Assembly: GCF_902506195.1 (NCBI RefSeq)
Contig: NZ_LR732817.1
Span: 3,641,635-3,705,634, forward strand
DNA from: Citricoccus sp. K5
GTDB lineage: Bacteria > Actinomycetota > Actinomycetes > Actinomycetales > Micrococcaceae
Reading direction: 5' to 3'
Length of the DNA: 64,000 nucleotides
Part shown: piece after piece, positions 1-64,000 of the stretch
Numbering within the stretch: position 1 is the stretch's first letter
How the letters are laid out: each line of letters begins with the position of its first letter
Notes under the pieces: generated by a model
What the model was told of the DNA's origin: nothing
The model's database searches: none
What the model saw: the letters and a program-made list of their open reading frames with translations, nothing else
Program-made: the position numbers and the translations under genes

Positions 1-5
1 AGATC

Positions 6-674
6 GTGGTCTGGGTCCTGCTGGCCCTGGTCATCGTCGGCGGCACCATCGGCTATTTCGTGGCCCGCGGCGCCACCACCACCCCACCGCAAGACGCCAG
101 CGCGTCCACCGGTCAGGAATCCGGACAGCCGAGCCAAGAGACCGGGCAGCTGGTCCGGGAGAACAGCCGGGTGCTCTCCCAGGCACCGAACGAGAAGGCC
201 GTGCTGGTGGAGTTCTTGGACTTCGAATGTGAGGGCTGCGCCGCGGCCTACCCGGTCGTGGAGGACCTGCGCGCCGAGTACGGAGACACGGTGACCTTCG
301 TGCACCGCTACTTCCCGCTGCCGGGCCACCCGAACTCGATGACCGCCGCCACCGCCGTGGAGGCCGCAGCCCAGCAGGGGGCGTACGAGGCCATGTATCA
401 GAAGATGTTCGACACCCAGGAGCAGTGGAGCCACACCGCCGAGGACCGCAGCCCGGTGTTCCGCGGCTACGCCGAGAAGTTGGGCCTGGACATGGCCGCC
501 TACGATGCTGCGGTGGCCGACCCGGCCACCCGCGCCCGGATCGAGCAGGACCTGGCCGACGGGGCCGCCCTGGGCGTGCAGGGCACCCCGACCTTCTTCC
601 TGGACGGAAAGCCGCTCACCCTGAACACCCTCGAGCAGTTCCGCGCCGAGGTCGACGCCGCCGCCAAGAACTGA
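6..674 (+). CDS. DsbA-family thiol:disulfide oxidoreductase (5' end probably outside window)
   Basis: This is a membrane-anchored thioredoxin-fold protein of the DsbA/DSBA-like family, which inserts disulfide bonds into exported proteins. An N-terminal hydrophobic segment (about residues 2-20) is followed by a low-complexity Ser/Gln/Thr linker. The active site is C75-E-G-C78, and the cis-proline loop reads GTPTFFLDG near the C-terminus. The reading frame is open to the first base of the window, so the GTG at 6 may be internal and the true N-terminus a little upstream. The VKOR-like gene that follows is the usual partner that reoxidises such a protein. The fold is clear; the exact substrates cannot be told. 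Confidence 0.85.
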   Translation: MVWVLLALVIVGGTIGYFVARGATTTPPQDASASTGQESGQPSQETGQLVRENSRVLSQAPNEKAVLVEFLDFECEGCAAAYPVVEDLRAEYGDTVTFVHRYFPLPGHPNSMTAATAVEAAAQQGAYEAMYQKMFDTQEQWSHTAEDRSPVFRGYAEKLGLDMAAYDAAVADPATRARIEQDLADGAALGVQGTPTFFLDGKPLTLNTLEQFRAEVDAAAKN

Positions 675-715
675 GCCGCCACATGCGCACCCCTGCCCCG
701 GACGCCGACCCGCCC

Positions 716-1387
716 ATGACAACCCCCACCACCACGGACCACCCCGCCGAACACCCCTCCGAGCCCCCGGCCGGCGCCGGACCGGCCTCCGAGGCGGCGG
801 GGACGCCGGCCCTCGCCCGGCACCGCCCGTTCGGGGTGGTGCTGCTCGTCACCGGCGCCGTCGGCTGGATCGCCTCGGCGATCCTGGTCCTCGAGCGCCT
901 CGCCCTGTACGAGGACCCCGGCCACACCACCAGCTGCGACATCAACCCCTGGGTGTCCTGCGGGCGGGTGATGGGCACCTGGCAGTCCGAGCTGTTCGGC
1001 TTCCCGAACCCGCTGATCGGCATCGTCGCCTTCGCCGTGGTGCTGGCCACCGCGATGGTGGTGCTCTCCGGGGCCCGACCCGGCCGCTGGTACTGGGCCG
1101 GACTGCAGGCCGGGGTCACCCTGGGGATGGGGTTCGTGGGGTGGCTGTGGTTCCAGGCCCTGTACGAGATCTACATCCTGTGCCTGTACTGCATGATTGT
1201 CTGGGCGGCCATGATCCCGCTGTTCATCCTGCTCACCGCCCGCAACCTGGCCCACGGCGTGATCCCCGCCCCGCCGGCGGTGGCCCGGTTCGCCACCGGG
1301 TGGGCCGGGACCCTGATTGCCGTCGTGTACGTCGCCGTCGCCGGCTCCGTCTTCATCCAGTTCCTCCCCGCCTTTACCGGCCCCTGA
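716..1387 (+). CDS. Vitamin K epoxide reductase (VKOR)-family membrane protein
   Basis: This is a polytopic membrane protein of the bacterial VKOR family, which transfers electrons from a DsbA-like partner to quinone and so keeps it oxidised. From the ATG at 716 it has 223 residues. The loop cysteine pair is C74/C82 (CDINPWVSC), the quinone-proximal CxxC is C156-L-Y-C159, and about five hydrophobic segments are present. The N-terminal 30 residues are Pro/Thr/Ala rich. An in-frame ATG at 683 would add 11 residues; neither start has a strong ribosome binding site. It lies 41 bp after the DsbA-like gene, so the two probably form one operon for oxidative folding. Confidence 0.87.
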   Translation: MTTPTTTDHPAEHPSEPPAGAGPASEAAGTPALARHRPFGVVLLVTGAVGWIASAILVLERLALYEDPGHTTSCDINPWVSCGRVMGTWQSELFGFPNPLIGIVAFAVVLATAMVVLSGARPGRWYWAGLQAGVTLGMGFVGWLWFQALYEIYILCLYCMIVWAAMIPLFILLTARNLAHGVIPAPPAVARFATGWAGTLIAVVYVAVAGSVFIQFLPAFTGP

Positions 1388-1477
1388 CCGGCACTGGCCC
1401 CAGGCGGCGCCGAACATCTCACCTGAGTTGCGCCCCGCAGGGACCAGACGCACAACACCGTTCAGAGACGAACCCGC

Positions 1478-1591
1478 ATGATCGCCACCGTCGCCGCCAT
1501 CCTTGCTCTGGCCGTGTACCTAGCAGGCCTGGAGGTAGGGCGAACACCACTACCCGAGTCCTCACCCTGTGCGAGAAGCGCACATGGTTAA
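1478..1591 (+). CDS. Possible small membrane peptide (37 aa)
   Basis: A short frame reads MIATVAAILALAVYLAGLEV, then GRTPLPESS and a short tail. The first 20 residues form one hydrophobic helix. A weak GAGACGA sequence precedes the ATG. It follows the DsbA/VKOR pair by 90 bp. No family is recognised; it may be a truncated N-terminus. Confidence 0.25.
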   Translation: MIATVAAILALAVYLAGLEVGRTPLPESSPCARSAHG

Positions 1592-1938
1592 TGGTCTACC
1601 TGACGTCATCATGCTTCTCGGCCGGGCGTCCGTGCCGATCACCGCTTGGCACTCGCGAGGCTCATGAGGCCAGGTTTTCCCCTGAGGCCTACCGGTCGCC
1701 GGCGGCGGGACCTGACGAGTTCCGCCAAGCCGCTCCAAGGCCGAGATGATCCTTCCCTCCCCCGATGCTCTTGCCGGGGGACAGACACCGGCCGCAGCAC
1801 GGGGCCAGGCTCGACACGGTGAAGAACCACGGACGCTGGCCGGGTTTCCAAGCGGGCCTGCACCGCGGACCCCCCCGGTCTGGGCGGCGACGCCGGGCCC
1901 ACGCAAGGGGGCGGCCGACCCCTTGCCAGGGGGAGATT
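1592..1938. other. Intergenic stretch without a recognisable gene
   Basis: About 350 bp separate the VKOR side from the end of the convergent kfrA-like gene. Only overlapping low-quality frames are present, with no ribosome binding site or known motif. No strong hairpin was noticed. Confidence 0.5.
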
Positions 1939-2877
1939 TTAGTCGCGCAGCGTCCGAATTTCTTCTTGAGCCGCGCTCAGCTCGGTACGCAGAGACTTCG
2001 TCTCGGTGTCGGTCTTGCGGAGCTTTTCCCGGGAACTCTTGAGATCTTTCCGCAGCTGTGCCACCTCGGCTTCCGCCTGCTGGCGGGTGGCCTTCTCCTG
2101 GGCTTGGTCTTGACGGGCTTGGGCCGCGGTCTCGACCGCTTGATCCCGCTCGGCCTGCACTTTGGTCAGGTCAGCTCGGCAGTCTTTGAGGGTGCTGAAG
2201 GCCTCGTCCCGACTGATCTCGGCCTCCGTGAGGGCTGTTCGCGCCGTTTTCGTCTCCGCTTCGGCCTGGGCCCGCGCATGGCGGTCTTGCTGGGCCTGCG
2301 CTTTCGCCTGGTCGGCGATGTCTTGGAACTCGCGGACCCGCTCCTTGGCCTCGTCAAGCTCTCCTCGTAGCCGACCCGCTTCGTTCACCGCTTGCTCCCT
2401 ACGGCCCTCCTCGCGGGCGCGGGCCTGGATGGCATCCGACGCTTTTCCGATGGCCTGCTGCTGTTCGGCTTGGGCCCTGGTCAGCTCGGCCCGGATTCGC
2501 TCGAGCTCGCTACGGGCTTCATCGCGACTGACTTCCGTCTCGGTGATGGCTGCCAAGAGGTCGGCCGCTTCGGCTTCGGCGTGCTCTTGGGCCTGCCTGG
2601 CCTCGGTGGCCAGGTGTTCAACCTCCGTCCGCGCGGCCGTCAGGGCTGCCCCCCAAGCGCCATTCAGGGCCCGGGCCACGGCCTCGGGAGGTTCGGGCAC
2701 GGACTGAGCCTGCGCGTGGGCCTGCCGCCAGGCGCGCACGCCCTCGGAGGCATCCTGCATGGAGACCTGGGCCTGCTTCCGCACCGTAGCCACGGTGATG
2801 CGCTCTCCGGCGGCCTCGAGCTGGTCACAGGCCGCGAAGACGCGGTCGCTCACGGTCGGGGTGGACATTTCGACCAT
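1939..2877 (-). CDS. KfrA-like DNA-binding coiled-coil protein
   Basis: This 312-residue protein has the architecture of plasmid KfrA. An N-terminal alpha-helical DNA-binding domain (about residues 5-115, beginning with TPTVSDRVFAACDQLEAAGE and containing RITVATVRKQAQ) is followed by an uninterrupted Ala/Glu/Arg/Gln-rich coiled coil to the C-terminus. The coiled coil contains partial internal repeats around ISRDEA. KfrA proteins are plasmid-encoded, bind operators in their own promoter and are linked to plasmid maintenance. An inverted repeat lies 26 bp upstream of the start. A second in-frame ATG three codons in is an alternative start. It is one of the strongest signs that this part of the window is plasmid-derived. 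Confidence 0.82.
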   Translation of the reverse strand: MVEMSTPTVSDRVFAACDQLEAAGERITVATVRKQAQVSMQDASEGVRAWRQAHAQAQSVPEPPEAVARALNGAWGAALTAARTEVEHLATEARQAQEHAEAEAADLLAAITETEVSRDEARSELERIRAELTRAQAEQQQAIGKASDAIQARAREEGRREQAVNEAGRLRGELDEAKERVREFQDIADQAKAQAQQDRHARAQAEAETKTARTALTEAEISRDEAFSTLKDCRADLTKVQAERDQAVETAAQARQDQAQEKATRQQAEAEVAQLRKDLKSSREKLRKTDTETKSLRTELSAAQEEIRTLRD

Positions 2878-2902
2878 CGAAGCTCCCTAGAACGAGAAGT
2901 AA

Positions 2903-2925
2903 TAATAGTCAGCCTACTACTATTA
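2903..2925. promoter_or_regulatory. Candidate KfrA operator upstream of the kfrA-like gene
   Basis: The arms TAATAGT (2903-2909) and ACTATTA (2919-2925) form a perfect 7-bp inverted repeat with a 9-bp gap, inside an unusually AT-rich patch with repeated CTACTA/TTACTACT units. It sits just upstream of the kfrA-like start, as expected for autoregulation. Binding by the KfrA-like protein is inferred. Confidence 0.5.
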
Positions 2926-3201
2926 CTACTTTTCGTCGAGTAGGGGCTGGCCTGGGTTCTTGGAGTCTTCCCTCTCTGCTTCGGTGAGGGTCATGGATGC
3001 CGCTCTATCAGCTGGGTCTACTGCTGTGTGAGCCTGGGCCGGATGCACCGTTGCCATCCACGGCCCTCCTGCTGCGGCCGCTGGTCGCCAGTCCACGGAG
3101 CACGGCGGATACCGGAGGGGACGGAGGGGCAGTCATCGGCCCCGCCGCCCCCGGGCTCATCTACGCCTCGGGGTAGTCCAGGGCGTCGAGCTGTCCCTGC
3201 A

Positions 3202-3450
3202 TCAGGTCCGACGCAGTTCTGCGGTGGCCTGCTTGGCTAGTTCTTCGATCTTGTCGGGGCGGAAGCCGGACCAGTGATCGCCGGTCTCGGTGATCACGAC
3301 GGGGGCCTGCATGTAGCCGAGGGTCCGGATCCGCTCTAGAGCCCCAGCATCCTGGGACAGGTCCACGGTCTCGTAGGCGATGCCCTTGTTCTCCAGGGCC
3401 CGGTAGGTGGCATTGCACTGCACGCAGGACGGCTTGCTATAGACGGTCAC
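3202..3450 (-). CDS. nrdH: NrdH-like glutaredoxin
   Basis: This 82-residue redoxin has the NrdH signature: a short beta-strand start (MTVYSKPS), active site C-V-Q-C at about residues 9-12, the cis-Pro stretch QAPVV and the C-terminal SGFRPDKIEEL, which matches the NrdH WSGFRPD motif. NrdH proteins donate electrons to class Ib ribonucleotide reductase and are recharged by thioredoxin reductase. The GTG start has an AAGGA ribosome binding site. No nrdI, nrdE or nrdF is nearby, so this is a free-standing copy, common on plasmids. The upstream small gene ends 31 bp away on the same strand. Confidence 0.85.
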   Translation of the reverse strand: MTVYSKPSCVQCNATYRALENKGIAYETVDLSQDAGALERIRTLGYMQAPVVITETGDHWSGFRPDKIEELAKQATAELRRT

Positions 3451-3481
3451 GGTCTAGTCCTTCCGGGTGGGACTGTCGCGA

Positions 3482-3748
3482 TCAGTGGCCGCGGATCAGA
3501 TCAGGGTCGATGCCGTCGCCGAACTCCGCGCCGGGAAAACACCGCGGGTGGATGCCACTGGTGATCTGCTCACGGAGCCGGTGATCGACCTCGGGCAGTG
3601 CGTCCTGGACGGGCTGACCGTCCATCAGGGCATCAGCCCCGGTCTGGGGGACGGTGATCCATCCCTGCTGCCCGCAGAACGGGCACACCGGGGTCAGGAT
3701 GTCGGCGCAGTTGTCCTGCATGCTGTCGTAGATCGCGTGGTGACTCAT
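3482..3748 (-). CDS. Small conserved protein with CxxC zinc-ribbon-like motif
   Basis: An 88-residue soluble protein starts at the ATG preceded by GAGAGGAACC. It has one CPFCG knuckle near residue 22 and a later C in HPRCFPG, so it could hold a metal ion or a redox cysteine pair, but a complete four-ligand site is not evident. It precedes nrdH on the same strand and probably shares its transcript. I know of no function for the family. Confidence 0.65.
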   Translation of the reverse strand: MSHHAIYDSMQDNCADILTPVCPFCGQQGWITVPQTGADALMDGQPVQDALPEVDHRLREQITSGIHPRCFPGAEFGDGIDPDLIRGH

Positions 3749-4347
3749 CTGGGGTTCCTCTCGCCGTGGGGGTGGGTTGTTCCTCTCCCCCGTTGTTTTT
3801 TGCCTGCTGGCGAAACGCAGTGAAGCTGCCCCGGACGGAGCCGGCATCAACCCGTAGGGCGGTGGAGGAGGAAAGCTTGGGGAGGAAATAAGCGACGAAG
3901 GAGCGCCGAGCCAAGGTTTCTTCAGGAGCCGGCCCCGTAGCGCTAGCGGAGGGGCTTGTGCCGGTGGAGCCGGGGCGCATAATCCGAAGAACAGCAGCAA
4001 AAAACGAAGAAGAAGCCGGCCCGCCAGGGCCGGTACCTGGTCGACGCCGTTCCGGCGGGACAGGACAACAGCCGGCCGCAGGCCGCCCGCGTGTGCGGTT
4101 CCGAGCCAGCGAGGAACACCACCGGGTCCAGGGCTTCGATGCCCCCATCAACTGCGGCGATTCCCAGCTCGCCTCCTAGCTCGTCCGGCCCTTCCCCTAA
4201 CCTCTGACCCGAGCACCAGCCGCTACAGTGGCTGGTCTTGCTCGTTGCTTCCTGTCTTCCCCTCGCAGGCTGGCCCCCGTCCCAGGGGCCGGTCACGCTC
4301 ACCCCAAAATGGGGTCGGCATATTGCCTCGAGGAAGGGGAATTCAGG
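3749..4347. other. Non-coding stretch, 0.6 kb
   Basis: No convincing gene was found between the divergent gene at 3748 and the GTG at 4348. The stretch holds purine-rich GGAGGA runs near 3865-3900 and a short dyad CCAGCC/GGCTGG around 4217-4236. A regulatory or origin role cannot be judged from the sequence alone. Confidence 0.4.
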
Positions 4348-4698
4348 GTGGGAACCTTGACTCAATCGGTGGGCGTGACGTGCACCACGGCCGGGGTGCC
4401 GCTGCGCCTGGACTGGGAGCATCGCCGCTATATCGTCGCCGCGGAACCGGCCCGCTGGTTCGAACGCCGCCGGTGGTGGACCGAAGAGTACCGGGCCGAG
4501 CGCGGCCGCGGCCCCGGCCTGGTGGACCACGAAGTCTGGCGGCTCCAAGTACGCCTGGAACGAGCCCATAACGCGCCCCTGCTCACCCTCGACATCAGCC
4601 ACCACGTCGATTCGGGCCGCTGGCGATTAATCCGCGTCCACGACGACCAGGGGCTCGAACAGTCCATGGTCGGCCGCCGCCCACTGGCCAGCACCTGA
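4348..4698 (+). CDS. Small Trp/Arg-rich protein resembling DUF6504
   Basis: This 116-residue protein carries the pattern RYIVAAEPARWFERRRWW followed by a charged segment and VWRLQVRLER. It resembles the small beta-rich DUF6504 proteins that accompany ImuA/ImuB/DnaE2 mutagenesis genes in actinobacteria. The GTG start is chosen because GAAGGGGA lies 7 bp upstream; an in-frame ATG 39 bp earlier has no such site. No imuB or dnaE2 is present in this window, so if the resemblance is real this is an orphan. Confidence 0.6.
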   Translation: MGTLTQSVGVTCTTAGVPLRLDWEHRRYIVAAEPARWFERRRWWTEEYRAERGRGPGLVDHEVWRLQVRLERAHNAPLLTLDISHHVDSGRWRLIRVHDDQGLEQSMVGRRPLAST

Positions 4699-4774
4699 TG
4701 TGTTCGACAATCACTGAACGCAGTGCTGGCCCCTGGCCTGCACGGCGCCCCGCGCCCGAGGCAAGGCGGTGTGC

Positions 4775-5101
4775 ATGTCGTGGGTGAAGCGCCCCGGCGG
4801 TGGCGCGTACCGTGCGAACGCAGAGTTGTTCCGGACCTCGGATCCGACGGTCTTCGGCGGGCCGAAGACCTGGCAGCCCGAGGACACCTCCGGGCCACCA
4901 TCAGGCCTGGAGCCCTATGTGCGGGTGAGCTTCCCGGTCCAAGACGCCAAGGCGGTGCGCTGGACCCAGACCCACGTCCTGGTCCAGTGGCCAGATGACG
5001 CCCATCATCCGGTGCAGGCCTGGGTGCCGGCCTCCTGGGTCCACCGCATCCCCCGGGAAGAGTCCTCCTGGACGGACCCCTACGACCGACACGACCGGTA
5101 G
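4775..5101 (+). CDS. Hypothetical protein, 108 aa
   Basis: The frame begins with MSWVKRPGGGAYRANAE and contains the Trp-rich C-terminal segment HPVQAWVPASWVHRIPREES. It follows the DUF6504-like gene by 76 bp in the same direction. An in-frame GTG six bases upstream is the alternative start. No domain or family is recognised, and there are no membrane segments or cysteine motifs. Confidence 0.5.
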   Translation: MSWVKRPGGGAYRANAELFRTSDPTVFGGPKTWQPEDTSGPPSGLEPYVRVSFPVQDAKAVRWTQTHVLVQWPDDAHHPVQAWVPASWVHRIPREESSWTDPYDRHDR

Positions 5102-5160
5102 CTCTCAGGGTTATCCACAACCGCGAAGCATGAGACCTCAAGCCCGGTTAGGCTCGGCGT

Positions 5161-5862
5161 GTGGAGCGGAAGGGGCGGGCACATCCTGAATGGGTGATGA
5201 TGTCCGACAGGGGCGTCTCAGCCGCGGTCATTGCCCGCTTGAACGACGTGAACCCGGAGTATGTGCGGGAGTACGTGCGCCGGCGTGGTGAAGCACTTCG
5301 GGGCGGGCCCGCCCCGACGCGCCTGGCCCTCCATGACCGGCCGCGCCCCAGGCCCTCGAACTGGCCGGATCCGGACCGGCGCTGGCGAGCCCGCCTCGAG
5401 GAACTGGACCGATTCCTCCAAGAACACCAGCGCCGCCCGCACGCCCGCCGGTCGGATGACTCCCGGCAGACTGGTTCCGAGTGGTCCCTGGCCCATTGGC
5501 TGATCACCCAACGCTCCCACCATCGCGCAGAACGGTTGCCCTTGCACCGAGAGCGTGGATTAGATCGGGTGTTGCCGTCGTGGAGGTTGGATGACCGGTC
5601 GATCGAGAACGAATCCAACTGGCGACTACGCCTGGTCGAGCTGCTGCGCTTCCTCCACGACCACGGTAGGTTCCCCCAGCACACTGACATGCCTGGCGAC
5701 CAGGAGAAGAGTCTGGCGGTGTGGGTCTATGCCCAGCAGAGCGCCTACCGCGCCGGAACCCTGGAGCCAGAGCGGCTGCAGTGGTTGGACCGGCAGGTTC
5801 CGCGGTGGCGTCCGGTACGCGAACAGGAAGAGAGGCAGGGGTCCTCAAACTCCACTCCATAA
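5161..5862 (+). CDS. Protein with two helicase-associated (HA) domain-like repeats
   Basis: This is a 233-residue basic protein. Two repeats of the pattern W-R-L-x-L-x-F-L-x-x-H-R-x-P...LA-x-W-x-x-Q-R...R-L-x-x-L-D-x-x-P-W occur at about residues 78-145 and 160-222. The pattern matches the helicase-associated domain, a nucleic-acid-binding helical module usually appended to superfamily 2 helicases. No helicase motor is present, so this is a free-standing version, as found on actinobacterial plasmids and phages. The N-terminal 50 residues look like a helix-turn-helix (VSAAVIARLNDVNPEYVREY). The GTG start has no clear ribosome binding site. Confidence 0.6.
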   Translation: MERKGRAHPEWVMMSDRGVSAAVIARLNDVNPEYVREYVRRRGEALRGGPAPTRLALHDRPRPRPSNWPDPDRRWRARLEELDRFLQEHQRRPHARRSDDSRQTGSEWSLAHWLITQRSHHRAERLPLHRERGLDRVLPSWRLDDRSIENESNWRLRLVELLRFLHDHGRFPQHTDMPGDQEKSLAVWVYAQQSAYRAGTLEPERLQWLDRQVPRWRPVREQEERQGSSNSTP

Positions 5863-6048
5863 CCCTCCCTGAGGACGCCGAGCGCGGCCGGGACATACTC
5901 ATGACAGAGTTGTGGACATACAGAGCCCGTGACTCACAGAGTCTTCGACCGTTCACCAGCAGACATCCACGCAAGGCGAAAGAACACTCTCGTTCACCCC
6001 GTGCACTGATGTTCACAAAGTACACACAAGTACACCGGGGGAGTGGTC

Positions 6049-6411
6049 GTGGCTCAGTTGAATCCGTTTCGCCCCACTGCAGGGGCGGAACCGCCGCAGC
6101 CCTGGACGCCGCCGTTGGCCACCAATGCTGACAGACTGCCAGGCCGACAGACTCACAGAGTTCGACAGTCCAGGCCGACCCCTGGAAGTGAGTTCTAAAG
6201 GGATAAAAACTCTGGCGGACATCGCCGCCCGCATGGCAAGACCAGCCGGTACGCCGGGGTCTACCGCGACCGGCTGCTCAAGGCGGGCATGATCCAGGCC
6301 GCCGGCTACGGGCTGGTCGACTTCGACGCACCCTACCTCTGCGAATACCTGCGTGAGCACGCCGCCCACCTCACGGCCGACTCCCACACGCGCGGAACAT
6401 CCTCTGACTAG
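6049..6411 (+). pseudogene. Decayed AAA-type ATP-binding protein (N- and C-terminal scraps)
   Basis: The GTG at 6049 opens a frame reading MAQLNPFRPTAGAEPP, the typical N-terminus of mobile-element ATP-binding proteins (NPFRPTxGxxPP...). The match is lost after about 17 codons and the frame stops before 6200. From about 6207 a typical C-terminal winged-helix end appears (LADIAARM, then KTSRYAGVYRDRLL, YLCEYLREH), ending at TAG 6409-6411. One base is missing at about 6233-6236, which breaks the frame between ARM and KTSRY. The Walker ATPase core is therefore deleted. The identification of both pieces as one family is inference. Confidence 0.45.
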
Positions 6412-6483
6412 GCCAGGTCCGGATAAACTGCCGGCTGTGGCCTCACAGTGTGGGCCGGTGCGAGCACATGACCTAAGGAAGCC

Positions 6484-6786
6484 ATGGCCCAGAAGGCACA
6501 AGTAGTTTTGATTGACGACCTCGACGGATCTCCGGCAAAGGAAACCGTTTCGTTCGGCCTGGATGGACGCCACTACGAGATCGACCTGTCCACCGCCAAT
6601 GCCAAGCAGCTGCGCGGCGAACTGACCGCCTACGTTCGCCAGGGCCGAGCCACCGCGCCTCAAGCGCCGCCTCGCCCGGCGGCGGCCATCCGCCAGTGGG
6701 CCCAGCAGAACGGTTACGACGTCTCGGCCCGAGGACGCATCCATCAGGACATCCTCGAGGCTTACAACAACGCCGAACAGACGTAG
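6484..6786 (+). CDS. lsr2: Lsr2-family nucleoid-associated protein
   Basis: This 100-residue protein has full Lsr2 architecture. The N-terminal dimerisation domain reads MAQKAQVVLIDDLDG and continues into TVSFGLDGRHYEIDLS. A short Pro/Ala linker (about 60-68) leads to the C-terminal DNA-binding helices with the AT-hook-like loop RGRI, preceded by IRQWAQQNGYDVSARG. Lsr2 bridges AT-rich DNA and silences horizontally acquired genes, as H-NS does in enterobacteria. The start has the site AAGGAAGCC. Plasmid copies of Lsr2 commonly lower the fitness cost of the element, which would suit this cargo-rich region. Confidence 0.93.
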   Translation: MAQKAQVVLIDDLDGSPAKETVSFGLDGRHYEIDLSTANAKQLRGELTAYVRQGRATAPQAPPRPAAAIRQWAQQNGYDVSARGRIHQDILEAYNNAEQT

Positions 6787-6796
6787 TCAGAGAGTC

Positions 6797-6825
6797 CACT
6801 TACTAGACATATAATCCAGTAAGTG
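6797..6825 (+). terminator. Hairpin after lsr2
   Basis: CACTTACT (6797-6804) and AGTAAGTG (6818-6825) form a perfect 8-bp stem with a 13-nt AT-rich loop, 10 bp after the lsr2 stop. There is no long T tract, so it is either a weak terminator or an operator. Confidence 0.4.
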
Positions 6826-6899
6826 CTGGCCTGACGTATTCGTGACCGGCGTATTCTCTCGATTCCAGAGCGGGAGCGGGCTATGCGGGGAGCCCAAGG

Positions 6900-8357
6900 T
6901 CAGAGATCGGTGCTGCGGTGGTTGATGTAGTCGGTGAAGGTGGCGCCCGCGTCGCGGCGGTGTTTGTCGGTGACTTGGTAGCTGTAATTGAGGGCGTCGG
7001 CGACGATGGGCGCGGGCATTTCCAGGACCAGGGCCCGCAGAGAGGCGTTGCGGGCGCCGAGCAGGTCGATGCCTCGCTCACGCAGGCGGCTCATGATGGT
7101 GTTCTGGTGCAGGTGTTCTCCGGGCCTCATGCCGGGGAAGAGCCAGGTGTTGGCCCGGTGCGCGGAGGTGTTCGTGTGCGGCAGCGCGTCAAGATGTGCC
7201 CGCACGATCCTGTCGAACGGGGGCGGGATCTGGAGTCGGTCGTCGGTGAAGCTCACGGTGAGCTTGCCCTCGGTGTCGTGGATCTGTGCCAGGCGCATCC
7301 GCGAGATGCGGGTGAGCGATTGACCGTAGAGCAGCAGGAACAGAGCGGCGACTTGCAGTGTGCCCGGGATCTGAGTTGAGGGTTCGGTGAGGGTCCGGAG
7401 GTGTTCCAGCCGCTGGGCCTGGCTGATGACAGGGGTGGCCTGGGCGATGCGGTAGGGGAAATCCACGGTGGGCAGGTGCCCGTGCTCGACGGCCCAACGC
7501 ACGAAGCCCCGAGCCAGACTCCGGGTGGTGGGCCCACCGGCCAGCCAGGCGTCCACGTCGTGCTGAGTGCATTCCGCGGGGCTGTGTCCGCGGGCCCTGA
7601 GGTGTCCCAGCAAGCCGATGGCCATGGTGATGGACTGCTTGGCGGCCAGGAAGGTGCCCTTCTTCAGGCCCTCGGTGGCCTGAAGGTGATGTATCCGGTT
7701 CAGGTGCACCCAGAGGGCGTACTGCCGGATGATCCGGGCGTCCTCGGCGGGCAGGGCGCTGACCTTCGTCTCGAGCCAGGACTGGAAGCGTTCGATGTCC
7801 AGGTTCACCGGCTCCAGTAGTTGGTGCTCGAGGCACAAGGCGCGCAGGAAGGCGACTTTGCCGGGGCAGGGGTGCTCCTGGAAGGTCTGGTGAGTCAGGG
7901 GCAGCCGGCCTTGGGCCAGATCCCGCAGCAATTGTTCGGCGTGCCGGTTAATGGTGAGCCAGATCCGGGCGCTACGGGCGTGCTTCTGGCCGGTCAGGGC
8001 GGTAAACAGGGGGAGCAGTGGTGCAGCGATGGCCCCGGTGCCATCGTCGAGCAGCACGGTGAGGTCATCGGCCAGGCAGCAGTGGGCGCAGAGTCCGGTG
8101 CGCACGAACTCGTCCTCGCGCCCGCACCGGGTGCAGTGGAAGTCGGCCGGGATGCCGGTGCAGTCGGCGCAGGCCGGGGCGCCGTCGAGTAGCCCGGGCA
8201 GTAGGCGGTGTTGGGCGCAGCCGGGGCAGGTGCCGTGCAGGCGGGTGGCGCGCTGGTAGCAGCGCCGGCAGATCCGCCCCTCGGGCCAAGTGGCCGCGAA
8301 CCTCACCCCAGTGCGGTCGCAGCGGGCGCAGGGCCCGGTGAAGGCCGGCCGGCTCAT
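6900..8357 (-). CDS. Zinc-ribbon integrase-like protein (third gene of recombinase module)
   Basis: This 485-residue protein starts with a cysteine-rich region of several CxxC knuckles (CARCDR, CRRCYQ, CPGCAQH, CADCTG, CTRCGRE, CAHCCLA, residues about 8-125). A long helical part and a C-terminal region resembling a tyrosine-recombinase catalytic domain follow. The recombinase signature is degenerate: an R is present in LTRISRMRL, but the HxxR box reads as GARNASLR and the GHxxxxTxxxY segment as LNYSYQVTDKHR. It may therefore be a DNA-binding accessory, not an active enzyme. The ATG at 8357 overlaps the upstream gene's stop by 4 bp, so the two are translationally coupled. Confidence 0.75.
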   Translation of the reverse strand: MSRPAFTGPCARCDRTGVRFAATWPEGRICRRCYQRATRLHGTCPGCAQHRLLPGLLDGAPACADCTGIPADFHCTRCGREDEFVRTGLCAHCCLADDLTVLLDDGTGAIAAPLLPLFTALTGQKHARSARIWLTINRHAEQLLRDLAQGRLPLTHQTFQEHPCPGKVAFLRALCLEHQLLEPVNLDIERFQSWLETKVSALPAEDARIIRQYALWVHLNRIHHLQATEGLKKGTFLAAKQSITMAIGLLGHLRARGHSPAECTQHDVDAWLAGGPTTRSLARGFVRWAVEHGHLPTVDFPYRIAQATPVISQAQRLEHLRTLTEPSTQIPGTLQVAALFLLLYGQSLTRISRMRLAQIHDTEGKLTVSFTDDRLQIPPPFDRIVRAHLDALPHTNTSAHRANTWLFPGMRPGEHLHQNTIMSRLRERGIDLLGARNASLRALVLEMPAPIVADALNYSYQVTDKHRRDAGATFTDYINHRSTDL

Positions 8358-8686
8358 TCGGGCCGGTGAATGCGGGCCCTGATCGGGCGGATGGCGTCTC
8401 TCTTCGCGGTGCTGGCCTCGGTGCCGGTGGCCTGGTGCCGGACCGGAGTGGCCACCACCGTGGTGGGGCAGAGATCTTCGAAGCTGCACTCCAACACGTC
8501 CAGCAGCGCCCCGAGCAGAGTCAGGTTCATCCGCTCCGGGGTGGCCCCGAGCAGCCGGTAGAGCTGGGAAGACGACAGGCTCACCCCGCGATCGTGCAGG
8601 TGGGGGATGAGCTCGGAGAGGTTGTTCATCCCCCGGGCGGCCATGACCTCCCGCAGCCGCCAGGTGTACTCCACGTGCCGTTTCAT
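8354..8686 (-). CDS. Small XRE-like helix-turn-helix protein (second gene of recombinase module)
   Basis: A 110-residue protein with a helix-turn-helix of the Cro/C1 type: LREVMAARGMNNLSELIPHL, then VSLSSSQLYRLLGATPERMN, then LLGALLDVLECSFEDLCP. The extension after residue 80 is basic and Thr/Ala-rich. It lies between the tyrosine recombinase (3 bp away) and the zinc-ribbon protein (4-bp overlap), so it is part of one transcript. It may repress the module or shape the recombination complex. Confidence 0.75.
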   Translation of the reverse strand: MKRHVEYTWRLREVMAARGMNNLSELIPHLHDRGVSLSSSQLYRLLGATPERMNLTLLGALLDVLECSFEDLCPTTVVATPVRHQATGTEASTAKRDAIRPIRARIHRPE

Positions 8687-8689
8687 GGG

Positions 8690-9820
8690 TCAGTACTCCT
8701 TGCTGGTGGTCATCGCGGCCGCGGCCATCCGGTGGATGGCCCCGTCCACGACCCGGGCCCGGTAATCGGGGGACAGGCCGGTGTAGATCGAGGTCGTCGA
8801 GGCGTGCTCGTGGCCGACCTGTTGCTGGATGAAGAACGCGTCGTAGCCGGCCTCGATCAGGTGGGTGACGTAAGACCGGCGCAGCGAGTGGAAGTCCAGG
8901 TCATCATCCAGCCCGGCCTCCCGCTTGACCTCATTGAAAGCCCGGCTCAGCGAGTCCGCGGCGATCGCCGCGGTGCCCCGCTCGCTCGGCCACAACCAGG
9001 TCGAACGGGCCGGGGCGTACAACGGGCGCACCTGATCGGTCCATTGCCGCAGGCATTCCACGGCCCAGTCGAACTCCGGCACGGTCAGCACGCTGCGCCG
9101 CTTCGGCGGGGAACCGCGCATGGCCTTGCCGTGCCGGACGTAGATAATTCCCGCGTTGCCGAACTGAGGTGCCCGCGGATTGGTGGCGATGTCGACCAGG
9201 TCCAGGCAGCGGACCTCGTTGCGGCGCAGCCCCCACGCGTAGGCGACCTTCATGATCGTCGCGGTGCGGAACGCCGGGATCCACCCCTTGGCCCCGGCCT
9301 GGCGAATGCGCAGCACCCGGTCATCGGCGCAGTCGAAGAGGTCCTCGAGCTCGTCCCGGGTGTACGGGCGCTTGCCCGGGGTGGCCACCGCATCCTGGGC
9401 GTGACGGGCGGTGTTCCACTCGTGGAAGACCTGCGCCGGGTGCTCACCGAACCGCTCCCAGCACTGCTCGCCCCACCCATACGCCGGGTCCGTCAGGTAC
9501 TCCAAGAACATCCTCAGCGCGTTCTGGTACCCCAGCACCGTCGACCGGGCCGCACCCTTGACCGCCCGCAGCTCCAGGAAGAACTCGTCCACCACCGAGG
9601 CCGTCCACTGCCACGGGTAGGCCTCGGCGAACCGCCGGAACCGCATCACCGTGGACCGGCGGCCCTCCACCGTGCCCGCCGAGAGGTTCCGGGCGAACTG
9701 CTGGGCCGCCCACCCGTCCAGCATCGCCACCCACACCGTCTCGGCCTCGTTCAGCACGCCCGTCCCGCAGCGCAGCACCAGCGGAACACTGCCGACCGGA
9801 CCCACCTCAGGCGTTCGCAT
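8690..9820 (-). CDS. Tyrosine recombinase/integrase (first gene of recombinase module)
   Basis: This 376-residue site-specific recombinase has an N-terminal SAM-like core-binding domain (about residues 30-120) and a complete catalytic domain. The first Arg lies in LRRNEVRCLDLVDI, HxxR is HSLRRSYVTHLIE, and GHEHASTTSIYTGL supplies the second His and the nucleophilic Tyr. It heads a three-gene minus-strand operon with the XRE-like and zinc-ribbon proteins. A diverged N-terminal copy lies on the other strand at 10235-10711. No chromosomal attachment gene or duplicated att core was recognised nearby. Confidence 0.9.
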   Translation of the reverse strand: MRTPEVGPVGSVPLVLRCGTGVLNEAETVWVAMLDGWAAQQFARNLSAGTVEGRRSTVMRFRRFAEAYPWQWTASVVDEFFLELRAVKGAARSTVLGYQNALRMFLEYLTDPAYGWGEQCWERFGEHPAQVFHEWNTARHAQDAVATPGKRPYTRDELEDLFDCADDRVLRIRQAGAKGWIPAFRTATIMKVAYAWGLRRNEVRCLDLVDIATNPRAPQFGNAGIIYVRHGKAMRGSPPKRRSVLTVPEFDWAVECLRQWTDQVRPLYAPARSTWLWPSERGTAAIAADSLSRAFNEVKREAGLDDDLDFHSLRRSYVTHLIEAGYDAFFIQQQVGHEHASTTSIYTGLSPDYRARVVDGAIHRMAAAAMTTSKEY

Positions 9821-10234
9821 AATGAGCGAAATCTTCGCACTAACCGCGAACCACCGTCAATGCTTGCCGTAAACCGCTGGTCAGCCCGGTGTTCTTGGCC
9901 CCTGTGTCCGGACATCGGTGTACTGCAAGTGCTCCGCGGCCCGCTCAGAAACCGATCTCCAGCGCTCCGTCATGGGGGAGTCGTCCCAACCGGCGGATTC
10001 GCAGAAATCGCCAACATGCCATGGTCGAGTTGACATAAGATAGCTTATCGGCGCTCAACCAACGGGAGTTGCAGTAGATGCAGGAACTCCCGTCTTCTGG
10101 CGTGGAAACGTCGCTGCAGGTCAACTGCGGCGAGGGTGTGGCACCGTGGATTGACCGGGCGGTGCTCTCTGGTCGTAGTGTGCTGGTGGCCGTAGGATTC
10201 TTGCATCTAATGCAGGATTCCACGGCTGTGAGGC
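9821..10234. other. Intergenic region between divergent recombinase genes
   Basis: No gene is supported here. The region holds a near-palindrome ATAAG-ATAG-CTTAT at about 10035-10048 beside TTGACA, and a 9-bp hairpin at 10062-10093. These could be promoter, operator or recombination-site elements of the module; none can be assigned. Confidence 0.4.
10062..10093 (+). terminator. Perfect 9-bp hairpin between recombinase genes
   Basis: ACGGGAGTT (10062-10070) pairs with AACTCCCGT (10085-10093) across a 14-nt loop. A short TCTT follows. It could be a terminator or an arm site for the recombinases. Confidence 0.35.
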
Positions 10235-10711
10235 GTGATGGACGGTACCGTTCCGGGGTTCGTTCCGAGGCTGCTGACCGATGCGTCCGTCGGTCTGTTC
10301 CGGGCCGATGAGCGGGTGTTCGAATCCATGGTCGATGGCTGGCGGGCGCAGATGCTGGCCCGCGGACTGACCACGGCGACGATCGAGAACCGCTCACGTC
10401 TGGTGCGCCGGTTCCAGCAGTTCACCGGCGAGTTCCCGTGGCACTGGCGCCCCGTGGATATCGAGGAGTTTCTGGCGGAGCGCCGCAGCGGTGAGAAACC
10501 GATCAGCCTGAGCACGTTGCGCTCGGACAGCAACGCCGTGGCCATGTTCTGTGCCTACCTGACGCATCCGGCCTACGGGCGGGCGGATTTCTGCCAGCGG
10601 ACCTTCGGGGAGATTCCCGCGCAGATCTGCTTTGAGTGGAACACTCCCCGACACACCACCGATGACGCTGGTGGGGCGGCTCACCATCGAGGAAACAACC
10701 ACTGGTCTTGA
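10235..10711 (+). pseudogene. Truncated tyrosine recombinase (N-terminal domain only)
   Basis: The frame holds the core-binding domain of a recombinase close to the intact gene at 8690-9820. Shared blocks are V-x-MxDGW-AQ-ARxL, RF-x-FxxxxPWxW, FxxYLTxPAYG and FGExPAQxxxEWNTxRH. It ends after residue 158 with a short unrelated tail, before any catalytic residue. The intact paralogue has 376 residues, so about 60 percent is missing. It is transcribed divergently from the intact copy. Confidence 0.75.
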
Positions 10712-10925
10712 ACTGATCAATCCGCCCTACACACTTTCATTGGAACGCGGCGACTGACGGGACTACCCCCATAACCCTTGTGCTCCGAAGCCGGCACTGC
10801 CGGCACGACTACTCCCGTTCATGCCAGTTGTTATTGAGGGTAAAGCAATGATCGGTCGACAGCAGCCCGCAATATTATCGAGGTTGGCGAAATGCCACCT
10901 TTTAAGAGATTGCGCAGATAGGGGC

Positions 10926-11046
10926 TCAGCGCCATTGGTACTGCTTGACAGGGCGGTCATCCCACCGGAACCGGGTCCATGATTCTTTGAGCAGGCGGCG
11001 GATCACGATGATGGCGTTGGCCAGGTGCGTCCAGGCCTGTTGGAAG
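10926..11046 (-). pseudogene. C-terminal fragment of a transposase
   Basis: On the minus strand the frame reads QQAWTHLANAIIVIRRLLKE, then SWTRFRWDDRPVKQYQWR and a stop. This matches the C-terminal tail of a DDE transposase; the IS family (IS5-like is my guess) is not settled. The rest of the gene is absent. Confidence 0.45.
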
Positions 11047-11143
11047 CAAACGCGACATCATCCGCTGCCTGAAACGCTACGTGATTCGAGAGGTCTACCA
11101 CCTCGTCAAAACCGACCCAAGAACGGGCGAAATCGCGAGTTGA
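11042..11143 (+). pseudogene. IS110-family transposase C-terminal fragment
   Basis: The plus-strand frame reads GSKRDIIRCLKRYVIREVYH followed by LVKTD and a stop at 11141-11143. RCLKRYxxREVY is the typical end of IS110-family transposases. Only about 30 residues remain of roughly 400. Confidence 0.6.
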
Positions 11144-11144
11144 C

Positions 11145-11396
11145 AACTATAGGAGCATCAACGCCCTGGCCGAGACCGTGAATGGCTACTACAAGGCCGA
11201 ACTGATCCGCGGGCCCGCCCGCGAAGGGCGCCCGTGGAAGACCGTCGAGGACGTCGAGCTCGCCACCCTCAGCTGGGTCCACTGGCACAACCAGACCCGC
11301 CTGCACGGCTACCTGAATGACGTGCCGCCAACAGAGTTCGAGGAAACGTTCTACGCTACGAAGCGGACCGACCAGACCTTGGTCGGAATCCAATAG
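11145..11396 (+). pseudogene. IS3-family transposase OrfB C-terminal fragment
   Basis: The frame reads NYRSINALAETVNGYYKAEL, then TVEDVELATLSWVHWHN and RLHGYLNDVPPTEFEE. This is the C-terminus of an IS3-group integrase-core transposase, with the last catalytic Glu region and the HWHNxxRLHGYL block. About 84 of some 300 residues survive. It directly abuts the IS110 fragment, which marks a deletion junction. Confidence 0.75.
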
Positions 11397-11501
11397 AACG
11401 AGTCTCCATCAGACCCAGGGCGATTCACAGGTTCGCTGCGACCCACACGAGCGGTGCCCACAACCATGACTGCCACCAAGATGTTCTCAGCGATCCACTA
11501 G

Positions 11502-11750
11502 GTGTTGCTGGGCTTTGATCAGCCATGGTATCTACCTTGCTTTCCGCCTCGACACGTTGGCCAGCTCGCACTCGAGGCATGCCGCACATTCGACACCGGA
11601 GAACTGAAAGCTGTACTGCGTGGCTACCAAGCCGGCTACAACGCCAGGGCCAGCGAACTCGGGGACTACGTCGTCCGCTGGATCGAAATCAAATACGGCA
11701 TCAACGGGGCTGCCGAAGAGGAAGCCCGGATCATCCTGGCCGCGCTATAG
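11502..11750 (+). CDS. Hypothetical protein, 82 aa
   Basis: The frame contains LKAVLRGYQAGYNARASELG, then DYVVRWIEIKYGINGAAEEE. No family is recognised. The stretch after residue 30 looks like a real helical protein, while the first 25 residues may be read-through of upstream sequence. No clear ribosome binding site is seen, so this may be a truncated gene. Confidence 0.35.
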   Translation: MLLGFDQPWYLPCFPPRHVGQLALEACRTFDTGELKAVLRGYQAGYNARASELGDYVVRWIEIKYGINGAAEEEARIILAAL

Positions 11751-11777
11751 ACCCCATTGATTGCCAGCATCTCACTG

Positions 11778-12035
11778 TTAAGATCCAGTCACGCCTTGGT
11801 CGTTGCACTCAACTATCGGGAATCGCGCATCAACGACTTTCAGGATTTCTGCAGTGAGTTCGCCTTCAGCTTCGCTCATGTCGCCGTAGCGTACATGTGT
11901 GCCATCAAGAGTGGCAGGTATATTCAAGGCATCAAGGATTTGCCAAAACCTACGCATGTACGCTTCGGGAGTTATGGAGTTTTCGACGTCATCAGAGGGT
12001 ATCTGTAAAGTGACGCGTTTGTATTGTTCCGCCAT
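11778..12035 (-). CDS. Hypothetical protein, 85 aa
   Basis: A soluble acidic protein starts MAEQYKRVTLQIPSDDVENS at an ATG preceded by AGAGGG. It includes ITPEAYMRRFWQILDALNI and EGELTAEILKVVDARFP. It is upstream of the secreted-protein gene's stop on the same strand only in map order; the two are separated by 31 bp (12036-12066) and could be co-transcribed. Function unknown. Confidence 0.5.
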   Translation of the reverse strand: MAEQYKRVTLQIPSDDVENSITPEAYMRRFWQILDALNIPATLDGTHVRYGDMSEAEGELTAEILKVVDARFPIVECNDQGVTGS

Positions 12036-12066
12036 GGCGCATCCCTCTTTGTGCGGTGTCAATGGA

Positions 12067-12411
12067 CTACGGAGTATCTCGAAGCATGGGGCCCGCATCG
12101 CTGCAATAATCCGAGACGGTGGCGATATTTCCATTTGGCGTCGATATTTTCCAGTTGCCTTTGTACTTCCCTGGCGCAGTCTTGAGGTAGTAGTTCCCTG
12201 TGCTGTACTGCGTGTCCTGCGGAAGGCCGTTCAACGTCAGGCTAATGGTGCCGGGGGTTGTCATGTATCCGGTCACGATGATTCTCTGATTGGTCGAGGG
12301 GCAGGTCAGGGAGCCGGACGCGGACTTGACGGCCGCAGTAGCGGGCGGTGCCCAGAAAAGTAGCGCGAGGATGGTGAATAGAGGAATAAGCGCTTTGCGA
12401 AGGGGTGTCAT
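12067..12411 (-). CDS. Small secreted protein, 114 aa
   Basis: The ATG at 12411 opens a frame with a classical signal peptide: MTPLRKALIPLFTILALLFW followed by APPATAA, with likely cleavage after ATA. The mature part of about 87 residues has two cysteines (LTCPSTNQR and SDYCSDAG) that could form a disulfide, and a Gly/Thr-rich beta-like composition. GGAGAGACA precedes the start. It probably shares a transcript with the 85-aa gene. No family is known to me. Confidence 0.6.
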   Translation of the reverse strand: MTPLRKALIPLFTILALLFWAPPATAAVKSASGSLTCPSTNQRIIVTGYMTTPGTISLTLNGLPQDTQYSTGNYYLKTAPGKYKGNWKISTPNGNIATVSDYCSDAGPMLRDTP

Positions 12412-12983
12412 TCTTGTCTCTCCAAGGTGCGTAATGAGTCCCAGGCTGTGTTTGTTTGCGAGTGAGAGTAACCACCTGGTGGTTATCTGGATATTTCCAG
12501 TAAGTGAGCTGGATCTCAAGGCCTGACGGACAAGTCCGCCGGCGCAGCGCATGAGCAAAAGGGCCCAGCATGACCCCGAGGTCCCCGGCCAGCTCACCAG
12601 CCTCATCAACGTCACCGCCCGAGCCGTTCAGTCCGTTCGAGAACTGCACAGCTGCCCGTGAGGCTGGCGCGGCCCCGGTCCACGCCGATTCGCTTGGGTA
12701 TGCGCCCCATCTGGATGGCATTGGTGATGGAGTCGGCTGCGAGTAGTGACCGCCCAGGAAGGGTCGCGATTCGATTCAAGCCCAACCCACCATCTAAATG
12801 ATTCGCGATAAACGATCGATAGACGGGAGTCCCGGCACCGCAGCGATTCCCGCTTCAGCCCATCCCGTCATCCGCGAGTTCTCAGCCCGTGAAATTCCTG
12901 AATAACGGGTATCAGTCAGGTTGGCCGCATCAAAGGGTGCCTCTTGGAGTTTTTGGGAGTGACGCGTGGCTCCATTGTGGCGG
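12412..12983. other. Low-information stretch before the Tn402-type left end
   Basis: No strong gene is present. A 36-residue frame (ATG 12551 to TGA 12661, MSKRAQHDPEVPGQLTSLIN...) reads like a helical fragment and may be a gene remnant. The stretch ends at the terminal repeat at 12984. Confidence 0.35.
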
Positions 12984-13008
12984 TGTCAGTTTCAGAAGTC
13001 GACGGCAC
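12984..13008 (+). repeat. Tn402/Tn5053-type terminal inverted repeat (left end, reading inward to the right)
   Basis: The 25 bp begin TGTCAGTTTCAGAAGTC and finish GACGGCAC. They match the known Tn5053/Tn402 end pattern TGTC-x-x-TTTCAGAAG-x-x-G-x-x-x-CAC. A second internal unit, ATCAGAAGTGGCC, follows at about 13012-13025, as in tni-type ends where TniA binds several sites. The outer five bases are GGCGG. Confidence 0.7.
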
Positions 13009-13074
13009 TGATATCAGAAGTGGCCTTCACGGATCGCCATGGTGACGTCGGAGGTGTTCCGTAGGGGGATCCTC

Positions 13075-14286
13075 ATGCGGGTGCTCAACCGGGTCGATGG
13101 AGTGATCATCGCGATTCGGGTTGTGATCCGTAGACTCCTACTTATGGACCTTCTAGACCTGGGGCGGATCATTGTCGGGTTGGTGCTGCTGGTGCTGGGC
13201 GGGGAGGTACTGGTGCGAGGGGCCTCCGCCCTGGCTCGTCGAGCGGGGGTTTCCTCCCTGGTGGTCGGGCTCACCGTGGTCTCGGCGGCCACGTCGGCGC
13301 CCGAGCTTTCGGTGAGTATCGGTGCGGTCCTGCGCGACGAACCCGGACTGGCGGTGGGCAATGTGGTCGGCAGCAACATTGCTAACGTCTTGCTCATTCT
13401 CGGCCTCTCCGCTCTAGTTCTGCCGCTGGCCGCGACACAACGGTTGGTGCGCTTTGATCTCCCCCTGATGCTTTCTCTGTCCGCGGCGCTGCTGCTGGTC
13501 TGCCTCGACGGGGTGATCAGCGCGGTAGACGGGCTAATCCTGTTCGGTGCCGTGGTCGCTCACACCGTGCTGACCGTCACCATCGGCCGCAGAAGGACAC
13601 AGTCCAAGGCCCCTGTTATGCAGCTGGCTGAGGGTTCCCCGGGTATCGGCACCTCCGCCCAGGCCCAGAAACTGCCTGTGGCCTCGAGCGGAAAGTCGAT
13701 TCTGCTCGTGGTGTTCGGAGTTGCTCTCCTGGTAACCGGGGCCACGCTCCTCGTCGAGGGCGCGGTGAACACCGCCACCACGCTCGGGGTGAGCAGCCTA
13801 GTGGTCGGTTTAACCGTCGTGGCCATCGGCACATCTCTGCCTGAGCTGGCGACTTCCCTCATCGCCGTGCGCCGTGGCGAACGTGACTTGGCGATTGGCA
13901 ACGTGGTCGGCAGCAACATCTTCAACATCGGAGTCGTGCTCGGGTTGCCAGCCATGATCTCCCTCGAGGGCATTCCCGTATCCAGCGCCGCCCTGGCCTT
14001 CGATATCCCGGTAATGTTGGCGGCCGCGATCGCCTTGCTGCCCGTAGCCTTCACCGGCTTCACGGTGGCGCGATGGGAAGGCGCCCTGTTCGTAGCCCTG
14101 TATCTGGTTTACCTCGGGTATCTCATCCTGGCTGCCACCGCACACGACGCACTGGAAGGATTTACCGCCGTGATGGCATGGTTTGTCCTCCCATTGATCA
14201 CAGTGACGCTGATCGCCTTCACCGCATACGAAATCGGGCTGCGTAAGGGCCGACAAAGCAGCGGCACAACCCCCCGTCCGTCCTGA
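13075..14286 (+). CDS. Calcium/sodium (CaCA-type, YrbG-like) antiporter
   Basis: This cation/Ca2+ exchanger has two homologous halves. Each carries the alpha-repeat: GLTVVSAATSAPELSVSIGA with GNVVGSNIANVLLILGL in the first half, and GLTVVAIGTSLPELATSLIA with GNVVGSNIFNIGVVLGLP in the second. The acidic PEL residues and the GSNxxN motifs are the ion-binding core. About ten hydrophobic helices are present. The ATG at 13075 has the site AGGGGGA; an ATG at 13144 would remove 23 residues and gives a more usual N-terminus. It is the first cargo gene inside the Tn402-type left end. The ion exchanged cannot be decided. Confidence 0.85.
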   Translation: MRVLNRVDGVIIAIRVVIRRLLLMDLLDLGRIIVGLVLLVLGGEVLVRGASALARRAGVSSLVVGLTVVSAATSAPELSVSIGAVLRDEPGLAVGNVVGSNIANVLLILGLSALVLPLAATQRLVRFDLPLMLSLSAALLLVCLDGVISAVDGLILFGAVVAHTVLTVTIGRRRTQSKAPVMQLAEGSPGIGTSAQAQKLPVASSGKSILLVVFGVALLVTGATLLVEGAVNTATTLGVSSLVVGLTVVAIGTSLPELATSLIAVRRGERDLAIGNVVGSNIFNIGVVLGLPAMISLEGIPVSSAALAFDIPVMLAAAIALLPVAFTGFTVARWEGALFVALYLVYLGYLILAATAHDALEGFTAVMAWFVLPLITVTLIAFTAYEIGLRKGRQSSGTTPRPS

Positions 14287-14486
14287 CCACGAGCCGCTGA
14301 CTAGATCAACCCGGGCCTGTCAATACCGCGCGCCCCCCCCAGGCACCAGATAGTCGCCCCCCCCGATCAGTGCCAGACCCAGTGTCTAGTGGCCACCTGC
14401 ATGGACACCCGGCCTGTAATTCAGATGACGTCACGAGGTGGCCTGAGTATTGGATCAGAGGAATCAACTCTGCAAGCCTCCCCAGC

Positions 14487-14716
14487 ACACTGGCCGGCCA
14501 TCACCTGCACCCCAACACCGTCATAGAGCGGCTGCGCGACCTGGGCGTCAACCCCTCAGCGCCCGCCACCGAGCCATCGGTGAGCTCGTCCTCGAATGCC
14601 CGCCCTCGCTCGTTGCCGAGGTCCTCGGCTACAGCACGCAGGTGGCTTTCCTCCACGCGAGCAAGGCTGCTGAGCCATGGGCCCGATGTGCCGGCCGATC
14701 CGTCAGGTCGCCCTGA
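14487..14716 (+). pseudogene. C-terminal remnant of a zinc-ribbon integrase-like protein, frameshifted
   Basis: One frame gives LAGHHLHPNTVIERLRDLGV, and the next frame continues with ARHRAIGELVLECPPSLVAE then VLGYSTQVAFLHASKAAEPW. Both align with the end of the intact protein at 6900-8357 (GEHLHQNTIMSRLRERGIDL; ARNASLRALVLEMPAPIVAD). The shift lies at about 14553-14560. Only the last 75 or so residues of the gene survive. Confidence 0.65.
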
Positions 14717-14838
14717 GCGTCCCGAAAGACGATCATCCAGCGGACATGCCTGAGCCCATGGTCGGAGCCGCCACCACAGATGACCGCCATTTATCCCCGA
14801 AATTCACAGGCTTGTTGATTGCCTTTCGCTGGAGTTGG

Positions 14839-15819
14839 TCAGGCGCATCCGGACAGGGCGGCACCGAGGTAGGGCAGGTACACGATCGTGGCCAGTAGGA
14901 CGAGCGTGGCCAGGTAGGAGGTGGTCGTGAGCGCGGCGAGCAATCCGGCCGGTCCGGTGTGCGGTTGCACGAGATGGCGGATCCGGTCGGGACCGAGGGC
15001 GTGCAAGGCTCCGTCGAGGGGTGCCTCATGCCCAGCGTGGTGGGCGTGCTCGCCGAGGGTGAGCAGGGCGCTGGCCAGGGCGGGGGTTCCGACGCGGCGG
15101 CGGGCGGCGTCGTCGGCGGCGATCTCGAGGTAGTGCCCGAGCGCGTCCTCGACGGCGGCCATTATTGGCAGCCAGCGCAGGGGCCGGCAGATGCTGGCCA
15201 CGGTGGTGGTGATCAGGTGGTGGCGCTGATACAGGTGGGCATGTTCGTGGGCCAGGACTGCGGCGAGTTCATCGCGGGTCAGGGCTCGTAACGCCCCCTT
15301 GGAGATGAAGATTCCGCCGTGGCGCCGCGGGAGTGTCAGGGCGAACGGTCGGGAGTCGTCGATGATGAGCACGCTGTGACCGAGGATCTGTCGGGGCTCG
15401 GCCCAGACTCGCAGCCGGTGCGCGGTGCGCGTGGTCGCCCGGCGTTGCCGGTGGGCCTCGGCGCCGACCATGATGGCAAGGCCGGCAGCACCCAGTGCAG
15501 ACAGGGCCAGCAACACCGCAGCGGGAATCCCGGTGTCGATGGTTGCGGTGGGGAACGGGTTGGCGGCGGCGAGGCAGCGCTGGCAGACGTCGGCGGCGCT
15601 GCCGGGTAAGAGCACCGGGCCGGAGGTGATCCACGCCAGCAGTGGCCCGAGGGCGAGGGCGGTGATGACCCAGCTGACAACGCTGCCGGTGAGTAGCGCC
15701 GCGGAGGTCCGGGGTGCGCGGACCAGTGCGGGAGCAGCCCGTCTGAGCACCCACGGGCCGGCCAGCGCCGAGACGGTCAGTGCGAGGACCAGCATTACGG
15801 TGAGACTCTCCGCGATCAC
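14839..15819 (-). CDS. M56-family membrane metalloprotease (BlaR1/MecR1-like sensor without penicillin-binding domain)
   Basis: This 326-residue integral membrane protein has the M56 zinc site H191-E-H-A-H195 and a downstream EIAAD (E232) as likely third ligand. Membrane segments lie at about 5-22, 42-65, 97-119 and at the C-terminus. Proteins of this family cleave a paired BlaI/MecI-type repressor on sensing a signal. There is no penicillin-binding domain. The loop between helices 2 and 3 has C79-Q-R-C82, a possible redox or metal sensor. The start overlaps the stop of the blaI-like gene by 4 bp. Confidence 0.87.
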   Translation of the reverse strand: MIAESLTVMLVLALTVSALAGPWVLRRAAPALVRAPRTSAALLTGSVVSWVITALALGPLLAWITSGPVLLPGSAADVCQRCLAAANPFPTATIDTGIPAAVLLALSALGAAGLAIMVGAEAHRQRRATTRTAHRLRVWAEPRQILGHSVLIIDDSRPFALTLPRRHGGIFISKGALRALTRDELAAVLAHEHAHLYQRHHLITTTVASICRPLRWLPIMAAVEDALGHYLEIAADDAARRRVGTPALASALLTLGEHAHHAGHEAPLDGALHALGPDRIRHLVQPHTGPAGLLAALTTTSYLATLVLLATIVYLPYLGAALSGCA

Positions 15820-16211
15820 CGCCCCCCTCCGTCCGCTCCATCCGTGCGCGCACGCAGGTAGTTGCGCAGCAGGTCGAGGTCGGTGGGAGGGATCGTGTCG
15901 ATGAAGTGCAGCATGGACGCGGTACGGTCGCGGCTGGATTCCAGGGCGTGCCTCATCACGGAGGCGACATGCTCCTCCCTGGGGATCCTCGCCTCGTAGC
16001 GCGTGGAGTGGCCCTGCCGCAGGGCGGTGACCAGCTTCTTGCCGTCGAGGTTGCGGAGCACGGTGGCGATCGTGGTGTAGGCCGGGTCGTGAGACAGCCG
16101 GTTGATGATGTCCCTGATGGTGCCGGGACCGTGATCCCAGAGCGCGTCCATCACTTGTGCTTCCAGGGCACCCAGGCGGGGTGGTTCTGCTGCGAGTCCA
16201 GGCGTGGTCAT
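15816..16211 (-). CDS. BlaI/MecI/CopY-family repressor
   Basis: This 131-residue winged-helix repressor contains LGALEAQVMDALWDHGPGTI, RDIINRL, AYTTIATVLRNLDGKKLV and a C-terminal dimerisation helix. The family binds palindromes as a dimer and is inactivated by proteolysis by its M56 partner, here the next gene. The ATG at 16211 overlaps the upstream membrane-protein stop by 4 bp. The tandem GACTAT-N5-ATAGTC operators just upstream of the operon are the expected target. Confidence 0.9.
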   Translation of the reverse strand: MTTPGLAAEPPRLGALEAQVMDALWDHGPGTIRDIINRLSHDPAYTTIATVLRNLDGKKLVTALRQGHSTRYEARIPREEHVASVMRHALESSRDRTASMLHFIDTIPPTDLDLLRNYLRARTDGADGGGR

Positions 16212-16783
16212 CGGGCGGTCTCCATCCTCGGGGTAGGGACTGGGCAGGCGAACTGTCCGCGGAGTCGGCCCAGCAGGGCGATGCCGGTCAGCAGCAGGGC
16301 GCCGAGGGCGAGGTACGGCTGGATGGGGGCGAACCAGGTGATGGCCCCGGAGTAGCCCAGCGCTAGCAGGGCAAGCTTGTTGCACACCGGGCATCCCACG
16401 GCGAACCATGCCAGCAGGCCCCCGGCGACACCGAGCCGGCTCGTGCGCTGTTCCGCAGCATCACTGCCGTCCTCCACCCTAACGCGGCTCGTCGGGGCGG
16501 CCGCGCCGGCGGTGTCGACGCGCCCGCGCACGTAGGTGGCCACGAGCATCCCGGACAGTACGGAGGTGAGGACCCATACCGGGTAGTTCCACCACACCGG
16601 GGGGATCTCGCGGGTGAAGAACGTGTTGGGGATCAATACCGTCGCCAGCCCCAGCACCAGGCCGAACACCAGTGCCGCTGCTGTCGCGACCAGCACCTGG
16701 CGCCCCGTCCATGATCGGAGCGCCTGAACGGCCTCGGTGATGGACCGGGTCGCGAATGTCGGTTGGCGCGGTGCAGTCCTCAT
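16208..16783 (-). CDS. Membrane protein with CPVC motif
   Basis: This 191-residue protein has about four hydrophobic helices and a conserved-looking segment, WFAVGCPVCNKLALLALGYS, followed by WFAPIQPYLALG. CPVC could be a redox pair within the membrane. It is the first gene of the minus-strand operon with the repressor and M56 protease, divergent from a DsbA-CcdA operon. This context suggests a role in thiol-disulfide exchange or in sensing. The family is known to me only as an uncharacterised actinobacterial membrane protein. Confidence 0.65.
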   Translation of the reverse strand: MRTAPRQPTFATRSITEAVQALRSWTGRQVLVATAAALVFGLVLGLATVLIPNTFFTREIPPVWWNYPVWVLTSVLSGMLVATYVRGRVDTAGAAAPTSRVRVEDGSDAAEQRTSRLGVAGGLLAWFAVGCPVCNKLALLALGYSGAITWFAPIQPYLALGALLLTGIALLGRLRGQFACPVPTPRMETAR

Positions 16784-16804
16784 GGCTCCATCCTGCCCGA
16801 GGAT

Positions 16805-16838
16805 GACTATGAATCATAGTCGACTATGTAAGATAGTC
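16805..16838. promoter_or_regulatory. Two tandem BlaI-type operators in the divergent promoter
   Basis: GACTAT-GAATC-ATAGTC (16805-16821) and GACTAT-GTAAG-ATAGTC (16822-16838) are perfect 6-bp palindromes with 5-bp spacers, directly abutting. They lie between the starts of the minus-strand repressor operon (16783) and the plus-strand DsbA operon (16881), so both would be repressed together. The sequence is certain; binding by the BlaI-like protein is inferred. Confidence 0.8.
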
Positions 16839-16880
16839 GATCGTGGCATCAAAGCGTCAGCGAGGAAAGGGCCCCGAGGC

Positions 16881-17615
16881 ATGAACGCACAGAACGGTTC
16901 AACGAAGAAGAGAGCCTGGATGGTGCCCGCCGTCCTGGTGGCCGTCGCGGTCCTCCTGGTCGGGACAGTGATGATGTCCGCCCTGGGCGGTTCAGGCTCC
17001 GACGGCGCTGCTGCACCATCGACACCGGTGGAGTCGGCGCCGACACAGGTCGAGGGACCGCCGGATCTATCCGAGGCCGAACGCCACGACCCCGACGACC
17101 TGCTCGCAGCCGGCCCGGTGGAAGCGCCGGTGACGCTCGTGGTCTTCTCTGACTACCAGTGCCCGTTCTGTGCGCGCTGGAGCGAGGAGACCCTTCCGCT
17201 GATGATGGAGCACGTTCAGGCCGGTGACCTGCGCATCGAATGGCGGGACGTCAATGTGTTTGGTCCGGCCTCGGAGCGGGCCGCCCGCGCCTCCTATGCG
17301 GCCGCACTGCAGGGGGCGTTCTGGGAGTACCACGACGCCCTGTTCCAGGACGGGCAGAAGCGGTCCGAGGGGCAGCTGAGCGAGGAGGCGCTGACCGCCC
17401 TGGCCGAGGAACTCGGGTTGGATCCCGACCAGTTCGCCGAGGACATGGACTCGGCTCAGACGGCCGAGCAGATCGCCACCAATGAACAGCTGGGGCTGGG
17501 GCTGGGCGCCTACTCGACCCCGACGTTTGTGCTGGGAGGCCAACCCATCGTCGGCGCCCAGCCCTCGCAGGTGTTCCAGGACGCCTTCGACCAGGCCCTG
17601 ACCGGATCGGAGTGA
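16881..17615 (+). CDS. DsbA-family protein (membrane-anchored)
   Basis: This 244-residue protein has an N-terminal membrane anchor (about 12-35), an acidic/Ser/Pro linker, and a DsbA thioredoxin fold with active site C94-P-F-C97 and cis-Pro loop STPTFVLGGQ. It belongs to the DSBA/BdbD group acting outside the membrane on disulfides. The ATG at 16881 follows GAGGAAAGG and the BlaI-type operators. The CcdA-like gene starts 6 bp after its stop, so one function may be a reductive or isomerase branch fed by CcdA. Confidence 0.9.
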   Translation: MNAQNGSTKKRAWMVPAVLVAVAVLLVGTVMMSALGGSGSDGAAAPSTPVESAPTQVEGPPDLSEAERHDPDDLLAAGPVEAPVTLVVFSDYQCPFCARWSEETLPLMMEHVQAGDLRIEWRDVNVFGPASERAARASYAAALQGAFWEYHDALFQDGQKRSEGQLSEEALTALAEELGLDPDQFAEDMDSAQTAEQIATNEQLGLGLGAYSTPTFVLGGQPIVGAQPSQVFQDAFDQALTGSE

Positions 17616-17621
17616 GTCCGT

Positions 17622-18482
17622 ATGGATATTGGATTGCTCAGCGCCTTCCTGGGCGGGGTCCTGGCCCTGCTCAGCCCGTGCGCGGCCCTGTTGATGCCCG
17701 CGTTCTTCGCCTCCACCGTCGGGGCCGGGCCCCGGTTGCTCGCCCATGGGGCGGTCTTCTACGTCGGATTGTTGCTCGTGCTGGTGCCCCTGGGCGTGGG
17801 CGCGGGGGCCATTGGGACTCTTTTCGCCACGCACCGCGAGGTGATCGTGCTCAGTGCCTCGGTGCTGCTGGTGGTGCTGGGCGTAGTGCAGTTGCTCGGG
17901 TTCGGGTTCGACCCGGCCCGGCTGTTGCCCGGCGCGGCCCATCTGCAAGAGCGGGCGACCACGGCCACCGGATGGGCCAAGACGCTGCTGCTGGGCGCCG
18001 CCAGCGGGGTTGCTGGCTTCTGCGCCGGCCCGATCCTTGGCGCCGTGCTCACTCTGGCCGCCGCCCGAGGTGACATGGTCTCCGCCGGGACACTGCTGGC
18101 CGTCTACGGGGCCGGTATGGTCGCCCCGTTGCTGCTGATCGCCGCACTCTGGGGCCGCTTGGGGGCCCGGGGCCGGCGGGTGCTGCGTGGCCGGGCCTTC
18201 ACGGTCTTCGGCCGCGAACTGCACAGCACCTCCATGCTCACCGGGTTCATCCTCATCGGAGTGGGCGTCGTCTTCTGGACCACCAACGGCCTGGTCACCG
18301 CCCCGGAGTTGCTGCCTTTGGAGGCCCAGGCCTGGTTGCAGGAGGGGTCGGCGGTCCTGGCCAATCCGGTCGTGGACATCCTTGCCATCCTGGTCCTGGT
18401 CTGCGCGGTGCTCATCGTGTGGGCGCGGCGACGACGGCGCGACCGCTCCACGGCAGGCACCCGCCCAGTGGGCGGATCATGA
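17622..18482 (+). CDS. CcdA/DsbD-type thiol-disulfide electron transporter
   Basis: This 286-residue protein has six or more membrane helices. The two conserved cysteines of CcdA lie in LLSPCAALLMPAFF (helix 1) and GVAGFCAGPILGAVLT (helix 4). CcdA moves electrons from cytoplasmic thioredoxin across the membrane to extracytoplasmic thiol proteins. It lies between a DsbA-like protein and a lipoprotein, under the BlaI-type operators. It could also serve the ResA-ResB-CcsA set at 41-45 kb, which lacks its own CcdA. Confidence 0.85.
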   Translation: MDIGLLSAFLGGVLALLSPCAALLMPAFFASTVGAGPRLLAHGAVFYVGLLLVLVPLGVGAGAIGTLFATHREVIVLSASVLLVVLGVVQLLGFGFDPARLLPGAAHLQERATTATGWAKTLLLGAASGVAGFCAGPILGAVLTLAAARGDMVSAGTLLAVYGAGMVAPLLLIAALWGRLGARGRRVLRGRAFTVFGRELHSTSMLTGFILIGVGVVFWTTNGLVTAPELLPLEAQAWLQEGSAVLANPVVDILAILVLVCAVLIVWARRRRRDRSTAGTRPVGGS

Positions 18483-19657
18483 TCCGTGGCCTCCGGGCCC
18501 TGGCTCTCATCATGGCCGTGGTTCTGGCCTTGACCGGGTGCGCTGGTGGGCTACCGGAGCCGGTGCGGGACCCGCATCCGGCCGAGGAGCCGCTGCCCGC
18601 GGTGGATACCCGTGCCCTGCGGCTGCCCACACCCTTCACGGGGTTGAGGGTGGTGGACCCCGGGTGGACCAGCGCCCCGCAATACGCTGACGGCATCTTC
18701 GTGGGGGTCGCAGAACAGGAGGCTCTGTGGCGGTTCTCCGCTGTCGATGTCCACGGTCAAGTGCGGTGGGTGGCCGAGCGCCCCGCTGAGGACACCGGGT
18801 TCGCGCTCACCGCCGACGCCGACGGGCGTTCACTGGCCGTGCTCACGGACGCCCACCAGGGATCCGGCACCGAGCCCGACACGGTCACCGCGACGGCCTA
18901 CGTGTTGGCTACCGGGGAACACGTGTGGGGTCCCGTGGAGGTTCCCGGTCCCCAGGTGGGGCCCGGCCTCGTCTTCGCTCGACCATCCGAGGATCCGGCG
19001 GCGAGGGTGAGGTCGCGCACGGTCCTGGATTCAACCACCGGCCGCGCCGTGCCCTCGATATCCGACTCCTCCGACCGGGTCGTCGGCGAATACCACGGGA
19101 CGGTGCTCGTCAGCGGAGACCACACCCTCACCGCACTGGACATCGCCGATGACCAAGAACTCTGGAGCATCCCGTTGGCCGAGCACGGTGAGGTCATCGC
19201 CGCCGTGGACTCCTCCGGGACTGCAGCCGCCGCGAACGGGCTGGTCCTGCTGGAGACCGAGCACTCCCGGGGTTTGCTCATTGATCTGCGCAACGGCGCC
19301 ATCCTCAGCGACACGGCCCGCGACGCCGCCGCGGACCCTGGTACGGGCGCCGTCGTCATTCTGGACGAGGCCGGCCTGCATGCGACCCGGGACGGTCAGC
19401 AATTGTGGTCATTCACCGTCGCCAGCGACACTCGTCTCGCCGCGCTTGGCGGGGCCCTGGTTTACCTGCGGGACGACGAAGCAGTCCGGGTGCACAACGT
19501 CATCACCGGCGAGGTCGCCGACGCCTACGACCCCACCGGGACCGGCACCATCCTCGTCCCGGCGCACCTCACCGCAGAGGGGGCCGCGCTGTTTGTGGGC
19601 AAGGGGTCACGTCACCTCATCGTCACCCTCGTCCCTGAACCGGGCGCCTCTGGTTGA
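18479..19657 (+). CDS. Lipoprotein with PQQ-like beta-propeller repeats
   Basis: This 392-residue protein has a signal peptide ending in the lipobox LTGC (MAVVLALTGCAG). Propeller-like repeats follow, such as VLATGEHVWGPV, TALDIADDQELWSIPLAE, LLIDLRNGAILSDT and ATRDGQQLWSFTV. The repeats match PQQ/BamB-like propellers, used as scaffolds outside the membrane. The ATG overlaps the ccdA stop by 4 bp. Being third in the operon suggests it helps fold or dock secreted proteins; no catalytic residues are seen. Confidence 0.75.
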   Translation: MIRGLRALALIMAVVLALTGCAGGLPEPVRDPHPAEEPLPAVDTRALRLPTPFTGLRVVDPGWTSAPQYADGIFVGVAEQEALWRFSAVDVHGQVRWVAERPAEDTGFALTADADGRSLAVLTDAHQGSGTEPDTVTATAYVLATGEHVWGPVEVPGPQVGPGLVFARPSEDPAARVRSRTVLDSTTGRAVPSISDSSDRVVGEYHGTVLVSGDHTLTALDIADDQELWSIPLAEHGEVIAAVDSSGTAAAANGLVLLETEHSRGLLIDLRNGAILSDTARDAAADPGTGAVVILDEAGLHATRDGQQLWSFTVASDTRLAALGGALVYLRDDEAVRVHNVITGEVADAYDPTGTGTILVPAHLTAEGAALFVGKGSRHLIVTLVPEPGASG

Positions 19658-19726
19658 AAGTGACCGGGGGCACCCTGCCCGCCGATAGGCATCTTTTCAC
19701 CGGGTACACCACGGGTTCTTCGGCGA

Positions 19727-19762
19727 CTGAGGCCCTACCGGACACAGCCGGTAGGGCCTCAG
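19727..19762. terminator. Strong bidirectional terminator hairpin
   Basis: CTGAGGCCCTACCG (19727-19740) pairs perfectly with CGGTAGGGCCTCAG (19749-19762) across an 8-nt loop. It lies between two convergent genes and probably stops both transcripts. Confidence 0.8.
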
Positions 19763-19790
19763 CCGCGGGCGGCATGGGTGCTGGGGGGCG

Positions 19791-19970
19791 TCAGCGCCCG
19801 AACAGGCGGGCCAGGAGGCCGGGGCGCCGGGTGCTGGTCGGCGCTTCGGTGCGGTCGTGGCCAGGGCACCAGTTCCCGGCCGGGACGGTGCGCCTGACCT
19901 GGTCGATGTGCTGGCCGCAGCCGGCCCAGGTGGTCTTGCCGCAGACGCGGCAGGTGACGGATCGGCACAT
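19791..19970 (-). CDS. Small cysteine-rich (zinc-ribbon-like) protein
   Basis: A 59-residue protein starts MCRSVTCRVCGKTTWAGCGQ and later has NWCPGHD. Cysteines in CxxC and CGQH/CPGH arrangements suggest one bound zinc. AAAGGAACC precedes the ATG. Related short proteins are widespread in actinobacteria without known function. It lies between the terminator and the sulfur-gene cluster. Confidence 0.65.
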   Translation of the reverse strand: MCRSVTCRVCGKTTWAGCGQHIDQVRRTVPAGNWCPGHDRTEAPTSTRRPGLLARLFGR

Positions 19971-20156
19971 GGTCGGTTCCTTTCGAAGCGGGCGCTCCTG
20001 CCCGGCGGAAGGCACGGGGTCGGGCGGGGAGGATCGGTGACCCAGATGAAGACGGTGGGCCCGGCCGCGGGGGCGATGAAGGGGGGCGTGCCCCCGCGGT
20101 CGGGGGTCTAGGGGTGAGGGTCTGGAAGGGATGGGTAGAACCTTCCGGACCTCGGC

Positions 20157-20765
20157 TCAGCGGGCTTGCAGGGCGGTGGGGACCTGGTCGAAGAAGGAGG
20201 TCAGGGATGGAACCGCCTCGACGCGGTTCCACGGCATGCGGGACAGTATCGAGGCCATCGCGCAGGAGTCAGAGGCGGCGGAGTAGGCCAGGCCGGCGCC
20301 GATCGCCCCTGCCACCAGGCCCAGGCGGCGGTGCACCAGCTGGCCGGCCAGGGTGCCGGCCAGCACCAGGGTGCCGGCAGTCAGGCGGACCTGGCGGTCC
20401 ATGGCCCACCGGTTGCCCCGGCGCACGACGTCGTCTCCGCCGGCCGCCTCGTAGGCGGCGACACCGCCCTCGAGCACCTCTGCGGATTCGAAACCGACGG
20501 CCTGCAGCTTCTGCCGGGCCTGGCCGGCGCGGGTGCCGGACTGGCACACCAGCACGACGTGTCCGGCCAGACGCTCTGCGAGGTCATCGGTGTGCTCGGT
20601 GAGCAGGTCCAGCGGCACGTTGTAGGAGCCGCGGATGTGCACGGTCTCGAACTCGCCCGGGGTGCGAACGTCGACGACCATCAGGTCCTGGTCCTGGTTC
20701 AGTCTTTGGCGCAGCTCGTCCGGGGTGACCGAACGGGTCTTAGGTGCGGTGGCGGTTACGGTCAT
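20157..20765 (-). CDS. Rhodanese-domain protein with DUF2892 membrane tail
   Basis: This 202-residue protein joins an N-terminal rhodanese domain (about 12-115, active-site loop CQSGTRA) to a C-terminal DUF2892-like membrane hairpin (MDRQVRLTAGTLVLAGTLAG). The layout matches YgaP. Rhodanese domains carry persulfide on the active cysteine and hand it to acceptors. Its start overlaps the stop of the CstB-like gene by 4 bp, so both are made together from the CstR-box promoter. Confidence 0.88.
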   Translation of the reverse strand: MTVTATAPKTRSVTPDELRQRLNQDQDLMVVDVRTPGEFETVHIRGSYNVPLDLLTEHTDDLAERLAGHVVLVCQSGTRAGQARQKLQAVGFESAEVLEGGVAAYEAAGGDDVVRRGNRWAMDRQVRLTAGTLVLAGTLAGQLVHRRLGLVAGAIGAGLAYSAASDSCAMASILSRMPWNRVEAVPSLTSFFDQVPTALQAR

Positions 20766-22225
20766 CGGGCGGCTCCTGAGGTTTCGTTCTGCACTGTGGT
20801 GGTGTTCTGGGCGGTGTCCTGTCCGGTGTTCCAGGCGGACCAGGCGGCGTAGCTGCCCTCAAGCTCGACGACGTCGTAACCGGTCCGGCGCAGGGCGGCG
20901 GCGGCCACGGCGTTGCGCACCCCGGACTGGCAGTAGGTCACCAACGGGCCAGCGTCCTTCGCGGGCAGCTCGTCCTGGTAGAAGAGCACCTTGCCGGCGT
21001 TGAGCTGTCGGGAGCCGGGAACATGGCCCTCGGAGTGCTCGGTGCGGTTGCGCACGTCCACCAGCACGGCGGAGTCATGCTCAGCCAGGAAGGCGTCCAG
21101 TTCGGCCGGGGCGACGGTCTGCGGGATGGATGCCGGCAGGCCTTCCAGGGTCGGGGTGTAGCCGACCAGACCATCCACGCCCACGCGCACGAAGTGGTCG
21201 CCGTACTCGGCGGCGGCCTGCGCATCCTCGGCCAGCACGACCAGGCCGGCGTCATCGGCCTCCGGGTCGTACGCCCAACCGATGTGGGTGGCGGCCTTAC
21301 CCAGCGACGGGACGCTCAAGGCTCCGGGCACGGTGCCGGCGTGCACTTGATCCACCGGGCGGGTATCCACGAGGGCCAAGGTGCCATCGGACAGGCCTCG
21401 GGCCAGTTCGTCGGCGGTGAAGGAGCGCGGGGCCGAGCGCTCACCGAGCAGGGCCGGGCCGACCTTGTTCTGCCGCTTCATCCGGGCGAAGTAGGCATGC
21501 GCGTCCGGCTGGCCCTCGAGCAGTTCGTCGATGAAGCCCTGCTCGTCGTTGTTGGCCAGGTAGGTGGCCCACCAGGCGAACTTGCGCTCATAGCCCACCG
21601 TGGTGGACGGCAGGGCGCCCAGGGCCTTGCCGCACGCCGAGCCAGCCCCGTGGCCGGGGTAGACCTGCACGTGGTCCGGCAGGGTCAGGAAGGCCTCCTT
21701 CAGGGAGGCGAACAGGTCCTTGGCCCCGGCGAAGCGGGTGTCCTGGGCCCCGGCGGCCTCGTCCAGCAGATCCGGGCGACCCACGTCACCGGAGAACACG
21801 AAGTCCCCGGTCAGGTAGTAGCCGGGCTCGTCGGTGAAGGCCCCATCGGTGACCAGGTAAGACAGGTGCTCGGGGGTGTGGCCGGGGGTGTGGCGGGCGC
21901 TGACGGTGATGTTGCCCAGAGCGATGGTGTCGCCCTCACGCAGCAGCTCGGCGTCAAAGCCATATGCCCAGTCCTCCCCGCCCTCGCCGGAAACGTAGAG
22001 GGTGGCGCCGGTGGCCGCGGCGAGTTCGCGGGTGCCGGAGAGGAAGTCGGCGTGGATGTGGGTCTCGGCCACGACGGTAATCCGCATGCCGTGGTGGGCG
22101 GCCAGCTCCAGGTACTGCCGGATGTCGCGGCGGGGGTCGACGACGAGGGCCTCGCCGGTGGCCTGGCAGCCGATCAGGTAGCTGGCCTGGGCCAGGTCCT
22201 CGTCGTAGATGCGCTCGAGAAGCAT
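20762..22225 (-). CDS. CstB-like persulfide dioxygenase-sulfurtransferase (MBL fold plus two rhodanese domains)
   Basis: This 487-residue protein has a metallo-beta-lactamase domain (THIHADFLSG, GHTPEHLSYL, GDFVFSGDVGRPD, YPGHG). It continues into a rhodanese domain without active cysteine (VDTRPVDQVHAGTVPGA) and a C-terminal rhodanese domain with CQSGVRN. This is the domain order of CstB, which oxidises persulfide to thiosulfate or sulfite using non-haem iron. The ATG at 22225 has the site GCAGGAGGAATC. Two CstR-like boxes lie 50-85 bp upstream. It is the main enzyme of the sulfide-detoxification regulon. Confidence 0.9.
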   Translation of the reverse strand: MLLERIYDEDLAQASYLIGCQATGEALVVDPRRDIRQYLELAAHHGMRITVVAETHIHADFLSGTRELAAATGATLYVSGEGGEDWAYGFDAELLREGDTIALGNITVSARHTPGHTPEHLSYLVTDGAFTDEPGYYLTGDFVFSGDVGRPDLLDEAAGAQDTRFAGAKDLFASLKEAFLTLPDHVQVYPGHGAGSACGKALGALPSTTVGYERKFAWWATYLANNDEQGFIDELLEGQPDAHAYFARMKRQNKVGPALLGERSAPRSFTADELARGLSDGTLALVDTRPVDQVHAGTVPGALSVPSLGKAATHIGWAYDPEADDAGLVVLAEDAQAAAEYGDHFVRVGVDGLVGYTPTLEGLPASIPQTVAPAELDAFLAEHDSAVLVDVRNRTEHSEGHVPGSRQLNAGKVLFYQDELPAKDAGPLVTYCQSGVRNAVAAAALRRTGYDVVELEGSYAAWSAWNTGQDTAQNTTTVQNETSGAAR

Positions 22226-22273
22226 GATTCCTCCTGCGGGTCGGGAGCGAAAGTTCGGGTTCCGGCGTTCCGG

Positions 22274-22310
22274 ATACCCCCTACCGTATTGCATACCCCC
22301 CTGGGTATGC
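22274..22310. promoter_or_regulatory. CsoR/CstR-type operator pair upstream of the CstB-like gene
   Basis: GCATACCCCCCTGGGTATGC (22291-22310) is a 20-bp palindrome, and ATACCCCCTACCGTAT (22274-22289) is a second, imperfect site next to it. The ATACCCCC...GGGTAT pattern is typical of CsoR/CstR operators. The same motif recurs at 30011-30047 before the CstR-like gene. The pair sits between the minus-strand CstB-like operon and the plus-strand gene at 22531 and may control both. Confidence 0.8.
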
Positions 22311-22530
22311 AAGTGGGGGCGTGCGGTCGAACGCGCGTCTTAGCGGGCGTGCCCCGTTCGCCAGGGATTTGCTGGTGACCGGGAGTTCACCCGGGAGGAG
22401 CCGGTGGGTAGGGTGGCCGATACCTGACGGTACGAGGCGGTAGCGGTGCTGAAGCTGTCCCGACCCCGTAATTGCGATCTCCGTCAAGTCCTACCCAAGC
22501 GAAGGGCGATGATCGAGTGAAAGGACGGCC

Positions 22531-22992
22531 ATGGCGGATCAGCACACGCCCCTTGAGATGTCCGACCCGGTGCGCGCAGTCACTCCGGAGGGCACCCAGG
22601 TCGGCCTGGACCGGAAGATCAAGCAGCGCGTGGAGTCCTACGCCGAGGCGTCCGCCGGGGAAATCTCCGTGCGCATCGACGAACTGGAACGCGAATGGGA
22701 CATCGAGCGAGTGCTGGAGCTCAATGCCTCGTCCCTGGCCTTCGTGGGCACCGTGCTCGGCGCTACCGTCAGCCGGAAGTGGCTGCTGCTGCCTGGTGTT
22801 GTCTTACCGTTCCTTTTCCAGCATGCCATCCAGGGGTGGTGCCCGCCTGTGTTCCTTTTCCGCCGCCTGAGGGTACGCACCCGTAAGGAGATCGAGCTGG
22901 AAAAGTATGCCCTCAAAGCCCTCCGCGGGGACTTCGTGGCGTCCACCAAAGAAGTGAACCCCGAGGATGCCCTGCGCGGGGCGACGCGTTGA
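22531..22992 (+). CDS. Membrane protein, DUF2892/YgaP-tail-like
   Basis: This 153-residue protein has an N-terminal helical cytoplasmic part, a membrane hairpin (LAFVGTVLGATVSRKWLLLP, then VVLPFLFQHAIQGW) and the segment GWCPPVFLFRRLRVRTRKEI. The latter resembles proteins of the DUF2892 group encoded with rhodaneses. AAGGACGGCC precedes the ATG. It begins the plus-strand run opposite the CstB-like gene, so it is probably induced by the same signal. The biochemical role is unknown. Confidence 0.7.
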   Translation: MADQHTPLEMSDPVRAVTPEGTQVGLDRKIKQRVESYAEASAGEISVRIDELEREWDIERVLELNASSLAFVGTVLGATVSRKWLLLPGVVLPFLFQHAIQGWCPPVFLFRRLRVRTRKEIELEKYALKALRGDFVASTKEVNPEDALRGATR

Positions 22993-23092
22993 GCGCGGCC
23001 ATGCGCAGGGGAGTGAAGAAGCGATGGAGTTGTTGAGGGGCCCACTGGTAAGGGAACAATGGCCACAGGGGCCGCGATGCTGGGAGGTCTGG

Positions 23093-23602
23093 ATGTCTGC
23101 TGCTGAGACGAGTGCAGGCCGGGGTGCAGCACCCGAGGCGCGCCGGGGATCCGGGACCACCCTGGACCGGCGCACGGTGGCCTCGGGGTTCCTGTTCGGA
23201 TGTGGGATCGCGGCGTCGATGATCGACCTGTTCATCTTTCACCTGGGCCTGCAGTGGCATCACTTCTACGATCTGTCCACCACGCAGGTGGCGTTGACCG
23301 CAGATGGGTTCTTCCACGCCTTCGGGTGGTTCATCACCATCTGGGGACTGTTTCTGCTGGCCGACGTTCGACGTCGGACCGAGGTGGTCTGGAAGCGTTG
23401 GACAGGGGCAGTGATTGCCGGGGTCGGGTTCTTTCAGCTCTTCGATGGGGTAGTCGATCACAAGGTGCTGCGAATCCACCAGGTCCGCTACGGAGTGGAC
23501 CTGCTGCCCTATGACATCGCGTGGATCGGCTCGGCGGTGTTGTTGTTGATGATCGGGGTTCTCATCCTTTGGCGCACCCGGCCGACCGGCGTCACGGACT
23601 GA
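23093..23602 (+). CDS. DUF2243 membrane protein
   Basis: This 169-residue protein has four membrane helices and the DUF2243 landmarks GFLFGCGIAASMIDLFIFHL, LQWHHFYDLS, DGFFHAFGW and FDGVVDHKVLRIHQVRYG. The many conserved His residues near the membrane suggest metal or haem contact. GGGAGGTCTGG precedes the chosen ATG; in-frame starts upstream lack such a site. It is 7 bp before the CtaG-like gene, a pairing I have seen in other actinobacteria. Confidence 0.85.
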   Translation: MSAAETSAGRGAAPEARRGSGTTLDRRTVASGFLFGCGIAASMIDLFIFHLGLQWHHFYDLSTTQVALTADGFFHAFGWFITIWGLFLLADVRRRTEVVWKRWTGAVIAGVGFFQLFDGVVDHKVLRIHQVRYGVDLLPYDIAWIGSAVLLLMIGVLILWRTRPTGVTD

Positions 23603-23609
23603 GTGTCTT

Positions 23610-24482
23610 GTGAGGGATCACGACCACAGTAGCGGGCACAGTGGCGCCGGTCATGGCCCGGTCCTGGGGACCGAGGCCTGGGGGTGGGCGCTCTTTGATG
23701 CTGTGGTCGTCCTCGCCCTGGTGACAGCCGCGGTTGGTTATGCGGCCTGCCTGTGGGCGGCCCGGGGCCGCAGCCCGTGGCCGGTGCGCCGGACCGTGGC
23801 CTGGTACGCCGGTCTGGTCTGCGCCGGGGCCAGGCTCCTCGGCCCGGTCGCCGCGGCCGCTCACACCAGTTTCACTGCCCACATGCTGGGGCATCTGTTG
23901 CTTGGGATGCTAGCCCCGTTGCTGCTGGTCCTGGGCGCGCCTGTCACCCTGATCTTGCGGGCTGTGCCGGTGGCCCGGGCCCGGTCACTGACTCGGCTGC
24001 TGCGCAGCCGCTACGTCCGGATCATCACCCACCCGATGGTCGCGGCCGTGCTCAATGCCGGTGGGCTGTGGGTGCTCTACAGCACCGAGCTGTATCAACT
24101 GATGCATACCTCGGCACTGATCCACGGGCTGGTGCACGCCCACATCTTCCTAGCTGGTTACCTCTTCACCGCCTCCCTGGTGGGGGTGGACCCGGACCCG
24201 CACCGGGCCTCGGTTCCCGTGCGCTCAGCGGTGCTGATCGCCTTCATCGCCGCTCACCCGATCCTGGCCAAATGGCTCTACGCCCATCCGCCGGCCGGAG
24301 TCGAGGTCACGGACGGCCAGGCAGGGGCGCAACTGATGTACTACGGCGGGGATGCCGTCGACGTGGTGTTGATCGTGCTGCTCTTCGCCGGGTGGTACTC
24401 AGCCACCCGACCCAAATCCGTAGCGGACTCTCCATCCGGACCCCAGAGCACTCGAGATCTCCAGGTAGACAGAGAACACTGA
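23610..24482 (+). CDS. CtaG-type cytochrome c oxidase assembly membrane protein
   Basis: This 290-residue protein starts with a His-rich stretch (MRDHDHSSGHSGAGHG) and has about seven membrane helices. The caa3-CtaG landmarks are present: HTSFTAHMLGHLLLGMLAPL, LLLVLGAPVTLILRA, and HGLVHAHIFLAGYLFTASLV. CtaG proteins help insert copper into cytochrome oxidase. The GTG start is 7 bp after DUF2243. In this cluster it may restore an oxidase, since sulfide poisons haem-copper oxidases; that link is inference. Confidence 0.85.
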   Translation: MRDHDHSSGHSGAGHGPVLGTEAWGWALFDAVVVLALVTAAVGYAACLWAARGRSPWPVRRTVAWYAGLVCAGARLLGPVAAAAHTSFTAHMLGHLLLGMLAPLLLVLGAPVTLILRAVPVARARSLTRLLRSRYVRIITHPMVAAVLNAGGLWVLYSTELYQLMHTSALIHGLVHAHIFLAGYLFTASLVGVDPDPHRASVPVRSAVLIAFIAAHPILAKWLYAHPPAGVEVTDGQAGAQLMYYGGDAVDVVLIVLLFAGWYSATRPKSVADSPSGPQSTRDLQVDREH

Positions 24483-24501
24483 ACGAAGCGGAGGAATGAG
24501 C

Positions 24502-24993
24502 ATGTCATCACGATTCAGCGGCATCCTGCAGGCGGCTGGCACCGGTGCGGCGGCCGGCCTGGCCGGAGGGGTAGTGATGGTGGTGGGTGAGAAGATCGAA
24601 CAGGCCATCACCCACCGACCGAACTCCTACGTGCCAGCCCGGGCACTCTTGACCCTGGTCGGGCAGCACCCCGGCGACACGGACCGGCCGGTGGTGTGGA
24701 ACCATTTGATGCACTATTCCACCGCCGCCACCCTCGGTGCCCTGCGCGGAATCTGGGCGGTCACCGGGATCCGCGGGGCCCATGCCAATGCCTGGCATAC
24801 CGTCGTGAGACTGGGCTTCGACCAGACCATCGAGAACGCCACCGGGGTCGGTGCCCCGCCGACCACCTGGCCGGTGCGTGAGCAGGTGGTCGACGTCCTG
24901 CACAAAGCCGTGTTCTCCGTGGCCACCGGCATGATCGCCGACCGCGCCCTGGCCCCGGTGCTCACCTCCACCCGAGGGCGCACCAGCCACTAG
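24502..24993 (+). CDS. Hypothetical membrane-associated protein, 163 aa
   Basis: The protein has a Gly/Ala-rich N-terminal segment (GTGAAAGLAGGVVMVVGEKI) and the segment HYSTAATLGALRGIWAVTGI, which resemble YagU/DUF1440-type membrane proteins. The start at 24502 is preferred because GGAGG lies 7 bp upstream; the ATG six bases earlier is too close to it. It ends the plus-strand run begun at 22531. Function unknown. Confidence 0.6.
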   Translation: MSSRFSGILQAAGTGAAAGLAGGVVMVVGEKIEQAITHRPNSYVPARALLTLVGQHPGDTDRPVVWNHLMHYSTAATLGALRGIWAVTGIRGAHANAWHTVVRLGFDQTIENATGVGAPPTTWPVREQVVDVLHKAVFSVATGMIADRALAPVLTSTRGRTSH

Positions 24994-25112
24994 TTCTCCC
25001 AGCCCAGCCCGGTGCGGTCAACAAGGACTAGACACCGGCGCAACAGCCCGTCGCACAGGACCGGCTCGCAGCGGCCAAGGCCGCACCCGATGACGCCATC
25101 ACCGGGCCCGGC

Positions 25113-25445
25113 TTACGGATGCAGATAGGACCACCCCTCACTCTGGCGGATTACCAGATGGGCCATCCCGGAGGGCACGACAGTGGCCTGAGGGTGAATC
25201 CGATCTGGCGTAAGGCCGCGGGCGGTAAGAGTGTTCTGGCAAACGCGCACCTGTAGGCCGGCCTCCAACAGGCCGGGCAACAGCTCGCCGACCGGCTCGG
25301 TGGCCACGGCGATGCCGGGACCGTGGGCCACCAGCTCAACCTGCAGATCGGGGCCCAGCGCCGTATAGAGGTTGGTGACGTTCTGCAATACAGCTTGAAT
25401 CTTCGTCGGATCGGCGTCGTTGAGATGTACGACGGTGCGATGCAT
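25113..25445 (-). CDS. DsrE-family protein
   Basis: This 110-residue soluble protein is of the DsrE/DsrF fold: MHRTVVHLNDADPTKIQAVL, then LQVELVAHGPGIAVA, VRVCQNTL, and a C-terminal GMAHLVIRQSEGWSYLHP. The Cys in RVCQNTL is at the position used by related sulfur carriers. The ATG at 25445 has AAGGAG. It lies 132 bp after the MFS genes on the same strand. In the context of rhodaneses and persulfide dioxygenase it probably carries sulfane sulfur. Confidence 0.82.
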   Translation of the reverse strand: MHRTVVHLNDADPTKIQAVLQNVTNLYTALGPDLQVELVAHGPGIAVATEPVGELLPGLLEAGLQVRVCQNTLTARGLTPDRIHPQATVVPSGMAHLVIRQSEGWSYLHP

Positions 25446-25577
25446 GAGCACTCCTTCGCTACGGGCATGAGGCTGCGGCCAGGTGGGGGCCCGCCTGATC
25501 TCACCTTAGGCGTCTCGATATACCTCCTGTGGACCTCGAGGGGCAGCGACCCGTCCGCAAAGGCGGCGGCAGGGGTC

Positions 25578-26849
25578 TCAGTGACTGGCGCGGCTCAGGC
25601 CGAGAAGGACCAGCGTGGCGGCGATGACCAACAGAGCGGCCAGGGCGTTGACACCGGGGTAGCCGATCAAGCCCATGGCCGGCCCGGCGGCCGCAGCCCC
25701 GACGGCCCCGGCCAGGGACATGGTGGCGTCGGAGAAGCCCTGGGCCGGGACCCGCTGGGCCGGGGCCAGGGAGGACACCAACAGGGTGGAGCCGGCCACG
25801 GTGACTGCGGACCAACCCAGCCCCAGCAGGACCAGTCCGGCGGTGACCGCCCCCATGTGCCCCGGCGCCAGTCCGGTCAGGGCGACGGCGGTGATGAGGG
25901 TGCCCATGCCGGTCAGCACGGTGGGGGTGGGACCGAGGCGGTCGGTGAGCCATCCCATCACCGGGGACAGGGCGTACATGCCGGCGATGTGCAGGGAGAT
26001 GGTGAACCCGATCAGCGCGATGGTGTCCAGGTGCCCGGCCGTGGCCCCGGCCTGGTGCTGCATGTGCAGCGGGGTCATCGACATCACCGCGACCATTACC
26101 GCGTGGGCGGCGATCACGGCGGTCACCGCGGCGGCCGCGGTGGGATGGGCACGCAGGATCTGCCAGCCGGCCCGCCAGGGGTTCCTGCTGGCGGTGGGCC
26201 CCGAGCGCGCGGGGGCGCCCCCGTCCAGGGTCCGGGAGGTCAGCAGCGGATCCGGACGCAAAAACACCGCGATGATGCCCGCACCCAGGACCATGCCGGC
26301 CGCGGAGATCACGAACGGGCCGGCCTGGGCGGGGATGCCCAGCCAACCGGCCAGGACGGCTCCGGGGCCGACCATGTTCGGCCCGGCTACCGCCCCGATG
26401 GTGATCGCCCAGACCACCAGGGACAAATCCCGGCCGCGGCGAGCCGGGACGGCCAGATCGGTGACCGCGAAGCGGGCCTGCAGGTTGACCGCCGATCCGA
26501 GACCGACGAGGAAGGCTCCGCCCAGCAACAGGGGAAACCCGGAAGTGAGGACGGCGGCGACCATCAGCCCGGCCCCGATGATGGCCGCACTCAGCCCCGT
26601 GGTCAGGGCCGCTCGGCGTCCGCGCGCCAGGGCCAATTGCGATAGCGGGATCGCGGTGGCGGCGGTGCCCAGGGTCAGGGCGGTGTTCACCGATCCGGCC
26701 CAGGCCTCGGAGCCGGCCAGGTCCACGGCCAGGATCGAGCCCAGGGCCAGGGTCGAGCCGTTGCCCAGTCCGGAGAAGACCTGCGCGATCGACAGGGTGC
26801 GCACGGTCCGGGATTGGACGGCGTGCAGATCCGGGACGGTGGTGGTCAT
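25578..26849 (-). CDS. MFS transporter
   Basis: This 423-residue protein has 12 predicted hydrophobic helices with MFS landmarks ARGRRAALTTG, ARRGRDLSLVVWAITIG and GWLTDRLGPTPTVLTGMG. It begins within the stop of the preceding MFS gene (4-bp overlap) and is last in the run thioredoxin-MFS-MFS. The substrate is unknown; export of a sulfur species or a cofactor is possible. No cysteine-rich or metal-binding extension is present. Confidence 0.87.
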   Translation of the reverse strand: MTTTVPDLHAVQSRTVRTLSIAQVFSGLGNGSTLALGSILAVDLAGSEAWAGSVNTALTLGTAATAIPLSQLALARGRRAALTTGLSAAIIGAGLMVAAVLTSGFPLLLGGAFLVGLGSAVNLQARFAVTDLAVPARRGRDLSLVVWAITIGAVAGPNMVGPGAVLAGWLGIPAQAGPFVISAAGMVLGAGIIAVFLRPDPLLTSRTLDGGAPARSGPTASRNPWRAGWQILRAHPTAAAAVTAVIAAHAVMVAVMSMTPLHMQHQAGATAGHLDTIALIGFTISLHIAGMYALSPVMGWLTDRLGPTPTVLTGMGTLITAVALTGLAPGHMGAVTAGLVLLGLGWSAVTVAGSTLLVSSLAPAQRVPAQGFSDATMSLAGAVGAAAAGPAMGLIGYPGVNALAALLVIAATLVLLGLSRASH

Positions 26850-28165
26850 GGGTGAGGGCTCCTGAGATGGCGGGTGGCGGTGGGCAGGGAAAGTCCGGGG
26901 GTGTGGTCGCGGCCCCGCATGCGCACTGCCACCACGGTGCCGGAGGCCGCGGTCAGGGCGGCGACGACGGTGACCGCGGTGGGGATACCGAAGGCGTCGG
27001 CGACCAGGCCGGCGATCACGGCGCCGGCGGCGAAGCCCCCGTCACGCCAGAGCCGGTAGATGCCCACCGACCGGGCCCGCCAGGCCGGGTGGGCGACGTC
27101 GCCGATGGCGGCCAGCAGGGTGGGGTAGACCATCGCCGTTCCCGCCCCGAGCAGCACCATGGCCACCAGCCAGGCCCCGAATCCGGAGCCGGCAGCGATC
27201 AGGGCCAGGGCCAGGGCCTGGGTGAGCATCCCGGCCACGATGAACCCCTTGCGGCCCCACCGGTCCGACAGGGCACCGGTGGCCAACTGTCCGGCACCCC
27301 ACACGGCCGGATAGACCGCGGCGAGGATTCCGATCTGGCCCAGGGACAGCCCGGCCGCGGCGAACAGCACCGGGAACAGCCCCCAGGCCAGCCCGTCGTT
27401 GAGATTGTTGACCATCCCCGCCTGGCTGACCGAGGACAGGGATCGGTCGCGGAAGCTGGTCAGGGTGAAGACCTGGGCGCTGCTCAGGCCCGCGTGGGCT
27501 TCGGGACGGGTGCCGAGGTGACCGGCGGCCTCCAGGCGGGCGTGGTCCCGGGTCTCACGCACGGTGAGCACGGACAGTCCCAGCCCGAGTCCGATGTAGG
27601 CCGCGCCGAGCAGGAACGGGGCCGGACGCAACCCGTACTCGGCGGCCAGATAGCCGGTGGCCATGGCCGTGGCGGCGACCCCGAGGTAGCCGGCGGCCTC
27701 GTTCAGGCCCATGGCTGCCCCGCGGCGATGCGGGCCGACCAGGTCCATCTTCATCACCACGGTCGTCGACCAGGTCAACCCCTGGCTGATGCCCAGCAAC
27801 ACGTTGGCGGCCACGATCCAGTCCCAGGACGGCCCGTAGATCAGCAGCACCGGCACCGGCAGGGCGATCAGCCAACCGGCCACCAGCACCGGCTTGCGCC
27901 CGTAGCGGTCACTGAGCGTGCCGGCCAGGTAGTTGGTGGCGGCCTTGGCCACCCCGAAGGCCAGGATGTAGGTCAGCGAACTGGTGTACAGATCCAGGCC
28001 GAACACGTCGGTGGCCAGTAGCGGCAGCACCGTACGCTCTTGTCCGAGCGTCCCGCCGACCAGGGCATTGACGGCCACCAACAGGGTGAACTGGGCCAGG
28101 TTCTGCCGCAGACCCAGCACGGGCCGGGGGTCCGGGCGGCGCCCCGTAGCGCTAGGAGTCCTCAC
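26846..28165 (-). CDS. MFS transporter
   Basis: This 439-residue 12-helix protein has the A-like motif GTLSDRYGRKPVLVAGW after helix 2 and GALSDRWGRKGFIVAG after helix 8. The GTG at 28165 is chosen because the longer frame would overlap the thioredoxin gene and because GGGAGAG lies upstream. It follows the thioredoxin gene by 49 bp and overlaps the second MFS gene by 4 bp. The two MFS proteins are only distantly alike, so they are not a recent tandem copy. Substrate unknown. Confidence 0.87.
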   Translation of the reverse strand: MRTPSATGRRPDPRPVLGLRQNLAQFTLLVAVNALVGGTLGQERTVLPLLATDVFGLDLYTSSLTYILAFGVAKAATNYLAGTLSDRYGRKPVLVAGWLIALPVPVLLIYGPSWDWIVAANVLLGISQGLTWSTTVVMKMDLVGPHRRGAAMGLNEAAGYLGVAATAMATGYLAAEYGLRPAPFLLGAAYIGLGLGLSVLTVRETRDHARLEAAGHLGTRPEAHAGLSSAQVFTLTSFRDRSLSSVSQAGMVNNLNDGLAWGLFPVLFAAAGLSLGQIGILAAVYPAVWGAGQLATGALSDRWGRKGFIVAGMLTQALALALIAAGSGFGAWLVAMVLLGAGTAMVYPTLLAAIGDVAHPAWRARSVGIYRLWRDGGFAAGAVIAGLVADAFGIPTAVTVVAALTAASGTVVAVRMRGRDHTPGLSLPTATRHLRSPHP

Positions 28166-28214
28166 GCAGCCGTACTCTCCCTCTCGTGGGCAGTGATGGT
28201 CCGGTCGGTGTCGG

Positions 28215-28592
28215 TCAGGCCTGCTCGGTCCGGTCGGACTGGGCGGCCGCCTGGGCATGGACCTGGACCATGTCCAGGTCCTTCACGGCGGTGATGACCT
28301 GTTCGAGGGCAGGCGCAGGCAAGGCGCCGGGCTGGGAGAAGACCAGCACGCCCTCGCGGAAGGCCATCAGGGTGGGGATGGAGCTGATGCCCGCAGCGCC
28401 AGCCAGGGCCTGCTCGGCCTCGGTGTCGACCTTGGCGAAGACCACGTCGGGGTGCTGGGCCGAGGCGGCCTCGTAGGTGGGGGCGAACCGGCGGCAGGGC
28501 CCGCACCAGCCCGCCCAGAAGTCCACGAGCACAATGTCATTTTCCTGGATGGTGCCGGCGAAGTCCTGGTCGGTGACGTCGATGGTGGCCAT
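28215..28592 (-). CDS. trxA: Thioredoxin
   Basis: This is a classical thioredoxin of 125 residues: MATIDVTDQDFAGTIQENDI, active site WAGWCGPCRRFAP, cis-Pro SSIPTLMAFREG, and a C-terminal Gln/Ala-rich tail of about 20 residues beyond the usual fold. AAGGAGACCCCC precedes the ATG. It lies between the TauE-like gene and the MFS genes under the CstR-box promoter. It may reduce persulfides on rhodanese or DsrE proteins and feed electrons to CcdA. Confidence 0.93.
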   Translation of the reverse strand: MATIDVTDQDFAGTIQENDIVLVDFWAGWCGPCRRFAPTYEAASAQHPDVVFAKVDTEAEQALAGAAGISSIPTLMAFREGVLVFSQPGALPAPALEQVITAVKDLDMVQVHAQAAAQSDRTEQA

Positions 28593-28669
28593 GGGGGTCT
28601 CCTTGTCAGTGATGATCGGTCGTCTGCGGTCGGTGTAGACCGACGGGAACAGGAAGGGGTGGAGGACGC

Positions 28670-29542
28670 TCAGGTGGGGTTGGTGGTGCCGGCGGTGCGG
28701 ATCGGGCAGCTGGGCACGGCGAACCAGCACACGGCGGCGGCCACGGCCGCCAGGGCGGCGACCGCCCCGACGATCATTCCGGTGGCCCCGGGCAACTCCT
28801 GGACCAGGACGAAGACGCCCATGATGAGCACGAACACCCCGAAGCCCTTACGCAGGGCGGCCTCCGGGATCCGCCCGGCCAGCCGGGCCCCGAGCACCGA
28901 TCCGGCGATCGCGGCGGCGGTCACAGCCCCGACCAGCACCCAGTCCAGGGACACGGTGGTCAGGTACCCGGCCAGTCCGGCGAAGGACTTCATCGCGATC
29001 ACTACTAGGGAGGTGCCCACTGCCACGGGCATGGACAACCCGCCCAGCAGGGCCAGGGCGGGCACGATGAGGAAGCCACCACCGGCGCCGACCAGGCCGG
29101 TGACCAAACCGACGACCAGGCCCTCGGCCAGGACCTTGAGGATCGGCAGTTCGCCCTCGTGGGTCGTCGCGGCCTTGTTCTTGCGGCCACGGATCATGGC
29201 CACCGAGGTGGCCACCATCATCAGGGCGAATGCGATCATCAGGACGGTACCGGGGATGTATCCGCCCAGCAGGCCGCCACCGAAGGCCCCGGCCATGCCG
29301 GCGGCACCGAAGATCAGCCCAGTGCGCCACTTGACCCGCTGGTTGCGGGCGTGGGTGATGGCGCTGAAGGCGGAGGTGACTCCGACGACGAACAGGGACG
29401 CGGCGATCGCCTCCTTGGGATCCAGACCGGCGACGTAGGTCAGGATCGGCACGGTCAGGATCGATCCGCCGCCGCCGAGCAGGCCCAGGGAGAGCCCGAT
29501 CAACACCGAGAGCAGCAGGGTCAGAAGAAGGGTGAGCGTCAT
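28670..29542 (-). CDS. TauE/SafE-family sulfite exporter-like membrane protein
   Basis: This 290-residue protein has eight membrane helices and TauE landmarks: SLGLLGGGGSILTVPIL, PKEAIAASLFVVGVTSAFSA, GLVGAGGGFLIVPALALLGG and PVAVGTSLVVIAMKSFAG. The family exports sulfite, thiosulfate or sulfoacetate-type anions. Rhodanese comes 51 bp before and thioredoxin 77 bp after. The product of the CstB-like enzyme is sulfite or thiosulfate, so this exporter is the logical exit for it. Confidence 0.9.
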   Translation of the reverse strand: MTLTLLLTLLLSVLIGLSLGLLGGGGSILTVPILTYVAGLDPKEAIAASLFVVGVTSAFSAITHARNQRVKWRTGLIFGAAGMAGAFGGGLLGGYIPGTVLMIAFALMMVATSVAMIRGRKNKAATTHEGELPILKVLAEGLVVGLVTGLVGAGGGFLIVPALALLGGLSMPVAVGTSLVVIAMKSFAGLAGYLTTVSLDWVLVGAVTAAAIAGSVLGARLAGRIPEAALRKGFGVFVLIMGVFVLVQELPGATGMIVGAVAALAAVAAAVCWFAVPSCPIRTAGTTNPT

Positions 29543-29593
29543 GGCAGCGTCCTTGTCAGTCGGCGGTCAGCAGTCATCGGTCGGAGGCCGGGC

Positions 29594-29890
29594 TCAGTGG
29601 GCCGGCAGTCCGGCGCCCTGCCAGGCGACCATCCCGCCGGTCATGGTGTCGGCGGTGTAGCCGGCCTGATTGAGCGCCTCGGCCACCCGGGCGCTGCGGT
29701 TGCCGCTGCGGCACACCACGATCACCGGGCGGGACCGGTCCAGCTCCTGCAGCCGGGAACCGAGCTGGTCCATGGGAATGTGCAGGGCGCCGGGGATCAT
29801 CCCCTCGGCTACCTCGAAATCCTCGCGCACATCCAGAATCTGGTCCTGGGCTCGGCGCTCATCGGCCTGGGCAACGGTGATCTCGGACAT
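29594..29890 (-). CDS. Single-domain rhodanese
   Basis: This 98-residue rhodanese has ILDVREDFEVAEGMIPGALH, IPMDQL and the active-site loop CRSGNRS, then GGMVAWQGAGLP. It is the first gene of the minus-strand operon rhodanese-TauE-thioredoxin-MFS-MFS, 120 bp from the CstR-like boxes. It would accept sulfane sulfur and pass it to thioredoxin or the dioxygenase. Length and motifs are normal for the family. Confidence 0.93.
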   Translation of the reverse strand: MSEITVAQADERRAQDQILDVREDFEVAEGMIPGALHIPMDQLGSRLQELDRSRPVIVVCRSGNRSARVAEALNQAGYTADTMTGGMVAWQGAGLPAH

Positions 29891-30010
29891 GACTACTCCT
29901 CAACGTATCGGGGACATCAAAGGGGACGGATCCGTGGCGCTTAGGCCAAAGCCGGGCTGTCCAGCAGGTATCCGGTCACAGGCAGAGCCTGTCTCGACTC
30001 AGTATGCACG

Positions 30011-30047
30011 ATACCCCCAGGGGTATGCAAGACACCCCCTGGGGTAT
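30011..30047. promoter_or_regulatory. CsoR/CstR-type operator pair before the cstR-like gene
   Basis: ATACCCCCAGGGGTAT (30011-30026) is a perfect 16-bp palindrome and ACACCCCCTGGGGTAT (30032-30047) a near-perfect one, spaced by 5 bp. They lie between the divergent rhodanese operon and the cstR-like gene. The same motif before the CstB-like gene ties the two operons into one regulon. Confidence 0.85.
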
Positions 30048-30049
30048 AG

Positions 30050-30340
<291 letters not shown>

Positions 30341-30397
30341 CCGGCCCTGTCTCGGGCAGGCTGAGAACACCCCTCATCGTTCACGAAGGAGCTCAGA

Positions 30398-30841
30398 ATG
30401 GCCTATACCCACTCGATCACCGTCCCCCTGACCTACGAGCAGGCCGTGGAACGCACCCGTCAGGCCCTGGCCGAGCAGGGCTTCGGCGTCCTCACCGAGG
30501 CCGACATCACCGCCACGTTTACCGCCAAGCTCGGCCCCGAGGCCGCCGCAGACCTCGGCGACTACGTGATCCTCGGAGCCTGCAACCCGACACTGGCCAG
30601 CCGCGCCCTGGCGGCCGAACCCCAGCTCGGCGCCCTGCTGCCCTGCAACGTCGTGGTCCGCCGCGGGTCCGATGACCAGCACACCCTCATCGAGGCCATC
30701 GACCCGCAGACCATGGTCCGCCTCAGCGACAGCCCCCAGGTCCGCGAGGTCGCCGACGACGCCGACACCCGCCTGCGCGCCGCCCTGGCCAGCCTCGGCC
30801 GCACAGGCCCCGCACGCCCGGACTCCGACCCGGTCCACTGA
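30398..30841 (+). CDS. DUF302 protein
   Basis: This 147-residue protein has DUF302 landmarks: TYEQAVERTRQALAEQGFGV, TEADITATFTAKLG, YVILGACNPTLASRALAAEP and LLPCNVVVRR. Family members are small alpha-beta proteins, often encoded with sulfur-oxidation or metal-stress genes. Two cysteines (GACNP and LLPCNV) are conserved in the family and may bind sulfane sulfur or a ligand. It lies 57 bp after cstR in the same direction and is the last gene before the 31202 terminal repeat. Confidence 0.88.
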   Translation: MAYTHSITVPLTYEQAVERTRQALAEQGFGVLTEADITATFTAKLGPEAAADLGDYVILGACNPTLASRALAAEPQLGALLPCNVVVRRGSDDQHTLIEAIDPQTMVRLSDSPQVREVADDADTRLRAALASLGRTGPARPDSDPVH

Positions 30842-31177
30842 ACCTGACGGGCGCCCCTACGCCCGTCGCCTTACCGCCAGTGCCCGGATGCCGCGCAGGC
30901 GGCGGTGTGGACCCGGCCATTGCCTGGCACCACGACGCGTCCTGGACTGGACACGTCCGTCCGCAGCACACCAGGTCGCTGGACACTCCTGCGGGACGGG
31001 CATACCCGGTGGTGAACCTGCCTGCAGAGAACGCTTGAAGTGCGGGTGCTCACACAGCGGCGTGCACCGCCATCCACATGAAACAACTCAGGCCGACATG
31101 GGACTGACCGAGGGATCGTCCGCTAATGGCAACCGTGGCCTCACCTAGGAAATTAGTGCAGGCCACTCCTGACGTCC

Positions 31178-31202
31178 GTGTCGCCGGCTTCTGAAATCGA
31201 CA
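31178..31202 (-). repeat. Tn402/Tn5053-type terminal inverted repeat (right end, reading inward to the left)
   Basis: On the minus strand the repeat begins TGTCGATTTCAGAAGCC and ends GGCGACAC. It matches the 12984 end at most positions, and a second unit (GTCAGGAGTGGCC) follows inward, as at the left end. The two therefore look like a matched pair about 18.2 kb apart that brackets the cargo from the exchanger to DUF302. The next bases outward (AAGGG) do not duplicate the left flank. Confidence 0.65.
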
Positions 31203-31339
31203 AAGGGCCCCAGATCGGTCACTGAGCAGGATCCCGTAAAGGGAACCCCCACCGGACACACCGCTTGTGACCTGGGCACGCTCAAGCACGCCTCGGGGGG
31301 CGTCCCGTAGCCCCCGTCCGGTGATTTGTCCGGTGACGG

Positions 31340-31467
31340 GGCGCCGTACGGCACGCGCCCCGCTCGGTGAGGTTGTGGACGATGTTGACCCGGTGGCGCA
31401 GATCCCGACCGAGCCGCTCGAGCTTCCACACCAGCAGCGTGTCCCCGGAGCGTGCCCTCACGCAATC
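31340..31467 (-). pseudogene. Fragment of a serine resolvase
   Basis: The minus strand reads ARSGDTLLVWKLERLGRDLR then HRVNIVHNLTERG. This is the block of a Tn3/tni-type resolvase that in the intact gene at 31655 is GDTVVVWRVDRLGRSLIDVL. Both ends are missing. It lies next to the 31202 repeat and shows that an earlier element was cut here. Confidence 0.6.
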
Positions 31468-31654
31468 TCAGACCTTGGGCAAAGGCCACGATGCGTGTCT
31501 TATTAATGGACAGCTTTCCAAGACACCGGATCTGCCTCCCGGCGTGCGCCATCGAAGACCGGGATCCTGGCCCCCGCGGTGTCTCGATAAGTCGTCTCAA
31601 CGCGTAGTGTCTCGAAATCCCACCGAGACCCCCTTTGTGAGGCAAGATGGGTTT

Positions 31655-32254
31655 GTGAGACAACTCGGCTACACGCGCGTGAGCACCGCCGGCCAGGACG
31701 CCCAACTCCAGGTCGATGCACTCCTCGCCGCAGGGGTCCAGAAACGAGACATCTTCGCCGAAGTCACCTCCGGGAGCAGGAACGCGGTGGACCGGCCTGG
31801 CATGCGCAAGCTGCTCGACTACGCCGAGCCCGGGGACACCGTCGTGGTCTGGCGCGTGGACCGGCTCGGTCGGTCCCTCATTGACGTCCTCAACACCGTC
31901 AATCTGCTGCGCGACCGGGACGTGCAGGTGAAGTCCATCGCCGACGGCATCGATCCCTCGACGTCCACGGGCCGGCTGATGCTGAACATGCTCGCCACCC
32001 TCGCCGAGTACGAACGCGAACTGATCGTCGAACGCGTCAATGCCGGTATCGCCGCCGCCCGCGCCGGGGGCACTCGGTTCGGCCGCCCGCCCCTCGACCC
32101 GACCGACATCGCCGACAAACTTGCCATCGTCAACGCCGCCCGCGCCAAGGGCCGCACCGCCGCCGACGCCGCCCGGCTCGTGGGCTGGAGCCGGGCCACC
32201 CTCTATCGGCACCAGCAACAACTGTCCGGGAACCAGGAAGCCCCCAACACATAA
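31655..32254 (+). CDS. tniR: Serine recombinase (tni/Tn3-type resolvase)
   Basis: This 199-residue resolvase has the catalytic N-terminal domain (MRQLGYTRVSTAGQDAQLQV, Ser10 as nucleophile), VVVWRVDRLGRS, TSTGRLMLNMLATLAEYERE and a C-terminal helix-turn-helix (TAADAARLVGWSRATLYRHQ). It resolves cointegrates during replicative transposition. The GTG at 31655 gives the usual VRQLGYTRVS start; an in-frame GTG 18 bp earlier is possible. It converges on tniQ and, with tniA and tniB, completes a Tn402/Tn5053-type transposition set. A res site is expected upstream but was not delimited. Confidence 0.9.
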   Translation: MRQLGYTRVSTAGQDAQLQVDALLAAGVQKRDIFAEVTSGSRNAVDRPGMRKLLDYAEPGDTVVVWRVDRLGRSLIDVLNTVNLLRDRDVQVKSIADGIDPSTSTGRLMLNMLATLAEYERELIVERVNAGIAAARAGGTRFGRPPLDPTDIADKLAIVNAARAKGRTAADAARLVGWSRATLYRHQQQLSGNQEAPNT

Positions 32255-32517
32255 GGGCCCCCGGCGGCCGCGCCCAACGGATGTCAGTACGCCTGAGTTC
32301 GGCACCCCGCGGCCCCGGCCCGGAAAGGGCTTCGGACGTTCGCCGTCTCGGGGCGCCTTGCCTGGGTCCACAGATGGCGACGCTTCTGGACAGTCCGTAC
32401 CGTCATTTAGCTTCCACAGAATGCCGCCACTTATCTCTGAAAGTCATACGAGGTGTTGAGAAAAACTGTCACGTATCCCGCCATCTATTCTACGTCTCGC
32501 AGACGGTCGTGACGCAG

Positions 32518-33684
32518 CTATGGTGACAGGTAGTCCGAAGGTATGCCGAGCTCGACGAAATTGCCCCGGACGCCTTGGACCACTTCGTCGTTGTCGCGAC
32601 GGTACATCGTGCAGAAGTTGAAAAGCTGACGGGCGGTCTCCGGGGTGGTCTGGGCTTCCTCGACGACGGCCTGAAAGCTCTCCTTGATCTCCTGCCACCG
32701 CAGGGCGGTGGGGTCCGTGGTCTGGTCGGGGCGACCGGGGTCGCGGGAAAAGTCCGGCTGGGGCAGGAACACCTCGGCTTCGCGTCCGAAGCAGGCCATG
32801 GCCCGGGTTTCGAGCAGGTGTATCGCGGTGGCGGCGGCTTCAAGGGATTGGAGTTGGCGCTGGTCGGAGAGTTCCTCGTAGGGGCGCCACGGGCCCTGTC
32901 CGGCGCGGACCGGATGGCCGGTGCGGTCCCACACCTGGCGTGTCAGCCGGCCGGGTGCGCCGCTCTCGGTGATGGTCGCGCCGAGCTCATCGAGAAGCGT
33001 CCGCAGCAGGCGGAACCAGGTCCCAGCGTGCACCCGATGCCTGGGGAGTTCTACAGCCTCGGTCGTCAGGGCCTGCCAGGTCCGCTGGTCCATGCTCCGG
33101 ATCGCCTCCCCGACCGGTCGCGGCTCGGGCCCACCCGACGAGGTGTGCCAGAAGTCGTGGTATCCCAACGGGCCGTCGTGGAGTTCGAGTCGGCAGTGGT
33201 GGACGGGGCAGGAGAGCATGAGGGGCACCAGCCACGCCAGCTGGTACGGGCACGGCGGGGTTGATTCCGTGGTGCAGCGCGGACAGGCCCGATGGCGCCA
33301 ACCGGCAACCGTCGGCAACCAGGCCCGCCAGTCCTCCACGGTACGGTCCCGTCTCCTTCCCCGGGGCAGCAGCACCGCCAGCTGTCGGGTGTAGGTGGTG
33401 TAGGCCTCCGCCGCTGGCTCGAGCTGGTCCAGCAGCCAGGGGGTCTGCCCTCCGAAGGTCATGGCCCGTATGGTGTCGGTTCTGGCCCCGGTGCGCGCAG
33501 CCAGCTGGTCGATGAACCCCTCCGGGGCAGCCACGTCCAGGTCCCCGGGACGGGGGAAGCAGAACCCGGTATCGAGAACGAGGTCCTCGACCTCGGCCCC
33601 GTAGCGGTGGGCGATTCGGCGCAGCCAGGAGGTGAGTGCCTCACCGGTGACCGGGGCCGGATGCACCGGCCACCGGGTCCTCAC
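32518..33684 (-). CDS. tniQ: TniQ-family transposition protein
   Basis: This 388-residue protein has the TniQ N-terminal domain (VTGEALTSWLRRIAHRYGAE) and a zinc-finger part with CPRCTTES and CPVHHCRLE. The C-terminal half is helical. TniQ is needed with TniA and TniB for Tn5053-type transposition and is related to the TnsD/TniQ target-selection proteins of Tn7-like systems. It overlaps the tniB stop by 4 bp. Nothing suggests truncation. Confidence 0.88.
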   Translation of the reverse strand: MRTRWPVHPAPVTGEALTSWLRRIAHRYGAEVEDLVLDTGFCFPRPGDLDVAAPEGFIDQLAARTGARTDTIRAMTFGGQTPWLLDQLEPAAEAYTTYTRQLAVLLPRGRRRDRTVEDWRAWLPTVAGWRHRACPRCTTESTPPCPYQLAWLVPLMLSCPVHHCRLELHDGPLGYHDFWHTSSGGPEPRPVGEAIRSMDQRTWQALTTEAVELPRHRVHAGTWFRLLRTLLDELGATITESGAPGRLTRQVWDRTGHPVRAGQGPWRPYEELSDQRQLQSLEAAATAIHLLETRAMACFGREAEVFLPQPDFSRDPGRPDQTTDPTALRWQEIKESFQAVVEEAQTTPETARQLFNFCTMYRRDNDEVVQGVRGNFVELGIPSDYLSP

Positions 33685-34598
33685 AGCAGCTCGCGTTCGA
33701 AGACCCGTCGGCGTCCGGCCGGGCCGAGATAGTCCGCCATCGTCAGCGTCCGGTGGTCGATCTCCTCCAGGCCCGACTCCACCGCGGCCACCGCGGCCGC
33801 AGTGAGCAGGTGGGCCAGTTCCCCGATGGTGCCCTCGCTGCGGGCCAGCAGGTAGCGAGCCATGTCCTCGGTGTCGATCACCGAGGGTTTCCGCAGCGGG
33901 AAGGAGGCGGCGAAGCTGGCCAGTAGGGACCTTGCCTGGTCGTCAGCCTCCCAGAGCGGGAGCACGAAGGGCTCGAAGCGGTTCTCCAGCTGGTCGTCCG
34001 AGCGCACCGCCAGGTAGACCTCGCGGGTGCCGACCCCGACCAGGGGGATGCGCAGTTCGTTGCCCAGGAATCGCAGCAGGTTCAGGAACTCCCGCCGGGT
34101 GTCCCCGCGGCCGGCCAGCACGTTGTGCAGCTCATCGACGACCAGCATCCGCGCCCCGACCTCGCGCAGCAGGGACAAAGCGAGGCGTTCGAGTTCCACC
34201 ACGCGGGGCCGGGGCCGCAATGGTGCGCCCAGGGCGGACAGGATCGCGGTGTAGAACCGCAAGGGCGAGGGTTCCGAGGGCATCTGCACGCACACCACCG
34301 GGACCTGTTCCCGGTCCAGCTCGGAGCTGGGCGGGTGCTGCCGGCGGAAGCGCTCGATGATCATCGACTTGCCGTTGTTCGTCGGGCCCACCAGCAGCAG
34401 GTTGGGCATGCGCTGCTTCGGCGGCCAGCCGAGCAGGGTCTCCAGACGCTCGACGGCCTCGACCGCCCTCGGATAACCGATCCAGCGGTCCGCGCGGATC
34501 CGCTGGATGCGCTCGGCCGCCGGCAGTCGCGCCACCGGCTGCGCGGCCGGGTGCAGGTGGGACAGCTCCAGCGGCTCGTACTCGTCGGCGTTCACCAT
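33681..34598 (-). CDS. tniB: TniB-family AAA ATPase
   Basis: This 305-residue ATPase has Walker A LLVGPTNNGKSMIIERF, Walker B RMLVVDELHN and a sensor region PLVGVGTREVYLAV. TniB controls target choice and activates the TniA transposase, as TnsC does in Tn7. Its start lies 6 bp inside tniA. Length is normal for the family. Confidence 0.92.
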   Translation of the reverse strand: MVNADEYEPLELSHLHPAAQPVARLPAAERIQRIRADRWIGYPRAVEAVERLETLLGWPPKQRMPNLLLVGPTNNGKSMIIERFRRQHPPSSELDREQVPVVCVQMPSEPSPLRFYTAILSALGAPLRPRPRVVELERLALSLLREVGARMLVVDELHNVLAGRGDTRREFLNLLRFLGNELRIPLVGVGTREVYLAVRSDDQLENRFEPFVLPLWEADDQARSLLASFAASFPLRKPSVIDTEDMARYLLARSEGTIGELAHLLTAAAVAAVESGLEEIDHRTLTMADYLGPAGRRRVFERELL

Positions 34599-36271
34599 TG
34601 CTCGATCTCCCCGAACCGGGCCACCGATCGACCGGCCGCCTCCGAGTCCGCCGGTACGACAGGCAGTTCCGGCACCGGGGGCGTCGGCCTCGTATTGGCC
34701 GTCCCGGCTTGGGCGCGGCGTTGTCTCTCGCGGCGGGTGCGCTTGGTGGTCTTCTGGGCGGTCTCGGCGATGGTGCGCATCTGCTCGATCATCCGGAACA
34801 GGCCCGCCTCATCGACCTCGGTGGCCCCACGCTCGCGCAGCCGGGCCAGGGCCTGGCGGTGTTCCCACACGCTGACCGTCGGGTTCGACATCGTCCGGTA
34901 CGGGACCTCGATGTATGCGGTGCCCTCGGGGTCCAGCACCCAGATCCGGCTGATATCGCGCGGATCCCGACGGATCAGGAACCGCTCCAGGGCCTCGCGG
35001 CGTGCGATCCACGGCTTGAGCGCGTTGGCGAAATAGTGGACATGGTCTATGACGAACCCGGTGCGCGTGAGCTTGCGGCGGAACACGGGCAGAAAATCCA
35101 CCAGGAACGCCGTCGGGTTAGCTGTCAGCACCGGGGTACCGGTCGCTGCGACCCCGTCGGCCCACCGTCCGGCCGGGGTCTGGCCCAGTGTGGAGTGCAC
35201 CGTGCCGTGGTAGGTCGCCACCGCCAACACCAGCCACCGCTCCAACTCGGCCATGGTCAGCGCGGCCATCTTCTCGGCGTCGTACGCCCCACGCTCGACT
35301 GGATTCGAGAACGTGGTCCCCGGCAGCTCGTGGATCTGTTGCATGGCCGTGCCGATGACCCGCTCGACGGTCCCGCCGTAATGCGGCCGGCCCAGCGGGC
35401 GGTAGTCGAGACTGATACCGTGCTGGTCGCACCCGCGGGTGAGCGCTTCGCTCTTGAACTCCCGGGCATTGTCCACATACAGTGCCTTCGGCTTGCCGCT
35501 CATCGGCCAGGCCGCGTCGATTCCGAGCCGCTCCAGCCAGGGCCGCTTGTCACCCGCCGCATGGGCCAGGCACAACCCCACCGACACCGCCGAGGGCGGC
35601 TCCAAGGTCACCACCATTCCAACCAGACACCGACTGCACACGTCGATGGCCACCGTCAGATACGGCCGTCCGATCGGCTGGCGGTCACGGTCATCGACCA
35701 CGATCAAATCTATGACCGTGTGATCGATCTGCACCTGGTCCAGGATCGACTCGACAACCGGAACCTCGTCGCCGGCCGATTGCAACGGCCGGACGCTCTC
35801 GGCCCCCTCGCGCCGCCGGCCCACCTCGACCGGATTCATCCGGGCGATCCGCGCGGCCACCGTGTTCCGTGCCGGAGCCGGCAGCCCCTGCACGGCGCAG
35901 GCCCGCGTGATCTCCCGATGCAGCGAGGCAATGCTGCGCTTCTGCCGGGTCAAGTACCGCTGGCGCACCAGCTCACGGATGATCTGCTCCACTGGCTCCG
36001 CCAGCCGGCCCCCACCCTTGCCACCATCCGATCGCCGGGGGACAAGATCAGTGACCAGGCCCGAGCCCTGCCGGTACCGCTCCAGCAGCACGTACACCCG
36101 GCGCCGGGAGATCCCCAGCTCCACCGCGGCTTCGTCGACGGCAGCCAGTCCCACTGGATCGTGCTCGGCCAGTCGACCGATCACCCCGGCCCGCAACCGG
36201 GCCTGCTCCCACTCAAGCTCGGGCACCGCAAGCACGCCCGGTCCAGCCATCTCATCCTGGTCGCCGTCCAC
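34592..36271 (-). CDS. tniA: TniA-family DDE transposase
   Basis: This 559-residue transposase has N-terminal helix-turn-helix modules (AVDEAAVELGISRRRVYVLL) and an RNase-H-like core with D in VQIDHTVIDL, D in LYVDNAREFKSEA and E in GGTVERVIGTA. It also has the C-terminal beta-barrel and a Pro/Arg tail. It is the catalytic unit of a Tn402/Tn5053-type element. The start lies about 140 bp from the 36413 terminal repeat, the normal place for tniA. Confidence 0.93.
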   Translation of the reverse strand: MDGDQDEMAGPGVLAVPELEWEQARLRAGVIGRLAEHDPVGLAAVDEAAVELGISRRRVYVLLERYRQGSGLVTDLVPRRSDGGKGGGRLAEPVEQIIRELVRQRYLTRQKRSIASLHREITRACAVQGLPAPARNTVAARIARMNPVEVGRRREGAESVRPLQSAGDEVPVVESILDQVQIDHTVIDLIVVDDRDRQPIGRPYLTVAIDVCSRCLVGMVVTLEPPSAVSVGLCLAHAAGDKRPWLERLGIDAAWPMSGKPKALYVDNAREFKSEALTRGCDQHGISLDYRPLGRPHYGGTVERVIGTAMQQIHELPGTTFSNPVERGAYDAEKMAALTMAELERWLVLAVATYHGTVHSTLGQTPAGRWADGVAATGTPVLTANPTAFLVDFLPVFRRKLTRTGFVIDHVHYFANALKPWIARREALERFLIRRDPRDISRIWVLDPEGTAYIEVPYRTMSNPTVSVWEHRQALARLRERGATEVDEAGLFRMIEQMRTIAETAQKTTKRTRRERQRRAQAGTANTRPTPPVPELPVVPADSEAAGRSVARFGEIEQW

Positions 36272-36345
36272 GCCCGCCTCCTCATAGAGAACAGGACTAC
36301 TGAGCAGACGCGACCCTAGTGCACACGACTACTGAACGACCAGAG

Positions 36346-36413
36346 TTCAGAAGTCGACGACACCACCCCCGGGTTGACGGGCCCGAGAGTGCAGTCAACT
36401 TCTGAAAATGACA
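36346..36413. repeat. Tn402/Tn5053-type end beside tniA, with inner repeat
   Basis: At 36389-36413 the minus strand begins TGTCATTTTCAGAAGTTG and ends ACTGCAC. It is close to the known Tn5053 terminus, with its outer edge at 36413. A second unit, TTCAGAAGTCGACGACAC, lies at 36346-36363 in the opposite orientation. The bases just outside are GGGCG. Confidence 0.75.
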
Positions 36414-36481
36414 GGGCGAGAGGTGTAAAAGAGGGTGTACCCGTGTCTGACAATCATGTCTTGACGCTGATGCCTGAAGCG

Positions 36482-37873
36482 TCAGGCGCAGCAGGAGGTG
36501 GGCATCTGGTTGCGGAACAGGCCGGCGGTCAGGCGCAGGCTCTCGGCCATGGTCAGGTACGGGGCCCAGGTGTCGGCCAGGTCGTCGACGCTCATGCCGG
36601 CCTTGATGGCGTAGGTGGCGGCCAACATGATTTCCCCGGCCCCGTCGGCCAGGGCGTGCACGCCGAGGACGGTGCCGGTGGTCGCGTCTGCGACGATCTT
36701 GACCGCCCCGCGGGTGTCGTGGTTGACCAGGGCCCGGGGCACCTCGGACAGGTCCAGGACCCGACACTCACAGGCCCGGCCTCGGGCCAGTACCTGGGCC
36801 TCGGTCAGCCCGGCGGAGGCCAGCTGCGGGCGGGTGAACACCACCGCGGGCAGGCCCGCGTAGTCCACCTGGGAGAGGGCGTCCTCGGCGTCGGTGGCTA
36901 GGGCGTTGCGCGCGGCGACCCGGCCGGTGGCGGCGGCGACGTAGACGAACTGGGGGGCGCCGGTCACGTCCCCGGCGGCGTAGATGCGCGGGTTGGTGGT
37001 GCGCTGGTGTGCGTCGACGGCGATGAAGCCGGCCGCGTCGACCTCCACCCCTGCCGACTGGAGGCCCAGCCCGTCGGTGCGGGCGGCCCGTCCGGTGGCC
37101 AGCAGCACCCGGGCGCCCCTGACCTGCCGGCCGGAGACGGTCGTCACGACCGCCTGCCCGCCCTCGGTGGCGACGGATCCGGCGTGCTCCTCGATGACGG
37201 TGATGCCGTCCTGGGTGAAGATTTCCCGGAGCCGGGCGGCCAGCTCCGGTTCGGCCCGGGGCGCGACCCGTCCCACCAGGGACACCCGGGCGCCGAGGTG
37301 GGCGAACAGCTGGGCCTGTTCCAGGCCCACGTACCCGCCGCCGATGACGACCAGGGACTCGGGCACCTGGTCCAGTTCCATGGCCGTGGTCGAGGTCAGT
37401 GGTTCCACCTGTTCCAGGCCTGGCAGGTTCGGCACCGCGGGCTCGGCCCCGGTGGCCACCAGGTAGGTTCGGGCGCGCAGAGGCCTACCGTCCACGGCCA
37501 TGGTGCGCCCGTCGAGGAAGCGGGCCTGCCCGGGGAGGATCTCAAAGCCGTGGGCGGCGGCCACGTCGGCGTATTTGGCCCCGCGCAGGTGCTCGATGAG
37601 TTCGTCCTTCTGCCGCACCAGGGCGGTCAGGTCAACCGGCCCGGCACCGGTTGGGGCCCCGCCGAAGGGGTTGGCCAGCGCGGTGTGCCGGGCGCCGGCC
37701 GCGGCGAGCAGGGTCTTGGAGGGTACGCAGCCGATGTTCACGCAGGTGCCGCCGAGCACGCCGCGCTCGATGAGCACCACCGTGTGCCCGGCCTGCCGGG
37801 CGGCGATCGCCGCGGACATCGCGGCGCCCCCGGAACCGACCACGGCCAGATCGACCTCGTACTTCTCGTCCAT
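36482..37873 (-). CDS. merA: Mercuric reductase
   Basis: This 463-residue flavoprotein disulfide reductase has the FAD motif VVGSGGAAMSAAIAARQAGH, the redox-active C44-V-N-I-G-C49 and VVIGGGYVGLEQAQ for NADPH. The C-terminal tail SCCA supplies the vicinal Cys pair that hands Hg(II) to the active site. It reduces Hg(II) to volatile Hg(0) in the cytoplasm. There is no N-terminal HMA domain. The ATG at 37873 is used because the MerR-type promoter at 37914-37945 excludes the longer frame. No merT or merP is nearby. Confidence 0.93.
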   Translation of the reverse strand: MDEKYEVDLAVVGSGGAAMSAAIAARQAGHTVVLIERGVLGGTCVNIGCVPSKTLLAAAGARHTALANPFGGAPTGAGPVDLTALVRQKDELIEHLRGAKYADVAAAHGFEILPGQARFLDGRTMAVDGRPLRARTYLVATGAEPAVPNLPGLEQVEPLTSTTAMELDQVPESLVVIGGGYVGLEQAQLFAHLGARVSLVGRVAPRAEPELAARLREIFTQDGITVIEEHAGSVATEGGQAVVTTVSGRQVRGARVLLATGRAARTDGLGLQSAGVEVDAAGFIAVDAHQRTTNPRIYAAGDVTGAPQFVYVAAATGRVAARNALATDAEDALSQVDYAGLPAVVFTRPQLASAGLTEAQVLARGRACECRVLDLSEVPRALVNHDTRGAVKIVADATTGTVLGVHALADGAGEIMLAATYAIKAGMSVDDLADTWAPYLTMAESLRLTAGLFRNQMPTSCCA

Positions 37874-37913
37874 GTTGTGCGATGCCCTTCTCGTCGTTGC
37901 TTCCTTGGTCACC

Positions 37914-37945
37914 ATCCTGAACGTTCCAGTGCGGGGTAAGGTCAA
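37914..37945 (-). promoter_or_regulatory. MerR-type promoter of merA
   Basis: On the minus strand TTGACC (37940-37945) and CAGGAT (37914-37919) are separated by 20 bp, the over-long spacer used by MerR activators. An imperfect dyad (ACCTTACC/GGAACGT) lies within the spacer. It sits between merA and the divergent merR. Confidence 0.65.
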
Positions 37946-37983
37946 GACCGACCGGCCCGGACCCGAGAGGCGGAGGTGGTGGG

Positions 37984-38379
37984 GTGCGCATCGGTGAGCT
38001 GGCCCAGGCCGGCGGGACCACCGCCAAGACGCTGCGCTTCTACGAGGACGCCGGGCTGCTCCCGGCCCCTGAGCGCACCGTCAACGGCTACCGGCACTAC
38101 CCCGACCCCGCGGCGGTCCTGGCGCGCCTGGACTTCGTCCGCCGCGGCCGTGCCGCCGGGCTGACCTTGGCCCAGGTCCGTCAGATCCTGGACCTGCGCG
38201 ACGGCGGGTCCGCCCCCTGTGGGCACGTCGCGGACCTGCTGGACGCCCGCCTGGGCGCCCTCGATCGTCAGATCGCCGACCTGAGGGCACTGCAACAGGC
38301 CGTCACCGACCTCCGGCAACGCGCGGCCGCCCTGGACCCGGCCGACTGCCCGCCGGACACGATCTGCCAGTACCTCTAG
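37984..38379 (+). CDS. merR: MerR-family mercury regulator
   Basis: This 131-residue protein has a winged helix (MRIGELAQAGGTTAKTLRFY, EDAGLLPAPER, NGYRHY) and a dimerisation helix. C79, C122 and C128 match the three Hg(II) ligands of Tn501 MerR (C82, C117, C126). It is divergent from merA, and the over-long promoter spacer is between them. GGAGGTGGTGGG precedes the GTG. The assignment to mercury, and not another metal, rests on the three cysteines and on merA. Confidence 0.9.
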   Translation: MRIGELAQAGGTTAKTLRFYEDAGLLPAPERTVNGYRHYPDPAAVLARLDFVRRGRAAGLTLAQVRQILDLRDGGSAPCGHVADLLDARLGALDRQIADLRALQQAVTDLRQRAAALDPADCPPDTICQYL

Positions 38380-38504
38380 CGTCGGGCGCCGGCGCTGGCC
38401 ACAGCCAGCAGCAGGGCTCATGCCGGGGTGGAAGTCCACCCGGATCGCCGGCACCATGGACGGCCGGATCAGCGGCTCCATCCGACAGTGAGGGTGTTGC
38501 CGTG

Positions 38505-38903
38505 TTAGGGGCGTAGGCCGAGCCGGCGGAAGCGTTCCAGGGTGTCCGCCAGGCCCCAGGCCTTGGCGATCAGCCCCTCGCGGAAGGTGAAGAGGTACGC
38601 CTCGTCGATGTTCTCGAAGCGTCGCCCGGTGGGGGCGTGGCCGCGCCACGGGCCCAGCTGGATGCCGGAACAGCGGAACCGGGCGGCCACCGTGTCCTCC
38701 TCGCGGACCAGTTGCACGATCTGCATGCGCACGTCAGGGAAGGAGGTGTGGAACGGGGCGATCCAGCGGTGGGCCACCGGGGCCAGGGCCGGGGTGTAGA
38801 GCCGGTCCAGCATCCCCAGGTTCCCGCCGACCAGCACCTCTTCAACCAGGCGGGTGGTCACGGCAGCGTGGGCGGACCGCGTGGCGTCATCAGGGGCGGG
38901 CAT
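38505..38903 (-). CDS. SnoaL-like ester cyclase-family protein
   Basis: This 132-residue protein is of the NTF2/SnoaL fold: VTTRLVEEVLVGGNLGMLDR, LYTP, WIAPFHTSFPDVRMQIVQLV, GHAPTGRRFENIDEAYLFTF and GLIAKAWGLADTL. Such proteins include polyketide cyclases and many small-molecule hydrolases of unknown substrate. It lies in the metal-resistance region with no obvious link. No catalytic assignment is possible. Confidence 0.8.
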   Translation of the reverse strand: MPAPDDATRSAHAAVTTRLVEEVLVGGNLGMLDRLYTPALAPVAHRWIAPFHTSFPDVRMQIVQLVREEDTVAARFRCSGIQLGPWRGHAPTGRRFENIDEAYLFTFREGLIAKAWGLADTLERFRRLGLRP

Positions 38904-38999
38904 GGTTTCTCTTCCGGGCGGCGGGGAAGGCTGACGCCGCCACCCTATAGGGGCGCGTGGCCGGGCTGCCGACAGGAGCTCTGTGTCGAGCGGCGGTGG

Positions 39000-39986
39000 T
39001 CAGGCAGTGCTGGGGGTGGCCTGGGGTTCGGGGAGGAGGCGGGGGATCAGGCGGACGAAGATGACCATGCCGATCAGTTCCACCAGGGTCTGGGTGACCA
39101 CGACCAACGGCACCAGGTTCAGGGAGGCCGGCAGGGCCAGGGCCAGGGGCAGTACGACCAGGGAGTTACGGGTGGCCCCGGTGAACACCAGCGCCCGGGC
39201 GGAGCGCACGTCCAGGCGCGCGGTGCGGGCGGTGAGGATGCCGATCGGGATCATCACCACCAGGAACGCCACGTACAGGGGCACCACCGCCGCCAGCGCC
39301 CCGAACTGCTCACCCACCCCGCGGACCTGGGAGGCGATGACGGTGAACAGGGTCGCCATCATCAGCGGAACCATCGCCACGGTCATCGCCGACTCCACCG
39401 TCCGGGCCGCCGTCCTGCGGGGCGCGGCCCACTGCACGGACGCGGCCGCGCCCAGGGGGAGGAGGATGAGCACCACGAAGGCCTCCACGAACGGGCCGAT
39501 CTCCACCAGCGCGACCGTCTCGGTCCCGGCGAAGGCCCACAGGTACACAGGCAGCAGCACCATCTGGACGAGCATCAGCAAGGGGGCCGCGGCCAGCAAC
39601 CGGTCGGGGGCCCCGCCGGCCAGCCCGGCGAAGACGATCACGTAGTCGATGCACGGGGCCAGCAGCACCAGCAGCACCCCCAGCAGCAGCGCCTCATGGT
39701 CGGCGACAATGCGGGAGAGGGCGAAGACGATCGCCGGGACCACCACGAAGTTCAGCACCAGCACCGCACCCAGGAACCGCAGGTCCGTGAAGGCCCGCCC
39801 GATCGCGGTGAACGGCACCGCCAGGAATGTGGCGAACAGCAACAGACCCAGTACCGGGTTGATCGCCGCCTCCAGCGCCGAGGCCCCGGGGGCCCACCAC
39901 CCGGCCGCGATGCCGACGACAATCGCCGCCACGTAGAGGGCGATCTGGTGCCGCTCCATCCACGCCGCTGCCGTCGAGTCGTTCAC
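39000..39986 (-). CDS. ACR3/bile acid:sodium symporter-superfamily exporter (arsenic resistance-like)
   Basis: This 328-residue protein has ten hydrophobic helices. Landmarks match the arsenical-resistance branch of the BASS superfamily: GLLLFATFLAVPFTAIGRAF, LLAPCIDYVIVFAGLAGG (with the Cys of ACR3-type exporters), and VFTGATRNSLVVLPLALALP. It would export arsenite or a related oxyanion by proton motive force. No arsC lies beside it, and the nearest ArsR-type gene (40142) is of the CmtR type. The metal-resistance context fits, but the substrate is uncertain. Confidence 0.78.
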   Translation of the reverse strand: MNDSTAAAWMERHQIALYVAAIVVGIAAGWWAPGASALEAAINPVLGLLLFATFLAVPFTAIGRAFTDLRFLGAVLVLNFVVVPAIVFALSRIVADHEALLLGVLLVLLAPCIDYVIVFAGLAGGAPDRLLAAAPLLMLVQMVLLPVYLWAFAGTETVALVEIGPFVEAFVVLILLPLGAAASVQWAAPRRTAARTVESAMTVAMVPLMMATLFTVIASQVRGVGEQFGALAAVVPLYVAFLVVMIPIGILTARTARLDVRSARALVFTGATRNSLVVLPLALALPASLNLVPLVVVTQTLVELIGMVIFVRLIPRLLPEPQATPSTA

Positions 39987-40141
39987 CCCTCCACCCTAGG
40001 AGACGGCCCTGCGGCCTTGCCCCCGGGCGCAGGGTGATCCCGGTGGCGACCCCGGGCTTCGACAAAGAGACGCCTCTCCGTGATCCGCGCACCGCCCCCC
40101 GCCGGGGTCGGTTCAGTGCGCACTGTATAGTTCAGCGAGTG

Positions 40142-40498
40142 ATGATTATAAATTCTCGTTTGGATGTAATGAACCGGTTGGGGCGGGCGATGGCCGACCC
40201 GACCCGGTCACGGATACTGCTGACCCTGCTGCAGGGCCCGGCCTACCCGGCCGAGCTGGCCCGGGACCTGGGATTGACGCGCTCGAACGTGTCGAACCAC
40301 CTGGCGTGCCTGCGGGACTGCGGGATGGCGGTCGCGGTGGCCGAGGGCCGCCAGACCCGGTATGAGCTCGCCGATGCGCACCTGACGCGGGCGTTGACCG
40401 GCCTGGTCGATATCGCCCTGGCGGTGGATGAGAGCGCCCCGTGCCTGGACCCGGCGTGCTCGGTGCCAGGCTGCGACGATACGGAGGCTGCGGCATGA
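40142..40498 (+). CDS. cmtR: CmtR-type ArsR-family Cd/Pb sensor
   Basis: This 118-residue ArsR/SmtB repressor reads MNRLGRAMADPTRSRILLTL, LARDLGLTRSNVSNHLACLR and AVAEGRQTRYELADAHL. C56 and C60 (LACLRDC), with a C-terminal Cys cluster C101/C106/C111, match Cys57, Cys61 and Cys102 of mycobacterial CmtR, which senses Cd(II) and Pb(II). TATAGT lies just before the start, so the mRNA may be nearly leaderless. Its stop overlaps the cadD start by 4 bp, so it represses its own operon. Confidence 0.88.
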   Translation: MIINSRLDVMNRLGRAMADPTRSRILLTLLQGPAYPAELARDLGLTRSNVSNHLACLRDCGMAVAVAEGRQTRYELADAHLTRALTGLVDIALAVDESAPCLDPACSVPGCDDTEAAA

Positions 40499-41094
40499 TC
40501 CTGTCTTCAGTCCTGCAGGCGATCGGCCTGTTTCTGGTCACGAACATCGATGACATCATCGTGCTCTCCCTGTTCTTCGCCCGCGGCGCCGGTCAACGGG
40601 GGACCACCGCCCGGATCCTGGTCGGCCAGTACCTGGGTTTTGCCGGCATCCTGGGCGCGGCCGTGCTCGTGTCCCTGGGCGCGGGGGCGTTCCTGCCCCC
40701 GGAGGTCATCCCGTACTTCGGGCTGATCCCGCTGGGGCTGGGTCTGTGGGCAGCCTGGAAGGCCTGGCGCGGGGACGACGATGACGATGACGATGCCAAG
40801 ATCGAGGGCAAGAAGGTCGGCGTCTGGACCGTGGCCGGGGTGACCTTCGCCAACGGCGGGGACAACATCGGCGTCTACGTCCCGGTCTTCCTCAGCGTCG
40901 GCCCGGGCGCCGTGGTCGCCTACTGCATCGTGTTCCTCGCGCTGGTGGCGGTACTGGTGGGCTTGGCTAAATTTGTCGCCACCCGCCGGCCCATCGCCGA
41001 GGTGCTGGAACGCTGGGAGCACATCCTGTTCCCCATCGTGCTGATCGGCCTGGGCGTCTTCATCCTCATCAGCGGTGGAGCTTTCGGGCTCTGA
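40495..41094 (+). CDS. cadD: CadD-family cadmium resistance transporter
   Basis: This 199-residue LysE-superfamily membrane protein has FLVTNIDDIIVLSLFFARGA, GQYLGFAGILGAAVLVSLGA, TFANGGDNIGVYVPVFLSVG and VLERWEHILFPIVLIGLGVF. An acidic cytoplasmic run of seven Asp residues lies near residues 93-99. Conserved NIDD and GGDN motifs in helices are typical of CadD. It is coupled to cmtR and preceded by ACGGAGG. Cd(II) export is the likely role. Confidence 0.9.
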   Translation: MILSSVLQAIGLFLVTNIDDIIVLSLFFARGAGQRGTTARILVGQYLGFAGILGAAVLVSLGAGAFLPPEVIPYFGLIPLGLGLWAAWKAWRGDDDDDDDAKIEGKKVGVWTVAGVTFANGGDNIGVYVPVFLSVGPGAVVAYCIVFLALVAVLVGLAKFVATRRPIAEVLERWEHILFPIVLIGLGVFILISGGAFGL

Positions 41095-41098
41095 GCTA

Positions 41099-41134
41099 CG
41101 GGGCCGGGCATTCACCCCGAGCGGCTCGGCCCCG
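41099..41134 (+). terminator. Hairpin after cadD
   Basis: CGGGGCCG (41099-41106) pairs with CGGCCCCG (41127-41134) just after the cadD stop, with a 20-nt loop. It fits a terminator, though no T tract follows. Confidence 0.4.
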
Positions 41135-41356
41135 CCTTCCCCGTGCCGCAAATTGCGTTGCGCGCCTTGACCATTGAGCAGACTCAGCGCCCGTGCCACC
41201 AATCCGCCGACCGGAAGCCCCGTCGGGCTGTCATCGCTCAGCCTTGCCGGCGGTGTAGCCCGGAGTTCGGCCCGTTCTTCTACAACCGGTAGAATCCGGG
41301 AAGCCCCGATCCCTGCCGTGGTCCCGGTATCGAGTTCTGAAAGTAGTGCCTGCCGT

Positions 41357-41977
41357 ATGCCCTCCCGTCCGCCGTTGTCCACCCCCTCACGCCGTCGGGT
41401 TCTGGCCGGGCTGGCCGGGGTCGTGTCCTTGCCGCTGCTGGCGGCCTGCAGTTCGGACGACCCGTTGGCCGCCCAGGCCGGCAACGCCGATGGCAAGAAC
41501 TACATCGCCGGTGACGGGTCGGTCCTGGAGATCGCCCCGGCCGAGCGCGGGGAGCCGGTGCGGTTCCGCTCCACCCTGTTCTCCGGGGAGCCGGTCAGCA
41601 CCGAGGACTTGGCCGGGGACCCGGCGGTGCTGAACTTCTGGTATGCCGCCTGTGCCCCGTGCCGGGTGGAGGCCCCGGACCTGCAGGCCCTGCACGAGCA
41701 GTTCGCCCCCGAGGGGGTGCGGTTCTTGGGCATCAATGTCCGGGACACGGTGGCCACCGCCGAGGCCTTTGAACGCAATTTCGGGATCACCTACCCCTCG
41801 GTGGAGGACCGCGGCGGGCAGGTGCTGCTGGCGATGACGGACTACGTGCCGCCGCAGGCCGTGCCGACCACGATCGTGCTGGACCGACAGGGGCGGGTCT
41901 CGGCCCGGATCCTGGGGATCGCCGAGCCCTCCACGCTGCGCACCCTGATCGCCACCGTCCTGGATGAACAGGCCTGA
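41357..41977 (+). CDS. ResA/TlpA-type thiol-disulfide lipoprotein
   Basis: This 206-residue protein has an Arg-Arg signal sequence (STPSRRRVLAGLAGVV) ending in a lipobox with Cys31 (LPLLAACSS), followed by a TlpA-like thioredoxin fold with active site WYAACAPCRVEA (C99/C102). It also has GINVRDTVATAEAF and the cis-Pro segment QAVPTTIVLDRQ. ResA-type proteins keep apocytochrome c haem-binding thiols reduced. It begins the resA-resB-ccsA set. Confidence 0.88.
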   Translation: MPSRPPLSTPSRRRVLAGLAGVVSLPLLAACSSDDPLAAQAGNADGKNYIAGDGSVLEIAPAERGEPVRFRSTLFSGEPVSTEDLAGDPAVLNFWYAACAPCRVEAPDLQALHEQFAPEGVRFLGINVRDTVATAEAFERNFGITYPSVEDRGGQVLLAMTDYVPPQAVPTTIVLDRQGRVSARILGIAEPSTLRTLIATVLDEQA

Positions 41978-42184
41978 GCGGCCCGTGAGCGACCGGACCC
42001 TGCCCCTGGCCGCCACCGGGACGGCGGCGGAGGACCCCAGCGACGAGAACCACCCTGCCGGCTCGGCCCCGCGGGCGCGCGCCCGTTGCCGGGGGGCCGC
42101 CGGGGCCGGGCACACCCGGGCGGTGCAACTGCCGGCTCCGTGCCACAGTGCCCAGAAGCAGTCCAGTGACGAGAGGCGGCCGCG
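41978..42184. other. Gap where ccdA usually lies
   Basis: In most actinobacterial cytochrome c maturation operons ccdA lies between resA and resB. Here only about 200 bp are present, with no membrane-protein frame. A poor frame (MNRPERPVSDRTLPLAATG...) overlaps the resA stop and does not look like CcdA. Confidence 0.5.
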
Positions 42185-43981
42185 GTGAGCCAGCAGGACA
42201 ATGTGCGGGTGGCCCGGGACGAGGACGCCCGCACCGAGCCGTCCCGGCACGACCAGCCCCAGCAGCCCGAGGTCCAGCTGCCCGCCCTGGGTGTCACCGG
42301 CACGCTGCGGTTCGCCTGGACGCAGTTGACGTCCATGCGCACCGCGCTGATGCTGCTGTTGCTGCTGGCGGTGGCCGCGGTGCCGGGCTCGCTGTTCCCG
42401 CAGCGCCCGGCGGGTCCGGAGATCGTCAACCAGTACCTGGAGGACAACCCGGTGCTGGGGGAGTGGCTGGACCGGTTCCAGCTGTTCGACGTGTACTCCT
42501 CGGTGTGGTTCTCGGCGATCTACATCCTGTTGTTCGTCTCCCTGATCGGCTGCGTGGCCCCGCGGGCCGTCAAGCACGCCAAGGTGCTGCGCTCGGCCCC
42601 GCCGCGCACCCCGCGGCGGCTGTCCCGGCTGCCCGAATACGGCACCGTGCTGCTGGATCCCTCCGGCCCGTCCCCGGCCGCGGCGGTGGACCAGGCCGCG
42701 GCGTACCTGCGCAGGCGCGGCTACCGGGTCGAGGTCCGACAGGAGCCCGGCGGCGGGGCCTCCGTGGGGGCCGAGCGCGGCTACGTCCGCGAGGTCGGGA
42801 ACATCGTGTTCCACCTGTCCCTGATCGGGGTGCTGGCCTTCATGGCTGTGGGCGGCTTGTTGAGCTACTCCGGGCAGAAGATCCTCGTGGAGGGGGAGGA
42901 GGGCTTCGCCAACACCCTCGTCTCCTACGACGCCTTCACCCCCGGCGGTGCCTTCTCCGAGGACAGCCTGGTGCCGTTCTCGATGTCCCTGAAGAGCTTC
43001 GAGAAGGTCTTCGACCGGGAGTCGGAGACCCACTACGGCCAGCCGTTGGACTTCACCGCGGTCATGGAGGTCCAGGACGGCACCGGTGGCGAGCCCCAGG
43101 AGCGGATCCTGAAGGTCAACCACCCGCTGGCGTTCGGCGGCACCCGGGTCTACCTGGTCGGCAACGGCTACGCCCCGGAGGTCACCGTGCGGGACGGCAA
43201 CGGGGACATCGCCTTCCAGGGCCCGGTGGTCGGCCAGGTCCAGGACGAGGTGTACACCTCGCTGCTGACCATCAAGGTCCCCGACGCCCAACCCGACCAG
43301 CTCGGGTTCGTGGGCTTCTTCCTGCCGACTTCTTATACGGGAGAGGACGGGGTGGCCGTCTCGATCGACCCCGAGCTGTTCAACCCGGAGCTGAACCTGA
43401 ACTCCTACCACGGGGACCTGGGCCTGGACGAGGGGAAGCCGCAGAACGTCTACGTCCTGGACACCGAGAACCTCACCGAGCTGAACAACCGCGATCTCGA
43501 CACCGGGGGAGTCACCTTGTCGGTGGGGGAATCCTACGAGCTACCCGAAGGCAAGGGCTCGATCTCCTTCGACGGGGTCAAGCCCTATGTCGGCCTGGAC
43601 ATCCTCTACGATCCGGGCAAGTGGGGCGTGGGTGTGTTTGCCGTGCTGGCCCTGATCGCCCTGGTGGTGAGCCTGTTCGTGCGCCGCCGCCGGGTCTGGG
43701 TCCGGGGCGCCACCGGGCCCGACGGTTCCACCGTGGTCGAGTACGGGCTGCTGGCCCGCGGCGAGGACTTCAGGTTGCGCGAGGAGAACCTCGCCCTGCG
43801 CCGGAAGTTCGAACAGCTCTGGCCCGTCACCGCGCCACAGGAACCCGGGCCGTCCTCATCCTCCACCGCCTCGACGCCCACGGCCTCCAGCACGTCGTCC
43901 ACCACTGCCTCAGCCACCGCAGGGAGTCCCAGCACCACCCCGGACCACCCCGCCCGTGCCGTTCAGAACCGACCGGAGTAA
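42185..43981 (+). CDS. resB: ResB-family cytochrome c biogenesis protein
   Basis: This 598-residue membrane protein has ResB (Ccs1) landmarks: LTSMRTALMLLLLLAVAAVP, GSLFPQRPAGPEIVNQYLED, FDVYSSVWFSAIYILLFVSL, HLSLIGVLAFMAVGGLLSYS, and a final helix near 490-510. A large extracytoplasmic domain lies between helices 3 and 4. ResB and CcsA together attach haem to apocytochrome c. The C-terminal tail is Ser/Thr-rich. The GTG start follows GAGAGGCGGCC. Confidence 0.92.
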   Translation: MSQQDNVRVARDEDARTEPSRHDQPQQPEVQLPALGVTGTLRFAWTQLTSMRTALMLLLLLAVAAVPGSLFPQRPAGPEIVNQYLEDNPVLGEWLDRFQLFDVYSSVWFSAIYILLFVSLIGCVAPRAVKHAKVLRSAPPRTPRRLSRLPEYGTVLLDPSGPSPAAAVDQAAAYLRRRGYRVEVRQEPGGGASVGAERGYVREVGNIVFHLSLIGVLAFMAVGGLLSYSGQKILVEGEEGFANTLVSYDAFTPGGAFSEDSLVPFSMSLKSFEKVFDRESETHYGQPLDFTAVMEVQDGTGGEPQERILKVNHPLAFGGTRVYLVGNGYAPEVTVRDGNGDIAFQGPVVGQVQDEVYTSLLTIKVPDAQPDQLGFVGFFLPTSYTGEDGVAVSIDPELFNPELNLNSYHGDLGLDEGKPQNVYVLDTENLTELNNRDLDTGGVTLSVGESYELPEGKGSISFDGVKPYVGLDILYDPGKWGVGVFAVLALIALVVSLFVRRRRVWVRGATGPDGSTVVEYGLLARGEDFRLREENLALRRKFEQLWPVTAPQEPGPSSSSTASTPTASSTSSTTASATAGSPSTTPDHPARAVQNRPE

Positions 43982-43984
43982 CCC

Positions 43985-45103
43985 ATGCAACCCATTAACT
44001 ATCAGTTGGCCGGCTACAGCGACCTGTTCATGCTCATCGCCGCGCTGGTCTACGCCGCCGCCTTCATCCTCTTCGCCCTGGACCTGGCCACCTCCTCCAA
44101 GACCATCCGCGCCCTGGAGACCGATCTGGCCCGAGAACGCGACATCGACACCACCGACACCACCGAATCCCCGGTACTCCGGGAGCACCTGGTGGGCGCC
44201 GGGGGCGGGAGTTCGGCCCGGGAGGCCGGGACGGGCTCGACGACGGTCCCCGGCGCCCGCCCGAACCGCACCGGCGCCGACACCGGTGCCGACGGGAGCG
44301 AGCTGGTGGATGAGGACATGGACTACCTGGGCACCACCGCCCGCCCGGTGGCCAACGTCGCGGTGGCGCTGATGGTCATCGCCGCCGCCCTGCACGCCTT
44401 CGCCGTGATCGCCCGCGCCGTGGCCGCCTCCCGGGTGCCGTGGGGCAACATGTACGAGTTCTGCACCACCGGCGCGATGCTGGTCTCCGTGGTGTACCTG
44501 CTGTTCCTGACCCGCAAGGACATCCGCTTCCTGGGCACCTTCGTCGCCGGGCTCGTGGTGATCATGATGGCCGCGGCCACCATCGGCTTCCCCACGCCCA
44601 TCGCGCACCTGCAGCCCGCGCTGCAGTCCCCGTGGATCATCATCCACGTCTCCATCGCCGTGCTGGCCTCGGCCCTGTTCACCCTGACCTTCGCCATGAG
44701 CATCCTGCAGCTGCTCCAGCATCGCCGCGAGGCCAAGGCCCGCGCCGGCACCACCGGCGGGTTGGTCTTCATGCGGCTGGTGCCGTCCGCGCTGAGCCTG
44801 GAGAACTGGTCCTACCGCATCAACGCCGTGGGCTTCGTGATGTGGACCTTCACGCTGATCGCCGGCGCCATCTGGGCCGAGGCGTCCTGGGGCCGGTACT
44901 GGGGCTGGGACACCAAGGAGGTGTGGACCTTCGTGATCTGGGTGGTCTACGCCGGCTACCTGCACGCCCGCGCCACCCGCGGCTGGACCGGGGACCGGGC
45001 GGCCTGGCTCTCGATCATCGGCTACTCCTGCATCGTGTTCAACTTCACCATCGTCAACACCTACTTCCCGGGCCTGCACTCCTACGCCGGCCTGCCCTCG
45101 TAG
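43985..45103 (+). CDS. ccsA: CcsA/ResC-family haem lyase
   Basis: This 372-residue protein has eight membrane helices. The haem-handling Trp-rich motif reads WGRYWGWDTKEVWTFVIWVV and is flanked by His residues (GFPTPIAHLQPALQ, IIIHVSIAV, AGYLHARAT). A variable acidic/Gly-rich cytoplasmic linker lies at about 35-105. It is the catalytic partner of ResB. Spacing to resB is 3 bp, so the two are translated together. Confidence 0.92.
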   Translation: MQPINYQLAGYSDLFMLIAALVYAAAFILFALDLATSSKTIRALETDLARERDIDTTDTTESPVLREHLVGAGGGSSAREAGTGSTTVPGARPNRTGADTGADGSELVDEDMDYLGTTARPVANVAVALMVIAAALHAFAVIARAVAASRVPWGNMYEFCTTGAMLVSVVYLLFLTRKDIRFLGTFVAGLVVIMMAAATIGFPTPIAHLQPALQSPWIIIHVSIAVLASALFTLTFAMSILQLLQHRREAKARAGTTGGLVFMRLVPSALSLENWSYRINAVGFVMWTFTLIAGAIWAEASWGRYWGWDTKEVWTFVIWVVYAGYLHARATRGWTGDRAAWLSIIGYSCIVFNFTIVNTYFPGLHSYAGLPS

Positions 45104-45335
45104 GGCAGCGGCGAACCATACCGGTGAGGCCCACCCCTGTCGGGAGGCGGATCCGGTCCGGGGCCGGTCCGCTGGCGCGGCGGCCGGGACAGGATCAGCG
45201 CGGTGAGCAGGTGACCGGGGTGAAGCCGGCTAACAGCACCGAAATGGCGACTAGTTTCTGATCAGCGACGACCGGCCCCCCGGCGCGGCACCACAGGCGC
45301 CGGCCCTGGGCGGTGGGATCCGAGGACGTGCCAGT

Positions 45336-46664
45336 TCAGTCGTGGCGCACGGTGAAGTGCGAGGAGAACGGGCTCAGTGTGCCGGACAGCTGGCTGGTGT
45401 CCAGCGGTTCCTGGGCCGTGAAGTCGTGTTGGCGCAGCAGTTCGCCCAGCACCAGGGACGAGGTCAGCAGGACCACGTTGCGGCCCGGGCACATGCCGGG
45501 GCCGGCGCTGAAGGGCACCAGCGGCCAGTCGCTGTCCTCGCGGTCCTGAGACCACAGCTCTGGGCTGAAGCGGTGGGCTTGGGGCAGGTTCTCGTCGTCA
45601 CGGTGGAAGAACGGGGCGTAGATGACCAGCGCGGTGCCCGGTGGCAGGGTGCCGTTGCGCCAGTGCGTCGCCGCGGTGCTATCGCGCAGGATCAGGGGGG
45701 TGGTCGGCCACAGCCGGAGGGACTCCAACACGGTGGCGCGCAGGAACGGCAAGTCCGGAGCGTGGGCCATCTCCGATCGTGCCGTCTCGACAGCGCCCGG
45801 ATGATTGGTGAGCAACGACAGGGCCCGGAACGTGGCCCAGGCCTCGGCGTCGAAGGCGAAGAGCCACTGCGGGACCTGCTGGTGGGGGACGGCCTCGTCC
45901 GGGGCAGGGGTCTGCGCGACCAGGGCGGCCAGGCTGCCGGGCTCGGCCAGCTCGATGTAGTGCTGCAGTCGGCGCAGGAAACGTTCACGCAGGCGGCGGT
46001 TCTGCGGCATGAGGTACGAGAAGTTGCCGCGCTGACGCAACCGGCGCAGGTCGTCGGTGACCTGGTCGTCATCGCGGGCGCTGGCGCCCAGCACGATGCG
46101 CCGGACCAGGCGCCCCCACATCACCGCGAAGGCCTCCCAGTCCAGGGTGCCGGTGAAGTCCACGTGACCCAGCAGCGCGGAGACCTCTTCGGTGATGACC
46201 TTCGTCATCGCTGTGGCATGGCTGTGGACGGGGCGCGGGGTTTCCAGGACCTGTTCGTTGAACGGACGGCGTGAGAGCCGTTGCTGCGGGGTCGAGACGA
46301 GGGCGCCGGCCGGCTCGAAGTGGTTCAGCGCCCCGCGCTTTTCCAGCGTGGCCGGTGAGAAGGGGGTGGGGCTGTCGTTGAGCACGCGGTGCACATCGGC
46401 GGGGTCCAGCAGCAGCGCGATCCGGCGGCCCGGGATCCGCAGCTGGACCGGGCCGGTGCCGTAACGGGACCGCAGGCGCTGCATTTCGGCGACGCCGGCG
46501 GCATCGGTATCGAGGCGTTCGGCCAGGCCGACGGCTGTCGGCCTGCGCACGATCGGCCCCTTGACCACCGGGCCCAGGAGCACCCGGGTCAGGACGCGGA
46601 GGTGGTCTACCGCGCCCAGGGTCGGCACTTCTGCTTCATCGCCGCTCCGCGTTGTACGAGGCAT
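45336..46664 (-). CDS. Cytochrome P450
   Basis: This 442-residue P450 has ExxR in the K helix (TVLESLRLWPTTPLILRDST) and the haem loop FSAGPGMCPGRNVVLLTSS with the axial Cys. The I-helix segment reads FAFDAEAWATFRAL, so the usual acid-Thr pair (AGxDT) is replaced. The N-terminus has no signal sequence. It stands alone, convergent with ccsA, and no ferredoxin or reductase gene is next to it. Substrate unknown. Confidence 0.9.
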   Translation of the reverse strand: MPRTTRSGDEAEVPTLGAVDHLRVLTRVLLGPVVKGPIVRRPTAVGLAERLDTDAAGVAEMQRLRSRYGTGPVQLRIPGRRIALLLDPADVHRVLNDSPTPFSPATLEKRGALNHFEPAGALVSTPQQRLSRRPFNEQVLETPRPVHSHATAMTKVITEEVSALLGHVDFTGTLDWEAFAVMWGRLVRRIVLGASARDDDQVTDDLRRLRQRGNFSYLMPQNRRLRERFLRRLQHYIELAEPGSLAALVAQTPAPDEAVPHQQVPQWLFAFDAEAWATFRALSLLTNHPGAVETARSEMAHAPDLPFLRATVLESLRLWPTTPLILRDSTAATHWRNGTLPPGTALVIYAPFFHRDDENLPQAHRFSPELWSQDREDSDWPLVPFSAGPGMCPGRNVVLLTSSLVLGELLRQHDFTAQEPLDTSQLSGTLSPFSSHFTVRHD

Positions 46665-46788
46665 GCCCCCAACCTGTCACACCGTTCCTGCCCAGACAAG
46701 ACATCCCTGTAGCCCCATCCGACGCCCACGGGCTGGCTCCGTGGGGTTGCCGGCCGCTGCAGGGGGCGCAGGGGCGTCCAGTTGGCGG

Positions 46789-47289
46789 TTACTGTGGGGC
46801 TTCTGCGGTGTCGCGGTCGGGACTCGTGGCGGTCAGCAGGGCCACGGTCAGCATCCCGCCGACGATGAAGATGTCCGCGATGTTGCCGATGAACCAGTTC
46901 CCGTAGGCGATGAAGTCCACGACGTGGCCTTGCCCGAACGAGGGTGGGCGCAGGAGCCGGTCGCCCAGGTGGGAGGTCACCGCGCCGCCGAGGCACCCGA
47001 TCACGATGGCCCAGAGCACGGTACGGACCCGGAGGGTGAACCAGATCGCCGCGGCGACTGCCACAGCTGAGATGATGGTGAAGATCCAGGTCGCGTCGGT
47101 GCCGAGTGAGAAGGCCGCGCCGGGGTTGTAGGCCAGCTGGAGCCCGAGCAGGTCCCCGAGGAGCGGGACTCGCTCCCCCGTGGACAGGTTGCTCTCCGCC
47201 CACCACTTGGTCCCCTGGTCCAGGACCGCTACGCCGGCCCCGATCGCAATGGTCAAGAGCACCAGGGGGTACCTGCGCTGGTGGTTCAT
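46789..47289 (-). CDS. lspA: Signal peptidase II
   Basis: This 166-residue protein has four membrane helices and LspA landmarks: VAVLDQGTKWWAESNL, LAYNPGAAFSLG, VIGCLGGAVTSHLGDRLL and VDFIAYGNWFIGNIADIFIV. The catalytic Asp pair is D in SHLGDRL and D in NIADIFI. LspA cleaves lipoprotein signal peptides. Extra lspA copies are common beside heavy-metal P-type ATPases, as the truncated one next to it here. The hairpin at 47394-47443 separates the two. Confidence 0.92.
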   Translation of the reverse strand: MNHQRRYPLVLLTIAIGAGVAVLDQGTKWWAESNLSTGERVPLLGDLLGLQLAYNPGAAFSLGTDATWIFTIISAVAVAAAIWFTLRVRTVLWAIVIGCLGGAVTSHLGDRLLRPPSFGQGHVVDFIAYGNWFIGNIADIFIVGGMLTVALLTATSPDRDTAEAPQ

Positions 47290-47393
47290 TCGTGTCCTTT
47301 CGCGATGCGCCCGTTTCCCGGCGACTCAGTGGATCTGCTGCCCTCCGCGCGACCTGTGGAGTCACTGGAGGGTTCCGGATGGCCCGACATGTC

Positions 47394-47443
47394 AGCTCCC
47401 ACCGTGCCTGCGGAGTCTCTGTTCCGCAGGCACGGTGGGAGCT
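47394..47443. terminator. Perfect 21-bp hairpin between lspA and the ATPase remnant
   Basis: The arms 47394-47414 and 47423-47443 are exact reverse complements (beginning AGCTCCCACCG, ending CGGTGGGAGCT), with an 8-nt loop. The structure reaches the ATPase stop codon on the minus strand. It should be a strong terminator; the exactness is unusual. Confidence 0.7.
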
Positions 47444-48483
47444 CATCCCACGGTGGCGGGCTGAGCCTGCCGGTCAGCAAGGGGCTCCAGGGTGGTGCGC
47501 CGGCTGGCGGCAGCGCGCAGGCCGTTGAGGATGACGATGACCTCGGCGACCTCGTGGACCAGCACCACGGCGGCCAAACCCAGGACGCCGGTGATAGCCA
47601 GCGGCAACAGGACGGCGATGATCAGCAGTGACAGGACGATATTCTGGTTGATGATGGCCCGACCGCGGCGGGCATGCGCCAGGGCCTGGGGGATCAGGCG
47701 CAGGTCGTGGCCGGTGAAGGCGACGTCGGCGGATTCGATGGCCGCGTCCGAGCCGGTGGCGCCCATGGCGATGCCGACCTCGGCGGCGGCCAGGGCGGGG
47801 GAGTCGTTGATGCCGTCACCGATCATCGCGGTGGGGGCGGTGCCGGTCAACTGGCGGACGGCGGTGGCCTTGTCCTCGGGGCGCAGTTCGGCGCGCACGT
47901 CGCCGATGCCGGCGTCGGCGGCGATGGCCCGGGCGGTGCGGGCGTTGTCGCCGGTGAGCATCGTGATCCCGATGCCCTGGCCGGTCAGGGTGGTCACGAC
48001 GGCGGGGACCTCGGGGCGCAGCTCGTCCCGGACCCCGATCGCTCCGGCCGGCGACCCGTCGCGGTGGACGATAACCACGGTCATGCCCTGCCCTTCCAAG
48101 GCCTGGACATCTTCGGCGATGGACCCAGGGTCCAACCAGCGGGGGCTGCCGACAGTGACCGGGGCCCCGTCGAGGCGGCCGGTGATGCCGTGCCCGGCGG
48201 TCTCGGTGACGGCCTCGGCCGCAGGCGCATCAGGGGCGGCGGCGGTGATGGCCGCGGCCAGCGGGTGGGTGCTGTGCTGCTCCAGCGCCGCCGCCCAGCC
48301 CAGCACATCCTGCTCAGAGGCGTCTGCGGTGGTGAGCACGGCGGTGACAGTGGGCTGATTGCGGGTCAGGGTGCCGGTCTTGTCCACGGCGAGGTGGCGG
48401 ACCCCGCCGAGGCGTTCGAAGGCCGCCCCGGACTTGATGACGACCCCGAACCGGCTGGCCGCGCCGATCGCCGAGACCGGCGG
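47443..48483 (-). pseudogene. Heavy-metal P1B-type ATPase, N-terminal half missing
   Basis: The frame holds the C-terminal half of a metal-transporting P-type ATPase: VDKTGTLTRNQPTVTAV, the STHPLAAAI nucleotide-binding motif, MLTGDNARTARAIAAD, MIGDGINDSPALAAAEVGIA and the last two membrane helices. Homology continues upstream to PVSAIGAASRFGVVIKSGAA at about 48480 and then stops. The metal-binding helices, including the CPC-type motif, are absent. The cut point is probably a recombination junction, so the protein cannot pump. Confidence 0.85.
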
Positions 48484-49545
48484 AAGGAGCCTAAGCAGGT
48501 GGCTCCGAACGACAATAACGGTGGCTCCGAAGACAGCAAATGCGTCAACCGGCCACCGGCTCCCAACCCCAATACGAGTGGACCTCAGTACTCCGAATAT
48601 TCATGGAGAGAGCCGTGCTTCGACGACACAGGGATTCCTGACCGGGCAGGACGCGCGATCGCAGGCCTGGGGAACGTGTCCCCGGGTGGAAGAAGGAAGA
48701 ATCGATGATCCGGTTCGGTGGATACCAACGTCCTAGGGGACGGATGGGGGTGGCGCGCGCGGCGGTCTGGTCGAGCTCGTCCTCTGCGTGAGGGCCGCTG
48801 CCGGGCGCGACCAATTGCCGGCAGGGGTCGTCTGCAGCCCGCCAGAGGGGGATCCGCCGGGAATCGGGTATCCACCACCACGGACCGGATCAGCTTCGGT
48901 GTACCGGTACCTCTGTGCACCTGACTGTGGGCGCACGGGCCGCCGATCGGCATTGACCGGCGAGTGCTCCCGCCTGAACATCGCGTGGACGATCATCGGC
49001 AATCCGTGGAACTACTGGCCTGACTGGCCGATGCCTGCGCGCTGGCATGGTCCTGGAGTGGTGGCAGACGCGCGGCCAACGGGTACTCGCGTGACCGCGG
49101 CGATGCCGACGTCCGGTTGGTGCGTCCACGAGTCGAACAGCTCAACCGGAGTGGCAGTCGACACCTCGGTTCCCAGAAGCCAGGTCACTGCCTGAGAACG
49201 GCGACGTCTACGGCGGCCCCCAGCGTGACTGCCATGACCGGCCACGCAGAACTGGGGACCAAATGGCGTCTGTCCGAGCTGTGCCGTAGAACGTTCTGCC
49301 GCGACGGGAATCCCGGCGTGCGCACCCCCAAACAGGTCGGAAGCGGTGGCTTGGGACGGGTGGCCGCAGGGCGGCGGCGCTTTGGGGACTGAGCCCCGCC
49401 CTGCTGACCGATACCCCTCAGTGTGTCTCGGATCGACGCGAGCATCACGGGGCCAGGCCAGGACTGCCCCGGGGCATGACCGTGCCTGCGCCGTGGCCTA
49501 AGAGTCAACTGATCGCTTTTCCCGCGAGGGAATCGGGGGAGAAGA
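48484..49545. other. Non-coding junction region, 1.1 kb
   Basis: No frame is convincing. The left part has the repeat GGTGGCTCCGAA at about 48497 and 48519. The composition differs little from the flanks. It separates the truncated ATPase from the catabolic cluster and is probably a scar. Confidence 0.45.
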
Positions 49546-49592
49546 CGGTGACGGGTTCCGGTGCGATTTCATCGCGCCGGAACCCGTCACCG
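49546..49592 (-). terminator. Double hairpin after the enoyl-CoA hydratase gene
   Basis: CGGTGACGGGTTCCGG (49546-49561) pairs perfectly with CCGGAACCCGTCACCG (49577-49592). The loop contains a second stem, GCGAT-TTC-ATCGC. It lies 13 bp after the stop of the minus-strand gene and fits a strong terminator. Confidence 0.75.
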
Positions 49593-49604
49593 GAAAAGCT
49601 GTGG

Positions 49605-50432
49605 TCAGCGTCCAGACCACACTGGTTTGCGCTTCTCCGCGAAGGCCTTTGGCCCTTCCTTGCTGTCCGCGGAATTCGCGTAGGCCTCGATCGGCTCGAA
49701 CCGCGTCGCGAGAGCCACTTCCAAGGGGTACCCTGCTCGCTCGAGGGCAGCGTGCTTGGCGGCCTGCACGGCCAGGGGGGAGGCCGCGCAAATCTTCTCA
49801 GCCCAGGCGGCAGCAGCTGCCTCGAGCTCTTCACGCGAGGTCACCTCGTTGACGAGGCCGTACTGCAAGGCATCCTGGGCGCCCAGTCGCTCGCCGGTGA
49901 GGATCATGGCCATGGCGATGCGATGGGGCAGCTGGCGGATGGCCCGGTGCACGACCCCGCACTCCCCGATGATCCCGGCCTTGGTCTCCGGCAGCCCGAA
50001 CTGGGCGGTGTCTGCGGCGACAATGATGTCGGCGCACATCGCGAGTTCGAAACCACCTCCGAGGGCGTAGCCGTGGACGGCCGCGATGAGAGGCTTCTTC
50101 AGCTTAAGCAGGGGGCCGCCGATTCCGGTGAGCCCACCCCCCAGGGCCAGGCGGGAAGCGTGCGCCTCTGGTCCACCGCCGACGTCCGCTCCCGCGCAGA
50201 AGGCCCGGTCTCCTGAGGCCGACAAAACGGCCACCCAGATATCAGGGTTGTCGTTGATCTCCTGCCACGCCTGTTGGAGCCGCAGGTCCAAGTCGTGGGA
50301 GATCGAGTTGAGGGCCTTGGGCCGGTTCAGGGTGAGGTGCGCGACGTGTCCCTTGACCTCGAAGAGCAGCTCCTGCGCGGTGTCCTGCCCCGGGGTGCCG
50401 GTGCCATCCGGTTGAGTAGTAGTCGTGGACAT
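49605..50432 (-). CDS. Enoyl-CoA hydratase/isomerase-family protein
   Basis: This 275-residue crotonase-fold protein has the oxyanion-hole segments FCAGADVGGGPEAHASRL and AAVHGYALGGGFELAMCADI, and the likely catalytic Glu in FGLPETKAGIIGECGVVHRA. The N-terminal 20 residues (MSTTTTQPDGTGTPGQDTAQ) are an extension. It would hydrate an enoyl-CoA or act on a related CoA thioester. It starts 2 bp after the SnoaL-like gene and ends the minus-strand operon before the double hairpin. Confidence 0.9.
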   Translation of the reverse strand: MSTTTTQPDGTGTPGQDTAQELLFEVKGHVAHLTLNRPKALNSISHDLDLRLQQAWQEINDNPDIWVAVLSASGDRAFCAGADVGGGPEAHASRLALGGGLTGIGGPLLKLKKPLIAAVHGYALGGGFELAMCADIIVAADTAQFGLPETKAGIIGECGVVHRAIRQLPHRIAMAMILTGERLGAQDALQYGLVNEVTSREELEAAAAAWAEKICAASPLAVQAAKHAALERAGYPLEVALATRFEPIEAYANSADSKEGPKAFAEKRKPVWSGR

Positions 50433-50434
50433 GT

Positions 50435-50911
50435 TCAGGACCTCCGCGCAATCATCGTCTGGTGCTCGGGCTTCGTGTGGAAGTCGATCGTGCCCGCATG
50501 CTGCAGCTCCCGGCGCTTGAACCGCCAGCCCTGCGGGGTGCGGACCATCACGTCGTGGTACTGCCCCAGCACGTAGCCATCCGGGCGTTCGCGCTGGTAA
50601 CGGTGCCATGCCAGAAGGCCTGAGCGGACCCTCGCCGTGTCCTCGTCCTCAAAGTCGATCTTGATGTTGGAGACGTGGTGGCTGGTGCCGGTGAAGAAGG
50701 TGCCCACCCCTTCGAGCGTCTCCCGGTACGCGTCGATGCCCTCGGCTCCGAATCCGGGGCCGTAGGCGACGTAGCAGTCATCCGTGAACAGCTGGGCGAG
50801 TTCATCGGTGTAATTCATGTCCAAGAAATACGCGTAGTCGTACAGCGTGTCCTTGATCGCGTCCTTGTCCAGCAGTTGCTGGATGGCTTCCTGAGTCGGC
50901 TCCGGCCTCAT
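50435..50911 (-). CDS. SnoaL/NTF2-like protein
   Basis: This 158-residue protein of the SnoaL-like 4 fold reads IQQLLDKDAIKDTLYDYAYF, LDMNYTDELAQLFTDDCYVA, GTFFTGTSHHVSNIKIDFED and GQYHDVMVRTPQGWRFKRRE. Tyr and the paired His (SHH) line the usual cavity. Members are small dehydratases, isomerases or ring-hydroxylating dioxygenase beta-like chains. It is translationally linked to the enoyl-CoA hydratase gene, so both likely act on one intermediate. Confidence 0.85.
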   Translation of the reverse strand: MRPEPTQEAIQQLLDKDAIKDTLYDYAYFLDMNYTDELAQLFTDDCYVAYGPGFGAEGIDAYRETLEGVGTFFTGTSHHVSNIKIDFEDEDTARVRSGLLAWHRYQRERPDGYVLGQYHDVMVRTPQGWRFKRRELQHAGTIDFHTKPEHQTMIARRS

Positions 50912-51024
50912 GTCTTCTCCTGAGTTCTTGGGCGCCGATGCTGGGCGCCCCGGTTGTCAACGTGAGTGTAAATCTACAGTGGTGTTGATTGGGAATCAAG
51001 GCTTCGTGAATACGCGGAGGAAGG

Positions 51025-54000
51025 TCACCAGGTGTCGATTCGACGCCGCTGAGCGGGCTCGTCCGAGCAGTCGGCGGTGGCGGTCAGGACATGGGTGATC
51101 CACGAGCGTGTTTCGGCGGGGTCGATGACGTCGTCGATCTCGAAGACGGAGGCCGCGTTGATCGCTTGTCCGCGCTGTCGGTACTCCTCGGTGAGGCGGC
51201 GGAGTTCCGCATCGCGTTCCGATCCGGTGGGGATGGCCTGTAGCTCCTTCCGGTAGCCCAGGCGGGCGGCGCCCTCGGGTCCCATGGCGCCGATGTCCCC
51301 GGTGGGCCAGGCCACGATGGCGTCCGGGGTGCGGAAGCTCCCTCCGGCCATAGCCTGTCCGCCCAGTCCGTATGATCGCCGGATCACCACACAACAGAAG
51401 GGCACCGCGAGGTTGGGTGCGGCCACCAGGAGCCGGCTCACATGGCGCACCGTGGCGCGGGTCTCGGACTCGGGGCCCACCATGAACCCCGGGGTGTCGC
51501 ACAGGCTAAGGACGGGGAGATCGTGGGCGTCGCACAGCTGGAGGAACCGGGCCATCTTGTCTGCCGCGTCGCTGTCGATGGCGCCGCCGTTCACCCGACC
51601 ATCATTGGCGATGATCCCCACGGGACGGCCCTCGATTCTCCCCAGGATCGTGAGGGCGGCGCGTCCGAATCCGGCACGCAGTTCCAGGGTGGAGTCCTCG
51701 TCACAGAGCACCTCGATGAGCCGGCGGATGTCGAAGGAGCGCCGCGGCTGCTCGGGCACCAGGTCCCTCAGCAACCGCTGGTCGGCACTGGACCACCTTG
51801 TCGAGGGACCTTGGAAGTAGCCCAGGTACTTCCTGGCCGTCCTGGCTGCTTCCCGCTCGTCCTGGACGAGGACATCCACCACGCCGTTGGGCACCTGAAC
51901 GGAGACGGGGCCGATCTCCTCTGCGGTGAAACTGCCCAGCCCCCCGCCTTCGATCATGGCCGGTCCTCCCAGGCCGATGTTGGCATCCTTGGTGGCGATG
52001 ATGACGTCACAGGCGCCCAGCATGGCGGCGTTGCCGGCGAAGCATCGCCCCGAGGCGATGCCCACGGTCGGGACCAGTCCGTTCAGCCGTCCTAGGGCCG
52101 TGAAGGTTCCCAGGTCCATACCGGTGGCTCGCGCCTGGTTGTCCGTGTCCCCGGGGCGCCCGCCACCGCCTTCGGCGAAGATCACCACGGGGGTGCCCCG
52201 GCGTCGGGCGAGGTCGAGTATCCGCTCGGCCTTCCGGTGGCTTTGCATCCCCTGCGTCCCGGCCAGCACCGTGTAGTCGTAGGCCAGCGCGGTCACCGGG
52301 ACAGGGTCCCGACCGGCAGTGGCGCCCACCGAGCCGACGGCCGTGACCAGCCCATCGGCAGGAGTGTGGGTTTCCAGGTCCTCCTGTGAACGGCGGGCCC
52401 GCTGGGCAGCGACCACGAGCGAACCGTACTCGTGGAAGGCGCCGTCGTCGAAGAGCTCGGCGAGGTTCTCCCGGGCCGTCCGTTTGCCGAGGCTGTGGCG
52501 TTTCGCCACGGCCTCGGGCCGGTTGCCGTCCGTGGTCCGGGCCCGGCGGGCGAACAGGTTCTGAAGATCATCCCGCGTGCCGGTGGCGGGAATGGCGGCG
52601 GGAACCTCCGGCTGCTCAATGGCTTCAACCCCACGTGATTCGACGGTCAGGAGATGCTGTCCTTCCCGGACCGAGCTGCCGGGGAGGACTTGAACGTCGC
52701 ACACCGTCCCGTGGGCTGGTGAGGGGATCTCCTGCTCCATCTTCATGGATTCCAGGACCATCAGGGGCTGTCCCCGACGCACCCGAGCACCGGGGACCGT
52801 GAGCACGGAGACCACCGTGGCCTGGGTCGGGGAGGCCACGGTAATCCTCTCCCCCTGGTCGACATCGTCCTGGACTGGGGCCAGCAGGGCATCGAGAAAA
52901 TCGGACGTCGTGGTACCGCAGCGCACCTCCTCCATGGACAGGAGGCGGTCCAGGAGGGGGAGGTTGGTGTGGGGCCCCTCGATGCGGAAACCGGTCAAGA
53001 CCTCTCGAAGTTCGTCCATGACCTCATGCAGGGACGAACCCTCACGGTGCACGATGACCTTGCCCAGCAAGGGGTCGTAAACGCGGTTGACATCCATGCC
53101 CTCAAAACCGTGCGTCTCCACCCGGATCCCCGGACCCGAGGGGGCCTCGAAACGGCTCACCCGGTCGGGGCCCCCGGGCTCCACAGTGACCCGGGCCTCG
53201 ACCGCGGTCCCGCGAACGGTGACGGTGTCCGCGGGGTCCAGACCGCACTCGGCCAAGGAGGCGCCGGCGGAAATCCGTAATTGGGTGCGCACCAGGTCAA
53301 CGCCCGTCACCTCTTCAGTGATGCCGTGCTCCACCTGCAACCGCGGATTGGCCTCGATGAAGAAGTAGGCCCCGGGCTTGTCGAGGTCGACGAGGAACTC
53401 GACCGTGCCCAGGCCGCGGTACCCCACCGCGCGGCAGAGCTCCACGGCCGAGGCCTGCATCGCAGTGCGCAGATCCTCGGTGAGGAAGGGGGCCGGAGCG
53501 ATTTCGATCATTTTCTGGTGCCGGCGCTGGATGCTGCAGTCGCGGTCCCCGAGGTGCACCACGTTCGAGCCGTCTCCCACGACCTGCACCTCCACGTGGC
53601 GTGCCCGGGGCACATAGCGCTCCACGTAGACGTAGGGTCGACCGAAACTTCGTGCGGCCTCCGACCGGCACCGTTCCAGGGCTGAGGGTAGATCCGCCGG
53701 CTCCTGCACGATGCGCATGCCTCGTCCGCCCCCGCCGGCCACGGCCTTGACGATGACCGGCGCCCCGTCCAACGAGGCCATGAACTGTTCAGCCTCCTCC
53801 ACGCGTGCCACCACTGCGGTCGCGGGCAACACCGGCACCTGCACCCGCGCGGCGAGTCCGCGGGCGGTGCCCTTGTCCCCAAGAAGGTCGAGGACCTCTG
53901 GGTCGGGTCCCACGAAGGCCAGGCCCGCCTCGGCGCAGCTGCGGGCGAACAGCGGGTTCTCGCTGAGGAATCCGTAACCCGGATGCACCAGATCGCACTG

Positions 54001-54213
54001 AGCGTCCAGGCCTGCCTGCAGCACGGCGTCGATGTCGAGATAGGCGGCCACTCCAGCGGCACCCAGCGACCGTGCCTCATCGGCGGCGCCAACGTGGGCC
54101 GAATCTGCATCGTCGGTGGCGTAGACGGCCACGGTGCGCAGGCCCAGGCCGTGGGCTGCGCGGATGATGCGCAGGGCCACCTCTCCCCGGTTGGCGATCA
54201 GAACTGCGGGCAT
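51025..54213 (-). CDS. Single-chain biotin-dependent acyl-CoA carboxylase (BC-BCCP-CT)
   Basis: This 1062-residue protein carries all the functions of an acyl-CoA carboxylase. It has a biotin carboxylase (about 1-450; AVAGGGGRGMRIV ATP grasp, FIEANPRLQVEH), a biotin carrier domain with biotinyl K491 in LESMKMEQ, and a carboxyltransferase (about 545-1062; KRTARENLAELFDDGAFHEY, GDTDNQARATGMDLG, GGPAMIEGGGLGSFTAEEIG). Most bacteria split these over two or three chains. This order matches the single-chain long-chain acyl-CoA carboxylases of mycobacteria. The ATG at 54213 has AAGGAGGCGGGT. It is third after enoyl-CoA hydratase and acyl-CoA synthetase. Confidence 0.92.
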   Translation of the reverse strand: MPAVLIANRGEVALRIIRAAHGLGLRTVAVYATDDADSAHVGAADEARSLGAAGVAAYLDIDAVLQAGLDAQCDLVHPGYGFLSENPLFARSCAEAGLAFVGPDPEVLDLLGDKGTARGLAARVQVPVLPATAVVARVEEAEQFMASLDGAPVIVKAVAGGGGRGMRIVQEPADLPSALERCRSEAARSFGRPYVYVERYVPRARHVEVQVVGDGSNVVHLGDRDCSIQRRHQKMIEIAPAPFLTEDLRTAMQASAVELCRAVGYRGLGTVEFLVDLDKPGAYFFIEANPRLQVEHGITEEVTGVDLVRTQLRISAGASLAECGLDPADTVTVRGTAVEARVTVEPGGPDRVSRFEAPSGPGIRVETHGFEGMDVNRVYDPLLGKVIVHREGSSLHEVMDELREVLTGFRIEGPHTNLPLLDRLLSMEEVRCGTTTSDFLDALLAPVQDDVDQGERITVASPTQATVVSVLTVPGARVRRGQPLMVLESMKMEQEIPSPAHGTVCDVQVLPGSSVREGQHLLTVESRGVEAIEQPEVPAAIPATGTRDDLQNLFARRARTTDGNRPEAVAKRHSLGKRTARENLAELFDDGAFHEYGSLVVAAQRARRSQEDLETHTPADGLVTAVGSVGATAGRDPVPVTALAYDYTVLAGTQGMQSHRKAERILDLARRRGTPVVIFAEGGGGRPGDTDNQARATGMDLGTFTALGRLNGLVPTVGIASGRCFAGNAAMLGACDVIIATKDANIGLGGPAMIEGGGLGSFTAEEIGPVSVQVPNGVVDVLVQDEREAARTARKYLGYFQGPSTRWSSADQRLLRDLVPEQPRRSFDIRRLIEVLCDEDSTLELRAGFGRAALTILGRIEGRPVGIIANDGRVNGGAIDSDAADKMARFLQLCDAHDLPVLSLCDTPGFMVGPESETRATVRHVSRLLVAAPNLAVPFCCVVIRRSYGLGGQAMAGGSFRTPDAIVAWPTGDIGAMGPEGAARLGYRKELQAIPTGSERDAELRRLTEEYRQRGQAINAASVFEIDDVIDPAETRSWITHVLTATADCSDEPAQRRRIDTW

Positions 54214-54257
54214 ACCCGCCTCCTTCTGGTCGGACGGGGTGAGAGTCCCGTCCGGCT

Positions 54258-55856
54258 TCACTTGAGTTCGCGCGCGAGGACCCGCCCGCTTCCGGTGCGG
54301 GGGAACTCTGCGTGCACGCGCACCAGATCGGGGACCCCCCGCTTGCCCAGGTGCTCCCGGCACCATGCCAGGAAACCGTTTTCGGACCAGGCGGCGCCGG
54401 GGATGACGTGGGCCACAACGACGGCGTCCAAGGTGGGATCCTCTTGGGCGGTGATGGCGACATCGTTGACCAGCGGGCAGGCCTGTAGGTCCAGCTCCAG
54501 GGCGTAGGTCGAGAGATTCTCCCCGCCCCGCCGGATGATGTGCATCGCCCGGCCCCGGAACTCGAACCGTCCGTCGGAACGTCTCACCATGACGTCGCCG
54601 GTCCGCAGCCAGCAACCGTCAACGATGGTGCGCCCCGTTTCCTGAGGATCTGCGTGGTAGCCGAGCATCAGGGTCTCTCCCGGGATGCCTCGAACCCACA
54701 GCTCGCCCGGCTCCCCGTCCCGGGCATCGCTTCCGTCTTGAGCAACCAGCCGGACTTCGTCCACGCCGAGGAAGGGACGGCCGATAGTTGCGCGGTCGTC
54801 CGTCTCCCAGACCGCCCCGCCGAGCACACCGGTGACGGATTCCGTTTGGCCGTAGATCTGTCGGGTCTGCACGCCGGGGACCAGTTCATCCCACGCGTCC
54901 CAGTCGCTGCGGCTGAGATTCATCCCGTACTGGATCAGACGCAACTGGCCGGGATCGACCGGGCCTGCCGCGTCCATGGCCTTGTGCAGAGCCATCCGCA
55001 TGGGCGGAGCCACCATGGAGCTGACGGTGCTCCCGGTCCAGCGGGCGGCGGAGAAGTAATGGGTCGCGCTGAACCGGGGAACGACGCTGATCGACCCACC
55101 GGTCACTAGGGGCGGAGCACACAGGTAGAGCTGGGCGTTCGTGTGGAAGAAGGGGGAGCACAGATAGTGCCGATCCTCGGAGGTGAAGCCCGAGTTCCGT
55201 GCCATCCGTTCACCCGACATCACATAATTGCGGTGAGTGAGTTCAACCAGCTTCTGGCGTCCACTGGTCCCTGAGGTCGGCAACCGTCCGGCAATCATCT
55301 CCGCCGTCGGGTCCTGCAATGGGAGCGTCCCCAGGCGATGGTCGGCCAGGGCCCCCGTCGGGTCCCAGAGGGCCTCTTCCGGAGTGACCACGAGTTCGGT
55401 GGGGACCCCCGTACGTCGGATGGCCTCGGCGATGATGGGGCCATTGGCGGTTGAGGCGATGGCGAGAAGCGGCTGGGTGGCGACGAGAACTCTCTCGAAG
55501 GCCAGCCGGCCAGCGTCGGGATCCATCACCTGGACGATGCCCCCGTTTCCGGGGACGGCCAACCACAGCGATATCAGCAGTGGACAGTTGGGCAGGGCTA
55601 CGAAGGTGCCCGCCTGGTCGCTGATGCCTGCCGTTGCTAGGCGTCGCCGTAGCACATCGACCGTCTCGGCGAGGCCCTGCCAGGCCATGCGTCCGTAGGT
55701 AGCCGGTTGCGCGACGTCGCGCAGGAAGACCAGGGCGTCCTGGCTGGCGCGCTGGGTCGACCAATGCTCCAGGTGCTGCAGCAAAGTGCGGCCCGAGGTC
55801 AGGTCGTAAGCCCGCGCAGCGGTGGGCGCGACAGCTCCAGGTGCGTGTTTTGTCAT
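54258..55856 (-). CDS. Acyl-CoA synthetase (AMP-forming)
   Basis: This 532-residue ANL-superfamily enzyme has the P-loop LPTSGTSGRQKLVELTHRNY, QIYGQTESVTGVLGG, GELWVRGIPG, WLRTGDVMVRR and the C-terminal RAMHIIRRGGENLS. The last catalytic Lys is expected near SGRVLARELK. It activates a carboxylic acid as acyl-CoA. Its start overlaps the enoyl-CoA hydratase stop by 4 bp. Carboxylic acid identity is unknown. Confidence 0.9.
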   Translation of the reverse strand: MTKHAPGAVAPTAARAYDLTSGRTLLQHLEHWSTQRASQDALVFLRDVAQPATYGRMAWQGLAETVDVLRRRLATAGISDQAGTFVALPNCPLLISLWLAVPGNGGIVQVMDPDAGRLAFERVLVATQPLLAIASTANGPIIAEAIRRTGVPTELVVTPEEALWDPTGALADHRLGTLPLQDPTAEMIAGRLPTSGTSGRQKLVELTHRNYVMSGERMARNSGFTSEDRHYLCSPFFHTNAQLYLCAPPLVTGGSISVVPRFSATHYFSAARWTGSTVSSMVAPPMRMALHKAMDAAGPVDPGQLRLIQYGMNLSRSDWDAWDELVPGVQTRQIYGQTESVTGVLGGAVWETDDRATIGRPFLGVDEVRLVAQDGSDARDGEPGELWVRGIPGETLMLGYHADPQETGRTIVDGCWLRTGDVMVRRSDGRFEFRGRAMHIIRRGGENLSTYALELDLQACPLVNDVAITAQEDPTLDAVVVAHVIPGAAWSENGFLAWCREHLGKRGVPDLVRVHAEFPRTGSGRVLARELK

Positions 55857-56689
55857 GTCAACGGCCTTCCAGCACGTGCGATCTCCGTCGTCGATGGACC
55901 TCTGAACGACGCGATGACCGGCTTGAGACCTTCTTGGCCGATGCGTTCCCGTAGCTCCAGGACCGAGGGAGACAGATGCAGCAGGGCGTCCATCTCGCTC
56001 ACCGAGGAGGCAGCCTGTCGCACCCCCATGGCTTCCATGGCCCGGTTGATCGAGAGCTTCTTGATGGCCAGCACCTCGGAAGGAACCTGCGCGATCCGCT
56101 CGGCCAGGGCCCGTACCGTCTCGAGCAACTGCTGCTCAGGCACGGCATGATTGGCCCAGCCCCACTCCACGGCGGTGCGGCCGTCGATATGGTTGCCTGC
56201 CACGAAGGCAAGTTCCTTGGCGCGCTTGGGTCCCACGAGCGGCGCCCACGTAGGGGCGATGTACCCGCCGCCGATGGCGATGGAGGGTTCGCCGATTCGA
56301 GCGTCTTCGGCCACGATGGTGATGTCGGAGTAGACGCACATCTGGGTTGCTCCGGCCAGGCAGTACCCGTGCACGGCGGTAATCACGGGTTTCGGGTGGT
56401 CCCAGATCGCCAGCCACCGCTCCAGGTTCTTCTGCAGCCGGGCTCGATCAGCCACCGGGTCGGCCGCTTTAGGCGTGCCCACCTGGCCGATGTCGAAGCC
56501 GGCGGAGAACCCCTTGCCCTCGCCGCGGATCGCCAGCACGGGTCCGCCTTCTTCACGCAGTCGTTCGAGTGCCGCGCTGAATTCCTCCAGCATCTCCTGA
56601 CTCATGGAATTTGCCTGATCGGGGCGGTCCAACACGATCCATGTCAGCGGACCCTCATGTTCGATCCGGATGTGCGTCCCAGTGCTCAT
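55853..56689 (-). CDS. Enoyl-CoA hydratase/isomerase-family protein
   Basis: This 278-residue crotonase-fold protein has LAIRGEGKGFSAGFDIGQVG, TAVHGYCLAGATQMCVYSDI and RIGEPSIAIGGGYIAPTWAP. It is first in the minus-strand operon with the acyl-CoA synthetase and carboxylase. The GTCAAC palindromes at 56803-56843 lie 114 bp upstream. Its oxyanion and Glu positions resemble hydratases more than ring-cleaving members. Confidence 0.9.
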   Translation of the reverse strand: MSTGTHIRIEHEGPLTWIVLDRPDQANSMSQEMLEEFSAALERLREEGGPVLAIRGEGKGFSAGFDIGQVGTPKAADPVADRARLQKNLERWLAIWDHPKPVITAVHGYCLAGATQMCVYSDITIVAEDARIGEPSIAIGGGYIAPTWAPLVGPKRAKELAFVAGNHIDGRTAVEWGWANHAVPEQQLLETVRALAERIAQVPSEVLAIKKLSINRAMEAMGVRQAASSVSEMDALLHLSPSVLELRERIGQEGLKPVIASFRGPSTTEIARAGRPLT

Positions 56690-56802
56690 TTCGCTTGCTC
56701 CAGTGCTCCGGCCACGTGTCTGGCATTCGGATTAGGCCGGCGGTCATACTCGCCGGCGCTTGATTGATCTGGTGGCCCAGCCTATGGAGCCGAACCAAGG
56801 GC

Positions 56803-56843
56803 GTCAACCCTAATGTTGACGCCACGTCAACTCATACGTTGAC
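56803..56843. promoter_or_regulatory. Two GTCAAC-N6-GTTGAC operators in the divergent promoter
   Basis: GTCAAC-CCTAAT-GTTGAC (56803-56820) and GTCAAC-TCATAC-GTTGAC (56826-56843) are perfect palindromes spaced by 5 bp. They lie between the minus-strand hydratase operon and the plus-strand synthetase operon, which ends in a TetR gene. The same motif occurs at 60484-60501 and 62239-62256. TetR binding is inferred. Confidence 0.82.
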
Positions 56844-56890
56844 GACAAGCGTGACCCATGTCATAGTAAATTCTGTGAAGGAGGCTCGCC

Positions 56891-58555
56891 ATGAATGATG
56901 ATGAAGAACTCGCCATGTGGAGTGAGGTAATGCCCCTAGGTGATCTGCTGGTGCGTTCCGCCCACCAGGCACCCGATCGTGATGCGCTGGTCCTGCCCGG
57001 GCAGCGTTACACGCATGCAGAGCTGTTCGCCCGGGCGGTCGGGGTGGCCCGCAGCCTGTTGTCTCTGGGGGTGCGCCGCGGGGACCACGTGGGGATCCTG
57101 GGCCACAACGGCATCGAATTCATCGAGAGCGTCTTCGGGGTTGCTCTGATGGGGGGAGTGGCCGTTCCTGTCAATGCTCGGCATCGGACCGATGAGCTCG
57201 ACCACATCGCCGAGAACGCCGATCTGGTCGGTTTCCTTACGCTCGGCTCATCCCCCGGGGCCTATCTGGACTTCCCGAATGTCCTGGCCCAGGCCTTGGA
57301 CGGCCTGGATGCACAAACCGATGTGCAGAGTCTGCGTCTCCCCCGCCATCCTCGGTTGAGGTTCGTCGTCGCCATGAACGGTGAGGCCGGACCGGGCCTG
57401 ATGAGCCGGAGTGAGTTCGACGAGTTTGCGGGACGGACCGACTTGATGCAGGTCCACCGCTCCCGGGCCTCCGTGCGCGTCCGAGACGCCGCGATGCTGC
57501 TCTACACCTCCGGCACCACGGCCCACCCCAAGGGGTGCGTCCTCAGCCATGAGGCGCTCACGCGGGGTGCTGTGCACCGTGCTCGCCATCGCTACGGCGC
57601 CGGTGGCCCTGACGTTACCTGGGGCGCTGGCCCCCTCTACCACATCGGAAGCCTGAGTCCCTTCCTCGGCTCGATCGGCGCCTGCGGCACTTACGTCACG
57701 GACACGTATTTTGATGTCGACCGGGCGGTCGACCTCATGGCACAAGAGGGAGTCACGGTGGCGTTCCCGTGGTTTCCGGCCATCATGCAACCCATGCTGG
57801 ATCACCCGCGGTTCGACGCCCGGGCGCTGCCGCACCTGCGGTCCATCCTCGTCATCGGCCCCCGCCCCCTCATCGAACAAGTGCAACAAACCTTTCCACA
57901 CGCCGAGATGCTCGCGGCGTGCGGTATGACCGAGGCAGCTGGGATCTACGCACTCAGCGATCGGCTGGAGAGCGTTGAGGAACGCTCGGAAGCTCAAGGC
58001 AAGGCGGTCCCCGGTATTGAGCTGCGCATTGTGGACATCGCCACCGGTGAAGACCTTCCCGACGGGCAGATGGGAGAGATGCTGATCCGCGGATACTGCG
58101 TGATGACGGAGTACTACCGCGACCCCGCCAAGACGGCCGAAACCCTCAGCGCGGATGGGTGGTTACGCACCGGAGACCTCTACAGCCGCACCCCTGACGG
58201 GAGAGTGGTGTTCCACGGTCGCCTCAAGGACATGCTCAAGATCGGTGGCGAGAACGTGGCCACTATCGAGATCGAGTCCTTCCTATGTCGCCACCCCGCA
58301 GTCCGCATGGCCTCCGTGGTGGGGCGCCCGGACAGTCGCCTGGATGAAGTGGCGGTCGCCTTCGTGGAAGTGGAGCCAGGTCAGCACCTCACAGAAGACG
58401 AACTTCTCGATTTCTGCCGAGGAAAGATCTCCAGCTACAAGATCCCCGCCGAAGTGCACTTCCTCGGAAGTGAGGAGTGGCCGATGTCGACCACCAAGAT
58501 CAACAAGCGAGGATTGCGCGCCCGCCTGGAAGACTCCAAGGTCGGTTCCGCATGA
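56891..58555 (+). CDS. Acyl-CoA synthetase (AMP-forming)
   Basis: This 554-residue ANL enzyme has AMLLYTSGTTAHPKGCVLSH, AACGMTEAAGIYALSDRLES, GEMLIRGYCVMTEYY, WLRTGDLYSRTPDGRVVFHG and RLKDMLKIGGENVATIEIES. The final Lys lies in MSTTKINKRGLR. The ATG has AAGGAGGCTCGCC. It is divergent from the other synthetase and is only distantly alike, so the cluster can activate at least two different acids or two chain lengths. Confidence 0.92.
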   Translation: MNDDEELAMWSEVMPLGDLLVRSAHQAPDRDALVLPGQRYTHAELFARAVGVARSLLSLGVRRGDHVGILGHNGIEFIESVFGVALMGGVAVPVNARHRTDELDHIAENADLVGFLTLGSSPGAYLDFPNVLAQALDGLDAQTDVQSLRLPRHPRLRFVVAMNGEAGPGLMSRSEFDEFAGRTDLMQVHRSRASVRVRDAAMLLYTSGTTAHPKGCVLSHEALTRGAVHRARHRYGAGGPDVTWGAGPLYHIGSLSPFLGSIGACGTYVTDTYFDVDRAVDLMAQEGVTVAFPWFPAIMQPMLDHPRFDARALPHLRSILVIGPRPLIEQVQQTFPHAEMLAACGMTEAAGIYALSDRLESVEERSEAQGKAVPGIELRIVDIATGEDLPDGQMGEMLIRGYCVMTEYYRDPAKTAETLSADGWLRTGDLYSRTPDGRVVFHGRLKDMLKIGGENVATIEIESFLCRHPAVRMASVVGRPDSRLDEVAVAFVEVEPGQHLTEDELLDFCRGKISSYKIPAEVHFLGSEEWPMSTTKINKRGLRARLEDSKVGSA

Positions 58556-59277
58556 GTCCTGGACTTAGTCTCGAGCAGCTCAGGGAAGACGCGGAGTTCC
58601 TGCTGCAGGGGGCACCCCCCGGCAGTCCCCTGCCGCCACTGACGGCGGCATTCATCCAGTACGCCACGAGGGTGTCCGTGTCCGTGCTGGATGTGGACGC
58701 GGCCCGACCCTTCGCCGAGGAGTGCCTGGACCACGGGGCCACGCCCGAACAGCTGCACGAAGTGCTCACATTGGTGGCCGGCCTGGGAGTGCACTCCTTC
58801 ATGGAAGGCTCCCAAAGTCTGGTCGAGCTCGCTCAGGAACGGGGGATCCATCCGGCCACCGAGGCTCAGGCTGCTAGCGAACTGGTGGAGACGTGGACGG
58901 GGGGAGGGGCCTACTGGGAAACCTTTGACGGGTACGTTCCCGGGTTCCTGGACGCGCTGGCCCAGAGTTCACCCTCGGCACTGGAAGGCTTCATGATGAT
59001 TGGAGCCCTCCCAGGGAAGACCCGCACCGTTCCTGCCGTGACCAAGGAGCTGATCTCCATCGCCGTGGACGCCATGCCCATGCACCGGTACATGCCGGGA
59101 TTGGCCCTGCACGTTCACAACGCTCTTGAACTAGGGGCTGGATCCACGGAGATTCTCTCAGCCATCGACCTGGCTAAGGCAACTCCGGGCCACCGGGGCG
59201 TCCCGGCCCGCGGCGCCGCGGCGGCTATGACTCAGCGCCCCTCCACCGCTGCTCAAGCGGCCATAACGAACAGGTAG
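58552..59277 (+). CDS. Carboxymuconolactone decarboxylase (AhpD-like)-family protein
   Basis: This 241-residue protein has two helical CMD-type halves: CLDHGATPEQLHEVLTLVAG in the first and KELISIAVDAMPMHRYMPGL, HVHNALELGAGSTEILSAID in the second. The AhpD CxxC is not present. The ATG overlaps the synthetase stop by 4 bp. Family members are decarboxylases, hydrolases or peroxidase partners; the reaction here is unknown. Confidence 0.82.
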   Translation: MSPGLSLEQLREDAEFLLQGAPPGSPLPPLTAAFIQYATRVSVSVLDVDAARPFAEECLDHGATPEQLHEVLTLVAGLGVHSFMEGSQSLVELAQERGIHPATEAQAASELVETWTGGGAYWETFDGYVPGFLDALAQSSPSALEGFMMIGALPGKTRTVPAVTKELISIAVDAMPMHRYMPGLALHVHNALELGAGSTEILSAIDLAKATPGHRGVPARGAAAAMTQRPSTAAQAAITNR

Positions 59278-59288
59278 TATCGAAATCT

Positions 59289-59987
59289 ATGTCGAAGACA
59301 GCAACCCGGGCGGCCAGCAGCGGAATGAGCCAGAGGCGAGAGCTGGCCATCAAGGAAGGCAACTCTGCCTACCTCAAGAAGCGTGCCGAACTCCTTAGGA
59401 CGGCTGCCGAGGTCTTCAATGAGCAAGGGTACGAGTCCACGACCCTGAATGACGTCGCCGATAGGTTCGGCACTGACAGGGCCAGCCTTTACTATTACGT
59501 GGCCAGTAAGGAAGAGCTCTTTCAGGAGGTCTTCCAGAGCTCGGTGCAGGGAGTTCTCGAGGACAACCTCAGGGAAGCTCAACGAATTGAACGCCTTGAC
59601 GTCACCGCTCGAGAGAAGCTTTCCCTGCTTCTCCAAGTGCAGTTGAACTCCTATGCAGAGAACTATCCTTATGTGTATATATACATAAGCGAGGACATGG
59701 GGAAAGTGGCTTTTCAGTCAACCCCCTGGGCCCAGGACATGCTGGCGAAAACCAGGGCCTTCACGTCAATAGTCCGGCAGATCTTGGAGAACGGCGTCGA
59801 GGAGGGGGAATTCCGTTCGGACGTCCCCCCCGCGCTGATGTCTCGAGGGTTCTTCGGCATGATCAACTGGACTCACCGGTGGTTCAATCCCAAGACCGGT
59901 GCATACTCTGCCGAACAAGTAGCACGGGGCTTCTCGCAGATCTTCTTCGACGGCGTCGCTCCCCGCCCCGGCGACAGCCCGGCGTAG
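59289..59987 (+). CDS. TetR-family regulator of the catabolic cluster
   Basis: This 232-residue regulator has a TetR helix-turn-helix: KKRAELLRTAAEVFNEQGYE, STTLNDVADRFGTDRASLYY, YVASKEELFQEVF. The C-terminal ligand domain is aromatic-rich (SYAENYPYVYIYISEDMG) and has WTHRWFNPKTGAYSAEQVA near its end. It ends the plus-strand run begun at 56891. It is the likely reader of the GTCAAC-N6-GTTGAC sites; an acyl-CoA would be a natural ligand. Confidence 0.9.
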   Translation: MSKTATRAASSGMSQRRELAIKEGNSAYLKKRAELLRTAAEVFNEQGYESTTLNDVADRFGTDRASLYYYVASKEELFQEVFQSSVQGVLEDNLREAQRIERLDVTAREKLSLLLQVQLNSYAENYPYVYIYISEDMGKVAFQSTPWAQDMLAKTRAFTSIVRQILENGVEEGEFRSDVPPALMSRGFFGMINWTHRWFNPKTGAYSAEQVARGFSQIFFDGVAPRPGDSPA

Positions 59988-60445
59988 GAGAGCCCGACCG
60001 CGGCTTGATACCCGGTGCAGGGAGAAGCCCTCAGTGGGGGCACTGAGCGCTTTCGGCGAACAGGGGCATCCGCGTTGAGCCACCTCCGGTGCCCCTGTAG
60101 GGGCCACGCATTACGGGCCGTGCGCGCTTATTGCCCGGCCCCACCCCTCTGCCCCGTGTCGCAGGGGGGCTCGTCTGATTGGCCGGTCTGACAGTTGGGG
60201 CCTGACCGCCAAGCTCACGCCTACCCCTCCCATGAACACCGCAACAGACGCGCTGGCCCGCCTGCGACGCGCCCGACATGGCCACGGCATCGTCCGGTCC
60301 TGCACCCCGGCGGTCAGGTCTCATAGGCACGGGATCCTAGTGTGGCAAGCTGCGGGCCCATTGCCGACTGAGCGATTGCAGCATGCCCGGTCACTGTCGG
60401 GGACCATCTCCGTGGCCGGTCGCCGTCACCGGCTATAGAAAAATC
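59988..60445. other. Intergenic stretch before the IS target repeat
   Basis: Only short uncertain frames are present on both strands. No promoter or hairpin stands out. It may be the remains of the gene order that once joined the TetR gene to the acyl-CoA dehydrogenase. Confidence 0.4.
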
Positions 60446-60529
60446 GAGGGATGACCTCTCGATCCGGCCGCATTTGTCCGCCAGTCAACTAAAGCGTTGA
60501 CAAGATGGCGGTCCGGCATCAGTATGGAA
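60446..60529. repeat. Left copy of the 84-bp direct repeat flanking the IS1634-family element
   Basis: The 84 bases from GAGGGATGACCTCTCG to CAGTATGGAA recur exactly at 62201-62284. They contain the operator GTCAAC-TAAAGC-GTTGAC (60484-60501). IS1634-family elements are known for unusually long target duplications. Confidence 0.9.
60484..60501. promoter_or_regulatory. TetR-type operator, left IS copy
   Basis: GTCAAC-TAAAGC-GTTGAC is a perfect palindrome identical in form to the two sites at 56803-56843. It now lies outside the IS, separated from the gene it probably served. Confidence 0.75.
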
Positions 60530-62201
60530 CCCGACTTGGCTCACTCTTCGGTGATTCGGTCGCTTTGGGCTCATAGTTCCGCGTGATTCCGGGGTTCTTG
60601 GTCGCGGGGTGGGGCACTAGCCGGGGTGGTTCTAGGCTGTTGAGGGTGTACATCCGGCAGGTGAAGACGAGCTCCGGGGCGACCGCGGTGCAGATCGCGC
60701 AGAAGCGCCACGGCAAGCGGGAGATCCTTGAACACCTCGGGTCGGCCCACGACGAGGTGACCCTGGCCGCGCTGGAACAGGTGGCGCGGGAGAAAATCCA
60801 GGCCGGGCAGATGGCTTTCGACCTCGACCTGCACACCGATGACACCACCACGGCCCCCGCCAAAGGCGTGGATGCCGGTGGCGGGCTGGTGCTGCACGGG
60901 ACCCGACCCAGGGTGCTGTGGGAAGTGCTGGAGCAGGCCTACGAGAGGATCGGATTCACCGGCGCCGTGAACGACGAGGTCCTCAAGCAACTGGTGCTGG
61001 CCCGGGTGATCGAACCAACCTCGAAGCTGGACTCTCTGCGGGTGTTGGCCGAGCTGAACGTGGAGAACGTGCCTTCCTATGCCACGCTCAAGCGCCATCT
61101 GGCCCGCTGCGTTCCTGACAACTGGCGGGACCTGCTCTCCTCGGCGGCCTACCGGTTCGCCGCAGACGGTGGCGCGGTCAGCGTGTGCCTATACGACGTG
61201 ACGACCCTGTATTTCGAGGCCGACGAGGAAGACGAACTACGCAAGTCAGGGTTCTCCAAAGAACGCCGGATCGACCCCCAGATCCTCGTCGGACTGCTGG
61301 TCGACCGGCACGGGTTCCCGCTGGAGCTGCACTTCTTCGAGGGCAACAAGGCCGAGACCCGGACCATGATCCCCGTGTTGGACGCCTTCCGGGATCGCCA
61401 CCAGGTGCAGGACATGCTGGTGGTGGCTGATGCCGGCATGCTCTCCTGGGCGAACATCCAGGCCCTGGAGGAGGCCGGATACCAGTACATCGTCGGCTCG
61501 AGGAACGCCAAGGCCCCCATGGACCTGGCCAAGACGTTCGCCACGACGGGCAACCACTTCGCCGATGGCCAGGTCATCGAGACCACCACTGAGTTGAAGA
61601 AGGGCACCGAGTCCTCACGGCGGCGCGCGGTCTGGCAGTACCGGCTGGCCCGCGAACACCGCGACCGGCGCAACCACACGTTGCAGGTCCAGCGGGCCGA
61701 GGACATCGCCGCCGGCCGCAAGGCCCAGCGCAAGGCTCGGTTCCTAACCACGGGCCAGCGAAAGTCCCTGACCGTGGACTATGAGGCGGCCAAGGCCGCC
61801 GAGCAGCTCTTCGGGCTCAAGGGCTACGTGATGAACACCAGCATGAAGGTACTCTCCGGGGCCGAGGTCGTGGCTGCCTATCACTCACTGTTCGAGGTCG
61901 AGGCCTCATTCCGGATGGCCAAATCCGACCTGCGGGCCCGCCCGATCTTCCACCACACCCGGGATGCGATCGAGGCCCACCTGACCATTGTGTTCTGCGC
62001 CCTGGCCGTAGGCCGACACCTCCAGACGGCCACCGGAATGAGCCTGCGCCGGATCATCAAGACACTCCAACCCCTCCGAGAGGGCCTGGTCGAGATCAAC
62101 GGGACCATCGCCACCATCCCCGCAGCCCTCACCCCCGAAGCCAAGGAAATCCTCAAGACCCTGCCCGAAAAATCAGGGCACTAGGAATGAGCCAAGTCGG
62201 G
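60530..62201 (+). mobile_element. IS1634-family insertion sequence (about 1.67 kb)
   Basis: The left end begins CCCGACTTGGCTCA and the right end reads TGAGCCAAGTCGGG, a perfect 14-bp inverted repeat. The single transposase gene lies between. The flanks are an 83-84 bp direct repeat; the exact edge is ambiguous by one base, because a G is shared at 62201. All parts are intact, so recent insertion is likely. Confidence 0.9.
60646..62184 (+). CDS. IS1634-family transposase
   Basis: This 512-residue DDE transposase starts VYIRQVKTSSGATAVQIAQK, the normal IS1634 start. The GTG at 60646 was preferred to an earlier in-frame GTG at 60583, which adds 21 residues of doubtful sequence. DDE-core landmarks are YDVTTLYFEADEEDELRKSG, LVVADAGMLSWANIQALEEA and the C-terminal YHSLFEVEASFRMAKSDLRA with the catalytic Glu. 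No frameshift or stop interrupts it, so the element should be able to move. Confidence 0.92.
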   Translation: MYIRQVKTSSGATAVQIAQKRHGKREILEHLGSAHDEVTLAALEQVAREKIQAGQMAFDLDLHTDDTTTAPAKGVDAGGGLVLHGTRPRVLWEVLEQAYERIGFTGAVNDEVLKQLVLARVIEPTSKLDSLRVLAELNVENVPSYATLKRHLARCVPDNWRDLLSSAAYRFAADGGAVSVCLYDVTTLYFEADEEDELRKSGFSKERRIDPQILVGLLVDRHGFPLELHFFEGNKAETRTMIPVLDAFRDRHQVQDMLVVADAGMLSWANIQALEEAGYQYIVGSRNAKAPMDLAKTFATTGNHFADGQVIETTTELKKGTESSRRRAVWQYRLAREHRDRRNHTLQVQRAEDIAAGRKAQRKARFLTTGQRKSLTVDYEAAKAAEQLFGLKGYVMNTSMKVLSGAEVVAAYHSLFEVEASFRMAKSDLRARPIFHHTRDAIEAHLTIVFCALAVGRHLQTATGMSLRRIIKTLQPLREGLVEINGTIATIPAALTPEAKEILKTLPEKSGH

Positions 62202-62284
62202 AGGGATGACCTCTCGATCCGGCCGCATTTGTCCGCCAGTCAACTAAAGCGTTGACAAGATGGCGGTCCGGCATCAGTATGGAA
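62201..62284. repeat. Right copy of the 84-bp direct repeat flanking the IS1634-family element
   Basis: This copy is identical to 60446-60529 and includes the operator at 62239-62256. It directly precedes the acyl-CoA dehydrogenase remnant and the SDR gene. Confidence 0.9.
62239..62256. promoter_or_regulatory. TetR-type operator, right IS copy
   Basis: GTCAAC-TAAAGC-GTTGAC recurs here, about 375 bp before the SDR start. It may still control the SDR-thiolase genes. Confidence 0.75.
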
Positions 62285-62593
62285 GGCGTCAGTACCCAAT
62301 CAGTACCAATGTTGCTGACTGCGGGTGAGAAGCACCGACCCGGGCGAACCAAAGCAGGACGAGGAGCCTTCGGCGTGTCCCATGCAACCCTGGCCAAGGC
62401 CACCACGACCTCGCTGGCACAGGAATCCGCCGTTGCGGGCCGGGTCCTGATGGGAGGCAATGGCATCCTGTCCGGACACGAAATGGCCCGGCTCTTCAAC
62501 GACGTCAAGATCTTCTACACCTACGAGGGCACCTACGAGATCAACGCCCTCATCGTGGGCCGAGCTGTCACCGGCGTGTCTGCCTTCGTCTGA
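62285..62593 (+). pseudogene. Acyl-CoA dehydrogenase, C-terminal remnant
   Basis: The frame ends with SLAQESAVAGRVLMGGNGIL, SGHEMARLFNDVKIFYTYEG and TYEINALIVGRAVTGVSAFV. This matches the C-terminal helix and GGNGI/YTYEGT motifs of acyl-CoA (glutaryl-CoA-like) dehydrogenases. About 60-100 of some 390 residues remain, and the FAD-binding and catalytic parts are missing. It is 38 bp before the SDR gene, so an operon of oxidation genes has lost its first enzyme. Confidence 0.75.
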
Positions 62594-62631
62594 GCGCTAT
62601 CCTTCCCCACCCCTATAGATAGGAACCCTTC

Positions 62632-63390
62632 ATGGACATCAACAACTCTTCGGCTCTGGTCACCGGCGCTGCTTCCGGTCTGGGCGCGGCGACCGCTGCG
62701 ATGCTCGCCGCCCGCGGCGTGCGTGTGATTGGTGTCGACCTGCCCGCGGGTATCAGCAAGGCGCCGGCCGTGGAGGGCGTCACATATGTGCCCGCGGACG
62801 TGACGGATGCTGAGCAGGTGCGTGCCGCGGTCGCGGCCGCCGGCGAGGCCGGGCCGCTGCGCATGGCGGTGAACTGTGCCGGCATCGCTCCGTCGGCCCG
62901 GATCCTAGGGCGGAATGGCTCCCACGATCTGGGAATGTTCGAGACCGTGGTACGGGTCAACCTCATCGGGACGTTCACCGTGATGACCCTGGCCGCGGAG
63001 GCCATGGCACAGACTGATCCCGTCGATGAGGACGTGCAGCGTGGGCTGATCGTGAACACCGCCTCGGTCGCCGCCTTCGAGGGCCAGGTCGGCCAAGCGG
63101 CCTACGCAGCGTCCAAGGGCGGGGTGCACAGCCTGACCATCACCGCCGCTCGCGACCTGGCCAGTTTCGGCATCCGGGTGAACACGATCGCCCCGGGCAT
63201 CCTGGAAACCCCCATGCTCGCCACCGTCGGCGAGGACTACCGGGCCGGCCTGGCCGCCGGGGTGCCCTTCCCTGCCCGGCTCGGCCGGCCCGAGGAGTAC
63301 GCCCAACTGGTGGGCTCGCTCCTGGACAGCGACTACCTCAACGGGGCCACCGTGCGCCTGGACGGTGCCCTGCGCATGGCCCCGCGCTGA
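62632..63390 (+). CDS. Short-chain dehydrogenase (3-hydroxyacyl-CoA dehydrogenase type 2-like)
   Basis: This 252-residue SDR has the NAD motif LVTGAASGLGAATAAMLAAR, D at the end of beta-2 (VIGVDLPAG, so NAD-preferring), the NCAGIAPSAR turn, catalytic Ser in NTASVAAFEGQVGQ and YAASK (Tyr and Lys). The C-terminal part, APGILETPMLATVGEDYRAG, resembles HSD17B10-like 3-hydroxyacyl-CoA dehydrogenases. It would oxidise the 3-hydroxyacyl-CoA made by the hydratases, before the thiolase that follows. Confidence 0.92.
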   Translation: MDINNSSALVTGAASGLGAATAAMLAARGVRVIGVDLPAGISKAPAVEGVTYVPADVTDAEQVRAAVAAAGEAGPLRMAVNCAGIAPSARILGRNGSHDLGMFETVVRVNLIGTFTVMTLAAEAMAQTDPVDEDVQRGLIVNTASVAAFEGQVGQAAYAASKGGVHSLTITAARDLASFGIRVNTIAPGILETPMLATVGEDYRAGLAAGVPFPARLGRPEEYAQLVGSLLDSDYLNGATVRLDGALRMAPR

Positions 63391-63441
63391 GCCATCAGCG
63401 CCCGGCAAGACAACACACCATCACGTACCTGGAGGAATCCC

Positions 63442-64000
63442 ATGACTGAGGCCTACATCATCGACGCGGTCCGCACCCCCGTCGGGCGGCGCGGTAAGGG
63501 ACTGGCGGGCGTGCATCCGCTGGACCTGGCGGCGGCGCCGATCGCCGAGCTCGTGGGACGCCAGGACATTGACTCGGCGGAGTATGACGAGGTGATCCTG
63601 GGCTGCATCGACCAGCTGGGCCCGCAGGCCATGGACATCGCCCGTAACGCCTGGCTCGCGGCCGGACTGTCCGAACACGTCCCCGGGACGACGGTGGAGC
63701 GCCAGTGCGGGTCCGGCCAGCAGGCGATCCATTATGCCGCCCAGGCGGTGATGAGCGGGACGTCGGATCTGGTCGTGGCCGGCGGGGTGCAGTCGATGTC
63801 CGCGATCCCGCTGTCGGCGTCGAATCGGGCTGGGGCCGGGTTCGACGACCCGTTCACCGGGTCGGCGTGCTGGGCCGACCGGTACGGGGGCCAGGAGATC
63901 TCCCAGTTCCGGGGCGCGGAGATGATGGCCACCCAGTGGGGCTTCCCCCGGGATCAACTGGAGGAGCTGGCGGTGAGCTCGCACGAGCGGGCCCTGGCCG
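63442..64000 (+). CDS. Thiolase (acetyl-CoA acyltransferase), 3' end outside window
   Basis: The ATG at 63442 follows GGAGGAATCC and opens a frame without stop to the window end. It reads MTEAYIIDAVRTPVGRRGKG, TTVERQCGSGQQAIHYAAQA with the nucleophilic Cys, and VVAGGVQSMSAIPL. The first 186 residues are seen of about 390. It cleaves 3-oxoacyl-CoA. It lies 51 bp after the SDR gene, so the two form one operon. Confidence 0.92.
   Translation, partial: MTEAYIIDAVRTPVGRRGKGLAGVHPLDLAAAPIAELVGRQDIDSAEYDEVILGCIDQLGPQAMDIARNAWLAAGLSEHVPGTTVERQCGSGQQAIHYAAQAVMSGTSDLVVAGGVQSMSAIPLSASNRAGAGFDDPFTGSACWADRYGGQEISQFRGAEMMATQWGFPRDQLEELAVSSHERALA

Follow-up and report, generated by a model that had tools for sequence, protein, structure and literature searches.

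An M56 protease/BlaI repressor switch appears, from gene order and sequence comparison, to control genes of extracellular thiol and disulfide chemistry in Citricoccus sp. K5. The genes form two divergent operons in the window, as we call the whole stretch of 64,000 nucleotides that was analysed. The minus-strand operon encodes a CPVC membrane protein (16208..16783; CPVCNK motif and C180), a BlaI-type repressor (15816..16211) and an M56-type membrane zinc protease, the proposed sensor (14839..15819). On the plus strand lie genes for a DsbA/DsbG-like secreted thioredoxin-fold protein with a CPFC motif (16881..17615), a CcdA-type thiol electron transporter that keeps the SPC and CxGP cysteines (17622..18482) and a lipoprotein with a BamB-like beta-propeller domain (PQQ_2; 18479..19657). 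Our own gene calling skipped overlapping genes and so served as a lead only. An earlier note on this DNA had placed two abutting GACTAT-N5-ATAGTC palindromes between the operons, and both are indeed there and exact, spanning 16805-16838: candidate operator 1 at 16805..16821 (GACTATGAATCATAGTC) and, 17 nt from it, candidate operator 2 at 16822..16838 (GACTATGTAAGATAGTC), neither assigned to a strand.

When the window was scanned with up to two mismatches, two palindrome matches were found against 0.25 expected, a number reached in 4 of 100 shuffles by a test that gives no weight to the exactness and adjacency of both palindromes. Across the whole genome, these two are the only exact copies of GACTAT-N5-ATAGTC. 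No further ACTAT-N5-ATAGT was seen in the rest of the genome with up to one mismatch, and hence no extended regulon was found.

The earlier note had proposed surveying genomes for the same neighbourhood and palindrome, and this survey returned 29 module loci, counted after removal of two identical rows (L089, equal to L055, and L092, equal to L051); the genome G765 corresponds to locus L093 by coordinates. The operator core is present at 28 of the 29, being exact at 26 and one base off at L055 and L057. The exception, L091, also lacks the CPVC, DsbA and CcdA genes, and there the CxxC pair comes after a TtrA-like molybdoenzyme. None of 23 loci that have a CPVC homologue but no BlaI carries an exact core; of the 44 further genomes in which CPVC was matched, 40 were covered (all except G064, G103, G104 and G150). 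Where the two operons have become separated (L045, L049 and L087), each has its own site, that on the CPVC side of L049 being one base off. Class- and phylum-wide searches added three loci, of which the two with strong M56 matches (L196 and L197) have the CxxC, the C-terminal cysteine, the operator and the divergent genes, and the weakest (L198, E 2.5e-41) has one loop and one tail cysteine next to DsbA and CcdA without such an operator. On this comparison, the CPVC-blaI-M56/dsbA-ccdA arrangement is a genuine module of actinobacteria with a patchy distribution. The module genomes are related (the L084 and L085 loci are 98.8% identical, L046 and L088 about 91%), so these counts overstate independence.

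Genome-wide, 26 genomes contain 43 exact sites, 36 of them at module genes. G128 has two more at a distance of 44 kb, in tandem where dsbA and ccdA-dsbA paralogues diverge, and on a Microbacterium plasmid another tandem pair precedes the gene of a secreted protein, bringing the sites that adjoin module genes, dsbA-ccdA paralogues or the one plasmid gene to 40 of 43. The three remaining exact sites (G256, G184 contig 37 and G300 contig 6) were set aside as chance occurrences because a reversed-pattern control over the same 26 genomes also gave three; the G184 site is intragenic, and the three surrounding stretches contain no DsbA or CcdA relatives. In G256, a gene that encodes a CHWCH motif and looks thioredoxin-like by eye begins 3 kb from the site. 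For the palindromes themselves, the whole-genome counts and the reversed-pattern control rule out a chance origin. The consensus is ACTAT[GC]N3[GC]ATAGT with variable spacer bases, the invariance of the core among the 49 sites compared being by construction, since these were gathered by pattern. Tandem neighbours are spaced 16 or 17 nt apart in 18 of 18 cases; L197 has a second, one-base-off site 20 nt from the first, outside this rule. Taken as sequence evidence, these results give good support to the palindrome as the likely operator of the BlaI/M56 pair, tied to both divergent operons, and its conservation supports BlaI binding to a dyad operator between them.

The repressor is a BlaI family member (Pfam Penicillinase_R, E 1.7e-23, 83.6 bits against a cut-off of 22.6). 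Its closest match among solved structures is 2g9w (E 2.4e-14), which we take to be Rv1846c, the BlaI of Mycobacterium tuberculosis; 1sd4 and 1okr also match. The LHF of the window BlaI aligns with the LNF of S. aureus BlaI (1sd4), placing the predicted scissile bond at H102-F103, and the P1' residue is Phe in 17 of the 18 module repressors examined (Leu in L052), a conservation of the cleavage site that is evident by comparison. In S. aureus, BlaI is cleaved at Asn101-Phe102 (PMC9834060, in excerpt). The window BlaI contains no cysteine through which a thiol or persulfide signal could act on it.

Assignment of the protease is less direct at the level of family models, with 22.7 bits for Peptidase_M56 (below the cut-off of 31) and 38.9 bits for Peptidase_M48 (above its cut-off of 20.3). 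The predicted fold is BlaR1-like by comparison, as a moderate match: with VIA-align, S. aureus BlaR1 (8exs_A) came first at Z 11.6 over 225 residues, followed by BepA (10.0) and ZMPSTE24 (9.7), a lead over M48 folds of only 1.6 Z in a search limited to Foldseek's candidates and in a range (Z below about 13) that can reflect a common arrangement in helical folds. Foldseek gave nothing at E 0.001 or better for this model, its BlaR1 match having E 0.05. An HExxH motif (HEHAH, residues 191-195) and a downstream Glu lie between membrane helices 3 and 4, and H191, E192, H195 and E232 are invariant across 75 M56 sequences (the window and 74 of the 80 loci found, without L085, L122, L149, L151, L160 and L162).

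As the earlier note had described, the protein has no penicillin-binding domain, none being detected by Pfam in a chain that stops at residue 326, four past the last helix, and C79-Q-R-C82 is present in the loop between helices 2 and 3. The first of these features bears on whether the pair mediates a beta-lactam or cell-wall stress response of the bla/mec kind that happens to control thiol genes. Such a role would fit the BlaI/M56 ancestry, but we consider it very improbable and have set it aside: the sensor domain is missing, no beta-lactamase or PBP occurs among the ten proteins scanned (14839-24482), and the nearby metallo-beta-lactamase-fold protein bears rhodanese domains, leaving no matching neighbours in the window.

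The CxxC, whose absence from orthologues the earlier note would have counted against its proposal, is kept in 28 of 28 module M56 proteins, down to 37% identity, and occurs in none of 69 other M56 proteins (one of them, L149, cyanobacterial). A cysteine near the C-terminus (C325 in the window), absent from that note, is also conserved in the module proteins, the tail of L085 being unreadable in a broken frame. Cysteine conservation is thus apparent from the comparison itself. Among the 69 other proteins, 29 have both a loop and a tail cysteine, four a loop cysteine only, none a tail cysteine only and 36 neither, as expected if both act together. Six of the 29 Cys-pair proteins have DsbA or CcdA genes nearby, compared with none of the 36 without cysteines (Fisher tests here and below ignore phylogeny and are descriptive); the four loop-only proteins, including L098 with a weak DsbA match and a copper ATPase, fall in neither tested class. 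In BlaR1, EL1 is the signalling loop and the topology is Nout-Cout (excerpt of PMC9834060). By analogy with this topology and on the predicted fold, the M56 CxxC is placed in the counterpart of the BlaR1 signalling loop, and we propose from sequence that the protein is a membrane protease with outward-facing cysteines in place of the penicillin sensor.

It could be argued instead that the M56 protein is constitutively active as a protease and so limits how much BlaI is present, with the signal coming from something else and the cysteines being structural. The lack of a sensor domain, the potential of the cysteines to form a fixed disulfide, and L057, which keeps a BlaI gene and a one-off operator without an adjoining M56 gene, would all suit this explanation. 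Against it stand the cysteine-free BlaI and the retention of the CxxC through divergence to 37% identity, and we judge it improbable.

The presumed target proteins point to thiol chemistry. The DsbA-like protein has a DSBA domain (E 9.5e-21, 74.9 bits, cut-off 25.6) and CcdA a DsbD_TM domain (E 3.6e-12, 46.5 bits, cut-off 27.1); among 27 loci examined, the DsbA-like CxxC is found in all 26 that have the gene, and the SPC and CxGP of CcdA likewise in all 26 that have CcdA. The CPVC protein matches no Pfam family at cut-off, and its structure model (pLDDT 72, pTM 0.58) is too weak for a fold search. The linkage of operator, regulator and targets, borne out by comparison across loci, strengthens the earlier suggestion that the pair controls a disulfide operon; its reading of the targets as folding genes holds less firmly, as CcdA and the DsbA/DsbG-like protein may equally form a reducing or sulfur-relay pathway.

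To consider the likely signal, we examined the gene neighbourhoods. In the window, the minus strand further encodes a rhodanese with a YgaP-like membrane domain (20157..20765), a metallo-beta-lactamase-fold/rhodanese protein of persulfide dioxygenase type by architecture (20762..22312; no equivalog model above its cut-off), a thioredoxin (28215..28730) and a TauE/SafE sulfite exporter (28670..29542). Persulfide-dioxygenase, CstR-like and TauE neighbours occur at a minority of module loci. A close persulfide-dioxygenase-type gene is present in 9 of 18 module genomes compared with 43 of 279 others, and the TtrA-like molybdoenzyme at L091 likewise belongs to a sulfur context.

The main rival signal is copper or another soft metal. 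Here the circuit would be the same but the three cysteines would bind the metal, and the switch would respond to metal stress in the manner of cyanobacterial PetR/PetP. That pair is BlaI/BlaR1-like, and its protease activity has been proposed to depend on copper (PMC7896320, a commentary, in excerpt). Copper ATPases near 7 of the 29 loop/tail Cys-pair M56 proteins, as against 1 of the 36 without cysteines, favour metal, and at several Cys-pair loci ACTAT-N5-ATAGT precedes ctaE-, CtaG- or SCO1-like genes (SCO1 by Pfam). DsbA and CcdA are, moreover, required under copper-driven disulfide stress. At the module itself, however, only 2 of 27 loci have a copper ATPase nearby, whereas a persulfide-dioxygenase match is found at seven (two of these weak) and a CsoR-family gene at six. 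The CsoR proteins concerned have two Cys, resembling the two-Cys sulfane-sulfur sensor of Streptomyces (excerpt of PMC7533328), and are without the His residues found ahead of the second Cys in the L150 CsoR. We judge a metal signal rather unlikely and lean towards sulfane sulfur or thiol-disulfide state, as a preference rather than a result.

Our favoured explanation, which rests on sequence comparison and which we think probable by a modest degree, is that BlaI represses both operons and that a change in the M56 cysteines leads to BlaI cleavage and derepression of the thiol genes. A BlaI dimer on the tandem operators would repress the two divergent operons, including the one that encodes it. 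The membrane-embedded M56 protease would have its active site on the inner side and expose three cysteines on the outer side, two as the CxxC of the BlaR1-type signalling loop and the third just past the last helix. These could form a disulfide, a persulfide or a polysulfide, or bind a soft metal, and the change would be transmitted to the zinc site, whereupon the protease would cut BlaI at the counterpart of the S. aureus Asn101-Phe102 bond. The CPVC protein, DsbA-like protein, CcdA and lipoprotein would then be produced, and CcdA would pass electrons outward to the DsbA-like protein, so that the response would restore extracellular thiol/disulfide or sulfane-sulfur balance. Within this scheme, we infer derepression by cleavage, the cysteines as sensor, the direction of electron flow and the physiological role.

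The module shares divergent repressor-controlled operons, the BlaI family, an M56 protease and the cleavage-site Phe with BlaI/BlaR1 and MecI/MecR1 of Staphylococcus. It differs from them in having three predicted outward cysteines rather than a penicillin-binding sensor domain, thiol/disulfide genes as probable targets, and ACTAT-N5-ATAGT as likely operator, the staphylococcal operator being TACA-N2-TGTA. The BlaI of M. tuberculosis (Rv1846c; 2g9w) is the closest solved relative of the window BlaI. Its named targets are instead blaC and the ATP synthase operon (excerpts of PMC7924339 and PMC12565901), and six other mycobacteria (L097, L104, L121, L124, L128 and L161) have an M56 protein with one loop and one tail Cys, not a CxxC. 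PetR/PetP of Synechocystis likewise answers a non-beta-lactam signal through a very small regulon; its targets are, however, plastocyanin and cytochrome c6 and its proposed signal copper (PMC7896320, in excerpt). The two-Cys CsoR-like, persulfide dioxygenase, rhodanese and TauE set of the Streptomyces coelicolor sulfane-sulfur circuit recurs near the module, whereas that circuit uses a cytoplasmic sulfane-sulfur-sensing repressor, not a membrane protease, and a search of PMC7533328 for DsbA came back empty.

Among the literature matches listed, in which subscription journals are thinly covered, no BlaI/M56 system with a thiol/disulfide target is described, and the earlier note's statement that none is known with a DsbA-CcdA target agrees with those matches. 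More speculatively, and with some doubt, the loop and last-helix-end cysteines might take the place of the penicillin sensor as a general redox clasp, in a large actinobacterial class of M56 proteases that would respond to the extracytoplasmic state of thiols, sulfane sulfur or copper. The CxxC+Cys form would then serve the DsbA-CcdA-CPVC thiol-sulfur system, whereas respiratory and copper genes, along with other thiol genes, would fall to the Cys+Cys form. To our knowledge, little is established about the sensing of extracytoplasmic disulfide or sulfur stress in actinobacteria. The module would offer a one-step protease-repressor relay, with three cysteines as the sensor, a mapped operator and a regulon of two operons in the window's genome, and such a relay would suggest a role for M56 proteases that lack a penicillin-binding domain.

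The earlier note had described two abutting GACTAT-N5-ATAGTC palindromes between a CPVC membrane protein-BlaI-M56 operon and a DsbA-CcdA-lipoprotein operon. Both points were borne out: the gene content of the two operons matches that description, and the palindromes are exact (16805-16821 and 16822-16838), sit in the gap separating the divergent genes at 16783 (-) and 16881 (+), and are the sole exact copies by whole-genome count in 3.88 Mb. A whole-genome search for other ACTAT-N5-ATAGT sites, allowing up to one mismatch, returned none. A weak minus-strand promoter-like match (16840-16813) overlaps both palindromes, which fits an operator role and is in itself no evidence of one.

The module is genuine and conserved. 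Of 297 genomes from the window's own order, 45 carry a CPVC homologue, that of the window included, and loci with flanks were taken from 40 of the 44 other positive genomes. Among these 40, BlaI, CPVC, DsbA, CcdA and the lipoprotein occur together in 17 loci (L041-L057), 16 of which also hold an M56 gene. An M56-alignment scan of named genomes gave, among the best 80 of 240 relatives, 11 CxxC-M56 loci (L083-L093; Isoptericola, Thermocrispum, a Microbacterium plasmid, Corynebacterium, Leucobacter, Brevibacterium, Nesterenkonia, an Ancrocorticia MAG and an Actinomycetes MAG), two of them duplicates of loci already in the set. Searches at E <= 1e-40 matched 3 of 396 genomes across the phylum and 5 of 394 across the class, the window's genome included in each, and yielded three new loci, two with the module (L196 and L197). 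The total set is 29 loci, the window among them; the lipoprotein has no match in four (L086, L087, L091, L196). On these counts, the module is rare and patchy, and it occurs once on a plasmid.

The Thermocrispum municipale locus (L084, 177-7717) and the Microbacterium plasmid locus (L085, 5325-12863) are 98.8% identical over 7.5 kb, which we read as recent transfer between distant genera; the plasmid's M56 and CPVC reading frames are broken. L057 (6457-8054) retains BlaI and a one-base-off operator, and the expected place of M56 is occupied by two small genes that, judged by eye, resemble a helix-turn-helix/PIN toxin-antitoxin pair. Left of the module in the window, short frames at 10945-11396 resemble, by eye, an IS3-type transposase remnant and possibly mark an island edge.

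The palindrome travels with the neighbourhood. The exact ACTAT-N5-ATAGT core lies upstream of CPVC or DsbA in 26 of the 29 loci, and with one base changed in two more (L055, L057); only L091 has no core, and it also lacks CPVC, DsbA and CcdA. None of 23 loci having CPVC but no BlaI holds the exact core. Where the operons lie apart (L045, L049, L087), each has a separate site, the CPVC-side site of L049 being one base off. Over 26 genomes we counted 43 exact sites, 36 of which belong to the module. In G128 (L187), 44 kb from the module, another two form a tandem pair flanked by divergent DsbA and CcdA-DsbA paralogues. A further tandem pair precedes a gene for a secreted protein encoded on the Microbacterium plasmid, and the other three lie elsewhere, the number also given by a reversed-pattern control. 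The consensus of 49 collected sites is ACTAT[GC]NNN[GC]ATAGT, with tandem neighbours spaced 16 or 17 nt in 18 of 18 cases; L196 has three further sites at 17 nt, and L197 a second, one base off, at 20 nt. The plasmid gene behind the tandem sites (L085, 12929-13549) encodes a 194-residue protein with a membrane segment followed by three cysteines, possibly sortase-like by eye, that matches nothing in Pfam or NCBIfam at E 0.001. Near the distant G128 operators, L187 3346-4011 encodes an ArsR regulator joined to a rhodanese-like part; HTH_metalloreg passes its cut-off, BigR and PspE do not.

The nearest solved structure to the window's BlaI (15816-16211, -), which contains no cysteine, is 2g9w, which we take to be M. 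tuberculosis BlaI; the profile also matches S. aureus BlaI and MecI. Its L101-H102-F103 aligns to L-N-F of 1sd4, and S. aureus BlaI is cleaved between Asn101 and Phe102, according to PMC9834060. Of the 18 module repressors checked, 17 retain this Phe and L052 has Leu.

For the protease (14839-15819, -), an AlphaFold2 model (mean pLDDT 88.4, pTM 0.85) gave no Foldseek match at E <= 0.001; BlaR1 chains scored E 0.05 to 0.73. A second look with VIA-align placed S. aureus BlaR1 (8exs_A) as top solved match, at Z 11.6 (rmsd 6.1 over 225 residues, model 9-277), a range (below about 13) in which helical folds may share a common arrangement. Just below, among the matches listed, were the M48 proteases BepA (Z 10.0) and ZMPSTE24 (Z 9.7), with other folds at 4.8 or less. 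Because Pfam places M48 above and M56 below cut-off, the M56 assignment rests on predicted fold, BlaI neighbourhood and topology. All 17 proteins examined have a net positive charge in the helix 1-2 loop and after helix 3, and a zero or negative one in the helix 2-3 loop, which fits the Nout-Cout topology given for BlaR1 in PMC9834060. Such a topology therefore places C79-x-x-C82 and the tail cysteine C325 outside the membrane. The same paper proposes BlaR1 EL1 (56-96), counterpart of the helix 2-3 loop, as signal carrier.

The earlier note had tied its sensor proposal to conservation of the CxxC in orthologues, and the motif is present in every one of the 28 module M56 proteins, with V, I, L or A ahead of its first cysteine, and absent from all 69 others from the same scan (best 80 of 240 relatives). 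The tail cysteine is found in 27 of 28 (offset by one residue in L054; unreadable in L085, its frame broken). Among those 69 others, 29 have a single loop cysteine together with a tail cysteine, four the loop only, none the tail only and 36 neither. A DsbA or CcdA gene is a neighbour in 6 of the 29 vs 0 of the 36, and a copper ATPase in 7 vs 1, as raw counts uncorrected for shared ancestry. These copper neighbours, together with the PetRP precedent (a BlaI/BlaR1-like pair of Synechocystis with copper proposed as signal, PMC7896320), make copper a real rival as the signal. Exact ACTAT-N5-ATAGT sites also stand by cysteine-bearing M56 genes outside the module (L098 9666, L108 5409, L114 12821, L124 12030, L128 13295, L129 8112, L151 558), ahead of genes for CtaG-like (by eye), CcdA, SCO1/SenC (Pfam) and cytochrome oxidase subunit III-like (by eye) proteins and of blaI itself, possibly a respiratory/copper regulon of the same switch type. 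Six M56 loci without loop or tail cysteine have ACTAC-N5-GTAGT, the dyad with each half-site altered by one base, directly ahead of blaI (L094 8234, L134 8256, L141 8354, L147 8347, L157 8240, L162 434). The third new locus, L198, combines an M56 of the single-loop-plus-tail cysteine form with BlaI, CcdA, two DsbA genes and a lipoprotein homologue, and has no ACTAT-N5-ATAGT-type operator in the locus.

The surroundings point to sulfur or thiol chemistry, to judge from gene content. The DsbA CxxC and both CcdA membrane cysteines are kept in all 26 gene-bearing loci (27 examined), and all 41 aligned CPVC proteins retain C180 along with both cysteines of the motif (CPVCNK in 40, CPGCNK in L076). 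Beyond the lipoprotein, the window holds rhodanese and persulfide-dioxygenase-type genes (20157-22312) and thioredoxin and TauE genes (28215-29542). A persulfide-dioxygenase match occurs in 7 of 27 module loci (five at at least 63% identity, two weak) and a CsoR-family gene in six; the 69 other M56 loci (best 80 of 240 relatives) have none and one, respectively. The CsoR proteins of these sulfur clusters have two cysteines and are without the His residues found ahead of the second cysteine in the CsoR of L150; a two-cysteine Streptomyces CsoR is described, in PMC7533328, as a sulfane-sulfur sensor whose circuit includes persulfide dioxygenase, rhodanese and TauE. The dioxygenase match recurs in 4 of the 6 loci that combine CPVC, DsbA and CcdA and have no BlaI within the stretch examined (L059, L070, L071, L074, L079, L080), vs 2 of the remaining 17 BlaI-less CPVC loci, one weak. 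Close relatives of the gene occur in 9 of 18 module genomes vs 43 of 279 others of the order. In L091 (2942-9972, the Ancrocorticia MAG) the CxxC M56/BlaI pair stands behind NrfD/DsrP-like, TtrA-like and ferredoxin-like genes, the usual operator being absent, and its molybdoenzyme is closest to tetrathionate reductase (427 bits, under the 1750 cut-off). Most module loci lack these sulfur genes in the stretch examined.

We consider a regulatory circuit very likely and cysteine-based sensing likely. The repressor belongs to the BlaI family, and the protease is like BlaR1 in predicted fold but lacks its defining beta-lactam sensor domain. The module would work in the same mode as bla/mec, with a different sensor and a different target.
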